Assembly: GCA_937995595.1 (NCBI GenBank)
Contig: CALKJW010000023.1
Coordinates: 1-52,908, forward strand
Direction: 5' to 3'
Length of the DNA: 52,908 nt
From: an uncultured Phycisphaerales bacterium
Lineage (GTDB): Bacteria > Planctomycetota > Phycisphaerae > Phycisphaerales > UBA1924
In this document: positions 1-52,908 of the stretch, one piece after another
Position numbering within the stretch: the first letter of the stretch is position 1
Layout: the number at the start of each line of letters is the position of its first letter
The notes under the pieces: model-generated
Told to the model about the DNA's origin: nothing
Database searches by the model: none
The model's input: only the letters and a program-made list of their open reading frames with translations
Program-made: the position numbers and the translations under genes

Positions 1-6
1 GGGCGG

Positions 7-209
7 GAGTGCGGAGTGCGGAGTGCGGAAGGCAGACGGCGGAAGGCGGAAGGCGGAAGGCGGAAGGCGGAAGGCGGAAGGCGGAAGGCGGAAGGCGGAA
101 GGCGGAAGGCGGAAGGCGGAAGGCGCGTGATCGTAGAATCACCGCTCCCACTTCCCACTTCCCACTTCCCACTTCCCACTTCCCACTTCCCACTTCCCAC
201 GTCCCACTT
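7..209. repeat. Two opposed heptanucleotide repeat arrays with a central hairpin
   Basis: From base 7 to 125 the sequence is 17 consecutive 7-base units: three GAGTGCG, then GAAGGCA, GACGGCG and twelve perfect GAAGGCG. After a 21-base spacer, 147-209 holds nine units of CCCACTT (one variant, CCCACGT), which on the other strand read AAGTGGG. The arrays are therefore similar GAAG-containing heptads in opposite orientation and can pair imperfectly. The spacer has its own small stem, GTGAT (127-131) with ATCAC (137-141). An open frame runs through the array into the next gene and gives a repetitive Arg/Lys/Glu/Gly peptide, but this is not a credible protein. The 7-base period resembles the short tandem repeats of cyanobacterial genomes. 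Confidence 0.93.
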
Positions 210-233
210 GCGGCTTCTCCTACACTCGGGCCC

Positions 234-890
234 ATGCCGGAGCCGAACGACACCGCCGCGCCACAGCCGATGCAGCCGGCGATCCTGCCGCGCTGGCACG
301 TGCACCGGCGGCTCTACGACTGGGTGCTGTCGCTGGCGCACCACAGGCACGCGACCGCGGCGTTGTTCGTCGTGAGTTTCGCCGAGTCGAGTTTCTTCCC
401 CGTTCCGCCCGACGTGCTGCAGATCGCGCTCACGCTCGAGCGTCGCTCGCGGGCGTGGTGGTACGCGACGGTCAGCACCGTCGCGAGCGTGCTGGGCGGC
501 GTGTTCGGCTGGGTCATCGGCTTTGCGCTCTGGGCCGTCGTGTCGGAGTGGTTCTTCCGTTTCGTCCCCGGCGTGACGCCGGACAACTTCGCGCTGGTCG
601 AGCGCAAGTTCCACGAGAACGCCTTCCTCACCGTTTTCACGGCCGCGTTTACGCCCATCCCCTACAAGGTCTTCACCATCGCCGCGGGCGTGTTCCACGT
701 CTCGCTGTGGATGCTGGTGATCGGTTCGATCGTCGGCCGCGGGGGGCGGTTCTTCGCCGTCGCGGCGTTGATCTACGTCTTCGGCCCGCCGGTGAAGAAG
801 TTCATCGAGAAGTACTTCAACCTGCTCACGCTCGCGCTGGTCGCGGTGCTGGTGATCGGCGTCGTGGTCTGGCGTGTCGTCAAGGGCTGA
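234..890 (+). CDS. DedA/YqaA-family (VTT domain) inner-membrane protein
   Basis: A 218-residue integral membrane protein. It starts near residue 30 with an amphipathic stretch, then shows the family pattern SFAESSFFPVPPDVL (an acidic residue followed by FFPVPPD), a first long hydrophobic segment, and the later TPIPYKVFTIAAG motif followed by two more hydrophobic segments and a basic C-terminal end (WRVVKG). The E...FPVPPD and TPIPYKV pair is typical of YqaA/DedA (SNARE-associated/VTT) proteins, which are linked to membrane homeostasis and lipid carrier flipping. The frame extends 75 codons upstream through the heptad repeat; I put the start at the ATG at 234 because the extension is pure repeat. 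The precise substrate cannot be told from the sequence. Confidence 0.85.
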   Translation: MPEPNDTAAPQPMQPAILPRWHVHRRLYDWVLSLAHHRHATAALFVVSFAESSFFPVPPDVLQIALTLERRSRAWWYATVSTVASVLGGVFGWVIGFALWAVVSEWFFRFVPGVTPDNFALVERKFHENAFLTVFTAAFTPIPYKVFTIAAGVFHVSLWMLVIGSIVGRGGRFFAVAALIYVFGPPVKKFIEKYFNLLTLALVAVLVIGVVVWRVVKG

Positions 891-1022
891 GCGGGTGTTC
901 CGATGCGGGGGCGGAGCGCCGCGCGGCGCGGGTCTCGGGCCGGCGCGTGCGGATCTGCGCGGATCCTTCCGCTTTGCCACTCCCGCGCCGCCGATCCCTA
1001 CCATCCGCCACGGAGGACTCGC

Positions 1023-2069
1023 ATGGCGATCATGGTCACGGGCGGCGCGGGGTACATCGGCTCGCACGCGGTGCAGCGGCTGCTGGACGACGGGCACCGC
1101 GTGGTCTGCGTCGACAACCTCTTCCGCGGCCACCGCGAGGCGGTGGAGTTCCTGGCGCGCGGCGCGGGCGACCGGCTGACCTTCGTGCCCGCGGACGTGG
1201 GGGACCGCGACCTGATGCTCCGGCTGATCGCCGAGCATGGCGTCAGGACCGTCATGCACTTTGCCGCGCTGGCGTACGTCGGCGAGAGCGTGAACGCGCC
1301 GCTGCGTTACTACCGTGCCAACGCGGCGTCGATGCTCGGCCTGCTCGAGGCGGTCGAGGCCTCGCACGCGCTGCCCGGCGGGGGGGTGTCGCGGTTCGTG
1401 TTCTCCAGCACGTGCGCCAGTTACGGCGAGCCCTCGCGCGAGAACATCCCCATCCGCGAGACCTGCCCGCAGTCGCCGATCAACCCCTACGGCTGGTCGA
1501 AACTGCACGGCGAGCGCATGCTCACGGACTTTGCCGACACGTGCGCCCGCGCTGGCCGGCCCTTCGCCACGGCGCGGCTGAGGTACTTCAACGTCGCCGG
1601 CAGCGACCCGGCGGGGCTCATCGGCGAGCACCACGAGCCCGAGACGCACGTCATCCCCGTCGCGCTGCAGGCGGTGCTCGGCCAGCGCGAGGCGTTCACG
1701 ATCTTCGGGACCGACTACCCCACGCCCGACGGCACGTGCATCCGCGACTACGTGCACGTGGTCGATCTCGTCGACGCGCACGTCGCGGTGATGAACGCGA
1801 TCCGGCCCGGCGAGCAGCGCGTGTACAACCTCGGCATCGGCAACGGGTTCTCGGTGCGCCAGGTGATCGACAGCGTGCAGCGCGTCACCGGCGTGAGGTT
1901 GAACATCAGGGAAGGGCCACGCCGCCCCGGCGACCCGCCCGAACTCTTCGCCGATCCGCGGAAGATCCGCGAGGAACTGGGCTGGAAGGCCCGCTACACC
2001 GATCTGGACTCGATCGTGCAGACGGCCTGGCGCTGGTTCCGCGAGCACCCGCGCGGCTACACGGGCTGA
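1023..2069 (+). CDS. galE: UDP-glucose 4-epimerase
   Basis: A 348-residue extended short-chain dehydrogenase that interconverts UDP-glucose and UDP-galactose using bound NAD. The N-terminus VTGGAGYIGSH carries the glycine-rich NAD motif (G7, G10, G13). The catalytic Tyr-x-x-x-Lys is YGWSK (Y156, K160), preceded by FSSTCASYGEP with the catalytic Ser/Thr near residues 128-130. NPYGWSK, RYFNVAGSDP and YTPDGTCIRDYVHV-type blocks follow the GalE pattern in order, and the length is normal. GGAGG lies a few bases before the ATG at 1023, which decides this start over an upstream in-frame ATG at 903. The next gene begins 3 bases after the stop, so the two are probably cotranscribed. Confidence 0.95.
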   Translation: MAIMVTGGAGYIGSHAVQRLLDDGHRVVCVDNLFRGHREAVEFLARGAGDRLTFVPADVGDRDLMLRLIAEHGVRTVMHFAALAYVGESVNAPLRYYRANAASMLGLLEAVEASHALPGGGVSRFVFSSTCASYGEPSRENIPIRETCPQSPINPYGWSKLHGERMLTDFADTCARAGRPFATARLRYFNVAGSDPAGLIGEHHEPETHVIPVALQAVLGQREAFTIFGTDYPTPDGTCIRDYVHVVDLVDAHVAVMNAIRPGEQRVYNLGIGNGFSVRQVIDSVQRVTGVRLNIREGPRRPGDPPELFADPRKIREELGWKARYTDLDSIVQTAWRWFREHPRGYTG

Positions 2070-2072
2070 GCG

Positions 2073-3071
2073 ATGGCCGGGCCGCGCGCGATGCTCAACC
2101 TCGTCGTCTCGCCGTACCACCTCTCGACGCGCGAGCCCGTCGCGGCGATCGCCCTGACGCTGTGCGACCGCGCGGTGACCGCGCTGCCCGAGCCCGCGGA
2201 GGGTCGGACCCGCGCCGACGTACGCGCGGCGGTGGACCGCGCGCCGCGCCTCCTGCGGCTGCTGGAGTCGTGGCGGTGGTCGGGCCCGCTGTGGCGCGCG
2301 GGCGTCGTCGGGTCCGGCGAGCCGCACGACCGACCGTTCGACGGCGTCGCCGCGGCGGGGCGCGACGTCTGGACCGACGCGGCCTTCGCGCGCCTGGCCG
2401 CGCACGTGAACCCGCCGGCGCGCACGGCCGCGGGCGAGGGAGCAGCGCCGGGCGGCGAGGCCGACCGCTGGCTCGACGCGCTGTGCGCGGACATGCTCCG
2501 CGGCGGGCCGGACCCGCGGCTCTCGACCGCGGTCGTCGCCGCGCTGGACCGGTACGCCGCGGCGCACGGGTGCGTCGCGGTGCGCGGGCCGACCGACAGC
2601 CTGGCGCAGCGGGCCGAGGCGAGGCTGACGACGCGCGTGTTCGCGGTCGCCGTGCCGGTCATGAGCCGCGCCGCGGGCGGGCGGATCGTGGACCTGCGGG
2701 CCGCGCTGCGCGGGCCGCTCGACGCGCTCCGCGCGGCGATGGCGGCCGCGTTCGAGTCCGGGTCCGCGCCCGACGCCGACGCGCTGGGGGCGGCCGCGCG
2801 CCGGTACACCGACGCCTTCGAGGGATGGTTCGCCGCGGCGTCACGCGACGACGAGAACGACCAGCGCACCATGCGCGAGTTCGTCAGCATCACCGGTGTG
2901 CGCCTCCCGGCCGATGCCGCGCTGCTCTCGGCCCGCGCGGCGATGCGCGGCGTGTCGCGCGCCGCGGGGCGGGGGGGAGAGGGCGTGCCGACACGCGCCA
3001 CGCCCGCCGATCCCGCGCGGACGCTGTGCGCGCTGCTCATCCGACCCATGAACGTGCGGCCGCTGGAGTGA
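2073..3071 (+). CDS. Hypothetical protein downstream of galE
   Basis: A 332-residue protein that I do not recognise. It begins MAGPRAMLNLVVSPYHLSTREP and could start at the second Met (codon 7). It is rich in Ala, Arg and Asp, has no signal peptide and no clear membrane segment, and is probably cytoplasmic and mostly helical. The spacing of 3 bases after galE and the same strand suggest translation from the same mRNA, but that gives no functional clue beyond a possible link to nucleotide-sugar or surface polysaccharide metabolism. Third-position GC and codon use match its neighbours, so it looks native. No repeats or catalytic motifs could be picked out. Confidence 0.75.
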   Translation: MAGPRAMLNLVVSPYHLSTREPVAAIALTLCDRAVTALPEPAEGRTRADVRAAVDRAPRLLRLLESWRWSGPLWRAGVVGSGEPHDRPFDGVAAAGRDVWTDAAFARLAAHVNPPARTAAGEGAAPGGEADRWLDALCADMLRGGPDPRLSTAVVAALDRYAAAHGCVAVRGPTDSLAQRAEARLTTRVFAVAVPVMSRAAGGRIVDLRAALRGPLDALRAAMAAAFESGSAPDADALGAAARRYTDAFEGWFAAASRDDENDQRTMREFVSITGVRLPADAALLSARAAMRGVSRAAGRGGEGVPTRATPADPARTLCALLIRPMNVRPLE

Positions 3072-3129
3072 AGGGGCGATGCTCTCCGCGCCCCCAGCGC
3101 CTCTGCGAGAAACGCCCGGCCATCGGCGC

Positions 3130-3143
3130 AGGACTCAGGACTC
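3130..3143. repeat. Heptad repeat pair overlapping the lgt stop codon
   Basis: Two direct copies of AGGACTC. Read on the minus strand they are GAGTCCT GAGTCCT, identical to the pair at 40455-40468 in the opposite orientation. The lgt stop codon (3135-3137) and its last codons (Glu-Ser-stop) lie inside the repeat. Confidence 0.8.
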
Positions 3144-4193
3144 CACGCGCTCCGCTTGGCCGCTTGCCCGCAGACGCACCCACGCCGCGAGCCCGATTCC
3201 GCAGGGGATCATCGCCACGCTGAGCCACTGCCCGCGCGAGAGGCCCATCGGCCGCCCGGCGTCGCCGAACTGTTCATCGGGCAGGCGGATGGTTTCGGTG
3301 AGGATGCGCAGCACGCCGTAGCCGACGAGCCACACCGCCGCGAGCACGCCGGCGCGTGCCCACACGCTCTCGCGAGCCCTTCGCTGCCACAGCCACACGC
3401 TCCACGACACCGCGCCCAGCACGACGCCCTCGGCGACGGCCTGGTACAACTGACTGGGGTGCCTGCTCGAGAGCAGCGGCCGCAACTGGTCGGCGAACTC
3501 GGACGACCGCTCGACGAGGATCTCGAGTTGACGCGCGAAGGGCCGGCCCGGCGCGGCCCGTTCGGCCAGATGAAACAGCGCGTCGGCCTGATCGACCGTC
3601 AGCGGCGGGGGGTTGCGGAGCAGCAGTTCCTGCGGGTACTGCACGCTCCACCACGGGCCGGGCGTGCCCGGCGGCGAGACGATCCGCCCGAGCAGTTCGC
3701 CGTTGATGAAGTTGGCGCAGCGCCCGAAGAACAGGCCGAAGGGCGCGGCGAGCGTGAGCGCGTCCATGACGTGCAGCACCGAGCAGCGGCCCTCGACCTG
3801 TCCCTGCTGGTCGCGCCAGCCGCGCGAGACGCGCCACGCCGCGAGCACCAGCCCGGCCATCGCGCCGTGGCTGGCCATGCCGCCGTGGTTGATGGCCACG
3901 CCGCCCCACCACGGGAAGGTGTCGAAGAACGTCCACGCCAGCGACGGCTGGTAGAAGATCACGTAGCCCAGCCGCCCGCCGACGAGCGTGAGACCGATGA
4001 ACCACATCATCGCGTCGGCCACGCGGTGCGCGGGGATGGCCAGCCAGCCGCGGCGAGCCAGCGGCCGCAGCACGAGGTACGCGCACGCGAAGCCGGCCAG
4101 GTACGACACGCCGTACCAGCGGATCGCCAGCCAGTCCGCGATGCGGACGATCACGGGGTCGATCGTGTGCAGCCACGCGGCCAGGGTCGCCAT
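3135..4193 (-). CDS. lgt: Prolipoprotein diacylglyceryl transferase
   Basis: A 352-residue inner-membrane enzyme that moves the diacylglyceryl group of phosphatidylglycerol onto the lipobox cysteine of prelipoproteins. Family motifs appear in order: IRWYGVSYLAGF near the N-terminus, VGGRLGYVIFY, NHGGMASHGAMAG (the conserved H-G-G-x-x-S-H-G block), and FGLFFGRCANFINGELLGR, the signature around the phosphatidylglycerol-binding arginine. The C-terminal half has HPSQLYQA and three hydrophobic segments. It is somewhat longer than the usual 260-300 residues because of an extra stretch after the signature. Start chosen at the ATG at 4193. It is last in a minus-strand run, 40 bases after the flavoprotein gene. 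Its stop lies in a heptad repeat. Confidence 0.95.
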   Translation of the reverse strand: MATLAAWLHTIDPVIVRIADWLAIRWYGVSYLAGFACAYLVLRPLARRGWLAIPAHRVADAMMWFIGLTLVGGRLGYVIFYQPSLAWTFFDTFPWWGGVAINHGGMASHGAMAGLVLAAWRVSRGWRDQQGQVEGRCSVLHVMDALTLAAPFGLFFGRCANFINGELLGRIVSPPGTPGPWWSVQYPQELLLRNPPPLTVDQADALFHLAERAAPGRPFARQLEILVERSSEFADQLRPLLSSRHPSQLYQAVAEGVVLGAVSWSVWLWQRRARESVWARAGVLAAVWLVGYGVLRILTETIRLPDEQFGDAGRPMGLSRGQWLSVAMIPCGIGLAAWVRLRASGQAERVES

Positions 4194-4233
4194 GCCCCAA
4201 GCGTAGGGTGCGCGGCCGCGGGCGCGGCCCGGC

Positions 4234-5388
4234 TCAGGCGGTCGCCGCGCCGGCGAAGAAGCGCCGGTGCGAGGCGAGGATGCGCCGGCACGCGGCCGGG
4301 TCGGGCGTCGGGTTCTCGACGCCGCGTTCGACTGTGCCGCCGAGCACGACCGCGTCGCGTCTGGGGAACATGTACCCGTCGCCGTGGCTGAGCAGGTACG
4401 GCAGGTTCTGCGGTCGCAGCAGGACGACCTGCCCGCGCACGCCCGTCAGCCGCGGGTCGGCCACGATCGCGCGGGCACCAAGGCCCAGGCAGTTCACCAC
4501 CACGCGTTCGCGCAGGCCGCGCAGATCGTCGAACGATTCGAAGGTGCGCGGCACGATCTCGCCGCCGAGCGTCCGCACCTCATGCACCAGCCGCGGCAGA
4601 AAGACCGGCGGCTCGACGAGCATCGTGCGCACGACCCCGCCGGGGACCTGCAGGCCGGCGATGGGCAGCCGCGCGAGCGGCTCCGGCGTGCCGCCCAGGT
4701 CCGACGGGATGTGCCGCAGGCCGCCGCCGCCGTCGCCGCAGACGAAGTTGGGCCTGCGGGCCACGCCCCAGTCGCCATGATCGGCCAGCGTCGCGAACCG
4801 CGCGTGCGAGCCGCGCAGCACGCGGTCGAAGAATCCCGGATCGCCGGGCGGGCTGCCGCGCGAAACCAGCGACGGGGCCCACTGTGCGCCGGCGAGCCAG
4901 GACGTGGTCCCGTCGAGCGTGTCGCGCGCGTAGACGCGCACGCGCCGGCCCGCGCCGAGCAGTTCGCACGCCGCGGTCAGGCCGACGACGCCTGCGCCGA
5001 GCACGGCGACAGGCTCCTCCGCCGGGGCGTGACCGCGCACCAGCCGGAGCGCCTCGGCCGCGCACCCCCACGAGAGCGTGACCCCCGCGCCGCCGTGCCC
5101 ATAGTTATGTATAACTAATAAGTTGTCTCGACGCTCGCACTCGACGCGGACGCGCCCGCTGCGGTACGGGCGTATGCCCGCGCGCATCGCCGCCACCATC
5201 GCGTCCGAAAGGTCCGGCGCGGGAAACAGCCGCGGGCCGGTCGCGGGCGCTGCGCCGGCCTGTGCCGCTCCCGCTTGGCCGCCGCGCGCGGCGCACCCGC
5301 CCACGCCCGCGAGCGCGCCCGCGGCCAGCGCCGCCGCGCCGCGAAGGAACGCCCGCCGGTCCGGCCGCGCCTCGCCTGTTGTGGCCAT
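4234..5388 (-). CDS. Secreted D-amino-acid-oxidase-like flavoprotein with permuted motif order
   Basis: A 384-residue FAD-dependent oxidoreductase. The N-terminus has a twin-arginine signal (RRAFLRGAAA, residues 11-20) ending in VGGC, which could also act as a lipobox. Residues 71-118 carry GIRPYR (arginine 73) and HNYGHGG (94-100) followed by WGCAAEAL. In D-amino-acid oxidases these blocks form the C-terminal end of the chain. Only after them comes the nucleotide-binding motif GAGVVG (131-136), which normally starts the chain, then GTTSWLAGAQWAP, VVNCLGLGA (298-306), VRGQVVLL, YMFPRR with tyrosine 339, VVLGGT, and the chain stops soon after. So all conserved elements are present but circularly permuted. 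Codons around 5101-5123 are unusually AT-rich, including TTA TTA, unlike the rest of the gene. Likely an exported D-amino-acid or related amine oxidase; the substrate is unknown. Confidence 0.85.
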   Translation of the reverse strand: MATTGEARPDRRAFLRGAAALAAGALAGVGGCAARGGQAGAAQAGAAPATGPRLFPAPDLSDAMVAAMRAGIRPYRSGRVRVECERRDNLLVIHNYGHGGAGVTLSWGCAAEALRLVRGHAPAEEPVAVLGAGVVGLTAACELLGAGRRVRVYARDTLDGTTSWLAGAQWAPSLVSRGSPPGDPGFFDRVLRGSHARFATLADHGDWGVARRPNFVCGDGGGGLRHIPSDLGGTPEPLARLPIAGLQVPGGVVRTMLVEPPVFLPRLVHEVRTLGGEIVPRTFESFDDLRGLRERVVVNCLGLGARAIVADPRLTGVRGQVVLLRPQNLPYLLSHGDGYMFPRRDAVVLGGTVERGVENPTPDPAACRRILASHRRFFAGAATA

Positions 5389-5394
5389 GCGTGC

Positions 5395-6237
5395 TCACTC
5401 CGCGTCGATGCCGTAGAACCGTCGGGTGTTGTCGTTGATCTGCGCGTGAAGCTCGTCGAACGGCACGGCGCGGAGGTCCGCCAGCGCCCGGGCCGTCACC
5501 GCCGCCCACCCCGGCATGCACGGCCGCCTGCCGCGGTGAGGAACCGGCGCGAGAAACGGCGCATCGGTCTCGACCATGAGCCGGTCGGCGGGAACGAGCC
5601 GGGCGGCGTCGCGCACCTCCGGCGCGTTGGGGTAGGTCAACACGCCGGTGAACGACACCCACGCGCCGAAGTCCAGCACCTTGCGGATATCCGCCGGCCC
5701 GCCCGTGAAGCAGTGAAACACGAACCGCGTGGGGTCGAGCCCCGAAGCGCCCAGCACCGGGATCAGGTCGTCGAACGCCTCGCGGCAGTGGATCACCACC
5801 GGCAGGCCGCCGCGCTTGCCGATCCCGCCGGGCCCGTCGTGGTTGCACGAGGCGATGAAGGCCAGTTGCTCGTCGAGCACGGCGCGCTGCACGTTTCGCG
5901 CCGGACGCGGGTAGTGGTTGTCGAGCCCCAGTTCGCCCCACGCCACGCACCTGGGGTCGCTCGCCACGCGGCGCAGGTTCTCCCACTCGTGCCCGGCTCG
6001 CCCCGCGTTGCGGCGTTCGGCTGGATCGTCGTCGGCGTCGGCGTACAGCGGGTGCACGCCCGCGGAGCACCATACGCGGTCGTGCGCACGGGCGACGGCC
6101 AGCGCGTCGAGGCAGTCGTGCGTCGTCGTCGAGATCGTGACCGCCCCCGTCACGCCCTCGGCGCGGGCGTGGGCCATCACCTCCGGCACGCGCCCGGCGA
6201 ACTCGGGGAACGTGAGGTGGCAGTGCGTGTCGATCAC
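5395..6237 (-). CDS. tatD: TatD-family metal-dependent hydrolase
   Basis: A 280-residue TIM-barrel hydrolase of the TatD family, whose members act as metal-dependent DNA 3'-exonucleases or deoxyribonucleases. The metal ligands are visible: DTHCHL at the N-terminus (H5, H7), the glutamate in WGELGLDNH, the histidine in VIHCREA, the histidine in FHCFTGG, and the aspartate in ETDAPFLAP. Length is slightly above the usual 255-265 because of a loop after HPLYADADDD. The start codon is GTG at 6235-6237, which overlaps the stop of the upstream nuclease gene by 4 bases (GTGA), so translation is probably coupled. The flavoprotein gene begins 6 bases after its stop. Confidence 0.93.
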   Translation of the reverse strand: MIDTHCHLTFPEFAGRVPEVMAHARAEGVTGAVTISTTTHDCLDALAVARAHDRVWCSAGVHPLYADADDDPAERRNAGRAGHEWENLRRVASDPRCVAWGELGLDNHYPRPARNVQRAVLDEQLAFIASCNHDGPGGIGKRGGLPVVIHCREAFDDLIPVLGASGLDPTRFVFHCFTGGPADIRKVLDFGAWVSFTGVLTYPNAPEVRDAARLVPADRLMVETDAPFLAPVPHRGRRPCMPGWAAVTARALADLRAVPFDELHAQINDNTRRFYGIDAE

Positions 6238-6689
6238 GGCTCTTCGTTCTGCGCGGCGTCCAACACGTGCTCGGCCACGTAGATCGGCACGTTGTTGGCG
6301 ATGCCCAGCGCGATCGCGTCGCTCGGCCGCGAGTCGATGTCGAGCAGTTTGCCGCTCTTGTCGCGCACCTTCAGCACGGCGAAGAACGTGTGCTCGGCCA
6401 GGTCGCTGATGAGAATCTGCTCGAGTTTCCCGCCCATCGCCTCGATGATGTTCATCAGCAGGTCGTGCGTCTGCGGGCGCTTGATCGGGATGCCCTTGAG
6501 GCGCCGCTCGATCGCCTGCGCCTCGGGCAGGCCGATCACGATCGGGAACGACCGCCCGTTCTCCACCTGCGAGAACGACTCTCCCTCGCCGTCCTCCGAG
6601 GGCACGGCGGCCACCTCGCGCAACTCGATGATCTGGTAGTCATTGAGTTCGCGGATCAGGATTCGGGAGAGTTCCATGCGCACCGGCAT
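6234..6689 (-). CDS. Bifunctional nuclease family protein (DUF151)
   Basis: A 151-residue protein of the bifunctional nuclease (BFN/DUF151) family, named after members with DNase and RNase activity. Visible family blocks are FPIVIGLPEAQAIERRL in the first half, RPQTHDLL, then TFFAVLKV and DSRPSDAIALG, the last being the family's best-conserved motif, and a C-terminal helix ending QNEEP. Start set at the ATG at 6689, which has GAGGAG about 11 bases upstream; the longer frame through the neighbouring gene is not used. The stop overlaps the tatD GTG start. With tatD next door this is a small nucleic-acid-processing pair, although co-function is only inferred. Confidence 0.9.
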   Translation of the reverse strand: MPVRMELSRILIRELNDYQIIELREVAAVPSEDGEGESFSQVENGRSFPIVIGLPEAQAIERRLKGIPIKRPQTHDLLMNIIEAMGGKLEQILISDLAEHTFFAVLKVRDKSGKLLDIDSRPSDAIALGIANNVPIYVAEHVLDAAQNEEP

Positions 6690-6736
6690 CGGGCAGAGTC
6701 TCCTCGGGGCAATCATCGGCCCCGGGGCCGCGCCGG

Positions 6737-7633
6737 TCAACCGGCGCGACAAGGGCTTGCCCCAGTGTCCTGGTCGCCCGGCTGCGATCGGTTCGTTCGG
6801 GCAATCGGCGTGCGGCCGGTCCGGGCCGCGGCCGTCAACGCCGCCGCCGGCGCGCCGATCGACCCGACGCCGACCGCGCCCGTCCATGCCCGTGCCGCCT
6901 CGCGGGCGAGGCCGACCTTCATCGCCGCGAGCGTAAGAGTTGCATCGGCGACGACCGCTTCGCCGCCCGGCGGCGGCGCGCCTGTGTTGCTGTCGAGGCC
7001 CGAGGGCACGTCGACCGCGAGCACGGCAACACCCGGGCTGTCCCGCAGCGCGTTGACGGCCCGGACCAGTTCGAGCATCGGTCCTTCGGCCGGTCGGGTC
7101 AGGCCTGTGCCCAGAATGGCATCGACGACCAGAAGCGGGCGGCCGAGTCGCGCGGCCTCGGAACCGACCGCCAGGCCCGGTCTCCGTCCGCCGGCGACGA
7201 TCCGGACCCCGACCCGGCGCGCGAGGCGGTAGTTCACGGCGGCGTCGCCGCGATACCGCCGCGCCGCCGCGCCCAGCACGACCCCGAGGCGCGAACCAAG
7301 CCCCGCGTTGAACAGCCGCCGGGCGAGCGCGAGACCGTCGCCGCCGTTGTTGCCGGGCCCGCACACGATCAGCACGCGCGGCCGCGAGCCGGCCCGCTCG
7401 CACGCCGCGAGCGCGTGCCGCGCGACGCGCTCCAGCCCGGCCGCGGCGTTCTCCATCAGCAGGATCGAGGGCATGCCGAAGCGGCGCACGCACAGGTCGT
7501 CGACCCGGCGCGACCGCTCGCGCGAGAGAACGACCCGCGGGACGGTAAGCGAGGCGTCCTCGGCGACAACCGCCGCGGCCAGCGCGTCGCGCAGCACGCC
7601 CGCGGCGCGTGTACCCTTGGACCGCTTGCCCAT
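6737..7633 (-). CDS. nnrE: NAD(P)H-hydrate epimerase (YjeF N-domain)
   Basis: A 298-residue protein that epimerises the R and S forms of damaged NAD(P)H hydrate so that the dehydratase can repair them. The YjeF N-domain motifs are clear: ENAAAGLERVA, VLIVCGPGNNGGDGLALAR (the GPGNNGGDG nucleotide-binding loop), VVDAILGTGL (catalytic Asp) and AVDVPSGLDSNTG. About 45 residues precede the domain, starting MGKRSKG, and a C-terminal tail of about 35 residues follows. There is no dehydratase domain, unlike the fused E. coli enzyme; the separate nnrD is at 21645-22640. It is the first gene of a minus-strand run and is divergent from the glycosyltransferase gene, 99 bases away. Confidence 0.93.
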   Translation of the reverse strand: MGKRSKGTRAAGVLRDALAAAVVAEDASLTVPRVVLSRERSRRVDDLCVRRFGMPSILLMENAAAGLERVARHALAACERAGSRPRVLIVCGPGNNGGDGLALARRLFNAGLGSRLGVVLGAAARRYRGDAAVNYRLARRVGVRIVAGGRRPGLAVGSEAARLGRPLLVVDAILGTGLTRPAEGPMLELVRAVNALRDSPGVAVLAVDVPSGLDSNTGAPPPGGEAVVADATLTLAAMKVGLAREAARAWTGAVGVGSIGAPAAALTAAARTGRTPIARTNRSQPGDQDTGASPCRAG

Positions 7634-7732
7634 CGCGGCAGTGTACCGCGCGGCGGGAACCCGCCCGCTCTCCGCCGCGCCCGCCGGGCCGAACCGATCC
7701 GGAGTCACCGCTCCATCGACACGCTGATCGAC

Positions 7733-8947
7733 ATGCTCCTGTATCTGGCCGCCGCGGCGGGTCTGCTGACCGCGCTGTACTGGGGCGCGGTGGCCGCGCA
7801 CGCGGTCCTGACGTGGCGGGCGATCCCGACGCTGCGCGCCGGGCTGGGCGTCACGGGCTTCCGCCCGCCGCGGGTGTGCGTCGTCGTTCCGGCGCACAAC
7901 GAGGAGGCGTGCATCGGCACGGTCGCGGCGTCGCTGCTGTCGCAGGATTACCCGGCGGACCGACTGTCGGCGGTGTACGTGCTCGACCGCTGCACCGACG
8001 GCACGCGGGCCGCGCTCGACGCCGTGCTCGCGGGCGCGCCGAGCCGCCGCGCGACGATCATCGAGGTCGGTCAATGCCCGGAGGGCTGGGCCGGCAAGGT
8101 GCACGCGCTGTGGCGCGCCGTGAGCGACGCGCCGGCGGCGCGAGAGGCCGACGTGCTGCTGTTCCTCGACGCCGACACGATGCTGGATGCTTCGTGCGTC
8201 CGGGCCGCGGCGTCGCTCATGCAGGCGCGCGGGCTGGGCATGCTCAGCGTGCTGAGCACGCTGACCGACGACCGCTGGTTCGAGCGCGTCGTGCAGCCCG
8301 CCGCGGCGATGGAACTGGTGCGCATGTTCCCGCTCCGCCGCACCAACTGGCCGTCGCAGCAGCGGCCGTTCGCCAACGGGCAGTTCATCATGATCGACCG
8401 CGCCGCGTACCTCGGCTTCGGCGGGCACGGGGCGGTGCGGCAGCACGTGCTCGAGGACGTCGAACTGGCCCGTGCGGCCGACCGCGCCGGCGTGCGCATC
8501 GGCGTCGTGCTGGCCGACGGCCTGCTGCACTGCCGCATGTACGCCTCGTGGGCCGAGTTCCGGCGCGGGTGGACGCGCATCTTCACCGAGTCGGCCAACC
8601 GCAAGGTGTCGCGGCTGGTGCGGGTCGCGTGGAGGAAGCGGCTGCTCTCGACGCTGCTGCCGCTGGCCGGCGCGGCGGGGGTCGCGGCCGGCGTTGCGGC
8701 GCTCGCGACGGGCCACGGTCACGACGCGGCGTGGTGGGCGGTGCGACTGGGCGCTCTGGGAACGCTGGTCTACGGCGCGACGCTGGTCCTGTGCATGAAA
8801 CTCGGGCGCACGCCGCTGCGTTCGGCCGCGGCGTACCCGGTGGGCGCGTGGATCGTGTCGGGCATCCTGCTCGGCTGCGCGCGGTCGCTGCGCGCGGGCG
8901 AGCCGATCGAGTGGGCCGGGCGTGTGTACAGGCGCGAGGCGCGCTGA
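7733..8947 (+). CDS. Membrane-anchored family 2 glycosyltransferase
   Basis: A 404-residue GT-A fold glycosyltransferase. An N-terminal hydrophobic helix (LLYLAAAAGLLTALYW) is followed by the GT2 start VCVVVPAHNEEACIG, the metal-binding LFLDADTML (DxD), the acceptor-side motif FANGQFIMIDR, and HVLEDVELARAA with the catalytic-base ED. About three hydrophobic segments form the C-terminal membrane domain. The CPEGWAGKVHAL block and overall plan resemble hopanoid- or carotenoid-associated glycosyltransferases such as HpnB, but no lipid biosynthesis gene adjoins it, so the acceptor is left open. The start is the ATG at 7733; the frame continues upstream into the nnrE promoter region and is not used. 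Confidence 0.87.
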   Translation: MLLYLAAAAGLLTALYWGAVAAHAVLTWRAIPTLRAGLGVTGFRPPRVCVVVPAHNEEACIGTVAASLLSQDYPADRLSAVYVLDRCTDGTRAALDAVLAGAPSRRATIIEVGQCPEGWAGKVHALWRAVSDAPAAREADVLLFLDADTMLDASCVRAAASLMQARGLGMLSVLSTLTDDRWFERVVQPAAAMELVRMFPLRRTNWPSQQRPFANGQFIMIDRAAYLGFGGHGAVRQHVLEDVELARAADRAGVRIGVVLADGLLHCRMYASWAEFRRGWTRIFTESANRKVSRLVRVAWRKRLLSTLLPLAGAAGVAAGVAALATGHGHDAAWWAVRLGALGTLVYGATLVLCMKLGRTPLRSAAAYPVGAWIVSGILLGCARSLRAGEPIEWAGRVYRREAR

Positions 8948-8972
8948 CGCGCCGCGCGCCGGCAATGGTCGC

Positions 8973-9974
8973 TCAGGCGCCGGGCTGGGACGGGTCGACG
9001 CCCGCGATCGCGCCGCGCATCGTGGTGTCCGCCTGCAGGTTCCTCATCCGGTAGTAGTCCATGATGCCCAGGTTGCCCTTGCGGAACGACTCGCTGATGG
9101 CCTTGGGGATCTCCGCCTCGGCCAGCACGACCATGGCGCGGTTCTTCTGCTGCTCGGCCTTGAACTCCTGCTCGGCGGCGACGGCCAGCGCGCGGCGCTT
9201 CTCGGCCTCGGCCTGCGCCATCTCCTTGTTGGTGCGGGCCTGGTCCAGGTCGAGTTTGGCGCCGATGTTCTCGCCCACGTCGATGTCGGCGATGTCGATC
9301 GAGAGAATCTCGAACGCCGTGCCCGCGTCGAGGCCCGAGGCCATCACCTTCTTGGAGATCTCGTCGGGGTTCTCCAGCACGTGCTTGTGATCGACGGCCG
9401 AGCCGATGGTCGAGACGATGCCCTGCCCGACGCGGGCGACGATGGTCTCCTCCGTCGCGCCGCCGACGAGCCGGGCGATGTTGGTGCGCACCGTCACGCG
9501 CGCCTTGGCCTTGAGCTGGATCCCGTTCTTGGCCACCGCGTCGATGGTCGGGCGCGGGCTGGTGGGGCCGGGGCAGTCGATGACCTTGGGGTTTACCGAG
9601 GTCTGCACGGCTTCGAGGATGTCGCGCCCGGCCAGGTCGATGGCGGTCGCGGTGTTCCACTCGAGGTTGATGCGAGCGCCGCGCGCGGCGATCAACGCCG
9701 AGATCACGTGCGGCACGCGCCCGCCCGCGAGGTAGTGCGATTCGAGTTGGTTCGTCGGGATGTCCAGCCCCGCCTTCTTGGCGCGGATGCGGCTGTACAC
9801 GATCGTCCGAAGGTCCACCTTGCGCAGACGCATGCCGATCAGTTCCAGCAGGCTCACCCGCGCGTTGCTCAGCAGCGCCTGGATGTACAGGTTGAAGAAC
9901 TGCCCCACCACGAACACGAAGATCAGCAGGAAGAGTCCCGCGACCAGCCCCAGTGCGATCCAGACATAGCCCAT
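8973..9974 (-). CDS. floA: Flotillin-like membrane-microdomain protein
   Basis: A 333-residue SPFH protein that scaffolds functional membrane microdomains. One N-terminal hydrophobic segment (about residues 4-25) is followed by [27 protein letters not shown]-type sequence, the FloA-specific block with conserved basic residues; the SPFH core with [13 protein letters not shown] and KARVTVRTN; and an Ala/Glu-rich coiled coil with [16 protein letters not shown]. The C-terminal end [16 protein letters not shown] is typical of the YqfA/FloA type. Start at ATG 9974, with GGAGAA just upstream. It converges with the glycosyltransferase gene (25 bases apart) and follows the anchored-protein gene, from which it is separated by a strong hairpin at 10068-10093. 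Confidence 0.95.
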
Positions 9975-10067
9975 CGTGCGTTCTCCGCTCACGACCCGCC
10001 CGACCCCGCCCGCGACGATCGGCGGAGTATAGCGGGCGCGGCGGCGCACCTGCCGCGCGCAAAGCAG

Positions 10068-10093
10068 ACAGCCGGGCCAGAGGGCCCGGCTGT
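10068..10093 (-). terminator. Terminator-like hairpin after the anchored thioester protein gene
   Basis: A perfect 11-base-pair stem (ACAGCCGGGCC with GGCCCGGCTGT) and a 4-base loop lie 45 bases after the stop codon of the gene at 10139-10807. On the minus strand the stem is followed by CTGCTTTG, a weak T-run. It probably ends that transcript before floA. Confidence 0.75.
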
Positions 10094-10138
10094 CGCCGAG
10101 GTGGACGCGTGTGCGGTCGAGCGGGGAACGAACGTCAC

Positions 10139-10807
10139 TCAGCGCCGGCGGCGTGCGGCAAGGCCGATCAGGCCGATGCCCGCCAGCGCCGCCGTCGCCG
10201 GCGCGGGGATGACGGTGATCTGGTCCTGCGCCGTCGCCGAGTGCAGCACGGCCAGTTCCGGCAGCCAGTTGTCGGTGAAGTATGTCGGCGAGGCGATCGC
10301 GTCGAGCCACGCCGTCGCCGTGGTCACCGGCGCGCCGGTGGAGTTCACCTTGAAGGAACCCGACGCGAGGTTGAAGTCGTCGTCGTGGATGATCTCCCAG
10401 ACCGCGATCTGGAACGCCGCGGAGGTGTTCGCGCTGTTCACCAGCGGGAAGCGGTCGGCAAAGAGGCGGCGGAGCATCACCTCCTGCGTCGGCGTGAAGC
10501 CGTGCTCCAGCGGCGTGCGCACCGTGAAGGTGTAGTTGGTGTTCGCGTGCACGTGCTGGGCCAGATCGACGCAGTAGGTGTTGAACGTGCCGGGGATGGT
10601 CGCGTCGATGCCGGGGCCGGGCGAGTCCTGACGGGTCCAGTTGAACAGGACCGTGTTCACGTCGCCGTTGAGCGACGGAGAGTTGATGTTCATCGTCTTG
10701 CCGTACGAGGACGTGAACTTCGCCGTGATCACGTCGGCGCTGGCGGCCGAGGCGGCAAACCCGGCGAACACGGCGGCGAGGATGGCGGTGCGGTTGCTGG
10801 TCTTCAT
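10139..10807 (-). CDS. Secreted PEP-CTERM-like anchored protein with a thioester-type domain
   Basis: A 222-residue exported protein. It has an N-terminal signal peptide ([17 protein letters not shown]..., cleavage likely after ASA near residue 23) and a C-terminal sorting tail, [19 protein letters not shown] then five arginines including the end: a PEP-CTERM-like proline motif, hydrophobic helix and basic cluster. Between them, TYCVDL (C79) and [11 protein letters not shown] (Q133) match the two halves of the thioester/TQXA domain of surface adhesins, in which Cys and Gln side chains form a reactive internal thioester. The start at ATG 10807 has AAAGGGA nine bases upstream. No exosortase gene is in the window. 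The function is likely surface attachment; the thioester assignment is by motif only. Confidence 0.8.
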
Positions 10808-11077
10808 GGTGGTCCCTTTCGTGCCGCCGGTCGGCCGACGCGGTTCTTCAGGCCGCGCCGGGAGAGATTCGGGGCATTGCCAGCCCACGCGGCGGGCGTG
10901 CCCGATCTCTCGCGGCCCGTGAAAGGTCGAATTCGCGCCGGCGCGCGGCCACCACCCCGACTCGCGATCGGCGTGCGATGGTCGGGCTGTACGGGCCTGT
11001 GAAGGCCGGCAACCTGTGATGCCAAAGGGGCGAAGGTGCGCCGGGCCAGCGTCGGGGGTGGGCCGCGGGGCGCGCGA

Positions 11078-14000
11078 TTACCAGTCCAGCGTTCCCGTCC
11101 ACGCCGCGGCGAGCCGCTCGACGGGGATCGGCTTCAGGAGGTTCTCGCTCACGTCGAGTTCGCCGGTGTCGTTGAGGACGGCGATGACGGCGCGCGGGAG
11201 GCCCGCCGCGGCCAGCGCGGCCTTGACCGCCGGGACGTCGTCGCGTCGGACTTCCAGCAGGTAGCGCGAGGGCGTCTCGGCGAACGCGGCGACGGTGCGG
11301 CCCAGCAGCGGGCCGCCGTCGGGGCCGGGCACGGCGGAGAGGTCGACCGCCGCGCCGATCGGTCGCGAGGGCGTGGACCCGCCGATGAGCATCTCGGCCA
11401 GCGCGACCAGCACGCCGCCCTCCGAGCAGTCGTGGGCCGAACGCACCAGTCCCATCTGCATCAACTGGTGCACCATGCGTGCGGCGGTCGGTCCGAGTTT
11501 CAGTTGCGTGCGCGGCACGGCGAGCGAGGGCGCGACGCCGCGGTTGGGCCCCTCGCCCCGACGTGCCGCGTCGATGCTCGCCGCGTCGAGGCCGAATACC
11601 TGTTGAAACAGGGATCCGCCCATCTCCGGCCCGGTGCCGCCGACGAGCACGACGGCGTTGCCCGGCTCCTTGGCGTCGCTGGTGACGCAGGCGCGAACGT
11701 CGGGCACGACGCCGACGCCGGTGATGAGGAGCGTGGGGGGGATCTCGATGGTCCGCCCGTCGCGCGTGGTGAACTGGTTGTTCAGCGAGTCCTTGCCCGA
11801 GACGAACGGCGTGCGGTAGGCCAGCGCGCCGTCGTAGCACCCTTCCGCGGCGCGCACGAGCGCGCCGAGGTTCTCGGGCTTGTTGCAGCTCGGCCAGCAG
11901 AAGTTGTCCAGGATCGCGGTGCGCGACGGGTCGGCCCCGACGCACACCAGGTTCCGCACGCACTCGTCGATCGCCGCCAGCGCCATCAGGTACGGGTCGC
12001 CGCCGACCTGTGGGTCGCCGACGCCGGTCTGCAGCCCCTGCGAGACCGCCAGGCCGCGCGTCGAGCCGGGCACGGGCAGGAGCACCGCGGCGTCGCCCGG
12101 CCCGCGCCCCGCCGGGCCGACCAGCGGCTTGATTGCCGTCGCGCCACGCACCTCGTGGTCGTACTGCCGGATGATCCAGTGCTTGCCCGCGACCGTCGGG
12201 TGCGCCAGCAGCGCGAGGATCGTGCGCTCGACCGACTCGCCCGCCGCGCCCGCGGCCGGCGCGTTGCGCGGCGTGCCGGAAGCGGGCGGGTGCGGCGCGG
12301 CCCACGTCGCCTCGCGCGTCGGCGTCGGGATGCCCTCGTGCAGGAAACGCATCGACAGGCGGCCCACCTCCTGCCCGTTGAACATCAGGCACAGGTCGGG
12401 GTTGTCGGCGGTCGAGCCCTCGGGCGGGGCGAACTCGCCGAGCACGGCCAGTTCGACGCCTTCCTCGTCGCAGACGCGCTGCAGCGCGGCGAGGTTCCGT
12501 TGCGGCACGGCCAGCACCATGCGCTCCTGCGCCTCGCTGATCCAGATCTCGGTGAACGACAACCCGGCGTACTTCAGCGGCGCGCGTTCCAGGTGCACCG
12601 TCGCGCCGGTGTCCCTGCCCAGTTCGCCGATCGCCGACGAGAAACCGCCCGCGCCGCAGTCGGTCAGCGCGTTGAACAGCGGCGCGCCGAACTCGCCGGT
12701 GTCGCCCGCCGCGCGCATGATCGCGTCGAGCGTCTGCTTCTCGGTGATCGCGTTGCCGATCTGCACCGCGTGGCTGAACTCGTCGGCCGCCGAGTGCTCG
12801 AGTTCGGCCGACGAGAACGTCGCGCCGTGGATTCCGTCGCGCCCGGTGCGCCCCCCGATGGCGACGATCAGGTCGCCGCGCTGCACGCGGCCCTTGACGC
12901 GCGCGCGCGGCATCACGCCCACGCAGCCGCAGTAGACCAGCGGGTTGCCGACGTAGCGGTCGTCAAAGTGCACGCCGCCGGAGACTGTCGGGATCCCCAT
13001 GCGGTTGCCGTAGTCGCGCACGCCCGCGACCACCTGGGTCAGAATCCGACGCGGGTGCAGGCAGCCCTCGGGCACAGACGCGGTGTCCGGGTGCGCGACG
13101 CAGAACACGTCGTTGTTGGCGATGGGCCGTGCCCCCAGCCCGGTGCCGATCACGTCGCGGATGCAGCCGCCCACGCCCGTCGCCGCGCCGCCGTAGGGCT
13201 CGATCGCCGAGGGGTGGTTGTGCGTCTCGACCTTCACGCACACCGCGTGCCGCTCGTCGAACGCGACGACGCCCGAGTTGTCGGCGAACACCGAGAGCGT
13301 CCAGTCGACGCCCTCGGCGATGAGCCGGTGCGTCGCCGCGGCGACCGTGCTCTTGAGCAGGTTGCGGATCAGCACGGTCCCATCGGGCAGCCGCTCGTGG
13401 CCGGGCCGGCCGGACCAGTCGATCGGGTCGTTGTCGGCGAGGCCGGCGTACCGGATCGTGCTCTTGAGCGTCTTGTGCACGCAGTGCTCGGACCACGTCT
13501 GGGCCAGCGTTTCCAGTTCGATCTCGCGCGGGTTGCGGCCCAGGGCGCGGTAGTGCGCCTGCACGGCGCGCATCTCGTCGAGCGAGAGGAACAGGTGCGC
13601 CTCGCGCGAGAGTTTCTGCAGGTGCGCGTCGTCGAGCGAGAGCACGTCAACCTCGCGCACCGCGTTGTCGTGCGGGGCCGAGCGCGCAAACGACCGCGGG
13701 TGGTACGGCTCGGTCACCACGCGCTGGATCACGGGGTTGGCCAGCAGCCGCGCGGCGAGCGCGGCCGCCTGTTTGGCGTCCAGCGGAGCGCCCGGTTCGG
13801 GCACGAGATCGAACCGCCAGCCCGTCGAGACCGACGGCGCCTCGGGCAGGTCCAGCAGGTCGCGCACGCACTCCCGCACCGACTGCGCCACCGGGTCCAT
13901 CACGCCCGGCAGCGGGTGCACCTCGACCACCTGCGCGCCGGGCGCCGCGGGCGCGGCCCCGGTGCGCGAGACCTCCGTCACCGGGTCCGTCAGGAGTCGC

Positions 14001-14188
14001 CGGCGCACCGACTCGACCTGATCGGGCGACAGCGAGCCCTCGATCAGGTACACGTGCGTCGCCCGGGCCGACGCCAACCGCACGCCCGCCGCCGCGGCGT
14101 CGCGCACCAGCGACTCGCCGATCGGGTCGGCGCGACCGGGCGCGGGGGAGACTTCCAGTCGATGAACGGCGACGGTCGGGGCGCTCAT
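11078..14188 (-). CDS. purL: Phosphoribosylformylglycinamidine synthase, PurS-like domains fused to PurL
   Basis: A 1036-residue enzyme for step four of purine synthesis, turning FGAR into FGAM with ATP and ammonia. Residues about 5-77 and 85-168 are two PurS-like units (for example VEVHPLPGVMDPVAQSV). The PurL catalytic domain follows, with SLDEMRAV, QTWSEHCVHKT, KVETHNHPSAIEPYGGAATG, GRTGRDGIHGATF, TDCGAGG and the second half with KDSLNNQF and HDCSEGGVLVAL. There is no C-terminal glutaminase domain, so a separate PurQ is expected; none is in the window. Tandem PurS-like units also form the start of the long single-chain PurL of proteobacteria, so this is an intermediate layout. The ATG at 14188 begins MSAPTVAVHRLEV; a much longer open frame upstream is antisense to rnhA and is not used. 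Confidence 0.94.
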   Translation of the reverse strand: MSAPTVAVHRLEVSPAPGRADPIGESLVRDAAAAGVRLASARATHVYLIEGSLSPDQVESVRRRLLTDPVTEVSRTGAAPAAPGAQVVEVHPLPGVMDPVAQSVRECVRDLLDLPEAPSVSTGWRFDLVPEPGAPLDAKQAAALAARLLANPVIQRVVTEPYHPRSFARSAPHDNAVREVDVLSLDDAHLQKLSREAHLFLSLDEMRAVQAHYRALGRNPREIELETLAQTWSEHCVHKTLKSTIRYAGLADNDPIDWSGRPGHERLPDGTVLIRNLLKSTVAAATHRLIAEGVDWTLSVFADNSGVVAFDERHAVCVKVETHNHPSAIEPYGGAATGVGGCIRDVIGTGLGARPIANNDVFCVAHPDTASVPEGCLHPRRILTQVVAGVRDYGNRMGIPTVSGGVHFDDRYVGNPLVYCGCVGVMPRARVKGRVQRGDLIVAIGGRTGRDGIHGATFSSAELEHSAADEFSHAVQIGNAITEKQTLDAIMRAAGDTGEFGAPLFNALTDCGAGGFSSAIGELGRDTGATVHLERAPLKYAGLSFTEIWISEAQERMVLAVPQRNLAALQRVCDEEGVELAVLGEFAPPEGSTADNPDLCLMFNGQEVGRLSMRFLHEGIPTPTREATWAAPHPPASGTPRNAPAAGAAGESVERTILALLAHPTVAGKHWIIRQYDHEVRGATAIKPLVGPAGRGPGDAAVLLPVPGSTRGLAVSQGLQTGVGDPQVGGDPYLMALAAIDECVRNLVCVGADPSRTAILDNFCWPSCNKPENLGALVRAAEGCYDGALAYRTPFVSGKDSLNNQFTTRDGRTIEIPPTLLITGVGVVPDVRACVTSDAKEPGNAVVLVGGTGPEMGGSLFQQVFGLDAASIDAARRGEGPNRGVAPSLAVPRTQLKLGPTAARMVHQLMQMGLVRSAHDCSEGGVLVALAEMLIGGSTPSRPIGAAVDLSAVPGPDGGPLLGRTVAAFAETPSRYLLEVRRDDVPAVKAALAAAGLPRAVIAVLNDTGELDVSENLLKPIPVERLAAAWTGTLDW

Positions 14189-14275
14189 GACCGATCGTAC
14201 GCGAGCGCCGGACCGACCCGCCGCGGCCCGTCGCCGCGTTGACACGACCCCGCGGCACGCGGACCATCCCGGACC

Positions 14276-14752
14276 ATGAGCAAGGACGCCGACTCGCCGC
14301 TCCCGCACGTGCGCCTGTTCACCGACGGCGCGTGCTCGGGCAACCCGGGCCCGGGTGGGTGGGCGTTCGTGCTCCAGCACCCCGCCACCGGGCGCGAGAT
14401 CGAACGATCCGGCGGCGAGGCCGAAACCACCAACAACCGCATGGAACTCACCGCGGCGATCCGCGGCCTCGAAGCGCTCTCGCGCCGTTCCAGGGTCGAA
14501 CTCTGGTCCGACAGCGAGTACGTGCTCAAGGGCCTGCGCGAGTGGATGCCCGCGTGGAAGGCGCGCGGCTGGAAGACCGCCGCCAAAAAGCCCGTCAAGA
14601 ACGCCGACCTGTGGCGGGAACTCGACGATCTGGTCGAACGCCACGCCGTGACGTTCCACTGGGTGCGCGGGCACGACGGCCACCCGGAGAACGAGCGCTG
14701 CGACCGGCTGGCGGTCGCGGCGATCGAGCGCGTGCGTGCGGGCCGGGCCTGA
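14276..14752 (+). CDS. rnhA: Ribonuclease HI
   Basis: A 158-residue RNase H that cuts the RNA strand of RNA-DNA hybrids. The four acidic catalytic residues are visible: D in [18 protein letters not shown] in [13 protein letters not shown] in [10 protein letters not shown] and the final D in NERCDRLA, with the histidine of [12 protein letters not shown] in the flexible loop. The basic handle region [17 protein letters not shown] is present, as in E. coli RNase HI. Length is normal. It is divergent from purL, 87 bases away, and is followed by a G-rich gap before pilT, so it is probably a single-gene transcript. Confidence 0.96.
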
Positions 14753-14759
14753 CCGCGCT

Positions 14760-14797
14760 GGGAAGGGCGGTGGGGGCGTTGGGGGGGGTGGGGGGGT
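14760..14797 (+). other. G-quadruplex-type G-run cluster
   Basis: Between rnhA and pilT the plus strand holds five G-runs of 3, 3, 5, 8 and 7 bases separated by 1-4 base loops, a pattern that satisfies the usual G-quadruplex rule several times over. It lies 8 bases after the rnhA stop and about 150 bases before the pilT start, so it would be in the rnhA 3' end or the pilT leader region. Confidence 0.7.
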
Positions 14798-14948
14798 CGG
14801 TTTGTACGGTCTGTGCGGGCGTGCCGGCACATCCTGCCGCGCTTGCGCCGTCTGCCCGTCAACGCGCCCCGGCGTCGGGCCGATCCCACACCGCCCAGCG
14901 GCGCGGCCCCGTGCGGTCGGCCGCGCCCGGCCAGGGAGCGACAGGCCC

Positions 14949-16004
14949 ATGAAACTGCTCGACATTCTCAAGACGGCGTACGAGGCGGACGCGTCCGATA
15001 TCCACCTCGTGCAGGGGCACGTGCCGATGACGCGCGTGCACCAGGTCATGACGCCGCTGGACATGCCGGTGATCACGCCGGAGATCGCGCGCGGCTTTGT
15101 CGAGCAGATGGCCAGCAAGGAGGCGCTGGCCAAGTTCGAGCAGGTCAAGGACTCGGACTTCTCCTACGCGGCGCCGGGCATCGCCCGCTACCGCGTCAAC
15201 GCGCACATGCAGAAGGGCGGCATCGCCATCGCGATGCGCATGATCAAGACCAAGGTGCCGCCGCTGGCCGCGCTCAACCTGCCCGAGGTCATCGCGCGCC
15301 TGACCTATCTGCCGCGCGGCCTCGTGCTCGTCACCGGCGACACGGGCTCGGGCAAGTCGACGACGCTCGCGGCGATGATCCAGGCGATGAACGACCGCTA
15401 CCGCAAGCACATCATCACGCTCGAGGACCCGGTCGAGTACATGTTCCAGTCCAACCGCTGCCTGCTCGAGCAGCGCGAACTCGGGCAGGACATGCCGAGT
15501 TTCGCCTCGGGCCTCAAGCACGCGCTGCGTCAGGACCCCGACATCATCCTGGTGGGCGAGATGCGCGACCTGGAGACCACCGCGCTGGCGATCTCCGCCG
15601 CCGAGACCGGCCACCTCGTGCTCTCGACCCTGCACACCGTCAACGCGTCGCAGACGGTCGAACGCATCATCGACATGTACCCCGCGGCCCAGCAGAACCA
15701 GATCCGCTCGATGCTGGCCAACACGCTGCAGGCGGTGGTCTCGCAGACCCTGTTCAGCCGCATCGACAAGCCGGGCATGGTGCCCGCCGTCGAGGTGCTG
15801 CTGTGCACGCCCGCGGTGCGGAACCTCATCCGCGAGAACCGCAGTTTCGAGATCCCCAACGTCATCGAGACCAACCGCGCGCTGGGCATGGTCAGCCTCG
15901 ACACCGCCATCGCCGAACTCTACTTCAACGGCATGATCAGCCGCGAGGACGCCATCGCCCAGTCGGCCTACCCCGACAAGCTGGACCGTCAACTCGCGGC
16001 CTGA
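14949..16004 (+). CDS. pilT: Type IV pilus retraction ATPase (PilT family)
   Basis: A 351-residue secretion-superfamily ATPase that powers pilus retraction. It begins MKLLDILKTAYEADASDIHL, the usual PilT N-domain start. The Walker A GDTGSGKST starts at residue 130, followed by the Asp box (TLEDPVEYMF), Walker B (DPDIILVGEMRDLET), the His box (TGHLVLSTLHT) and TLQAVVSQTL. Length matches PilT. The ATG at 14949 has AGGGAGCG upstream. It heads a run with pilC and the prepilin genes; no PilB, PilM-Q or prepilin peptidase gene is present here, so the machine must be completed elsewhere. Confidence 0.93.
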   Translation: MKLLDILKTAYEADASDIHLVQGHVPMTRVHQVMTPLDMPVITPEIARGFVEQMASKEALAKFEQVKDSDFSYAAPGIARYRVNAHMQKGGIAIAMRMIKTKVPPLAALNLPEVIARLTYLPRGLVLVTGDTGSGKSTTLAAMIQAMNDRYRKHIITLEDPVEYMFQSNRCLLEQRELGQDMPSFASGLKHALRQDPDIILVGEMRDLETTALAISAAETGHLVLSTLHTVNASQTVERIIDMYPAAQQNQIRSMLANTLQAVVSQTLFSRIDKPGMVPAVEVLLCTPAVRNLIRENRSFEIPNVIETNRALGMVSLDTAIAELYFNGMISREDAIAQSAYPDKLDRQLAA

Positions 16005-16064
16005 GACCCGCCGACCCCGCGTCCGCTGTCCGTCCGTGCCCACTGACTCCCCGGTTCACCACCC

Positions 16065-17291
16065 ATGGCCAGTTACCGCTACCAGGTCCGTTCCGCCTCG
16101 GGAGAGATCCAGGTCGGCGTGGTGTCCGCGGACAGCGTGGCCAGCGCCGCGGCGGTCCTGCGGAACCAGGGCCTGCGCGTCCTGAGCGTGAACCCCATCG
16201 CGTCGACCGCGGCCCAGAGCGGCCTGATGGAGAAACTGGCGGAGTTGAACGCGGGCCGCCCCAAGCAGCGGCACGTGCTCGACTTCACGACGCAGTTGGC
16301 CGTCATGGTGCGCGCGGGCATCAACCTGCGCGCCGCGCTGGAGGGCATCGCCGAGCAGACCGAGCACCCGCGCTTCCGCAAGATCATCATGGGACTGAAG
16401 ACGGACGTGGAGGCGGGCAAGCAGTTCTCCGAGGCGCTGGCCCGCCACCCCAAACTCTTCGGCCCGCTCTACATCAACATGGTGCGCGCGTCGGAGATGT
16501 CCGGTTCGTTCGCCAAGATGCTCGACCGCATCGCCGGCTACATCGCCCAGGAGATCGAGACCCGCAAGATGGTCGTCGGCGCGTCGATCTACCCCGGCGT
16601 CATCGGCACCATGGCCGTCGCCGTCACGATCTTCCTGCTCACCTTCGTGCTCCCCAAGTTCGCCATGGTCTTCAAGGGCAAGGAGGACGTCCTGCCCTGG
16701 GCCACCAAGTTCCTGATGTCCCTCTCGGACTTCATGGTGCAGAACTGGTACTTCGTCGTCGGCGCGCTGGTCGCGGCGGTGGGCGGGGTCTTCGCGCTCA
16801 ACAAGACCGAGGTCGGCGGGTTCTTCTTCGACCGCATGCGCCTGGCCGTGCCGGTCGTCAAGGGCATGTTCCGCGCGCTGTACATCAGCCGCTCGCTGCA
16901 GACCATGGGCCAGTTGATCAACGCGGGCGTGCCGATGCTCGACACGCTGGCGATCACCGGCGACGTCTCGGGCAACCGGCTCTACAAGGGCATGTGGCGT
17001 ACGGTGTACACCAGCGTCAAGCAGGGCCGCAAGATCGCCGCCCCGCTGGCCAAGACCGCGCTTCTCCCGCAGGCGGTGGTGCAGATGATCTCCGCCGGCG
17101 AGGAGTCCGGTAAACTCGGCGAGGTGCTCGACGAGATCTCGTCGTACTACGCGCGCCTGCTCAAGGAGCGCATCAAGGCCGTCACCTCGATGATCGAGCC
17201 CATCATGATCATTCTTATGGGCTCCGTGGTCGGGTTTATCGCGATGGCGATCATCCTCCCGATCTTCAAGATGTCGTCGATCGTCAAGTAG
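16065..17291 (+). CDS. pilC: Type IV pilus / type II secretion inner-membrane platform protein
   Basis: A 408-residue GspF/PilC-type platform protein. It has two repeated cytoplasmic domains, about residues 70-190 and 270-390, each followed by hydrophobic segments. Family features are FTTQLAVMVRAGINLRAALEGIAEQ in repeat one and LYISRSLQTMGQLINAGVPMLDTLAI in repeat two, plus GEESGKLGEVLDEIS and the final helix IEPIMIILMGSVVGFIAMAI. It couples the cytoplasmic ATPases to pilin extraction. It starts 60 bases after pilT and precedes the prepilin genes, consistent with one operon. Confidence 0.94.
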   Translation: MASYRYQVRSASGEIQVGVVSADSVASAAAVLRNQGLRVLSVNPIASTAAQSGLMEKLAELNAGRPKQRHVLDFTTQLAVMVRAGINLRAALEGIAEQTEHPRFRKIIMGLKTDVEAGKQFSEALARHPKLFGPLYINMVRASEMSGSFAKMLDRIAGYIAQEIETRKMVVGASIYPGVIGTMAVAVTIFLLTFVLPKFAMVFKGKEDVLPWATKFLMSLSDFMVQNWYFVVGALVAAVGGVFALNKTEVGGFFFDRMRLAVPVVKGMFRALYISRSLQTMGQLINAGVPMLDTLAITGDVSGNRLYKGMWRTVYTSVKQGRKIAAPLAKTALLPQAVVQMISAGEESGKLGEVLDEISSYYARLLKERIKAVTSMIEPIMIILMGSVVGFIAMAIILPIFKMSSIVK

Positions 17292-17368
17292 CGGGCCTCC
17301 CCGGTCGAATCAGGCTTCGGGCGCGCCAGCGCCCCGCCGGAGGCCGCACACGCTGACGAGGTTGTGAC

Positions 17369-18082
17369 ATGCGTTTGTCCCGCGCCCCCGACCGACGGAA
17401 CCCGCCCGCGAGCACCCGGACGCTCCGGCGCCGGCGCGCCCACGGCTTCACGCTCATCGAGACCTCGCTGGCGCTCATCATCATCGCGGTCGGCGTGCTC
17501 GCGCTGGTCGAGGCCCAGCAGGCCTTCATCCGCTCCAACGACTGGTCCAGCCACGCCGCGACCGCCAACTACCTGGCAAACGAGGTCCGCGAACTGATGC
17601 GGCGCCTGCCCAAGCACGACCCGGTGACGGGCCTGTACTTCGAGAACGGCAGCACGCTCCGCGGCTGGGGGCCCGACGGCGGCGAGTTCGGCGTCGAGGA
17701 CTTCGACGACATCGACGACTTCGACGGCGTGCGATTCGCCTTCAACGGCACGGCCGGACTGGCCGACGGCGACCTGCCCGGCCCCATCGACGCCTTCGGC
17801 GCCGTCATCCCGCAGATCAACAACGACGGCGCGGTCGAGGTCGGCGCGGGGGGAACACCCGTCCCGCTCCGCGGCTGGACGCAGCGCGTCACTGTCCGCA
17901 AGGTGGACCCGGACAACCCCGGCGTCGTCCTGCCCAACGACCACGTCGTCGCGCCCGGCGGCGGCAGCGCGGGGATCCCCGTCGACCGCTTCCCGCTGCG
18001 GGTCACGGTGGACGTGTTCTTCCGCGGCGTGTTCGACACCGATGACACGCTGGTGACCAGCGTGACGTGGATCGTGCCGTGA
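17369..18082 (+). CDS. Prepilin-like protein (PilV/GspI type)
   Basis: A 237-residue minor pilin candidate. The class III signal is RRRRAHGFTLIETSLALIIIAVGVLAL: a basic leader, Gly before Phe+1, and Glu at +5, cleaved and methylated by prepilin peptidase. After the hydrophobic N-helix, the domain begins QQAFIRSNDWSSHAATANYLANEVRELMRRL, resembling PilV. The acidic middle (VEDFDDIDDFDG) and a mostly beta C-terminal half follow. The leader is about 30 residues, longer than usual; a later start could shorten it but no better start codon with a ribosome-binding site is visible. It lies between pilC and the large PilX-like gene. Confidence 0.87.
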   Translation: MRLSRAPDRRNPPASTRTLRRRRAHGFTLIETSLALIIIAVGVLALVEAQQAFIRSNDWSSHAATANYLANEVRELMRRLPKHDPVTGLYFENGSTLRGWGPDGGEFGVEDFDDIDDFDGVRFAFNGTAGLADGDLPGPIDAFGAVIPQINNDGAVEVGAGGTPVPLRGWTQRVTVRKVDPDNPGVVLPNDHVVAPGGGSAGIPVDRFPLRVTVDVFFRGVFDTDDTLVTSVTWIVP

Positions 18083-18126
18083 CGCGCCCCGGCGCGACGG
18101 CAGGGGGCAAGGAAGGTTCGCAACGC

Positions 18127-21003
18127 ATGAACGCCCGAACGCTCCGCACCACCGACGCCCGACGCACGCGCCGCGCCCTCCGCGCCGCCGCGCTCTCGCC
18201 GCGCGGCGTGGCCAGCGTGCTGGCCATGATGTTCCTGGTCATGTTCAGTTCGCTCGCCGTCGCCATGGCCGTCGCCAGCCAGGGCAACCTGCGCACCGCC
18301 AACACGCACCTGCACGTCCTGCGCGCCATGGGCGCGGCCGAGACGGGCATGGCCGTCGCCGAGCGGCGGCTCATGGACGCGGTCGCGAGGTTCGTCGTCG
18401 AGCGCGGCGTGGTCGACGAGCAGTTCGGCGCACGCCTCTGGGCCGGCAACTACGGCGCGGGCGACGGCATCGTGAACGTCCGCCCCGCGCTCGACGGCAG
18501 GCCCGACCTGTACCAGCCCGTCGGCATCGCCGACGCGCTCGTCAACGCGCACATGCGCGACGCCAACCTCGTGACCGTCGCCGGCTTCCCCTTCCAGGCC
18601 GACATCTTCACGCCCTCGGGAGGGGTGGACACCACCGTCTTCGCCGCGGACAACTGGGTCCGCACCGGACTGGTCGGCATCGACGCCCTGGCGACCGAAA
18701 CCTCGATGCCCGCGGCGTACCAGATCACCTACGCCCCCCTGGCCAACGGCACCGATGTCCGGATCATCGTGACCGGCTACTCGTCGATCGGCGCGATGGG
18801 TTCGACGTACGCCTACCGCGCCACGGCGGAGGCGGGCCAGAGCCGCCCGGTCACGCGCGTCATCCAGCAGGACTACCGCATCGTCAAGCGCCCCGAGCAG
18901 GCGATGCTCAGCCCCAGCCGCATCATGATCGGCAAGAACGTGATGATCACCGGCGACCTGGGGGCGCGCTACACCGACGTGACGCAGAACAATGGCCACC
19001 CGATCACCATGCGGTCGGACTTCCACGGCCTGAACCCCATCCTCGACCAGCGCCTCGACCAGTTGTTCGAGGCGCTCCGCAACGCCGACGTCGACGGCGA
19101 CAACCGCCTGCGCGTCGGGCACTCGGTCGAGGGCGCGGCGATCCCCGGCGGCATGGAGGACCTCAACGGCGACGGCCTGCCCGACAACGCCTTCGCCGAC
19201 GTGACCGGCGACGGCTACGTCGACGAGTTCGACGTGTTCATCCGCTTCTACGACGCCGACGGCGACGGGCGGGTCACGCTCTCGGCCGCGCTGACTCAGG
19301 GCACGCCCGCGCAGGGCCGCACGCCCGAGTTCACCGCCGACGACGACCTGGCCCTGCTGATCGACTCGGCCTACCCGGACCGCAACCGTAACGGCGTCTG
19401 GGGCTGGGCCGACACCAACAACAACGGCCGCTGGGATCCGGGCGAGGCGCTGCTCGACGTCGACCCGCGCAACGGCAGCGAGGCCGACCGCGTCCTGGGC
19501 TGGCGCGACGGGTTCATCGACCGCAAGGACCAGTACGCTAAACTCCGCGGCCGGATGGTCTTCCGCTCGACCGAGGCGGCCTGGGCCGCGGCCAACGGCG
19601 GCGACTACTCCCAGCACCTGCGCGGGCCGATCCGTCCCGGACGGCCGGGCCAGAGCCCCACGCAGTTCGGCGCCGACGACGACACGCTCCCGCCCATCTC
19701 GGCCGACTCGTTCACCAACTCGGCCAGCCCGCTGCGCGACGCGGCCAACGGCCAGAGTTTCGAGCAGCAGGTCGCGGCGCAACTCGGCATCGGCGTCGCC
19801 GACCTGGCCACGTACACCGAGGCGAGCACGGACACCTCTGCGCCGCGCTACTGGCGGGCCGACCTGGACGACGCCTACGTCTTCGCCCGCACCGGGCGGC
19901 ACCTGTGGGAGAAGATGCCCTTCAACAGCCCGAGTTACGCCGACTACTACTACCGCCCGCGCTACGAGAACATGACCTTCCGCAACGTGCAGATCCCGCA
20001 GGGCAACAACGGCCTGTTCATCAACTGCACGTTCGTCGGCGTCACCTACGCGCGGTCGTACACCGACAACGGCCACACCAACTGGTCCAACTACGGCAAG
20101 ATGGTGTGGAACGCCTCGGCCAACCGGCCCGAGCCCGCGACCGACCCGCTCGACAAGAGCGACTTTGCCCGCTACTTCACGGGCCTCATCACCGACGGCC
20201 CGGCCAACTACGACCAGTTCCCCGACCCGCCGGTGATCAACGGCGCGACCGTGACCGGCGACGCGCGCAACACCAAGCGCTACTCCAACAACATCCGCTT
20301 CCACAACTGCCTGTTCGTCGGTTCGCTCATCAGCGACACGCCGCAGCAGTACACGCACGTGCGGAACAAGTTCCAGTTCACCGGCGGCACGCGCTTCGCG
20401 CAGGAACACCCCGAGCAGCCCAACAACGCCGCGCTCAACCCCGACCCCTCGGCCCTGTCCGAGATCGTCAAGACCTCGCTGATGGTCCCCAACTACTCGG
20501 TGGACATCGGCTCGTTCAACAGCCCGACCGACACCTTCGCCGGCGGCCCGCCCGCCCAGAACGTGCAACTCTCGGGCACCGTGGTGGCGGGCGTGCTCGA
20601 CATCCGCGGGAACACGACCATCGACGGCGCGCTCCTGCTCACCTTCGCCCCCACGCTCGGCGAGGGGCCGCTCCAGCACATGGGCCAGCCCATCGGCAAC
20701 CCCGCCGACTTCAACTCGACCATCGGCTACTTCGGCCCCGAGGACGGCGACCAGGAGTCGCTCGACCCCGAGAGCCTGCCGATCGTCAACGGCGTGCGCA
20801 TCGTCGGCTACGACACCGACGGCGACGGCATCGCCGACGTGCCCTTCGACCAGCCGCGCCCGCCCGGCGCGACCGACGTGCCGTTCTACGGCTACGGCCG
20901 CATCCGCCTGAACTGGAACCCGGACCTGCCCATGCCCGACGGCGTGCTCCTGCCGCTGTCGGCGGTCCCGCTCAACATGACCTACAGGGAGGGCCGTCAA
21001 TGA
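18127..21003 (+). CDS. Large PilX-like pilus-associated protein with Ca-binding-type repeats
   Basis: A 958-residue protein. Its N-terminus (SPRGVASVLAMMFLVMF followed by a helix with MGAAETGMAVAERRL) matches PilX-type minor pilins, which lack the usual Glu+5. The ATG at 18127 has AAGGAAGG upstream. Residues 321-440 contain a cluster of Asp-rich loops: DVDGDNRLRV (321), DLNGDGLPD (345), DVTGDGYVDEFD (358), DADGDGRV (376) and DTNNNGRWDPGE, with another DTDGDGIAD near 896. These are dockerin/EF-hand-like calcium sites. The second half is repetitive Asn/Thr/Tyr-rich beta sequence, typical of exported proteins. At nearly 1000 residues it is far longer than ordinary PilX (about 200). It overlaps the next prepilin gene by 4 bases. 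Confidence 0.8.
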   Translation: MNARTLRTTDARRTRRALRAAALSPRGVASVLAMMFLVMFSSLAVAMAVASQGNLRTANTHLHVLRAMGAAETGMAVAERRLMDAVARFVVERGVVDEQFGARLWAGNYGAGDGIVNVRPALDGRPDLYQPVGIADALVNAHMRDANLVTVAGFPFQADIFTPSGGVDTTVFAADNWVRTGLVGIDALATETSMPAAYQITYAPLANGTDVRIIVTGYSSIGAMGSTYAYRATAEAGQSRPVTRVIQQDYRIVKRPEQAMLSPSRIMIGKNVMITGDLGARYTDVTQNNGHPITMRSDFHGLNPILDQRLDQLFEALRNADVDGDNRLRVGHSVEGAAIPGGMEDLNGDGLPDNAFADVTGDGYVDEFDVFIRFYDADGDGRVTLSAALTQGTPAQGRTPEFTADDDLALLIDSAYPDRNRNGVWGWADTNNNGRWDPGEALLDVDPRNGSEADRVLGWRDGFIDRKDQYAKLRGRMVFRSTEAAWAAANGGDYSQHLRGPIRPGRPGQSPTQFGADDDTLPPISADSFTNSASPLRDAANGQSFEQQVAAQLGIGVADLATYTEASTDTSAPRYWRADLDDAYVFARTGRHLWEKMPFNSPSYADYYYRPRYENMTFRNVQIPQGNNGLFINCTFVGVTYARSYTDNGHTNWSNYGKMVWNASANRPEPATDPLDKSDFARYFTGLITDGPANYDQFPDPPVINGATVTGDARNTKRYSNNIRFHNCLFVGSLISDTPQQYTHVRNKFQFTGGTRFAQEHPEQPNNAALNPDPSALSEIVKTSLMVPNYSVDIGSFNSPTDTFAGGPPAQNVQLSGTVVAGVLDIRGNTTIDGALLLTFAPTLGEGPLQHMGQPIGNPADFNSTIGYFGPEDGDQESLDPESLPIVNGVRIVGYDTDGDGIADVPFDQPRPPGATDVPFYGYGRIRLNWNPDLPMPDGVLLPLSAVPLNMTYREGRQ

Positions 21004-21611
21004 CCCGCGCCGCGCGCGCCGCCCGCGCGTTCACCATCATCGAGATGCTCATCGCGCTGGCAATCAGCGCCACGCTGCTGACGGCGACGCTCGCCGCCTT
21101 CGACGCCTCGTGGCGAGCCTACAAGCACACCACCGAGGCCGCGTCCACCCACGTCGTCTCGCGCATCGTCACCCACCGCGTCCTGTCGCTCATCCGCACC
21201 GGCACCGAGTTCGGCCCGTACCCCGAGGACGTGCTCGACGCCGCGCAGAACCCGCTCACCTCGTCGTTCATGGAGTTCGTCGCCGACGCCGACCGCGCCG
21301 CGGGGCTCGACCGCATCACGCGGATCGAGCGGCGCAACGTGCAGGGCAGCACCAACGAGTTCGAACTCTGGTACGTGCTGCTGGACGCGGCGACCGAGCC
21401 GCCCTCGGTGATCGAGGAGCGTCCGCTCATCGTCGGCGTGCGCGAGGCGATGTTCATCCTCGAATACGACGTCGGCCCGCGCCTCCGTCGCGCCACGCTC
21501 GACCTGACCATCGTCCCCAACGACGTCGAGGACCTCCGCACCGGCGCGGTCGGCGCCGAGACGCCCGCGATCCGCCTGGTCGCCTCCGCCGTGCCGCGCC
21601 AACTCGAGTGA
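21000..21611 (+). CDS. Prepilin-like protein (PilW/GspJ type)
   Basis: A 203-residue minor pilin candidate. The short basic leader MTRAARAARA ends just before FTIIEMLIALAISATLLTA, a class III signal with Phe+1 and Glu+5; the residue before the cut is Ala, where Gly is usual. A domain with DASWRAYKHTTEAASTHVV follows, resembling PilW/GspJ, then beta-rich sequence. The start ATG overlaps the stop of the PilX-like gene (ATGA), indicating translational coupling and probably fixed stoichiometry. It closes the pilus block and converges with nnrD. Confidence 0.85.
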   Translation: MTRAARAARAFTIIEMLIALAISATLLTATLAAFDASWRAYKHTTEAASTHVVSRIVTHRVLSLIRTGTEFGPYPEDVLDAAQNPLTSSFMEFVADADRAAGLDRITRIERRNVQGSTNEFELWYVLLDAATEPPSVIEERPLIVGVREAMFILEYDVGPRLRRATLDLTIVPNDVEDLRTGAVGAETPAIRLVASAVPRQLE

Positions 21612-21644
21612 CCCGGCGGCCCCGCGCTCCGTCCCCGAACCCGG

Positions 21645-22640
21645 CTACGCGCGCAGTTCCTCGATCGCCCGCGGGATCAGCCCCGCAAGGTCCGTCGCCA
21701 GCAGCCCGGCCTGCGCGCCCGACTGCGCCGCCCACATCTCGCCCGCCCGCGCGTGCGCCCACACCGCCACCCGCGCCGCGTCGAACAGGTCGAGCGGGCG
21801 CGCCGGGTCGGCCGGCATCTGCGCGAACCTCGACCGCAGCATCAACCGCTCCAGCGGCGGGACAAACTGCGAGATCACCGCCGCGAGCACGCCCGTCAGC
21901 ACGTCCCCGGTGCCCGCGGTTGCCAGGCAGGGGTGCCCGGCGGGGCAGGTCCAGGTGCGCAGCCCGTCGCTCACGACCGTGCCGCGCCCCTTGAGCACGA
22001 CGATGCGCCCCAGCCGCTGGGCCAACTGCTCGCAGGCGCGATCGCGCGAGCCGTTCAGGCCCAGGTCGCCCTTCATCCCCATCGCCGCGACCAGCGTGCG
22101 GAACTCGCCGGGGTGCGGCGTCAGCACCGCCGCGGCACGCAGGTCGCGTGCAAACTCGGGCACGCTCGCCAGCGCGTTCAGCCCGTCGGCGTCGAGCACC
22201 AGCGGGCGGTCCTCCTGCTGCGCGGCCCGTAACACCGCCGCACGCGAGCCGTCCGTCACGCCCAGACCCGGCCCGACGGCCAAGCACGTGCACGCCGCGA
22301 CGGCGCGGTCGATCACCTCCGCCGCGACGTGCGGCGCGTACTCGCCGTCGTGGCCGCAGGGCAGTTCCAGGCCCGTCGCGCCCGCGCAGAGCGTCAGTCC
22401 CGCGTTCAGGATCGGGGCGGGCATCACGAGCCTGACCAGCCCCGCGCCGGCCCGCAGCGCGCCCAGCGCCGACAGCGCGGGCGCGCCGACCATCCGCACG
22501 CCGCGAGCGCACGACCCGCCCACGACCGCGACCGTTCCCGCCGTGCCCTTGTGCGCATCGGGCGCACGCCGCGGCAGGCGCGGCAGGTCGTTCGGCGGCG
22601 GCGCGCCGGTGGGTGGGTGGGTTGGGTTGCCCGCGCTCAT
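21645..22640 (-). CDS. nnrD: ADP-dependent NAD(P)H-hydrate dehydratase
   Basis: A 331-residue YjeF C-domain (ribokinase-like) enzyme that converts S-NAD(P)H hydrate back to NAD(P)H using ADP. Motifs are HKGTAGTVAVVGGS at the start of the domain, GAGLVRL, GPGLG, LVLDADGLNAL, LTPHPGEF, VVLKGRGTVV and ATAGTGDVLTGVLAA, the last holding the catalytic Asp. A proline-rich N-terminal stretch of about 28 residues precedes it. The partner epimerase nnrE is separate, 14 kb away in this window. Its ATG overlaps the stop of the upstream transglutaminase-like gene by 4 bases. Confidence 0.94.
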   Translation of the reverse strand: MSAGNPTHPPTGAPPPNDLPRLPRRAPDAHKGTAGTVAVVGGSCARGVRMVGAPALSALGALRAGAGLVRLVMPAPILNAGLTLCAGATGLELPCGHDGEYAPHVAAEVIDRAVAACTCLAVGPGLGVTDGSRAAVLRAAQQEDRPLVLDADGLNALASVPEFARDLRAAAVLTPHPGEFRTLVAAMGMKGDLGLNGSRDRACEQLAQRLGRIVVLKGRGTVVSDGLRTWTCPAGHPCLATAGTGDVLTGVLAAVISQFVPPLERLMLRSRFAQMPADPARPLDLFDAARVAVWAHARAGEMWAAQSGAQAGLLATDLAGLIPRAIEELRA

Positions 22641-24136
22641 TCGACGACGATCTCGAGTGCGCCGATCAGCGGCGCGAGCGCGACCAGTTCGTTCACCGTG
22701 TCGCCGTCCTTCAGGCTCGCGGTCGCGAGCACGATGTGCGTGGCGTCGAACCCGTTGCGCCCGTAGCCGCGCCCGCCCGGCAGCGTGGCGTCAAGGTCGA
22801 TCCAGCGCTTCGCGCCGTCGCGCTCCAGCAGCACCTGCGTCCACATGTGGTAGCCGAAGACGCCGGACTTGCCCGCGAACTCCTCGACGAGCACCAGCCC
22901 CGAGGCCGTCCGCGCCGCGTACCCAGCGTTGCGGAGCATCGCGGTCAGCAGCGCGGCGTGCTCCGAGCAGTCGCCCTCGCACGTCCGGGCCACCTCCGCC
23001 GCCGACGCGAACCCGACGCCGAACCCCTTGTTGCGGATGTGCCGGAACACGGCCAGCCGCAGCGCCTCGACCCGCGCCTCGTGGTCGCCCTCCTTCACGC
23101 CCTTGAGCGCGTCGCGCGTCAGCCGCGCGACCACCTCGTCCTCGCTCTCGATCATCTGCGACGGCCGGCGGTACTCGGCCCTGGCGTCGTCGCCCTCGGG
23201 CGCGGGCGCGACATCGTCGGCGTCGATCCGGACGCGCAGCGTGTTCGCGTCCACCCGCTCGACGCGCTGCGCGCCGCCGGAGGGGATGTCGGCAAGGTCC
23301 TTGTCCCTGAGCCGCAGAAGATACGTCGCCTTGCGCACCGTCCGCGGCGAGTCGATCCGTCCCCTGGGCACAACCAGCGTCGACTCCATCAACTCCGGCG
23401 CGTCGACCTCGGCCTGCGCCAGATCGCGGTCGGCAAGGATCATCTCCATCACGATCCCGCCGAGGTTGGTTTCCGAGCGCACCATCGCCCCGCGCTCGTC
23501 GGCGAAGGTCACGGTGTCGATACCCGGCGCCGCGTCGCTGGTGCTGAGCAGTTTCACCCCCGGCACCTTCCTGCCCAGCCCTTCGACGTTCAGGCGTTCG
23601 ACAACCCTGGTCGTGGTTGTCACGACGCGCAGCCCCTGGCTCACGTCGAGCGCTCGCACCGTGAACTCCGGCGCGCCCGCCTCCAGCCGCTTGCGGCCGA
23701 ACGTCTCCGCCGCGGCGGGCGTCAGCCACGGGCCCTCCGGGAGGTCCTCCTCGGTGACCACGGGCTCGGCGCGGCCCGCGGCGCTGCGGCTCACCCTGGC
23801 GCGGCCGTTCTCGAACGTGTACCGCGCCACCGTCGGCTGCGATGCCATGGTCATCTCGGTCAGCGCCGACACCGGCCGGCCGTCGGCCGTCTCGACAAAC
23901 TCGCTGGTCATGCGGATCTCGATGGCCGCGGCCCCTCGCTTGATCTTCAGCCGCGTTTCCGCGGCGGTGGTGACACGCCCGTCGGCGGTTGCGCGCGACG
24001 TGTGCATCCATCCCGCGCGCTGGCCCTGCATCTTCACGACGTACCAGCGGTCGTGGTCGTCACCCAGCGCGGCGTGGGGCGCGAGCAGCAGCACCAGCGC
24101 GCCCAGCAGCGCGAACGTCAGTCGTTGCGTGTTCAT
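22637..24136 (-). CDS. Secreted transglutaminase-like protein
   Basis: A 499-residue exported protein. A signal peptide (LTFALLGALVLLLAPHAALG, residues 6-25) is followed by a long beta-rich region and a transglutaminase-like (cysteine-protease fold) domain in the last 160 residues. The catalytic triad is visible: C390 in GDCSEHAALL, H430 in YHMWTQVLL and D447 in WIDLDATLPGG. The N-terminal region (YVVKMQGQRAGWMH) resembles the domain that precedes such modules in bacterial proteins of unknown role. It may be a protease or amidase acting in the periplasm; the substrate cannot be inferred. Its stop overlaps the nnrD start. Confidence 0.87.
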   Translation of the reverse strand: MNTQRLTFALLGALVLLLAPHAALGDDHDRWYVVKMQGQRAGWMHTSRATADGRVTTAAETRLKIKRGAAAIEIRMTSEFVETADGRPVSALTEMTMASQPTVARYTFENGRARVSRSAAGRAEPVVTEEDLPEGPWLTPAAAETFGRKRLEAGAPEFTVRALDVSQGLRVVTTTTRVVERLNVEGLGRKVPGVKLLSTSDAAPGIDTVTFADERGAMVRSETNLGGIVMEMILADRDLAQAEVDAPELMESTLVVPRGRIDSPRTVRKATYLLRLRDKDLADIPSGGAQRVERVDANTLRVRIDADDVAPAPEGDDARAEYRRPSQMIESEDEVVARLTRDALKGVKEGDHEARVEALRLAVFRHIRNKGFGVGFASAAEVARTCEGDCSEHAALLTAMLRNAGYAARTASGLVLVEEFAGKSGVFGYHMWTQVLLERDGAKRWIDLDATLPGGRGYGRNGFDATHIVLATASLKDGDTVNELVALAPLIGALEIVVE

Positions 24137-24171
24137 GGGCCAATGCTACGGGCCGCGCAGGCCGGCCAACC

Positions 24172-24396
24172 TCAGGCCGCCTTCGCGCCCGGCTTGGAGG
24201 ACGGGGCGGACGGTGCGGCGCCGGGCGCGGCCTGCGCCGGCGCAGCGGCCGCCGCCGCGGGCGGCTTCTCCGGAACGCGGATCGTCGCCCCGCACCCCTT
24301 GCAACGGACGTTCTTGCCGCGCGAACTGGCCGGCACCGCGAGCACGCGGCGGCAGGTCAGGCTGGGGCACATGATGCGGATGTGGTCTCCGGGCAT
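24172..24396 (-). CDS. Small zinc-ribbon protein
   Basis: A 74-residue protein with a zinc-ribbon-like core: CPSLTC (cysteines 10 and 15) and CKGCG (cysteines 32 and 35), followed by ATIRVPEK. The second half is Ala/Pro-rich and probably disordered. The pattern C-x4-C...C-x2-C-G with RVP resembles the short MJ0042/zinc-ribbon heads found on planctomycete proteins, here as a stand-alone protein. Function is unknown. Start taken at ATG 24396; a longer upstream frame has no support. Confidence 0.7.
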   Translation of the reverse strand: MPGDHIRIMCPSLTCRRVLAVPASSRGKNVRCKGCGATIRVPEKPPAAAAAAPAQAAPGAAPSAPSSKPGAKAA

Positions 24397-24603
24397 GGAT
24401 CGACTCTCCGGGATGCTCGGCTTATCGACACGCCGGGCGCGCGACTTCAGAGGCTCCGGACGCGCGGGGGCGGCCATTCCCGGACGGATCGCCGACAATC
24501 GGCCCAGCGTCCGGAAACAACTCCGGCCGCGCCTGTGGAAAGCCGCCGGGGGCGGTCGGTCCGGGGTACACTCTCTGCCCATCGAGAGAGTGAAACGCCG
24601 CCC

Positions 24604-25059
24604 ATGAAACTGCTCGACATCATCTCGCCGGAGTGCATCAAGTCCCCGCTGTCCGCGGGCGACAAGCAGGGCGTCATCGGCGAGTTGGTGGACCTGCTGG
24701 CGCAGGCCGGGCGCGTGCGCGACCCCAAGAGCCTGAAGGAAGCGGTGTGGACGCGCGAGCAGACGCGGACCACCGGCATCGGCAACGGGCTGGCCATCCC
24801 GCACGGCAAGTGCGCGGGAGTCGAGCAGATCGCCGTGGCCATCGGCAGGCCCGCCGCGCCCATGGACTTCCAGGCCATCGACAGCAAGCCCGTCCGGCTG
24901 ATCGTCCTATTGGCCAGCCCGCCCGACAAGACCAGCGACCACATCCAGGCGCTGGCCCACATCGCGCGACTGATGACGATGGACCAGTTCCGCGAGCAGG
25001 TGTACGCGGCCAAGAGCGCACAGCAGATCTTCGACCTGCTGCGTTCGCAGGATTCCTGA
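24604..25059 (+). CDS. PTS EIIA (fructose/nitrogen type) protein
   Basis: A 151-residue EIIA domain of the fructose/mannitol (PtsN) family. The phospho-accepting histidine lies in GNGLAIPHGK (H68), and WTREQTRTTGIG upstream and LIVLLASPPDKTSDHIQALAHIARL downstream are the family blocks. With no membrane EIIB/EIIC genes nearby, a regulatory role of the PtsN kind is more likely than sugar uptake. It precedes ispA by 25 bases and may share its transcript. Confidence 0.92.
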   Translation: MKLLDIISPECIKSPLSAGDKQGVIGELVDLLAQAGRVRDPKSLKEAVWTREQTRTTGIGNGLAIPHGKCAGVEQIAVAIGRPAAPMDFQAIDSKPVRLIVLLASPPDKTSDHIQALAHIARLMTMDQFREQVYAAKSAQQIFDLLRSQDS

Positions 25060-25084
25060 GCCCGCGCCCGGCATCCCACACCGC

Positions 25085-26089
25085 ATGACCTCGCACCCCA
25101 CAGCACCGCCCCCGGCTCACCGGCCCGTGGTCGTGAGCGTGCCCGAACGGCAGGACGATCCCTCGACGACGCCCATGCACGCCGACTCGCTGCCAGTTTC
25201 CGTCACCAGTCCCGTCGGCGCGATCGACGAGTACCTCCGGCGCGTGGTCGAGGAGGCCGGCCTCGCGCCCTCGCTGACAGCGGCCATCCTGTACTCCCTG
25301 CTCGGACCGGGCAAGCGCGCCCGGCCGTTGCTGGCCTGGCACAGTTTCGCCGCCGTCGCCGGTCAAAGCGCGGACTCCGCGTCCTGCCTGCCCGCCGCCG
25401 CGGCCGTCGAACTGGTGCACGCCTTCAGCCTCGTGCACGACGACCTGCCGGGGCTTGACAACGACGACCTTCGCCGCGGCCGGGCCACGCTGCACAGGCA
25501 CACGAGCGTCGCGATGGCGGTGCTCGCGGGCGACTCGATGCTGACGCTCGCGTTCCAGGCCATCGCCCAGCGCACGCCCGCCGCGCTGGCCGGGCCGTTG
25601 TGCGCCGAACTGGCCGTCGCGACCAACGCGATGATCACCGGCCAGGTGTACGACACGCTGGGCGGGCTCGACCCCGCGCTCTCGCCGCGCCAGCGTCTGG
25701 AGGTCATCCACCGCCACAAGACCGGCGCGCTGATCCGCGTCTCGTGCCGCGTCGGCGCGATGTGCGCGCTGCACCGGATCGGCGCGCGGGCCGACGACGC
25801 CGACCCCCGGCTCGCGGCGATCACGCGCTACGCCGAGGCCGCGGGCCTGATGTTCCAGATCGTCGACGACCTGCTCGACGTCACGCAGACGACCGAGCAC
25901 CTCGGCAAGCGCACCGGCAAGGACCAGGACGCGGGCAAACTGACGTACCCCGGCGTCATGGGCGTCGAGGACTCGCGAGCCGAGGTGGCGCGACTGCACG
26001 AGGCGTCGATCGCCGCGCTCGCGCCGCTCGGGCCCGCCGCGGAGCCGCTCCGCCAACTCGCATCGTTCATGGCCGTCCGAACGAAATAG
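25085..26089 (+). CDS. ispA: Short-chain polyprenyl diphosphate synthase (farnesyl/geranylgeranyl type)
   Basis: A 334-residue head-to-tail prenyltransferase that condenses isopentenyl diphosphate with allylic diphosphates. Visible motifs: GPGKRARPLL, the first Asp-rich motif DDLPGLDNDDLRRGRATLH, KTGALI, and the second Asp-rich motif FQIVDDLLDVT followed by GKRTGKDQDAGKLTYPGVMG. The insertion of two residues in the first motif (DDxxxxD) is typical of bacterial IspA. The first ATG gives about 30 extra residues; the ATG at 25175 (MHADSLP) is an equally possible start, and neither has a strong ribosome-binding site. It sits directly before dxs, as in many isoprenoid operons. Confidence 0.93.
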   Translation: MTSHPTAPPPAHRPVVVSVPERQDDPSTTPMHADSLPVSVTSPVGAIDEYLRRVVEEAGLAPSLTAAILYSLLGPGKRARPLLAWHSFAAVAGQSADSASCLPAAAAVELVHAFSLVHDDLPGLDNDDLRRGRATLHRHTSVAMAVLAGDSMLTLAFQAIAQRTPAALAGPLCAELAVATNAMITGQVYDTLGGLDPALSPRQRLEVIHRHKTGALIRVSCRVGAMCALHRIGARADDADPRLAAITRYAEAAGLMFQIVDDLLDVTQTTEHLGKRTGKDQDAGKLTYPGVMGVEDSRAEVARLHEASIAALAPLGPAAEPLRQLASFMAVRTK

Positions 26090-26266
26090 CAACAGGGCAC
26101 GGCGACCCGCCCTCGGAGAACATCCCGCGCGGGGACGGTGTACCATTCGCGGCGCGGCGGGCCGGAGCGGGGGGCGGAAGCGGGGCCGCGTGCGCTGCCC
26201 GCCCACGGATCGGGCCGGTCTTTCTCCCGAGTCTTCGTTTCCCACTACTTGTTACAGGACCTGTGC

Positions 26267-28291
26267 ATGACGCTGCTCGAGTCGATCAAGTCCCCCGCCG
26301 ACCTCCGCAAACTGCCGGTGGACCGGCTTCCCGAGGTCGCGGCGGACATCCGCAAGGCCATCTGCGACCAGATCTCCCGCTCGGGCGGGCACCTTGCGCC
26401 CAATCTCGGCGTGGTCGAGCTGACCATCGCCATGCACTACGTCTTCGACTTTGCGTACGACCGCCTGCTGTTCGACGTCGGCCACCAGTGCTACCCGCAC
26501 AAGTTGCTGACCGGCCGCCTGCCGATGCTGGCGAACCTGCGCACCAGCAAGGGCATGAGCGGGTTCCCCGAGCCGGCCGAGTCGCCCTACGACCTGTTCC
26601 GCGTCGGGCACGCGGGCACGGGCATCTCGACGGCGGTGGGCATGGCGCGCGGCGACACGCTCAACGGCGAGGCGTTTGACCCCGAGACCAACCCCAAGGG
26701 ACGGCGCGTCGTCACGCTCATCGGCGACGCGTCGATCGTCAACGGCGTGGCGATGGAGGGGCTCAACGGTGCGGGCACGCTGGGGCGGCAGTTCCTCGTC
26801 ATCCTCAACGACAACGGGATGTCGATCTCCAAGCCGCAGGGCGCGCTGGCGCAGTACTTCGACCGCGTGCGCCTGTCGCACACCTACGGCGAGTTCAAGA
26901 AGCAGGCCAAGGAGCTCCTCCGCAAACTTCCCGGCGGCGAGTTCGTGCGCGACGCCTACCACCGCGTGGGCGAGGCGACCAAGGCGATGATCGTCGACGG
27001 CGCCCACGCGCACGGCGCGCCCGGCCCGACCGGCGGATGGTTCGAGCACTTCGGCCTGGTGACCGTCGGCCCGATCGACGGGCACGACCTGCCCACGCTC
27101 ATCGAGTTCCTCGCCGAGGCGCGCGACTTTGACCGGCCGATGGTCCTGCACGTCAAGACCGTCAAGGGCAAGGGGTTCGACTTCGCCGAGACCGACTCGA
27201 GCACCTTCCACTCGCCCTCGCCGTTCGTGCGCGAGGGCTGCCGCGTCGAACTCAGGAAGGAGGGCCGCTCGTTCACCAGCGCGTTCGGCGACGCGATGGT
27301 CGACCTGATGCGGCGCGACGAGAAGGTGGTCGCGGCGACCGCGGCGATGCCCGACGGCACCGGCATCTCCAAGGTCCTGCCGCTGTTCCCGGACCGCGCG
27401 TTCGACACGGGCATCTGCGAGTCGCACGCGATGGACATGATGGCGGGCCTGGCCAAGACCGGGTTCAAGCCCTTCTTCGCGGTCTACTCGACGTTCATGC
27501 AGCGCGCCTTCGACCAGTGCTTCCAGGAGGCGAGCCTGCAGGGCCTGCCCGTGCGGCTGTGCATGGACCGCGCCGGTCTGGTCGGCGGCGACGGCGCGGT
27601 GCACCACGGCTTCTGCGACATTGCGCTGCTGCGCACGCTGCCGAACACGGCGATCACCGCCGCGATCGACGAGCCGAGCCTGCTGGCCGCGCTGGAGTTC
27701 ATGCGGACCTACGAGGACGGCCTGTCGGCGGTGCGCTACCCGCGCGACAACGTCTCGCCGCTGGTGAGCGAGCGCCTGGGCGCGTGCCCGCCGTTCGAAC
27801 TCGGCAGGGCCCGCTGCCTGACGCCGGACCTCGACGTGCGGTCGGGCGCCCGTCCCGACGTCGCCGTGCTGGCCTTCGGCACGCCCGCGATCGACGCGCT
27901 CCGCGCGGCCGACGACCTCTCGGGCGAGTACCGCGTCGCGGTGTACGACGCGCGCTTCGCCAAGCCGGTCGATGCCGAACTCGTGCGCGCCTGCTACGGC
28001 GCGGGCCTGCCGGTCGTCACGGTCGAGGACCACAGCATCGTCGGCGGGTTCGGCGCCGCGGTGATCGAGGCCGCGCAGCAACTCGGGCTCGACGCGTCGC
28101 GCACCGTCCGCCTCGGCCTGCCCGACCACTGGATCATCCAGGACTCGCGCAGCAAGCAACTGGCCGAGGCGGGCATCGATCAGGCCGGCATCGCCCGCGG
28201 CATCCGGCTCGCCGCGGAGATGCGGCCCCGGGACGCGGCGGCGGCCACGGTTTCGGTGCGTGTGCAGGAGGCCGCCGCGGCGGTGAACTGA
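26267..28291 (+). CDS. dxs: 1-deoxy-D-xylulose-5-phosphate synthase
   Basis: A 674-residue thiamine-diphosphate enzyme that makes DXP from pyruvate and glyceraldehyde 3-phosphate, the first step of the MEP isoprenoid pathway. Domain order is normal: SGGHLAPNLGVVELTIAMHYVFD, FDVGHQCYPHKLLTGR and VGHAGTGISTAVGMA in domain one; the diphosphate motif region is LIGDASIVNGVAMEGLN, where the usual GDG is GDA. Then DTGICESHAMDMMAGLAKTG with the catalytic Glu, and DRAGLVGGDGAVHHG in domain two, then the transketolase C-domain. Start at ATG 26267; the upstream open frame is not supported. nadK follows 15 bases later. Confidence 0.94.
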   Translation: MTLLESIKSPADLRKLPVDRLPEVAADIRKAICDQISRSGGHLAPNLGVVELTIAMHYVFDFAYDRLLFDVGHQCYPHKLLTGRLPMLANLRTSKGMSGFPEPAESPYDLFRVGHAGTGISTAVGMARGDTLNGEAFDPETNPKGRRVVTLIGDASIVNGVAMEGLNGAGTLGRQFLVILNDNGMSISKPQGALAQYFDRVRLSHTYGEFKKQAKELLRKLPGGEFVRDAYHRVGEATKAMIVDGAHAHGAPGPTGGWFEHFGLVTVGPIDGHDLPTLIEFLAEARDFDRPMVLHVKTVKGKGFDFAETDSSTFHSPSPFVREGCRVELRKEGRSFTSAFGDAMVDLMRRDEKVVAATAAMPDGTGISKVLPLFPDRAFDTGICESHAMDMMAGLAKTGFKPFFAVYSTFMQRAFDQCFQEASLQGLPVRLCMDRAGLVGGDGAVHHGFCDIALLRTLPNTAITAAIDEPSLLAALEFMRTYEDGLSAVRYPRDNVSPLVSERLGACPPFELGRARCLTPDLDVRSGARPDVAVLAFGTPAIDALRAADDLSGEYRVAVYDARFAKPVDAELVRACYGAGLPVVTVEDHSIVGGFGAAVIEAAQQLGLDASRTVRLGLPDHWIIQDSRSKQLAEAGIDQAGIARGIRLAAEMRPRDAAAATVSVRVQEAAAAVN

Positions 28292-28306
28292 CCCCGGCCG
28301 ACGCTC

Positions 28307-29179
28307 ATGCCGCGCACCGTCCTGCTCATCACCAACGCCGCCAAGCCCGACGCCGTCGCCGCGTTGCCGCAGGTGCGGGCGATGGTCCGGGGCGCGGGCG
28401 GACAGGTCGCGGCGGAGATCGCGGCGGACTCCGCGCCGCTCGAGTCGTCACAACTCCGCGGCGTCGATCTGGCCGTCGTGCTCGGCGGCGACGGCACGCT
28501 GCTGAGCCAGGCGCGCCGGTTCGTGGCGCACGGCCTGCCGCTGCTGGGCGTGAACCTCGGCAAACTCGGGTACATGGCCGAGTTCGATCTCGAAGCGCTG
28601 CGGCAGCACGCCGCGTCGCTCTTTGGCGGCGCGCCGCTGGACGTGCTGGACCGGCCGCTGCTGACGGTCGAGGCGCAGCGCGCCGGGCGCGTGCTCGCGT
28701 CGGGCTTGGCGCTCAACGACGCGGTCGTGACGGCCGGCCCGCCCTACCGCATGATCGCGCTCTCGGTCCGCATCGACGGGCACGCGGGGCCGCGCATCGA
28801 GGGCGACGGGCTGATCGTCAGCACGCCCATCGGATCGACCGCGTACAACGTCTCCGCCGGCGGGCCGATCGTCGCGCCCGACGTGCCGGCGATGGTCGTC
28901 ACGCCGATCGCCGCGCACTCGCTGTCGTTCCGCCCGGTCGTAGTCTCGCTGGGCTCGACGCTCGAGATCGGCATCGACCGCGCCAACCGCGCCGACGGCT
29001 CCGGCACGACGCTCGTGCTCGACGGGCAGGCAGCGGCCCAACTGCTCGACGGCGACACGGTGCGCATCCGGCGCAACGGCACGTCGGCGCACTTCGTCCG
29101 CAACCCGGCCGGGTCGTACTGGGCGACGCTCATCAACAAGATGCGCTGGGCCGCGCCGCCCGTGACGCGCGGGCATTGA
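28307..29179 (+). CDS. nadK: NAD kinase
   Basis: A 290-residue kinase that phosphorylates NAD to NADP. The GGDGTLL motif (residues 60-66) and NLGKLGYMAEF are the two signature blocks; ALNDAVVT and ISTPIGSTAYNVSAGGPIV-type sequence form the NAD-binding part. It sits 15 bases after dxs, and the NADPH it supplies is used by the MEP pathway. It converges on the small-peptide gene at 29295, with a strong hairpin between. Confidence 0.96.
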   Translation: MPRTVLLITNAAKPDAVAALPQVRAMVRGAGGQVAAEIAADSAPLESSQLRGVDLAVVLGGDGTLLSQARRFVAHGLPLLGVNLGKLGYMAEFDLEALRQHAASLFGGAPLDVLDRPLLTVEAQRAGRVLASGLALNDAVVTAGPPYRMIALSVRIDGHAGPRIEGDGLIVSTPIGSTAYNVSAGGPIVAPDVPAMVVTPIAAHSLSFRPVVVSLGSTLEIGIDRANRADGSGTTLVLDGQAAAQLLDGDTVRIRRNGTSAHFVRNPAGSYWATLINKMRWAAPPVTRGH

Positions 29180-29213
29180 AGGGGCCGCAGACTCAGGAAA
29201 ATCAATAACACAA

Positions 29214-29243
29214 GGGCCGGATGAGCGCACGCTCACCCGGCCC
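29214..29243. terminator. Bidirectional terminator hairpin between nadK and the small-peptide gene
   Basis: A 14-base-pair stem (GGGCCGGATGAGCG with CGCTCACCCGGCCC, one G-U wobble) lies between the convergent genes. On the minus strand it is followed by a T-rich stretch (TTGTGTTATTGATTTTCC), as expected for termination of the small gene; on the plus strand it lies 35 bases after the nadK stop. Confidence 0.82.
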
Positions 29244-29294
29244 GTGCATGTCAACTCATCCGACCAGCGCCAATGGCCGAACCGTCGGCTCCGA

Positions 29295-29570
29295 TCAGGC
29301 GTCGGGTTCGGGCGATCCGGTGCAGATCGGCAGCGTCGCCGAGGAGCCGTCCACGCTCCCGGTCTTCGGGCTCATCTGAACCGGACGCAGCCGACCCGAC
29401 GGCGACACCTGGTTGTAACCGAACCCGGCGCCCTGCGCCTTGGCGAGGGCTTCCTTCTTCAGTTCTTCCCTCACGATCGCCTTTGCGTTCTTCACAGTCG
29501 CCGACTCGGCCGCGGTGTTGCCGCCGCTGGCGCGGGACAGGGTCTTCTTGTCGATCTTCTTGCCGGCCAT
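29295..29570 (-). CDS. Small protein with possible double-glycine leader
   Basis: A 91-residue protein with the strongest ribosome-binding site in the window, AAGGAGGA seven bases before the ATG, which implies high expression. It begins MAGKKIDKKTLSRASGG. Counting back from the GG, Leu is at -7, Ile at -12 and Ala at -4, the spacing of double-glycine leader peptides cleaved on export. The rest is Ala/Lys-rich (helix likely), then Gly/Ser/Pro-rich, ending PICTGSPEPDA with a single cysteine. No peptidase or transporter gene adjoins it. It may be an exported peptide, a RiPP precursor or simply a small abundant basic protein; I cannot decide. It is flanked by a T-rich terminator. Confidence 0.75.
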   Translation of the reverse strand: MAGKKIDKKTLSRASGGNTAAESATVKNAKAIVREELKKEALAKAQGAGFGYNQVSPSGRLRPVQMSPKTGSVDGSSATLPICTGSPEPDA

Positions 29571-29851
29571 CGTGTGGTCCTCCTTGGGGTGTTCGACGCG
29601 CTGCACACGCACGGACGCGGTGCCACGAGGCACCCCGCCCCATCGAGTACTGCGCAGTCCACGCCTCCCGCGCCACCCCGGATCGCGAATTTCATGTCCG
29701 CCCTGCCCCGAGAGGGGGATTCCCTCACGAATTCCAACCGTCGGCGTCCTCCCCAACGCAACGTTCCGGTATGCTGTTTCTCCGCGCGCTGATCGGTCGC
29801 GCCCGGCGGCGGCGGCGCCGGCCGGCAGCGACCATGCACTGAGGGTTCGCC

Positions 29852-31117
29852 ATGCGCAGTGTCGATGCAATCGTCGCCGCGTGCACGTTCGCGGCGGGTG
29901 TTGGATGCGGTGCGTTGATCGCCCCCGCGGCCGTTCCACCGGGCGAGGCCGCCGAGGGGTTTGTCGCGCTCTTCAACGGCCGGGACACCGAGGGCTGGAC
30001 GACCTCGGGCAACCTCAGCGCGTGGAAGGCGGTCGACGGCGAGTTGCACATCGACAAGGCCGCGGGCAACGGGTGGTGGCTGCGGACGGTCAAGCAGTAC
30101 CGCGACTTCGACCTTCGGCTGGAGTTCAACGTGCCCAAGGGCGGGAACTCGGGCGTGGGCCTGCGCGGCTCGACGACCGGCGACCCGGCGTTCACGGGGT
30201 TCGAGGTGCAGATCTTCGACTCGCACGGGCAGCAGCCCGCGGTCAACGTGTGCGGCGCGGTGTACGGCGCGATCGCCCCGGCGAGCGTGGCGTGCAAGCC
30301 CGCGGGCGAGTGGAACGAGTACCGCATCCTGCTCGTCGGCGACACGCTCAACGTCTGGCTCAACGGCGTGCGGATCCACGCCGACGAGAAACTCGACGAC
30401 CGCGGCTTCGTGCACGACCCCAAGAACAAGAGCCCGCTACGCGACCGCCTGACGACCGGCCACATCGCGCTGCAGGACCACGGCGACCCCGTGCGCTTCC
30501 GCAACATCCGCATCAGGGACCTCTCGCCCGACCCCGACGAGGGAGGCTGGACGCCGCTCTTCAACGGGCGCGACACCGCCGGCTGGTTCGCCCGAGGCGG
30601 CGGAACGTGGAAGGTCGAGGACGGCGCGCTCGTCGGCCGCGACGGCCCGGGGCACCTCTACAGCGAGGCCGGGTTCTCCGACCTCGAACTCCGCGCACAC
30701 GTGAAGGTGAACACCAGGGGCAACGGCGGGCTCTACTTCCGCACCGTCCCGCGCCCCGAAGACCCCGACACATGGCCCCTGGGCTACGAGGCACAGATCG
30801 ACCAGCACGACCCGAAGAACTTCACCGGGTGCATCTACGACAAGGCGTGGGGGCCGAAACTCATCACGCGCGACAACGCGTGGTTCGACTACCGCGTCCG
30901 CGCCGTCGGCGACAGCATCCAGACGTGGGTCAACGGCGTACCGATGGTGAACGCGAAACTCAGCGACTTCCGCGAGGGGCACGTCGCGCTGCAGACGCAC
31001 CACCCGGGAAACGTCATCATGTGGAAGGACATCGCCGTCCGAGACCTGACGAAGAACGCCGCGGGCGGCGGCAACGAGGCACAGCGCGGCGGCGGCGTCA
31101 TGGAGGCCGGTCAGTGA
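29852..31117 (+). CDS. Secreted protein with two 3-keto-disaccharide hydrolase (DUF1080) domains
   Basis: A 421-residue exported protein. A signal peptide near residues 1-25 ends before EAAEGFVALFNGRDTEGW. Two copies of the DUF1080 jelly roll follow: residues about 35-225 (FNGRDTEGW ... GNSGVGLRG ... EVQIFDSHG ... EWNEYRI ... VWLNGVRI ... GHIALQDHG) and about 235-400 (FNGRDTAGW ... GGLYFRT ... AQIDQHDP ... WFDYRV ... TWVNGVPM ... GHVALQTHH). This family cleaves 3-keto-glucosides. The gene overlaps the cytochrome gene by 4 bases (GTGA), so they are translationally coupled. Together with the Gfo/Idh/MocA and isomerase genes downstream it suggests a route for oxidised sugars. Confidence 0.9.
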   Translation: MRSVDAIVAACTFAAGVGCGALIAPAAVPPGEAAEGFVALFNGRDTEGWTTSGNLSAWKAVDGELHIDKAAGNGWWLRTVKQYRDFDLRLEFNVPKGGNSGVGLRGSTTGDPAFTGFEVQIFDSHGQQPAVNVCGAVYGAIAPASVACKPAGEWNEYRILLVGDTLNVWLNGVRIHADEKLDDRGFVHDPKNKSPLRDRLTTGHIALQDHGDPVRFRNIRIRDLSPDPDEGGWTPLFNGRDTAGWFARGGGTWKVEDGALVGRDGPGHLYSEAGFSDLELRAHVKVNTRGNGGLYFRTVPRPEDPDTWPLGYEAQIDQHDPKNFTGCIYDKAWGPKLITRDNAWFDYRVRAVGDSIQTWVNGVPMVNAKLSDFREGHVALQTHHPGNVIMWKDIAVRDLTKNAAGGGNEAQRGGGVMEAGQ

Positions 31118-33864
31118 GCAAGCGTCTCCTTTGTGCGCTGGCGGCCTGTGCCGCGGCGGTGTTCGCGGCGGCAGCCCACGCCCACTCTCAGCCCGCGCCG
31201 ACCCTGCACGGCTGGGCCGCGTCCTACGCCGCGCCCGGCGCACGTTCGCCGGTCGTCGCGTACGCGCAGCACGCCGCGTTCGCGGTCGAGCCCGGTCAGA
31301 CGGTGCACCCGTCGGTCGCGCCCGAGGGATTCGTTGCCACGTTCGACGGTCTGGTCACGCTCGCCGCGCCCGGGCGCTACCGCTTCGGCGCCGATTGCGA
31401 CGGCGGCACGGTGCGCATGCGCGTGTTCGGGCCGACCGTCCCGCAGGACATCACCCTCGAGATCGACGGCACGCGCCCGTCGAGCCGCGTCTCGGCGTGG
31501 GCGACGCTCCCCGCGGGCACCGTGAACGTGCAGTACCGCTTCACGCGGGCCGGCAACGCCAGGGCCAAACTCCGCGCCCTGTGGGAGATGGAGTACGGCA
31601 GCGTGGGCGGGCAGGACACGGGCTTCCGGCGCGAGCCGATCCCCGATCGGTTTGTCACGCCGCCGCCGTCCTCGCTCGCGGCGGTCGAGCAGAGCCGGCT
31701 CGAACTTCGCGGGCGCGTGCTGCTGGGCGAACTCGGTTGCACCTCCTGCCACGCGACCGACTCCGCCGCGGTCTTCGCCCGCACAGCGCCCGACCTCTCC
31801 GCGATCGGCTCGCGCGCCAGCGCGTCGTGGATGCGCAAGTGGATCGCCGGTCCGGCGAACGTGAAGAAGCACTCGGGCATGCCCGCGGTGCTGGGCGCCG
31901 ACCCCGCCGCGGCGGACCGCGCCGCCGAGGACATCTCGCACTACCTCGCCACGCTGGTCGACAAGACCGGCCCCTGGAAGGCCGAGGCGCCCGCGTTCAA
32001 CGACGCCGTCGTGAAGCGCGGCGAGGACCTCTACCACAGCGTCGGGTGCGTCGCCTGTCACGGCACCTACAACGACACGGGCAAGGGCTACGCCGCGCCG
32101 CACCCGCACGGCATGCTCGCGGCCAAGTGGCGGCCCAGCGCGCTCGCGGCGTTCCTGCTCAGCCCCCACGACACGCGCCCCGGCGGGCGCATGCCGGGCA
32201 TGAACCTGAACCAGCAGGACGCCGACGCGCTCGCGCTCTACCTGCTCAAGGCCTGGGGCGGCGCCGACGCCACCGCGACGCTCACGCCCGAGCCGGCCCG
32301 CGTCGCCGCGGGTCGGGCCGCGTTCGTCGCGTCGGGCTGCCTGAACTGCCACGAAGTCGCCGACGCCGCCGCGGCGGCCAGATCCGGCGCGGCCAAGCCG
32401 CTCGCCGCGCCGCCGCTGGCGCGTGTGCGCGCCGGGCGCGGGTGCCTCGACCCGCGCGACACGCGCACGCCCCGCTACGACCTGACGGCGCAGGACCGCG
32501 CCGCGCTCGCGGCGGCGATCGGCGGCGCTTCGGCGTGGACCGCGGCCCACGCGCCGGGCGATTTCGCGCTCCGCGCGGTCGATGCGCTCTCCTGCCGCGC
32601 GTGCCACGAGTACGGCGCCAACGACGGCGGCGCGGCCGAGCCGATCCGCCCGCTGTTCGGCCAGCTCGTCGAGGCCGACCTGGGCGACGAGGGCCGGTTC
32701 CCGCCGCGGATCACCGGCGTGGGCAGCAAACTCACGACCGACTGGATGCGCCGTGTTCTGGTGGACGCGGGTGTGGCGCGGCCGTACATGTCGACGCGCA
32801 TGCCGCAGTTCGGTCAGCGCGTGGTGGGCGAACTGGCCGATGCGCTGGCGTGCGCCGACGGCGTCTTCCCGGACACCGATGTTCCCGCGCCCGTTCCGAC
32901 CGACGAGATGGTGCTGGCGGGGAAGAAACTCGTCGGCGAGACGGGGCTGTACTGCATCAACTGCCACACCTTCAACGGGCAGGTGACCGGCACGCCCGGG
33001 CCCGACATCACCAACTTCGCCTCGCGCATCCGCTACGAGTGGTGGGCCGACTACATCCACGACCCGGACCGCTTCAAGCCCGGCACGCGGATGCAGAAGT
33101 TCTACCGGCACAACAGGGGCACAATCGCCTCGATCCTCGAGGGCGACAGCCGCAGGCAGTCCGACGCGATGTGGGCGTACTTCAACCTCGGCCTGTTCAT
33201 GCCCGCGCCCGAGGGGCTGACGGTGCAGGGCGGGTACGCGGTGAACGTGCTCGACAGGCCCGTCGTGCTGCGCACGTTCATGAAGGACGGCGGCTCGCGC
33301 GCCATCGCCGTCGGCAACCCCAACGGCGTGCACTACGCATTCGACGCCGTGCAGGTGCGGCTGGTCGACGCGTGGCGCGGCAGTTTCCTCGACGCCGCGG
33401 GCGCGTGGGCCAACCGCGGGGGCACCAACGTCTCCGGGCAGGGGCCGATCATCTGGAACGCCCCGCGCGGGCCCGCGCTGGTCGTCGGCGATCGGCCCGC
33501 GACCTGGCCCTCGCGCGGCGGGGCGAACGCGGGCCAGTCGTTCCACGGCTACCGGCTCGACGAGTCCGGCGCGCCGGTCTTCTTGTACGCGCTGGCCGAC
33601 TTGTCGAACGGCTCGGACGCCATCCGCGTGCAGGAGCGCATCCGGCCCACCGCCGGCGCGACGCCGACGATCGTCCGCACGTTCGTCGTCGAGGGCCTGC
33701 CGCGCGGCGCGACCCTCTGGCTCAACGCCGGGCCCGGAAGCGTCCCGCACGGTGAACCCCGCAACTGCACCCTCGCGCCGGCGGGCGACGGTTTGTTCAG
33801 GATCGAGGCCGCCGGGCGCGACGCGGCGGAGTTTTCGGTCGAGATCGTCACGGGCGCGAAGTGA
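31114..33864 (+). CDS. Secreted penta-haem c-type cytochrome with PA14-like head
   Basis: A 916-residue exported protein with GTG start, signal peptide (RLLCALAACAAAVFAAAAHA) and five CxxCH haem sites: CTSCH (209), CVACH (312), CLNCH (409), CRACH (494) and CINCH (614). Each lies in a small cytochrome-c-like unit with methionine or histidine ligands nearby (GGRMPGMNLNQ, STRMPQFG). Residues about 60-190 form a PA14-like beta domain (GRYRFGADCDGGTVRMRVF). The last 200 residues (VQGGYAVNVLDRPVVLRTF...) are a beta-rich domain often attached to planctomycete cytochromes. The likely role is electron transfer from periplasmic dehydrogenation of sugars. Longer in-frame sequence upstream overlaps the DUF1080 gene and is not used. 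Confidence 0.87.
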   Translation: MSKRLLCALAACAAAVFAAAAHAHSQPAPTLHGWAASYAAPGARSPVVAYAQHAAFAVEPGQTVHPSVAPEGFVATFDGLVTLAAPGRYRFGADCDGGTVRMRVFGPTVPQDITLEIDGTRPSSRVSAWATLPAGTVNVQYRFTRAGNARAKLRALWEMEYGSVGGQDTGFRREPIPDRFVTPPPSSLAAVEQSRLELRGRVLLGELGCTSCHATDSAAVFARTAPDLSAIGSRASASWMRKWIAGPANVKKHSGMPAVLGADPAAADRAAEDISHYLATLVDKTGPWKAEAPAFNDAVVKRGEDLYHSVGCVACHGTYNDTGKGYAAPHPHGMLAAKWRPSALAAFLLSPHDTRPGGRMPGMNLNQQDADALALYLLKAWGGADATATLTPEPARVAAGRAAFVASGCLNCHEVADAAAAARSGAAKPLAAPPLARVRAGRGCLDPRDTRTPRYDLTAQDRAALAAAIGGASAWTAAHAPGDFALRAVDALSCRACHEYGANDGGAAEPIRPLFGQLVEADLGDEGRFPPRITGVGSKLTTDWMRRVLVDAGVARPYMSTRMPQFGQRVVGELADALACADGVFPDTDVPAPVPTDEMVLAGKKLVGETGLYCINCHTFNGQVTGTPGPDITNFASRIRYEWWADYIHDPDRFKPGTRMQKFYRHNRGTIASILEGDSRRQSDAMWAYFNLGLFMPAPEGLTVQGGYAVNVLDRPVVLRTFMKDGGSRAIAVGNPNGVHYAFDAVQVRLVDAWRGSFLDAAGAWANRGGTNVSGQGPIIWNAPRGPALVVGDRPATWPSRGGANAGQSFHGYRLDESGAPVFLYALADLSNGSDAIRVQERIRPTAGATPTIVRTFVVEGLPRGATLWLNAGPGSVPHGEPRNCTLAPAGDGLFRIEAAGRDAAEFSVEIVTGAK

Positions 33865-33986
33865 GCGCGGATCGATGCCACCGATTGCACGCCTCATCGA
33901 TTGACCTGTCTCATCCGTTGACCATCCGATTCATCCGTGTTCCCGCTCGAACGGGCAACGGCTTCGACGACGGCAAGGGCAAGACC

Positions 33987-36101
33987 ATGAACAAGCTGCT
34001 TTCTCTCTCGGCGGTCTCGGTGCTCTGCGTGGCGAACGCCGCCGCGGCACAGGTCGCCATCGACTTCGGCAACATCGAGTACCGCAAACTCGAGACCCGC
34101 GGCGCGACCGAGAGCGCGATGCTCGACAAACTGATGAACCAGACGCCCGTCCGCTGGTCGCCGTGGATGGTCCTCACGCCGTTTGTCGGCAACGAGAAGG
34201 GCTTCCTCGCCCGCCCGCTCCCGCCCGAGGACGAACTGCCCAAGATGACCGCCGGCGGGCCCGGCCCGGACCTGAACGCGAGGTACACCGGCAAGCAGAA
34301 CCGCGAGATCGGCTGGCAGAAACTCTCCGACGAGCCCGACCGCGCGATGAGCTTGAAGATCTACAAGGACGACGAGCTCAACGTCCGCGGCACCGGCTAC
34401 CTCTACTGCACCGCGACCGTCGACCGCGCCGTCTCGCTCCCGGTCACCATGGGCTCCGACGACGGCCTGCGCTTCTGGCTCAACGGCAAACTGCTCATCG
34501 ACGCCGACGTGCCCCGCGGCCTGAACGTCGAGGACCACCGGCTCACACTCGACCTCAAGCCCGGCGTCAACCACCTGCTGGCAAAGGTCACGCAGGGCCA
34601 GGGCGGGTGGGACTTCCAACTCATCACCCGCACCGCGCGCGTCGACCCGATCCTCGACGCCAAACTGCAGTACCAACTCAACGCCGACTTCCCCACCGAC
34701 GAAGACGCGTACTACCGCATCGCGACAGTCCCCGTCCCGCTCGACGTCGTGCTCGAGGTTGGCGGGCTCGACACGCTGCCCGACGGCCGCATCGCCGTGT
34801 GCACCCGGCGCGGCGACGTGTATCTGGTCGAGTACGCTGACGAGGACCCGCCCTTCGACGCGCGGTTCAGACTCTTCGCCTCGGGCCTGCACGAGCCGCT
34901 CGGCGTCGCCGCGCGGACCGAGAACGGCCAACTGGCGATCTACTGCGTGCAGCGCCCCGAACTGACGCGGCTGGTCGACACCAACGGCGACGGCCGCGCC
35001 GACCTGTACGACACCTTCTGCGACGCGTGGGGCGTCTCGGGCAACTACCACGAGTTCGCCTTCGGCCCCAAGTTCGACGCCGAGGGCAACGCGTGGGTCA
35101 CGCTCAACGTCGGCTTCTGCGACGCCCTGGGCAAGAGCGTCGCGCCCTACCGCGGCTGGGCGGTGAAGGTCACGCCCGACCGCCGCATGATCCCCGTGTG
35201 CGACGGCCTGCGCTCGCCCAACGGCATCGGCTTCAACGCGCTGGGCGACTGCTTCTACGCCGACAACCAGGGCGACTACGTGGCGACCAACAAACTCTCG
35301 TGGATGTCGCAGGACTCCTACCACGGCCACCCCGCCGGCCTGCGCTGGCGCAAGAACTGGCAGCAGGGCGACCCGGAGCCCGCGCGCACGCTCCCCGCCG
35401 TGTGGTTCCCCTACAAGAAGATGGGCCAGTCCGCGGCCGACTGCGTGATGGACACCACCGGCGGCAGGTTCGGTCCGTTTGCCGGCCAGTTGTTCGTGGG
35501 CGACCAGTTCTCGGCGATCGTGATGCGCGTCGCGCTCGAGAAGGTCAGCGGGCCCGATGGCGACTTCTACCAGGGCGCGTGCTTCCCCTTCCGGCGCGGG
35601 CTCGATTGCGGCGTCAACCGCCTGACCTTCGACAAGAACGGCGGCATGATCGTCGGGCAGACCGACCGCGGCTGGGGATCGATCGGCCGCCTGCGCTACG
35701 GCCTGCAGCGCATCGTGTGGACCGGCAGGACGCCCTTCGAGCCTCTGACGGTGCACGCCGCGCCGCGCGGCTTTGTCGTCACCTTCACCGAGGACGTCGA
35801 CCCCGCCAGCGCGGAGGACGTGAAGTCGTACTCGATGAGCAGTTACACCTACCGCTACCACGCGACCTACGGATCGCCCGAGATCCAGACGCAGACGCCC
35901 ACGGTCACCGCTGCGAAGGTGACCGGCCCGCGAACGGTCGCGCTCACCGTCGAAGGCCTGCGCGACGGGGGCGAGGGCTTCGTGCACGAGATCGGCATGA
36001 GCGGCGTGAAGGCCAGGGACGGGCGCAACCTGTTGCACCCGATCGCCTACTACACGCTGCACAGGATCCCGGCGGACGAGCCGACCGTGGCGGGCCGATA
36101 G
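33987..36101 (+). CDS. Secreted beta-propeller protein of soluble-dehydrogenase type
   Basis: A 704-residue exported protein starting MNKLLSLSAVSVLCVANAAAAQ, a clear signal peptide. Residues about 90-220 form a PA14-like beta domain (TATVDRAVSLPVTMGSDDGLRFWLNG). Residues about 255-560 form a propeller resembling glucose/sorbosone dehydrogenases: GLDTLPDGRIAVCTRRGDVYLV, LHEPLGVAA, DTNGDGRADLYDTF, RSPNGIGFNALGDCFYADNQGDY, VGDQFSAIVMRVAL. Catalytic residues of the PQQ enzymes were not confirmed, so it may bind rather than oxidise sugar. A C-terminal Ig-like part (GFVVTFTEDVDPASAEDVKSY) ends the chain. It follows the cytochrome gene by 122 bases. The spacer contains degenerate CATCCG-type repeats. 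Confidence 0.82.
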   Translation: MNKLLSLSAVSVLCVANAAAAQVAIDFGNIEYRKLETRGATESAMLDKLMNQTPVRWSPWMVLTPFVGNEKGFLARPLPPEDELPKMTAGGPGPDLNARYTGKQNREIGWQKLSDEPDRAMSLKIYKDDELNVRGTGYLYCTATVDRAVSLPVTMGSDDGLRFWLNGKLLIDADVPRGLNVEDHRLTLDLKPGVNHLLAKVTQGQGGWDFQLITRTARVDPILDAKLQYQLNADFPTDEDAYYRIATVPVPLDVVLEVGGLDTLPDGRIAVCTRRGDVYLVEYADEDPPFDARFRLFASGLHEPLGVAARTENGQLAIYCVQRPELTRLVDTNGDGRADLYDTFCDAWGVSGNYHEFAFGPKFDAEGNAWVTLNVGFCDALGKSVAPYRGWAVKVTPDRRMIPVCDGLRSPNGIGFNALGDCFYADNQGDYVATNKLSWMSQDSYHGHPAGLRWRKNWQQGDPEPARTLPAVWFPYKKMGQSAADCVMDTTGGRFGPFAGQLFVGDQFSAIVMRVALEKVSGPDGDFYQGACFPFRRGLDCGVNRLTFDKNGGMIVGQTDRGWGSIGRLRYGLQRIVWTGRTPFEPLTVHAAPRGFVVTFTEDVDPASAEDVKSYSMSSYTYRYHATYGSPEIQTQTPTVTAAKVTGPRTVALTVEGLRDGGEGFVHEIGMSGVKARDGRNLLHPIAYYTLHRIPADEPTVAGR

Positions 36102-36119
36102 GTTCGGTCGAAATCGGGT

Positions 36120-36214
36120 CCACTGAGACCACCGAGAGGACACGGAGCGCGCAGAGAGAGCCCGTGCGATCTCGTCTCTCTGTGGCCTTCGTCTCGCCTC
36201 TGTGGAATCTGTGG
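36120..36214. repeat. Imperfect 40-base inverted repeat between convergent genes
   Basis: The 40 bases from 36120 and the 40 bases ending at 36214 are inverted copies of one another at 29 of 40 positions, separated by 15 bases. Both arms are made of degenerate CACxGAG-like units. The element lies exactly between the convergent propeller and oxidoreductase genes and may act as a bidirectional terminator. Confidence 0.7.
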
Positions 36215-36220
36215 ACGGAT

Positions 36221-37459
36221 CTACATCACGAACGCGGCGTCGGTCCACTTGCGGTCCGACCGCGCGCTCTCCACGGTCTTCTCGATGAAGTGCACGCCGC
36301 GGGCGCCGTCCTCGAGCGTCGGGTAGTCGAGTTCCGGGTGCCCTTGGTGGCCCGGCACTCCGTGCCGGGCGCGGTCGGACGCACCCAACCCGTCCGGCAC
36401 GGAGTGCCGGCCGACCTCAAGGCCACTGCTCATCGCCTCCATCGCGCCCCGGTACACGTTCGCGAACGCTTCGAGAAACGCCTCCGGGTGGCCGCTGGGG
36501 ACGCGCGTTGCGCTCTGCGCGGCGGGGCACAGGTACGCGTTGCCGCGGCGGAGCACCTGCTCGGGCTTGCCGTCAGCGCGGAAGAACAGCGCGTTGGGTT
36601 CTTCCTGCCGCCACTCCAGCCCGGCCTTCGTGCCCCAGATGCGGATGCGCAGGTCGTTCTCGCCGCCGATGCAGACCTGCGAGCAGGTGAGGATGCCGCG
36701 GGCGCCGTTGGAAAGGCGCAGCAGCAGGTTGGCATCATCATCGAGCGCGCGGCCGGGGACGAAGCTCGTCAGGTCCGCACAGATCTGTGTGATCTCAAGG
36801 CCGGTGATGTATCGCAGCAGGTGCTCGGCGTGCGAGCCGATATCGCCGATCGCCCCGCCAATCCCAGCGCGCTTCGGGTCGGTCCGCCAGTCGGCCTGCT
36901 TCTGCCCGCAGTCCTCGAGTTTGCTCGCCAGCCATCCCTGGTTGTACTCGACGATCACCTTGCGGATCTCGCCGAGTTCTCCCTGCGCAACCATGTGCCG
37001 CGCCTGCTTCACCAGCGGGTAGCCCGAGTAGTTGTACGTCACGGCGAACACGCCGCCGCCCGCCTTGTGCGCCGCGGCCAGTTCGCGGGCCTCCGCGCTG
37101 TTCATGCACAGCGGCTTGTCGCACACGACGTGGAAGCCCGCGCGGGCGAACGCGCCCGCGATCGGCGCGTGCGCGTGGTTGGGCGTGACGACCGACACGA
37201 AGTCGATGCGCGCATCGGGGCCGTCGCCAACAGGCCGCGCCAGTTCGCGCTCCAGCATCTCCTGCCACGAGCCGTAGTTGCGGTCGTCGGGCAGGTTCCA
37301 TGGCGGCTCGCGGCCGGACTGGCGCGCCCGCGCCGGGTCGCTCGACAGGCAGCCCGCGACCAGTCGCGCGCGCCCGTCCATCGTCGCCGCGGTGCGGTGC
37401 ACCGCGCCGATGAACGCCCCCTTGCCGCCGCCGACGATGCCCATTCTCAGTGTGCGCAT
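36221..37459 (-). CDS. Gfo/Idh/MocA-family oxidoreductase with an in-frame palindromic insert
   Basis: A 412-residue NAD(P)-dependent sugar or inositol dehydrogenase. The N-terminal Rossmann motif is [13 protein letters not shown], then [31 protein letters not shown], where DKPLCMN supplies the conserved EKP-like lysine, and [16 protein letters not shown]. The C-terminal domain has [33 protein letters not shown] with the active-site histidine. Near residues 347-372, sequence encoded by the palindromic element at 36346-36416 (beginning VGRHSVPDG) interrupts the end expected for the family, which resumes [24 protein letters not shown]. Paired with the sugar isomerase upstream, it likely interconverts 3-keto and hydroxyl sugars. 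Confidence 0.9.
36346..36416. repeat. Palindromic repeat element inside a coding sequence
   Basis: Two arms of about 30 bases (36346-36376 and 36387-36416) are inverted copies around a 10-base loop, and each arm contains its own perfect palindrome CCGGCAC-TCC/GGA-GTGCCGG. The element keeps the reading frame of the surrounding oxidoreductase gene and adds about 24 codons. It resembles palindromic elements that insert into protein genes, as in Rickettsia, but the sequence is different. Confidence 0.85.
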
Positions 37460-37473
37460 GGTGACTCCGGAGT

Positions 37474-37640
37474 CTCAACGCGAAGTTCGCGAAAGCCGCG
37501 AAGAAGCGCGGGGCGCTCGCGAACCAGACGCGGGGATGGACGCACCAAACTTCAACAAGTCCTCCAGGCCCCGAGACGGGGTCAACGCCTGTACGGCCGG
37601 TTCCGTTCTCCTTCGCGCACTTCGCGACCTTCGAGTTGAT
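37474..37640. repeat. Long inverted-repeat intergenic element
   Basis: A 30-base arm at 37474-37503 and its inverted copy at 37611-37640 agree at 25 of 30 positions. The 107-base centre is not repeated. The arms consist of degenerate CGCGAAG/TTCGCG units. The element fills nearly the whole gap between the isomerase gene and the oxidoreductase gene, both on minus, and could fold into a long hairpin in their shared transcript. Confidence 0.72.
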
Positions 37641-37642
37641 GA

Positions 37643-38668
37643 CTACCTCTCGAACGCCGCATCGAACGCCCGCCCGCTGGTCGGGAAGTCCAGCCGCTTG
37701 ACGAACGCGCACGACTCCTTCGCCCCGTGCTCGCGGTCCATGCCCGCGTCCTCCCACTCGACGCTCAGCGGCCCGTTGTAGCCGATGCGGTTCAGCGAGC
37801 GGATGACCGCCTCCCAGTTCACGTGCCCGCGCCCGACAGATCGGAAGTCCCAGCCCCTCCGCACGTCCCCGAACGCCAGGTGCGAGCCCAGCACGCCCGA
37901 CATCCCGTCGCCGCCCTTGTTGTTGCCGGGGCCGTAGTGCACCGCCACGTCCTTCATGTGCACATGGAAGATCCGGTCGGCGAACCGCTCGATGAACTTG
38001 TTGGGCGCGACGCCCTGCCACAGCAGGTGCGAGGGGTCGAAGTTGAACCCGAACGCCGGGTGGTTGCCGACCGCCGACAGCGCGGCCTCGGCCGTGTAGT
38101 AGTCGTACGCGATCTCGCCCGGGTGCACTTCGAGCGCGAACTTCACGCCCGCATTCTTGAAGGTGTCGAGGATCGGCCCCCACCGCTTCGCAAAGTCGTC
38201 GTACCCCGCCTTCACGTCCTCGGCACCCGTGGGCGGGAAGAAGTACCACTTGCCCCAGATGCTCGAACCCGTGAACCCGTTCACGACCTTCACGCCCAGC
38301 GTCTTTGCCGCCGCGGCGGTCTGCTTCATCTCCTGCGCTGCGCGCTGGCGCACGCCCTCGGGCTCGCCGTCGCCCCACACGTGCGCGGGCAGGATCGCCT
38401 TGTGCCGCGGGTCGATGTCGTCGCACACCGCCTGACCCACCAGGTGCGACGAGATCGCCCAGCACTTCAGGCCGTGCCTGCCGAGCAGTTCGTGGCGCGA
38501 CCGGCAGTACGCCGCGCCGTCGGGCCCCGCGGCCTTGCCGACTTCGAAGTGATCGCCCCAGCAGGCCAGTTCCAGGCCGTCGTAGCCGAAGCCCCTCGCC
38601 TTGGCGGCCATGGTCTCAAGCGGCAGGTCGGCCCATTGTCCGGTGAAGAGTGTGACGGGTCGCGGCAT
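37643..38668 (-). CDS. Sugar phosphate isomerase/epimerase family (TIM-barrel) protein
   Basis: A 341-residue xylose-isomerase-like TIM barrel. Metal-binding features typical of the family: [13 protein letters not shown] (Glu), [14 protein letters not shown] (Asp and His), [11 protein letters not shown] (His) and [13 protein letters not shown] (Glu). The N-terminal part [24 protein letters not shown] is also characteristic. It lies upstream of and on the same strand as the Gfo/Idh/MocA gene, a pairing seen in many keto-sugar and inositol loci. The exact substrate is open. Confidence 0.92.
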
Positions 38669-38707
38669 GCCCGCAGTGTACCGCGCCGTGCCCGCGGCGC
38701 GCCGACG

Positions 38708-39412
38708 CTACGGCAGCGGCACGCGCCCGCCGGTCATCCAGTGCGCCAGTTGGCCGATGCCCTGGTCCGCCGCGCCAAAGCCGACGGGATAGATGTACCG
38801 CCCGCCGAAGTACAGCAGCACGATCAGCGTGAACAGCGCGATGTTCTGCCCGTTGGGCCCGTCGATGACGTCGCGGTACCGCGGCCAGAACGTCGCGAGA
38901 ATCCGCGATCCGTCCAGCGGCGGGGCGGGCAGAATGTTGAAGACCGCCAGCGTGACGTTCAGCGCCGCGCCAAGGCGGAAGAACGTCTGCACGTCCGCGT
39001 ACGCCTTGTCGGGCACCGACAGCGCCGGCGAGGCGTACCCGCCCGCGACGGCGACCCACGCCGCGCCCAGCACGATGCACAGCGCGCCGAGAAACAGGTT
39101 CATCACCGGCCCGGCGACGGCGACCAGCGCGTCGTCGTAGCGCCCGCGGAAGCGCGCCGGGTTGACGGGCATCAGGCCCCAGGCGATCCCGACCAGCGCG
39201 AATACGATCAGGCTCGGGAACCCCATGTGCACCACGGGGTTCCACGTCATATGGCCCGACTCGATGGGCGTGCGGTCGCCGCGCCAGATCGCGGCCCAGC
39301 CGTGGGCCAGTTCGTGCAGCGTGATCGAGCCCAGGACGATGACGACCCAGGCGACGATGACGAACGGGCCCGCCGCCTCGTACCACTTGGCGACCCACCA
39401 GCCGGTGAACAT
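38708..39412 (-). CDS. Site-2-protease-type M50 metalloprotease
   Basis: A 234-residue intramembrane metalloprotease. The zinc-binding HELAH motif is in LGSITLHELAHGWAA on the second hydrophobic segment, and the third ligand is the Asp in NILPAPPLDGSRI. Four to five hydrophobic segments are visible; there is no PDZ domain or cystathionine-beta-synthase domain, so it belongs to the small soluble-domain-free class. Such enzymes cut membrane-bound anti-sigma factors or signal peptides. It precedes rplT on the minus strand in gene order but its own regulation is not apparent. Confidence 0.9.
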   Translation of the reverse strand: MFTGWWVAKWYEAAGPFVIVAWVVIVLGSITLHELAHGWAAIWRGDRTPIESGHMTWNPVVHMGFPSLIVFALVGIAWGLMPVNPARFRGRYDDALVAVAGPVMNLFLGALCIVLGAAWVAVAGGYASPALSVPDKAYADVQTFFRLGAALNVTLAVFNILPAPPLDGSRILATFWPRYRDVIDGPNGQNIALFTLIVLLYFGGRYIYPVGFGAADQGIGQLAHWMTGGRVPLP

Positions 39413-39437
39413 GGTCGCACCCCCGGGTTCGGGAGAC

Positions 39438-39812
39438 TCAGGCCTTGGCCGCGGTCGCGCGCGAGTGCTTCACCGCCGAGGCGCAGACCTGGTCGAAGGC
39501 CTTGGGGTCCTCGATCGCCAGTTGGCTGAGCATCTTGCGGTTGAGTTTGATGCCGGCCATCTTCAGCCCGTTGATGAACTGGCTGTAGCGGCAGTCGCGC
39601 ATGCGGCACGCGGCGGTGATGCGCGTGATCCACAGGCGGCGCATGTCGCGCTTCAGTCGGCGGCGGTCGCGGAACGCGTAGCGACCCGCGCGGATGACGG
39701 CGTCCTCGGCGCGGTACTTGGACTTGTGGTTCGAGCCGTAGTAGCCGCGCGCGGCCCGGAGGATGCGCTTGCGGGCCTGTGTGCGTGCGGCGCCTTTGCG
39801 GATGCGGGGCAT
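39438..39812 (-). CDS. rplT: Large ribosomal subunit protein bL20
   Basis: A 124-residue bL20, which binds 23S rRNA early in 50S assembly. It begins MPRIRKGAARTQARKRIL and contains RAARGYYGSNHKSKYRAE, YAFRDRRRLKRDMRRLWITRI and the C-terminal globular half with FINGLKMAGIKLNRKMLSQLA. Length is normal (about 118). It follows rpmI by 152 bases on the same strand. Confidence 0.97.
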   Translation of the reverse strand: MPRIRKGAARTQARKRILRAARGYYGSNHKSKYRAEDAVIRAGRYAFRDRRRLKRDMRRLWITRITAACRMRDCRYSQFINGLKMAGIKLNRKMLSQLAIEDPKAFDQVCASAVKHSRATAAKA

Positions 39813-39964
39813 GGTCGAGACTCCGAGTTGTGTCGCGTGCGGGGCGGGCGTCGCGTGGTCGGCCGGCTTTGGCCCGACGGACGGGTGTGGGACTGGTCAG
39901 TGCGTGTGCGAACCGGGCGGAACCGGCGGCGCGGCGTCGGCCGCGCAGCACGCCGGCGGGAGCA

Positions 39965-40261
39965 TCACTTCTTGGCGGCCTTGGCCTTCTCGGCGCGGGC
40001 CGCGGCACGCTCCTGCGGCGTCGGGCTCTTCTTCAGCGTGGCCCGGGCCTGGTCGCGCCCGCGAAGACGACGGAACAGCAGCCGCTCAAGACGCTTGGCC
40101 TCGGGGTTGGACATGAACTTGTCGGTCCGGAGGCGGCGGAGGCGCTTGCTGCTCTTGCTGGAGCGCAAGTGCTTGCCGAACGCGCGGTTGTGCCGTACCA
40201 GACCGGTGGCCGTCAGGCGGATGCGCTTGAGGCTGGCCTTGTGGCTCTTGTTCTTGGGCAT
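39965..40261 (-). CDS. rpmI: Large ribosomal subunit protein bL35 with long C-terminal tail
   Basis: A 98-residue bL35: MPKNKSHKASLKRIRLTATG, then HNRAFGKHLRSSKSSKRLRRLR and a helix to about residue 65. The usual protein ends near residue 65; here about 30 more basic and Ala-rich residues follow (QARATLKKSPTPQERAAARAEKAKAAKK). Start chosen at the Met of MPKNK rather than four codons earlier. GGAG lies nine bases before it. The gene that normally precedes it, infC, is absent: the next gene upstream is the divergent parA-like gene 500 bases away. Confidence 0.95.
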   Translation of the reverse strand: MPKNKSHKASLKRIRLTATGLVRHNRAFGKHLRSSKSSKRLRRLRTDKFMSNPEAKRLERLLFRRLRGRDQARATLKKSPTPQERAAARAEKAKAAKK

Positions 40262-40433
40262 CGAAAACTCCAACTCCTTGGCTTAGCCCGGCTTACGAAT
40301 CGGCCGCGGCGGTTGTCGCGCGCGAGACGCCGTCCGGCCGGGGCCGAAGGGACCGCAACAGTAGACCTGCCGGCGGCCGACAGCAAGGCACGACAACACA
40401 ACCGTCGCCCCGGTTGCGAGGGGGACGGGCTCC

Positions 40434-40475
40434 GGGCTTTGGGTGCTGGGTGCTGAGTCCTGAGTCCTGAGACAC
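40434..40475. repeat. Heptad repeat block 1 upstream of parA
   Basis: Six 7-base units in register: GGGCTTT, GGGTGCT, GGGTGCT, GAGTCCT, GAGTCCT, GAGACAC. The GAGTCCT pair is the inverse of the pair at 3130-3143. Confidence 0.85.
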
Positions 40476-40525
40476 CGTTCACCACCGGACGCGCCACAAG
40501 ACTCGGAACCCTTCGCCCGCAGGCC

Positions 40526-40560
40526 GGAACCCGGAACCCGGAATCCGTATCCCGAAACCG
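40526..40560. repeat. Heptad repeat block 2 upstream of parA
   Basis: Five 7-base units in register: GGAACCC, GGAACCC, GGAATCC, GTATCCC, GAAACCG. Same period as the other blocks but a different base unit. Confidence 0.8.
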
Positions 40561-40589
40561 GCCCCCGCGCCCCGCGTTCGTTCACCGCA

Positions 40590-40611
40590 CTTGAACTTTT
40601 GCCGTTTCAAG
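40590..40611. promoter_or_regulatory. Inverted repeat, possible operator of the parA-like gene
   Basis: A perfect 6-base inverted repeat, CTTGAA and TTCAAG, with a 10-base spacer, in an AT-rich pocket 154 bases before the parA start. It has the size of a dimeric repressor site, but no regulator is known for it and chance occurrence is possible. Confidence 0.3.
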
Positions 40612-40764
40612 GCCTTGCCGCGTCGAGGCCGATAACACGGCCGAGTTTGTCCGCGCGGTTTATGCCGCTTTGTGTTCTTTCCGCCTTCGTGCCGACGCGA
40701 ACCGCCGCGGCCGGGGATCGGGAAGTGTGTTCAAGAGGGCGTGACCACCGGGCCGGAGGCCAGC

Positions 40765-42324
40765 GTGCACACCATCGCGGTCGTCAATCAGAAGGGGGGA
40801 TGCGGCAAGACGACGACCGCGATCAATCTCGCCGGGGTCTTTGCCGCGCGCGGGTTCCGCACGCTGCTGGTGGACCTCGACCCGCAGGCCCACTGCGCGG
40901 CGGGTCTGGCCATCCCCGAGCAGCGGATCGACAAGCACATCGGCGACGCGATGCTCGCGCCAGAGGGCTCGCCCGTCGACGCCGACCGCCTCCTGTGGCG
41001 CGTCAGCCGGAACCTGGACCTGGCGCCCAGCACCGTGCGGCTGGCCGCGCTGGAGGCCGCCCGCGGCGAACTGGCCGGCAAGGCCGACGCCGAATCGCGC
41101 CTCAAGCGCGCCCTGGCGCGGTTCTCGACCCAGTACGACGTCGCGCTCATCGACTGCTCACCGGCGATCGGCCTGCTCACGTTCAACGCGCTGGTCGCGG
41201 CCGACGAGGTGCTGATCCCTGTTGAAACAGGCTTCTTCAGCCTGCACGGCGCGACCAAGCAGGTCAACACGATCAAGTCCGTCGCCAAGCGGCTGGGCGT
41301 GCAGCCCACGTACCGCCTGCTGCCGACGATGCACGACCCGTCCAGCGTGCTGGCGCGCGACCTGCTCGACGAGTTGCGCCGGCGGTTCCAGGGGCGGGTC
41401 GCGCCGGTCGTCATCCGCCTCGACCCCGCGCTGCGCGAGGCCGCGAGTTTCGGCCAGCCGGTCATCGAGTACGCGCCCGAGTCCGGCGGCGCGCAGGATT
41501 ACGGCGCGCTCGCGTCGTTCCTCGCCGAGCACTCGCTGGGCAGGCAGGGCGCGGCCGGCGCGCACACCGCGCCCCTCGATGCGCCGCCCGCGCCGCCGCG
41601 GATGCCCGAGGTGCACGTCGTTCCCGGCATCGCCGACCGCGCGGCGATCCCCTCGTCCCGCCCGGTCGAGCACGCCGTCGCGCACGCGCCCTCGTTCGAG
41701 CGCAGGGAATCCGCCCCGCCCCGCGCAGCGCCGACGCCGGCTGGCACGCCGTCACCCGCTCCCGTCGCGCCGGCGCCGGCCGTGGCGGTGGTTGACCCGC
41801 CCGACGTGTTCGCGCCGACACGCGCGGCCGACCTTGTCGCCCGCGCCAAGCGCCTGCACGCCAACGGCGCGGGCGCCGTTCCCGCCGCGCCGACGGTCTC
41901 GCCCGCGACGCCCGCCGCGCCGGTGATCCCGGCCGCCCCGCCGCCCGCGCCCGCCGCGCCGTTGCAGGACCCGATCCTCGCCGCGGCGTGGTACGGCGTG
42001 CGGGCGACCTCGCGCGGCGTGGTGTTCCGCCAGCCGCTCACGCTGGGCCGTCGCGTGTGCGTTGCCGGCGAGTTCAACCACTGGTCCGACAACTCGACCC
42101 CGCTTGTGCCCAACGAGTCGCTCGGCCTGCTCGAGGCGATCGTGCCCGTCCCCGCGGGCACGGCGCAGTACCGCCTGGTGGTCGATGGTCAGTGGATCTC
42201 CGACCCGTACAACCCGCTCATCGCGCCCAATCCCTTCGGCGGGGCCAACAGCCTGGTGATCGTGCCCGAGTGGAACCGCGTTCCCGAGCCGGCGGGTGCG
42301 CACCGCGCGGAGGGAGCGACATGA
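40765..42324 (+). CDS. ParA-family ATPase fused to a CBM48-like glycogen-binding module
   Basis: A 519-residue two-domain protein. Residues 1-255 are a ParA/Soj ATPase with the deviant Walker A QKGGCGKTTT (residues 9-18), LLVDLDPQAH, and Walker B-like ALIDCSPAIG. Residues about 265-405 are a Pro/Ala-rich linker. Residues about 410-507 match the AMPK-type CBM48 fold: VCVAGEFNHWSDNSTPLV (tryptophan 440) and YRLVVDGQWISDPYNPL then FGGANSLVIV. In eukaryotic AMPK and in branching enzymes this module binds alpha-glucans. I chose the GTG at 40765, with GGAGG five bases upstream, giving the standard ParA start MHTIAVVNQKGG; an upstream frame has no such site. It is coupled to the next gene (ATGA). 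Confidence 0.85.
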   Translation: MHTIAVVNQKGGCGKTTTAINLAGVFAARGFRTLLVDLDPQAHCAAGLAIPEQRIDKHIGDAMLAPEGSPVDADRLLWRVSRNLDLAPSTVRLAALEAARGELAGKADAESRLKRALARFSTQYDVALIDCSPAIGLLTFNALVAADEVLIPVETGFFSLHGATKQVNTIKSVAKRLGVQPTYRLLPTMHDPSSVLARDLLDELRRRFQGRVAPVVIRLDPALREAASFGQPVIEYAPESGGAQDYGALASFLAEHSLGRQGAAGAHTAPLDAPPAPPRMPEVHVVPGIADRAAIPSSRPVEHAVAHAPSFERRESAPPRAAPTPAGTPSPAPVAPAPAVAVVDPPDVFAPTRAADLVARAKRLHANGAGAVPAAPTVSPATPAAPVIPAAPPPAPAAPLQDPILAAAWYGVRATSRGVVFRQPLTLGRRVCVAGEFNHWSDNSTPLVPNESLGLLEAIVPVPAGTAQYRLVVDGQWISDPYNPLIAPNPFGGANSLVIVPEWNRVPEPAGAHRAEGAT

Positions 42325-43982
42325 GCGGGCAGTTCAACATCGGACCCGCGCACGGCCCGCGACTCCGCCGCGGCGACGATTCCGCGGCGGACCACGCCGC
42401 GGACTTCGACGCCCTGACCGACCTGTTCATGGGCGAGGTGAACGCCCCGCCCGCGCGGCCGGATGTGCACCCGCCGGTGCGCCGCGCGCCGGTGCTGCGC
42501 CTGGCCAGCGAGCAGGACCTGAGCGACTGGGACGACGACTCGGAGACTCCCGCCGCGCCCGCGGCGATCGCGCCGCTGCCGCCCGCGCCGGCGACACACG
42601 CCGCGTCCACAACGCGCGGTCGCGCCGAGTCGCGCGGCGACGGCGCGCCGAACCGGCCAAGCGCCGAGCCCGCGATCGTCGAGTGCATCGTGCTGGGCAA
42701 CCTGCCGGTGTACGGCGCGGCGTGGGCGGCGCAGTACGTCCGCGAAGTCGCGCGGGCCGCTGGTCGGCCCGTCGCCTACCTGCGCCTCCAGAGCGGGTAC
42801 GCATCGGTCGAACTGGTCGGCGGGGCCGACGCCGGCGCGCCGCAGGCGTGCGCGACGCTGGAAGACGCCGTGAAACACGCCGCGGCGAGGACCTACCGCT
42901 GGGTGCTGCGGGCCGACCTGGGCGAGGAGCCGCGCGTCGCGGCCAGCCCGCTGGTGCGCGTCGTCACGCTGCTGACCGGCGTCGACGAAACCGCGGTGCT
43001 CGGCGCGTACACGTCGATCAAGTCGCTGGCGGCGGAACTCGCCGCCGAAACCGACGCACGCGACGTCGCCATCCGCGTCGCCGTGATGGGCGCGACGCCC
43101 AAGCAGGCCGAGCCCGCGTGCGCGAGGCTGGCCGAGGCGGCGCGGCGGTTCCTCGGGCGCGACGTGCAGCACGCCGTCTGCGGCGCGAAGGTCGCGGCCT
43201 CGCGGCCGGCCGACGTGCTCTTCAGCGGCCGCACCGACCTGCGCACGGCCGACGTGATGGCGCTGCTCTCGCAGTCGCTCGGCGTACCGGCGGCCTCGAC
43301 GCCGGAGATGCCCGCCGCGAGCGAGCCCGCCCCGGCCGAGTCGAGCACGCTCGACGAACTGATCGACGGCCTCGGCTGCCCGGTCATCGGCGACGCGCTC
43401 GACGAGGCGTGCGCCGAGCCGGAAGTCGCACCCGTTGCCGCCGCGCGGCCCGCACCGGCGCACGAGCCCGCGCAACCCGCGACCGCGGCCGCTCCCGCGG
43501 CGCTGGCCCACTCTGCCACGCAGGGCAACGCCGCGCCTGTTGCGCAGGCCGCCGCGACGACGGCTGTGACGGACGAACAACCCGTCGGCGCGCTCGCACT
43601 CCTGCTCGACGGCCTGCGCCCCGTGAGCGTGCTGTGCCCCTACGCGCCCGGCGTCGAACTCGCGCTCGACGCGAGCGGTGGGCTGCACCTGTTGATACGG
43701 GCCGAACCCGACGACGGCGACGACGGAGAGCAGAAGGCGCTCTCGCAGTTGCTGGTGGCCTCGGCGTGGGCCGAGGCGCACGCGATGCTGCTCGTGCCCG
43801 CGCTGGCGGCGACGGGTACGCCCGCGGCGCACGCCGCGGCGACACAGCGACCCGTTGCGCACCTGTTCACCGACCGGCCCAAGCGCTCGCGCCGCCTGCT
43901 GGAGACCGACGTGCGTGTGCACCTGCTGGCCCGCGTGCGCGTGGGCGGCCAGAGCGGGTGGTACTGCACGGCGTTGAACTAG
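42321..43982 (+). CDS. ParA/MinD-like protein lacking a Walker A motif, partner of ParA-CBM48
   Basis: A 553-residue protein whose middle (about residues 115-300) has a MinD/FlhG-like pattern: VLGNLPVYGAAWAAQYVREVARAAGRPVAYLRL where the P-loop would be, then YRWVLRAD, VVTLLTGVDETAVLGAYTSIKSLAAEL and ARRFLGRDVQ-type blocks typical of that family's last beta strands. GNLPVYGAA replaces GKGGxGKTT, so nucleotide binding is unlikely. The N-terminal 110 residues and residues 330-430 are acidic and Pro/Ala-rich. The C-terminal 130 residues (PVSVLCPYAPGVELALDASGG) form a separate unknown domain. The start overlaps the ParA-CBM48 stop (ATGA), with GGAGGGA upstream. A regulatory or scaffold role next to the ATPase is inferred. 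Confidence 0.75.
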   Translation: MSGQFNIGPAHGPRLRRGDDSAADHAADFDALTDLFMGEVNAPPARPDVHPPVRRAPVLRLASEQDLSDWDDDSETPAAPAAIAPLPPAPATHAASTTRGRAESRGDGAPNRPSAEPAIVECIVLGNLPVYGAAWAAQYVREVARAAGRPVAYLRLQSGYASVELVGGADAGAPQACATLEDAVKHAAARTYRWVLRADLGEEPRVAASPLVRVVTLLTGVDETAVLGAYTSIKSLAAELAAETDARDVAIRVAVMGATPKQAEPACARLAEAARRFLGRDVQHAVCGAKVAASRPADVLFSGRTDLRTADVMALLSQSLGVPAASTPEMPAASEPAPAESSTLDELIDGLGCPVIGDALDEACAEPEVAPVAAARPAPAHEPAQPATAAAPAALAHSATQGNAAPVAQAAATTAVTDEQPVGALALLLDGLRPVSVLCPYAPGVELALDASGGLHLLIRAEPDDGDDGEQKALSQLLVASAWAEAHAMLLVPALAATGTPAAHAAATQRPVAHLFTDRPKRSRRLLETDVRVHLLARVRVGGQSGWYCTALN

Positions 43983-44051
43983 GGCGCGCCGGGCGGGCGA
44001 TGTCGATCTCGCGGTGTTGCCGAGGGGTTGGCCCGTGCAACGGTCGGGGGG

Positions 44052-45428
44052 TCAGGCGGTTTCCTTGCGCTTGACGCGCAGGTCGGCCAGGCGCTTGGGC
44101 ACGTGCACGTCGCACTCGTCGATGATGTACTCCGCGCCGCGGTTGTCCATCTCGGGCAGGTCGTACATCAGGCCCATCATGATCTCTTCCATCACGGCGC
44201 GCAGGCCGCGGGCGCCCGTGTCGCGCGAGAGCGCGCGGGCCGCGATGGCCCGCAGCGCGCCGGGCGTGAACGTCAGGCTCGCGTTCTCGATGCTGAACAG
44301 GTGCTGGTACTGGCGCAGGATGGCGTTGCGCGGCTCGGTCAGCACGTTGATCATCGCGTCCTCGGTCAGCGGCATGAGCGGCGCGATCACCGGCAGGCGG
44401 CCGACCAGTTCGGGGATCATGCCGAACTCGATGACGTCGTCGGGCGTGACCTGGCTGAGGACGGCGGCCCGCTCGGCCTCCTCGCTGCGCTGGTCGCCGT
44501 GGAGCACGAAGCCGATGCGCTTCTTGCCGACGCGCCGGCGGATGATGTCCTCGATGCCCACGAACGTGCCGCCGCAGATGAACAGGATGTGCGAAGTGTC
44601 CATCTGGATGTACTGCTGCTCGGGGTGCTTGCGCCCGCCCTGCGGGGGGACGTTGGCCACCGTGCCCTCGAGCATCTTCAGCAGCGACTGCTGCACGCCC
44701 TCGCCCGAGACGTCGCGCGTGATCGAGACGTTGTGCGAGGTCTTGCCGATCTTGTCGATCTCGTCGATGTAGATGATGCCCCGCTGCGCGGCCTCGAGGT
44801 CGAAGTCCGCGGCCTGCAGCAGTTTCAGCAGCAGGTTCTCCACGTCCTCGCCGACGTAGCCGGCCTCGGTCAGCGTCGTCGCGTCGCCGATGGCGAAGGG
44901 CACGTTCAGGATCCGCGCCAGCGTGCGGGCCAGCAGCGTCTTGCCCGAGCCCGTCGGCCCGATGAGCATGATGTTGCTCTTGTCGAGTTCGATGTTCGTC
45001 TCTTCCTTCTCGGAGTGCAGCAGCCGCTTGTAGTGCGTGTGCACCGCCACCGAGAGGGCACGCTTGGCCTGGTCCTGGCCGATCACGTACTGGTCGAGAT
45101 ATTCCTTGATCGAGCGCGGCGTCGGGATGGTCTGGAACATCGCTCCCGCCGACGAGACGCGCCGCCGTTCCTGTTTGAAGATGTTCTGGCACAGGTCCGT
45201 GCAGTTGGCGCAGATGTACACGTCCGAGGGGCCTTCGACCATCGGGCCCACGTCGCGGCTGGTCTTGCCGCAGAACGAGCAGGTCGTGACCTTGCGCCCG
45301 CGGAAGCCCGAGTCGCCCCCGCCGCCGCCCGCGCCGCCGTTACCGCCGCCACCCGGCACCCCTCCCCCGCGCCCCGCGCCGGAACCGAAGTCGGAAGGGG
45401 GAAGACCGTCGCGCGTGCCCTTGGCCAT
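44052..45428 (-). CDS. clpX: ATP-dependent Clp protease unfoldase ClpX
   Basis: A 458-residue AAA+ unfoldase that feeds substrates to ClpP. The N-terminal zinc-binding domain has CSFCGK and [10 protein letters not shown]. Walker A is [11 protein letters not shown], Walker [12 protein letters not shown], and the pore loop GYVG, sensor regions and the ClpP-docking IGF-type loop KKRIGF are present. A Gly-rich stretch of about 25 residues precedes the zinc finger, which is unusual. Start at ATG 45428 with GAGG upstream. No clpP gene adjoins it. A terminator-like hairpin lies immediately upstream, see 45438-45463. Confidence 0.96.
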
Positions 45429-45437
45429 GGACGCCTC

Positions 45438-45463
45438 AAAAAGAAGCCGCGGCACGGCCGCGG
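45438..45463 (-). promoter_or_regulatory. Terminator/attenuator hairpin in the clpX leader
   Basis: On the minus strand a 7-base-pair GC stem (CCGCGGC with GCCGCGG, 3-base loop) is followed at once by CTTCTTTTT and, one base later, by the clpX ribosome-binding site GAGG. It therefore either terminates the upstream SHOCT transcript or attenuates clpX. Confidence 0.7.
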
Positions 45464-45707
45464 GTGGTGCGTGAATCGTCAATCCGCCGCATCTGTATCG
45501 GCGGACGGCTTGCCGCCCTGCACTCCCGCGTGCCGGGGAGGATCTCGCAGGGGCGGATCCCCAACCATCAGCGGACGCAGGACGGCCGAGCGGGGCGATT
45601 GTACCTCGTCAACCCGCGGATGGAGATAGCCGCGCAGGAAACGCGCGGCGGGGAAGCGCGGACGCGGCGTTACCGTCGTTACAGAGTCCCAACCGCGGGT
45701 CCGCCGC

Positions 45708-46151
45708 TCAGGGCGGGGGCCTGCGGTCGTAGGGGCCTGACGCGGGCGGATCGGGGGGGGAAGGGGAGGCGGGTGGGGCGGGCTTGGGCAGCGGTGCGCC
45801 GGTGAGATCGAAGCCGGGCTTGGCGCGCAGTTCAGAGGCTTCGGCCCGTGCCGCGGGCGTGCGCGAGGGCCGCGGCGTCGGCGCGGGAGCGGGTGCGCCG
45901 GTGAACTTCGCGGTCAGCGCGCGCCGCGCGGCCTCGTATTCCTCGGTCGAGAGTTCGCCGCGCCTGTGCATCTGTCGGAGGTTGCCGATCCAGTTGTCGG
46001 CGTGGTGCTGTTCCTTGGCGAAGACGCGCTTGCGCACGAAGAGAATCACCACGCCCAGCGCCAGAACAGCCACGATCAGCACCCCGACCCAGATCAGAAC
46101 GTCGGTCGACGTCGACGCGGCGGAGCCGGGCGGTGGGAGCGCGCTGGGCAT
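45708..46151 (-). CDS. Small membrane protein with SHOCT-like motif
   Basis: A 147-residue protein with one hydrophobic segment (VLIWVGVLIVAVLALGVVILFV, residues about 18-39) and a following cytoplasmic part, NLRQMHRRGELSTEEYEAARRAL, that fits the SHOCT (short C-terminal) motif. The rest is Pro/Ala-rich. The start overlaps the stop of the upstream gene by one base (TGATG). Role unknown. Confidence 0.75.
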   Translation of the reverse strand: MPSALPPPGSAASTSTDVLIWVGVLIVAVLALGVVILFVRKRVFAKEQHHADNWIGNLRQMHRRGELSTEEYEAARRALTAKFTGAPAPAPTPRPSRTPAARAEASELRAKPGFDLTGAPLPKPAPPASPSPPDPPASGPYDRRPPP

Positions 46152-46981
46152 CAGGACCAGCCGCCGGCGACGATGTGGTCGCGGATGGGGGAGAGCACCT
46201 TGGGCTCGACGAACCGGTCCAGCAGGTCGTGGGCCGCGGCACGGATCTCGCCGAGCACGGCGGGAAGGTGCGTGATGTCCGAGAACGGGCCGAAGCGCCG
46301 GACGATCAGGTAGAGGCTGATGGGCTCGTCGCCGGGGTGCGGGCGGGCGGCGTGCTGGCCGCCGCCGGATGCCGACGCGGCGGGCCGGTGCGGCGAACGG
46401 GTCTTGATCTCGACGTGGGCCTGCATGCGCAGCGACTCGTCGAGCGCGACGCCGAAGACCGGCTGGCAGTCCACCGGCACGAACGCGCCGCGCCGGCCGG
46501 GGCCCGATGCGACCCCGCCCGCCGCGAGCGCCGCCAGCGGCGTCCCGCCCATGAGCGCTTCGCAGACGATCGCGTCGTGGTTGCCGCCCGCGGCGAGGTC
46601 GAAGCCCAGCAGCACCTCGACGCTGTCGATGTCCAGCGCGCTGATGTCGAGGTAGTACGGCGCGGCCTCGATCACGGCCGTGTGCAGGGCGTAGGCGTCG
46701 TCCCACTCGCGCGGGCAGACGCTCCCGGAACGGACGCTGGTGCGCCGGACGGCGACCCACTCCTGCTGGGCGTGGCGGTCGGGGGCGTGTTCGTCGGGCG
46801 CGTCGGACTCCAGCGCCAGTTCGTTGTGGTAGCGACGGAAGCGCGCCAGATTCGGGCGCTGGCGCCGCAGCCGGTCGAACAGCCCGAGGACCGTCTCGCG
46901 CCGCGTGGGCAGGTCCATCTTCAGGTTGAGCCGCAGGTTGACGTAGTACGCGGCGGTCGATGCCGCGAAACGCATGGGCAT
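46151..46981 (-). CDS. Hypothetical protein
   Basis: A 276-residue cytoplasmic protein that I do not recognise. It has no signal or membrane segment. The sequence YYVNLRLNLKMDL near the start and LIVRRFGPFSDITHLPAVLGEIRAAAHDLLDRFVEP near the end look like stable domain parts. An Ala/Gly/His-rich stretch around residues 200-225 may be a loop. It lies between the HAD hydrolase gene and the SHOCT gene, with which it probably forms one transcript. Confidence 0.75.
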   Translation of the reverse strand: MPMRFAASTAAYYVNLRLNLKMDLPTRRETVLGLFDRLRRQRPNLARFRRYHNELALESDAPDEHAPDRHAQQEWVAVRRTSVRSGSVCPREWDDAYALHTAVIEAAPYYLDISALDIDSVEVLLGFDLAAGGNHDAIVCEALMGGTPLAALAAGGVASGPGRRGAFVPVDCQPVFGVALDESLRMQAHVEIKTRSPHRPAASASGGGQHAARPHPGDEPISLYLIVRRFGPFSDITHLPAVLGEIRAAAHDLLDRFVEPKVLSPIRDHIVAGGWS

Positions 46982-47047
46982 GGCGGGTCTCTCCGTCCCG
47001 GGCGCGAAGTGTACCGCCGGGCGGCGGCGGCGGGGGCGCGTCGGGGT

Positions 47048-47740
47048 TCAGGCCGAGAGAAGCCAGTCGGCCGCGGCGGCGGCGTCGGAGAGATCGGGCA
47101 GCGCCAGATCCGCCCCCGCGTCGCGGAGCGCGTCGACGGAGAACATGCCGGTGGCGACTGCGAGTGCGCGCAGGCCGTTGGCCTTGGCGCAGCGCACATC
47201 GTGCGGCGTGTCGCCGATGACGGCGCAGCGCGCCGGGTCGGCGTCGCGCCCGAAGCGTGCGCGGAAGCGTTGCAGCGCGACGGGCGGCAGGTGCGCGCGG
47301 TCGGGCGGGTCGTGGGGGGAGTCGTCGCCCCACGCCGCGATCGGGAACCGCGCGGGGTCGATCCCGCAGGCGCGGAGTTTGATCGAGCCGGTGTCGGGGA
47401 AGTTGCCGGTGAGCAGGCCCAGCGCGGCGCGCGGTTCCAGCAGGTCGAGCAGCCGTGCGACGCCCGGCAGCGCGCGGGCGGTCGCGGTCTGTGGGAGTTT
47501 CTCGGACAGGTGCCTGCGGTAGGCGTCGCGCAGCCCCGCCGCGTTCGCTGGCGTCGCGGCGTGGCCGTTGGCGACGAGCAGGTCACGCACGATGAGCGGG
47601 TCGAGCCGCCCGGCGTAGTCGACGCCGGATGCGGTGAACGAGGGCCCGAAGAGTTCCCGCCCCGCGGCCTCCATGGCGCGGATGCCCACGCCGCTGGTGG
47701 AGATGAGCGTCGCGTCGATGTCGAACAGCAGCAGGTTCAT
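47048..47740 (-). CDS. HAD-family hydrolase (phosphatase)
   Basis: A 230-residue haloacid-dehalogenase-fold hydrolase. Motif I is LLFDIDATLI with the nucleophile and acid-base Asp pair DxD, motif II GLLTGNF, motif III around the lysine in SIKLRACG, and motif IV GDTPHDVRCAKANG. A small cap domain of about 70 residues follows motif I. Proteins of this subclass include phosphoglycolate phosphatases, and nothing narrows it further. The ATG at 47740 is 13 bases after the acylphosphatase stop, so both may be coexpressed. Confidence 0.9.
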   Translation of the reverse strand: MNLLLFDIDATLISTSGVGIRAMEAAGRELFGPSFTASGVDYAGRLDPLIVRDLLVANGHAATPANAAGLRDAYRRHLSEKLPQTATARALPGVARLLDLLEPRAALGLLTGNFPDTGSIKLRACGIDPARFPIAAWGDDSPHDPPDRAHLPPVALQRFRARFGRDADPARCAVIGDTPHDVRCAKANGLRALAVATGMFSVDALRDAGADLALPDLSDAAAAADWLLSA

Positions 47741-47753
47741 GCGGGTTGCGCTC

Positions 47754-48020
47754 TCAGCGTCGGATCTCAAAGCCCTGCTCGCCCGCGCGCTCGGGCAGTT
47801 CGGCCCGGTCGGCGCGTGCGATGTTCCGGCCCATGCGCTCGGCGACGCGCGCGAGCAGCGCCTCGACGTCCTGCGGGGCGCCCTGAGCCTCCAGCAGGAC
47901 GGTGCCGTCGGGCTGGTTGCGAACAAACCCTGAGACGTTCAGGCCGTCGGCGCACCACGAGGCGGTGGCGCGAAAGCCCACGCCCTGCACGCGGCCGGAA
48001 TAGACGACGCGGATGCGCAC
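47754..48020 (-). CDS. acyP: Acylphosphatase
   Basis: An 88-residue acylphosphatase that hydrolyses acyl phosphates. It begins with GTG (MRIRVVYSGRVQGVGFRATA) and shows the phosphate-binding YSGRVQGVGFR with catalytic Arg, followed by the second catalytic residue Asn in GFVRNQPDGTVLLEAQG. Length is normal for the family. The start was picked by homology to family length because there is no strong ribosome-binding site. Confidence 0.93.
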   Translation of the reverse strand: MRIRVVYSGRVQGVGFRATASWCADGLNVSGFVRNQPDGTVLLEAQGAPQDVEALLARVAERMGRNIARADRAELPERAGEQGFEIRR

Positions 48021-48144
48021 GGGGCGGAGCGTAGCCGCGCGGCGTGCGCGGCGGTTGTTCGCATTCGGGTCGTATGTCGCGAGCCGCGTTCTCGGACGCT
48101 CGCGCGGCGCTCCGCGAGGAATGTGACGAACTTGTCGGGGTTGT

Positions 48145-48172
48145 TTGACGCGCCGCAATGCGGTGCTACCTT
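48145..48172 (+). promoter_or_regulatory. Candidate sigma-70 promoter for dnaG-rpoD
   Basis: TTGACG, a 16-base spacer and TACCTT match the -35/-10 layout, 284 bases before the dnaG start. AT content around -10 is higher than elsewhere in this gap. Not tested. Confidence 0.45.
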
Positions 48173-48271
48173 TCAGGCGTCTGGGAAGGTCGCCCAACCC
48201 AGGATCCATCGGGCCAGAGACGGCGTCCGTGCCGATCATCTCCGGGATCAAATGTCTCCGGGCGACCGACT

Positions 48272-48343
48272 CGCGACACCCTCCGGACTCCGGGCTTGTT
48301 CAAGCCCCGGAGTGTTGCGGCGTTTCTTGCCGCGTGTCGGGCG
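48272..48343 (+). ncRNA. Candidate structured leader RNA (three-way junction) before dnaG
   Basis: An outer stem pairs CGCGACAC (48272-48279) with GTGTCG-gg-CG (48334-48343, a 2-base bulge). It encloses hairpin 1 (48287-48313, 11-12 base pairs with one bulged C and a UU-type loop) and hairpin 2 (GCGGC/GCCGC, 48317-48333, 7-base loop), which stacks directly on the outer stem. The three helices fit a three-way junction. No known riboswitch class was recognised. Confidence 0.4.
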
Positions 48344-48455
48344 CGGGCGGTGATCGCGAGACCCACGCACCTTCGAGATTCTTTGCCTCGTGAAAGGGTC
48401 GCGCCGTCGGTGTTGACGCCGCGCGGCGGGTTGCGAAGTGCTGGGTTCAGATCGC

Positions 48456-50321
48456 ATGACGACGCTCACACGCACGGCCGCGTTCAACGACGACAAGCGC
48501 CGGGTCCTCGAGGCCACGGACATCGTGCGCCTGATCGGCGAGCAGATCGCGCTGCGCCCCAAGGGGCGCGAACTGGTCGGGCTGTGCCCGTTCCACAACG
48601 ACCACACGCCGTCGATGTGCGTGGTGCCGCACAAGCAGATCTTCCACTGCTTCTCGTGCGGCGCGGGGGGCGACGCGCTGCGGTTCGTGATGGACTACCA
48701 CAAGATGTCCTTCCGCGAGGCGCTCCAGCATCTGGCGGACCGCGCGGGCATCAGACTCACCCCGTGGCGAGCGTCGCCCGGCCCGGCCGGCGGCGAGGGC
48801 GATCAGACTCCGCGCTCGGCGATGCTGGGCGCCAACCAGACAGCCTGCGACTTCTTCCGGGCCATCCTGCAGCACGAGGAGCACGGGCGCGCGGCGCGCG
48901 AGGTCATCGAGCGCCGCGGCATCGCTCCGGAGATGGTCGAGGCCTTCGGCCTTGGCGCGGCGCCCGACAAGTGGGACGGCCTGCTGCTCACGGTGCAGAA
49001 GAAGGGTCTGGACCCGGCGCCCTTCCGCGCGGCGGGGCTGTTCAAGGCGCGCGACGACGGGGGCGTGTACGACGCCTTCCGCAACCGCCTGATGTTCCCG
49101 ATCCACGACCAGATCGGGCGCGTCGTGGGCTTCGGCGGTCGCAGGATCCGCGAAGAGGACGACCCCAAGTACCTCAACTCGGCCGAGTCGGCGGTCTTCG
49201 ACAAGGGCACGACGCTGTACGCCCTGCACCAGGCGGCGCAGACAATCCGCACGAGCCGGCGCGCCGTGGTCGTCGAGGGGTACATGGACGCCATCGCCTG
49301 CCACCAGGCGGGCGTGCGCAACGCGGTCGCGACGCTCGGCACCGCGCTCACCGTCGGCAACGCGCGGGTGCTGCGCCGGCTGTGTGACACCGTCGTGCTG
49401 CTCTTCGACGGCGACGAGGCGGGGATGAAGGCGGCCGAGCGCGCCGTCGAGGTCTTCTTCGCCGAGCCGATCGACGTGCGCATCGCCACGCTCGCCCCGC
49501 ACACCGACGCCAAGGACCCAGACGAACTGCTCAGGCGCGAGGGCGGGCGCGAGGCGCTCGAACGGGTCTTTGCCGCCGCGGCGGACCCGCTGGACCTGCT
49601 CTTCGCCCGCGTGCGGAGCGCGACGCAGGGCCGGGGGCTGGCGGCGCGGTCGCGGACCATCGACGAGTTCACCACGAGGCTGGTCGCGCTGGGCCTCTCG
49701 ACGGTCGAGCCGGTGCGCTACCAGCTGATCGTCCGGCGCATCGCCGAGGTCGCGGGCGTGGACTACGAGACCATCGGGCAGTCGCTGCGGCAGAAGATCA
49801 CGCGGCACCGCGCACGCCCCGCGGCCGAGAGCACCGGCGCCGACGCGCCGGCGCAGCCGTTCAGGGCCGACGCGCAGGCGCACCTGCTGGCGTGCCTGAT
49901 GTGCCACCCGGACCTCTGGAACCGCCTGAAGGACGAGGAGTGGGAGTTGCTCTCGCCCGAGTCGATGGCCGAGGGTCCGGCGCGCGAGGTGGCGCGGGCG
50001 ATGGCCGACATCCGCCTGCACGAGGAGCCGACGACGCTGGGCGCGGTGCTGGCCGCGCTCGACGACGCCGAGGCCCAGCGGTTCGCCACGCGCATCTCGA
50101 CGATGGTAGACCACCTGACCGGCGGCGACCCGTCGCGGCTGGTCGCGCACTTCGCCGAGCGACTGCGCGAGGCGATGCTGCAGCGGACGATCCGCCGGCC
50201 CTCGCGCGCCGCCGCGGAACGGCCCGACGGCGAGTCGTGGATGCAGGCCGTGCTGCGGCAGCGCGAGCTCCGCGCCGCGGTCGGGCACGACCCGACGCGC
50301 CTGCCGCGGCCGGGCGGGTGA
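48456..50321 (+). CDS. dnaG: DNA primase
   Basis: A 621-residue primase that makes RNA primers for replication. The CHC2 zinc ribbon is CPFHNDHTPSMCVVPHKQIFHCFSCGAGGD (Cys, His, Cys, Cys). The RNA polymerase domain follows with FPIHDQIGRVVGFGGR, and the TOPRIM part has VVEGYMDAIACHQAG and LLFDGDEAGMKA. The C-terminal 180 residues would form the helicase-binding domain and are poorly conserved, as usual. Start at ATG 48456; a GTG six codons earlier is possible. It is followed 282 bases later by rpoD, as in the classical macromolecular synthesis operon, here without rpsU. Confidence 0.96.
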   Translation: MTTLTRTAAFNDDKRRVLEATDIVRLIGEQIALRPKGRELVGLCPFHNDHTPSMCVVPHKQIFHCFSCGAGGDALRFVMDYHKMSFREALQHLADRAGIRLTPWRASPGPAGGEGDQTPRSAMLGANQTACDFFRAILQHEEHGRAAREVIERRGIAPEMVEAFGLGAAPDKWDGLLLTVQKKGLDPAPFRAAGLFKARDDGGVYDAFRNRLMFPIHDQIGRVVGFGGRRIREEDDPKYLNSAESAVFDKGTTLYALHQAAQTIRTSRRAVVVEGYMDAIACHQAGVRNAVATLGTALTVGNARVLRRLCDTVVLLFDGDEAGMKAAERAVEVFFAEPIDVRIATLAPHTDAKDPDELLRREGGREALERVFAAAADPLDLLFARVRSATQGRGLAARSRTIDEFTTRLVALGLSTVEPVRYQLIVRRIAEVAGVDYETIGQSLRQKITRHRARPAAESTGADAPAQPFRADAQAHLLACLMCHPDLWNRLKDEEWELLSPESMAEGPAREVARAMADIRLHEEPTTLGAVLAALDDAEAQRFATRISTMVDHLTGGDPSRLVAHFAERLREAMLQRTIRRPSRAAAERPDGESWMQAVLRQRELRAAVGHDPTRLPRPGG

Positions 50322-50603
50322 CGGTCGGCGCAGGGTGGCGCGACGGCCGGGGAATACGCAGTGTGCAGAGGGGTCGGGTCGGCGGGAAGGATCGAGGCAG
50401 GGTTGGGAAGGGTCGGAAGCGCGGAGAAAGGCCGCGGGACGAGCAGGACGCGTGGAACGTTGGCGGATCGGCGCAGCGGGCACTTCTCCGCTGCGTACAA
50501 CAGAACGGTCGGGCCCCGGCGGCGTGCACTCCACGTCTTGAGGACGTGTTCGCCGGAGGCCCTGCAGGCTGCCGCGGAGGCAAGCGGCGTGCAGGAGGCA
50601 AAC

Positions 50604-52442
50604 GTGGTGCAAGGACTTGATTCGTGTCTTGAGAACCTCATCAACCTGAGCGTGCAGAGAGGGTGGCTGTCGTATGAGGAACTGAACAACACGCTCCCGG
50701 ACGAGTGGGTGGACCCCGACCGGCTGCACGAACTGCTCGTGCTGATCGACGCGCGCGGGGTGGAACTCATCGACGAGATGGAGTACCGCGCGCGGTGCTG
50801 GCGCGAGTCGCGCCGCAAGGGCGGCGAAGAGGCGATCGCCGCGACCGGCCTGACCAACCCGCAGCGCGCGGTGACGGTCGCCGGGGGCGAGCGGAACCTG
50901 CCGCCGAACTGGTCGGCGCCGCCGCCGCTGCCCGCGCCCCCGGCGCGCGGGCGGGCCGCCGCGCAGGACGTCGAGGACGCGCTCAACGACGCCGCGCTGC
51001 AGCGCGACCTGCAGGAGGCGCTGGCGGCCGAGGGCCACAAGCGGATCGACGACCCGATCCGCATGTACCTGTCGCAGATGGGCTCGATCCCGCTGCTGAC
51101 GCGCGACGAGGAGGTGCGGCTGGCCAAGAAGATCGAGACCACGCGGATGATCTTCCGCCGCCGCTGCCTGGAGTCGGACTACATCGTGGCCCAGGCGGTG
51201 AACCTGCTGCGCCAGGTCGCGTCGGGCGAACTGCCGTTCGACCGCACGATGCGGATCTCGACGGCCGAGGACCACGCGCGCGAGCGCATCACCAGGCGCA
51301 TCCCCTACAACCTGGCGACGCTGGACAAACTGCTGGCGCTGAACCGGCAGGACTGGGAGCGGCTGCAGTCCCTGCCGGCGGACGGTGACGATGCGGCGGA
51401 GATCCGCGAGCGGATGAGCACGCGCCGGCGGAAGATGGCCGCGCTGACCGAGGAACTGAGCCTGCGCACGGGCAAGATCATCCCGCTGATGCGCAAACTC
51501 CGGAGCATCAGCAAGAAGATGGCCGGGCTGGAGGCGGACCTGCGCAAGGCCGAGAAGAGCCCGAAGCGCTACGACGCCGAGGACGTGGCGGTGATGCAGG
51601 AGGAACTGGCGGGGCTTCGCTCGCTGGTGCTGGAGGAGGCGGCGTCGCTGGCGCGCCGCGTGCGCGACATCGACGCGGTGTTCTGGGAGTACGAGCAGGC
51701 CAAGCGCGACCTGTCGGGCGGCAACCTGCGGCTGGTGGTGTCGATCGCCAAGAAGTACCGCAACCGCGGGCTGCCGTTCCTGGACGTGATCCAGGAGGGC
51801 AACACGGGCCTGATGCGGGCGGTGGACAAGTACGAATATAAGAGAGGATATAAGTTCAGCACCTACGCGACGTGGTGGATCCGGCAGGCCATCACCCGCG
51901 CCATCGCCGACCACGCGCGGACGATCCGCATCCCCGTGCACATGATCGAGACCATCAGCAAGCTGCGCGCCATCCAGAAGGCCATGGTGCAGGAGACCGG
52001 TGCCGAGCCGACGGTCGAGGAACTCGCCGAGCGCGCGGGCCTGAGCGTCTCCGAGACCCGGCGCGTGCTCAAGGTCTCGCGCCACCCCGTCTCGCTGGAC
52101 CGGCCCGTGGGCGAGACCGAGGACTCGTACTTCGGCGACTTCATCGAGGACGAGGGGCAGCGCCCGCCCAGCGAGACCGCCGGGCAGGACATGCTCAAGC
52201 AGCGCATCGAGCAGGTGCTCAAGAGCCTGACCTACCGCGAGCGCGAGATCATCAAGCTCCGCTACGGCATCGGCGATGGGTACACCTACACGCTCGAGGA
52301 GGTCGGCCGCATCTTCAAGGTCACGCGCGAGCGCGTCCGTCAGGTCGAGGCCAAGGCGATCCGCAAACTCCAGCACCCGGTGCGGGCCCGCAAACTCGCG
52401 GGTTTCGTGGACAAGGCGCTGGCGGCGCAGGGCATGGAGTAG
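50604..52442 (+). CDS. rpoD: Primary RNA polymerase sigma factor
   Basis: A 612-residue sigma-70 family primary factor. Region 1.2 is [21 protein letters not shown]; a long non-conserved region of about 230 residues follows; region 2 has [57 protein letters not shown]; region 3 and region 4 have [27 protein letters not shown] and [20 protein letters not shown]. Start codon is GTG at 50604 (or 50607), with AGGAGG at 50593-50598; the long upstream frame is not used. Codons for [10 protein letters not shown] at about 51830-51860 are AT-rich, unlike the rest. Confidence 0.96.
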
Positions 52443-52908
52443 ACAAAGGCGCCGGGTCACTCGCGGTTGCTTTTCGGAGACTCCGGCACAAGCGCGACCA
52501 ACGCTGCCGAACTGTGTCCTCCTGCTCGCGGAGGAGTTGGGCTACCACCCGGTTCGGCATGCCGCGAACCTTGAGCTGGAGCAGTTCGCGGTCCTGTTCT
52601 GCGACCAGTGAGGCGGCCAACCAGTTGAGTGAGGCGCTCGCGTCCGCCTCTTCAGCACTTTCCATGGTGGCCGCGGCCTGTCGGAGCAAGTCGCCATAGT
52701 GACCGGAAAGGCGTCGCAGACGGGCCGCGACTCTTCGTTTTTCCATCACCAGGTTGTGTGAGGTCGTCAGTACGAATGCCCAGAGTTGGGCATCGGTCGC
52801 CGCGCGGATCTGATTGCGGGACGCGGCACGGTCCAACCGTAACACGAGGGAGCCGAAGAGGTCGTTCGTATCGGCTACGTCACGGGCAGCGTGCACTGCC
52901 CGAAGCTT
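52321..52908 (-). CDS. ECF-like sigma factor, 5' end beyond the window
   Basis: A partial gene, open to the right edge, with 196 codons including stop visible. It has region-2-like [10 protein letters not shown] and [20 protein letters not shown], and region-4-like [24 protein letters not shown] with [26 protein letters not shown] as the helix-turn-helix. It most resembles planctomycete ECF sigma factors. After the region-4 helix the frame carries on for about 45 Pro/Cys-rich residues antisense to the end of rpoD, so the gene either overlaps rpoD by 122 bases or its true stop has been lost. Confidence 0.75.

Follow-up and report, generated by a model that had tools for sequence, protein, structure and literature searches.

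Can the chain of a D-amino-acid oxidase (DAAO) be rotated in nature, so that what normally ends the enzyme comes ahead of what normally begins it? The question is raised by a single gene on a planctomycetal contig, of which a stretch of 52,908 nt was analysed (called hereafter the window). A sequence-only reading of this DNA had proposed that the gene encodes a real, exported circular permutant of the DAAO family. The open reading frame at 4234–5388 on the minus strand is exact: it starts with ATG and its 384 codons contain no internal stop. The parts of the gene and its immediate neighbours are the following.

4234..5388, minus strand: gene for the circularly permuted D-amino-acid oxidase family protein, 384 aa
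5290..5388, minus strand: twin-arginine-type leader, aa 1–33, recognised by eye from RRAFLR, a hydrophobic run and VGGC (lipobox-like site, Cys32)
5038..5217, minus strand: moved block, aa 58–117, equivalent to human DAAO 268–330 (the C-terminal part), with Arg73 (human Arg283) and HNYGHGG
5017..5037, minus strand: new joint, aa 118–124, leading from the old C-terminal helix to the first FAD-binding strand
4252..5016, minus strand: core, aa 125–379, equivalent to human DAAO 1–268, from the GAGVVG FAD-binding strand to the Tyr block
5395..6237, minus strand: upstream neighbour, TatD-type DNase, 6 bases ahead of the oxidase start
3135..4193, minus strand: downstream neighbour, lgt (prolipoprotein diacylglyceryl transferase), 40 bases past the oxidase stop

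The oxidase and TatD-type genes are perhaps co-transcribed. A conserved operon was rejected, as the stretches around six other permuted loci of the same phylum showed no TatD and no lgt, and none of the genes next to the window gene hints at amino-acid metabolism. Elsewhere in the window, the contig end (2–209) carries two 7-base tandem arrays, GGCGGAA (17.6 copies) and TCCCACT (9.1 copies); a gene at 8973–10310 (minus strand) resembles that of flotillin FloA, and the protein encoded at 10139–10888 (minus strand) has a PEP-CTERM sorting motif slightly above its cut-off and a weak thioester-domain match that stays below its own.

All six conserved blocks were found at the residues first reported for them, with the C-terminal ones ahead of GAGVVG: GIRPYR (71–76), HNYGHGG (94–100) and WGCAAEAL (107–114) come before GAGVVG (131–136), YMFPRR (339–344) and VVLGGT (347–352). 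An Ala/Gly-rich stretch lies between the VGGC leader and the moved block. The Pfam DAO profile (PF01266) matched the whole protein with an E-value of 4.1e-29, the best stretch being aa 127–380 against profile positions 2–299, and the first 118 aa alone matched positions 295–349 (E 5e-6, 26.7 bits, cut-off 27.9). Homology thus extends across the whole DAO profile, as in the DAAO/D-aspartate oxidase (DASPO) family. Sequence searches of solved chains gave the same division: human DAAO 268–330 matched aa 58–117, and in D-aspartate oxidase 6rkf residues 14–265 matched aa 126–372 and residues 272–335 matched aa 58–118. Since the block corresponds to human DAAO 268–330 and the core to 1–268, the cut site lies near human residue 268.

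The window protein was then rotated in silico and rescored against PF01266 and the solved chains. After rotation, PF01266 gave a single stretch covering positions 2–349 of 353 at 113.2 bits, as compared with two stretches and 102.6 bits before; likewise 6rkf gave one collinear match (15–335, 101.9 bits) in place of two stretches (96.3 bits). The canonical order, with the GxGxxG strand first and the HNYGHGG block last, is not that of the window protein, in which the block (58–117) stands before the core (125–379), and the protein therefore belongs to a permuted branch of the DAAO/DASPO family rather than among its canonical members. Among the solved chains matched by a permuted-family profile, none had block and core collinear in the permuted order; of 17 DAAO/DASPO sequences, 16 matched this profile as two separate pieces, and yeast 1c0i matched it over the core alone. 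Judged from the sequences, the rearrangement of the chain is as good as shown.

The protein does not qualify as a glycine oxidase ThiO by NCBIfam TIGR02352, the score being 49.8 bits for a cut-off of 250.8. ThiO and the other PF01266 oxidases share the Pfam family, but they have the normal order and a lower structural Z (16.3–17.2).

The full-length predicted model had a pLDDT of 83.3 and a pTM of 0.81. Local pLDDT was below 50 for aa 1–9 and 26–50, and 79–97 by tens of residues for aa 51–120, so that the block is confidently modelled within the full chain, with a 12-residue strand at 65–76; the joint is flanked by a helix (102–120) and a strand (127–130). The 17 best solved chains against this model were all DAAO or DASPO (Z 19.6–21.6), and the core fold is common to human DAAO 2du8, human DASPO 6rkf and yeast DAAO 1c0i/1c0k. 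Core residues 122–380 aligned with 6rkf_A at Z 21.6 (rmsd 2.7, 248 aligned), and in the VIA alignment aa 125–379 aligned to human DAAO 1–268 (6kbp_A, Z 21.1, rmsd 2.6, 244 aligned). The FAD and substrate domains of the window protein are thus predicted to have the DAAO fold.

With the eukaryotic DAAO and DASPO the window protein has in common the FAD motif, the carboxylate Arg, the HNYGHGG-type loop and the Tyr block. It differs from them in its chain, rotated by about 268 residues, in its N-terminal leader, and in its core sequence, which is 21–27% identical to theirs.

Homologues with the same motif order had been named as a check on the proposal, and they proved to be numerous. A contig scan was run with nine permuted sequences from the window's phylum as queries, and the best 80 of 581 confirmed candidates were kept. 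All of these 80 best had the permuted order; the scan ranks by likeness to a permuted query, so that normal-order loci would be ranked down. According to the titles of their own records, these best 80 of 581 come from nine phyla: Planctomycetota, Pseudomonadota, Acidobacteriota, Actinomycetota, Gemmatimonadota, Verrucomicrobiota, Cyanobacteriota, Myxococcota and Zixiibacteriota. Order was then classified in 173 loci (L014–L186) by applying an HMM built from 28 permuted members to frames of at least 200 codons. A single collinear piece, the mark of the permuted order, was found at 131 loci, core followed by block at 42, and none was left unclassified. The 131 include all 80 scan loci; 15 are duplicates, which leaves 116 distinct proteins. 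Because 131 related loci share the collinear match, the permuted order characterises a family rather than this one contig. The window protein is one member of a widespread family, which goes beyond what had been proposed from the single sequence. The 42 others (L022–L028, L140–L168, L178–L183) are the nearest normal-order relatives found; they carry the same motifs, with the core first and the block last.

Whole-genome searches gave a full-length permuted match in 83 of 1933 genomes from eight phyla, a rate raised by the window's own genome and the seed genomes, which hold the gene by choice. Such a match was present in genomes of Gemmatimonadota (38 of 180, plus two core-only and two partial matches), Acidobacteriota (10 of 149, with 6 in normal order), Pseudomonadota (20 of 398) and Planctomycetota (9 of 392, own genome counted, with 7 more in normal order). 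It was found in 3 of 174 genomes of Verrucomicrobiota (seed counted; one partial match besides) and in the seed genome alone for Myxococcota (1 of 169; 3 core-only matches), Cyanobacteriota (1 of 175; 3 core-only matches) and Actinomycetota (1 of 296; 29 loci in normal order, 2 genomes not classified). For Planctomycetota the query was a single protein (E 1e-15), for the other phyla a profile (1e-20); in Cyanobacteriota, Gemmatimonadota, Verrucomicrobiota and Myxococcota the order was judged from match coverage alone. As the top few first-look candidates were scored per genome, these counts are no proof of absence, and the Pseudomonadota search is likewise no proof that normal-order forms are absent there. 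One Acidobacteriota genome holds four permuted copies (L172, L184, L185 and L186), of which two share a contig at a distance of about 13 kb. The three cyanobacterial core-only matches (L194–L196) are frames of some 820–830 aa. Among plasmid records seven matched, three of them covered to at least 80% in one place, and the plasmid genes, where annotated, are named FAD-dependent oxidoreductase.

Two trees were computed: one of 99 rotated rows (98 of 150 non-redundant loci and the window protein), and one restricted to the core, with 55 of these rows and 267 columns, from which the moved block was left out. In the 99-row tree the permuted rows made up one side of a branch with an SH-aLRT of 93. 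In the core tree they were split from 22 sampled normal-order relatives with a support of 100/97, and this split was present in 100% of 200 bootstrap trees. Both trees are unrooted, and in both the normal-order loci L140 and L143, from the Actinomycetota search, separate the permuted rows from the rest of the normal ones. As the trees have no outgroup, a root among the normal-order rows can only be assumed; that the normal order is ancestral, we infer from its presence in eukaryotic DAAO and the other solved relatives. On these sequence data a single origin suffices for the permuted branch, although it is not proven, and the simplest history would be one permutation event followed by spread into many phyla. 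Permutation could arise by duplication, so that a block-core-block intermediate might be expected; there was none among the 173 classified loci, in a survey with Bacteroidota and eukaryotes outside its range.

Could the rotated order be a mere artefact, two neighbouring fragments of a DAAO gene having been wrongly joined in assembly or annotation? The window is one contig of a 55-contig draft genome, and a single genome could be misassembled. Against this, the same order recurs in all of the best 80 of 581 scan loci, two of which come from records titled complete genome (L074 and L093), and the permuted proteins are diverged and yet group together in the tree. Their joint spacing is nearly fixed: from the His of HNYGHGG to the first Gly of GxGxxG there are 35 residues in 91 of the 131 permuted loci (range 24–49; 37 in the window protein). 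Two joined genes had been named at the outset as what would overturn the permutant; permuted relatives in independent genomes exclude them. We give an assembly error practically no credence and rejected it. An alternative that takes the gene at face value is that the block is an independent N-terminal domain resembling the DAAO C-terminus, set before a core that lacks its C-terminal strand. Aligners that keep the chain order cover only aa 122–380 of the model and leave the block, before aa 120 or so, unaligned, so that its placement on the core is something we infer, and a model of the block alone gave no structural match at Z of 2 or more among 94 chains aligned. This last negative says little, because the block-alone model, made from 30 sequences, is itself poor (pLDDT 69.9, pTM 0.42, the long 65–76 strand missing). 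A block that is poorly folded alone and confident within the full chain speaks against independence; the two pTM values fit, if indirectly, a block that would need its core. Moreover, the profile of the block picked out 17 solved sequences (E ≤0.01), all of them D-amino-acid or D-aspartate oxidases matched in their C-terminal part (267–330 in human DAAO), and a second block after the core was detected in none of the 131 permuted loci. An independent domain is therefore very improbable, and the proposal of a real circular permutant stands, on sequence, on the rotation test and on many independent genomes.

The export that had been claimed for the protein is made probable by a twin-arginine-type (Tat-type) leader here and in most relatives found. 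The window leader scored 15.1 bits (E 0.022) against Pfam TAT_signal, whose cut-off is 22.7, and VGGC matches a lipobox only fairly well. Leaders were counted by a home-made rule that asks for RR, KR or RK and a hydrophobic 12-residue run in the upstream open frame, a start codon being optional. By this rule, 99 of 116 distinct permuted proteins carry one, against one of 42 normal-order proteins (41 without), and the leader of that one lies within an unlikely upstream stretch. A control with shuffled leaders gave a mean of 8.3 and a maximum of 20 of 116. An earlier count had been 104 of 123 permuted loci, with duplicates included and 8 loci unparsed. Among the 17 proteins missed by the rule, at least five (L018, L041, L051, L084 and L172) carry an RR leader by eye. 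Because the sequences are related, these counts stand for few events and not for 116: with states set by hand (L039 labelled leaderless against the automatic rule, L139 omitted), three changes of leader state suffice for the core tree, and four for the tree of 99 rows, which would fit one gain and two or three losses. A lipobox-like Cys was present in 66 of the 99 leader-bearing permuted proteins, by a lax rule with no control.

Residues of the active site were inspected across the family. Alignment to solved DAAO chains pairs Arg73 with human Arg283 and Tyr339 with human Tyr228, so that the window protein has both the Arg and the Tyr expected of a DAAO. We take these two residues of the human enzyme to have substrate-binding catalytic roles, the Arg holding the substrate carboxylate; solved entries titled Y228L/R283G exist among DAAO structures. 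In the 131 permuted loci (15 duplicates included), R73, H94, G131, G133 and R343 are present in all 131, R76 and G136 in 130, Y96 in 129 and Y339 in 108; the 42 normal-order loci have R73 in 42 and Y339 in 39. The 23 permuted loci in which the Tyr is replaced are L120 and L131–L139, a divergent group with Ser, Gly, Asn, Phe or Gln at this position, and 13 more, among which ten carry His. Not all permuted members need therefore share the DAAO chemistry. The divergent permuted group (L120, L131–L139 and L177), which may have a different substrate, comes from the Pseudomonadota and Acidobacteriota searches; eight of its rows make one long-branched group in the 99-row tree, and L133–L135 were outside the tree sample.

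The genomic context of the relatives was also inspected. No neighbour family was common to many phyla among the best 80 of 581 loci. Within these 80, genes that we presume to be hslV and hslU adjoin 6 and 5 alphaproteobacterial loci, respectively (one hslV-like protein was tested and matched Pfam Proteasome subunit), and a cytochrome c-like gene lies 0.4–2.7 kb away in 6 loci, all gammaproteobacterial, one of the six calls having been tested with Pfam. A 13-locus neighbour cluster among the 80 looks like antisense ORFs of the oxidase itself. The permuted genes of Bradyrhizobium elkanii pK03D-1 and of Rhizobium ruizarguesonis pRlX1 are leaderless, and each is flanked by a gene for a BBE-type FAD oxidoreductase on one side and one for a TPP enzyme on the other; this rhizobial trio (L187, L188) is on conjugative plasmids, near copper-protein genes and transposases. 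A TPP gene also adjoins the leaderless permuted gene of Nonomuraea and that of a Myxococcaceae MAG (L102), which has an RR leader; in Actinomadura the evidence for one is a 30-aa match only. The best NCBIfam match of the Rhizobium TPP protein was indolepyruvate/phenylpyruvate decarboxylase, at 222 bits for a cut-off of 554.5. In a quick tree, the four TPP-adjoined members and L035, L058 and L125 formed one group of seven (SH-aLRT 89). A BBE-type gene adjoins L058, and no decarboxylase-like neighbour was found around L034, L040, L058 or L125, L034 having little downstream sequence. An adjoining TPP gene is what one would expect if an alpha-keto acid is the product of the oxidase. The arrangement, which only some members of one branch have, suggests an oxidase that supplies such an acid, and the three genes possibly form a small pathway.

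The explanation that competes most seriously with a permuted amino-acid oxidase grants the permutation and denies the chemistry: the branch, or much of it, would consist of exported flavoproteins with another job, be it a different substrate, an electron-transfer partner, or a dehydrogenase, which may still act on amino acids. We know of no characterised DAAO that is a Tat-exported enzyme, and this favours a changed role, as do the cytochrome c-like gene near 6 of the best 80 of 581 loci, in Gammaproteobacteria only, and the replacement of the Tyr in 23 of 131. The substrate-carboxylate Arg has nevertheless been kept in every permuted locus, with the HNYGHGG loop nearly as conserved, and several members of one branch have a decarboxylase-like gene next to them. 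We consider a loss of amino-acid oxidation in the branch, or in much of it, unlikely, though by no means far-fetched.

The reading that we prefer, with good confidence, is that these proteins form a naturally permuted branch of the DAAO/D-aspartate oxidase family, which, on the sequence evidence, would be old, widespread, mostly exported and still oxidising amino acids. The old ends of DAAO would be joined by a short linker at about aa 118–124, and the new ends would open near human residue 268, between the helix that follows the Tyr block and the Arg-bearing strand. The moved block would fold back on the core like the normal C-terminal strand, hairpin and helix. The enzyme would bind FAD, as its conserved motifs suggest, and an amino acid, most likely a D-amino acid, would be oxidised to the imino acid and then to the alpha-keto acid, with oxygen or some other acceptor taking up the electrons. 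Here and in most of the relatives found, the folded flavoprotein would probably leave the cytoplasm by the Tat route, its N-terminus perhaps lipid-anchored, and would act on the outer surface of the cytoplasmic membrane or within the periplasm.

Circular permutation of an FAD protein has a precedent from the laboratory. LucY is reported to have been permuted artificially, which indicates that an FAD-binding protein can tolerate such a change (PMC4408115). LucY is a different, fluorescent FAD protein whose permutation was engineered, whereas that of the window protein is natural. In the portions consulted, PMC4408115, PMC4699246, PMC7503967, PMC13359353 and PMC12502724 do not describe a permuted DAAO, and no description was found in the searchable portions of the open-licence full-text literature, outside of which lie preprints and most subscription papers. 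Within the open-licence literature so searched, the permuted DAAO branch is undescribed, and the material covered yielded no activity, substrate or structure for any of its members.

Biotechnology and brain research both make use of DAAO, a textbook flavoenzyme. A widespread natural permutant means that its fold can be cut near residue 268, and offers ready-made alternative termini for engineering. It also marks a class of probably exported amino-acid oxidases which, where annotation was seen, are annotated merely as FAD-dependent oxidoreductases. Finally, it is a case in which one can test whether export evolved hand in hand with permutation. A scenario that we hold tentatively, with rather more doubt than belief, is that a single ancient permutation moved the N-terminus of DAAO from the buried FAD strand to a surface loop and so allowed a Tat leader and a lipid anchor to be added. 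Widespread, membrane-tethered, extracytoplasmic D-amino-acid oxidases making alpha-keto acids, ammonia and H2O2 would have followed; two branches would later have lost the leader, one of them being recruited with a decarboxylase into a cytoplasmic pathway.
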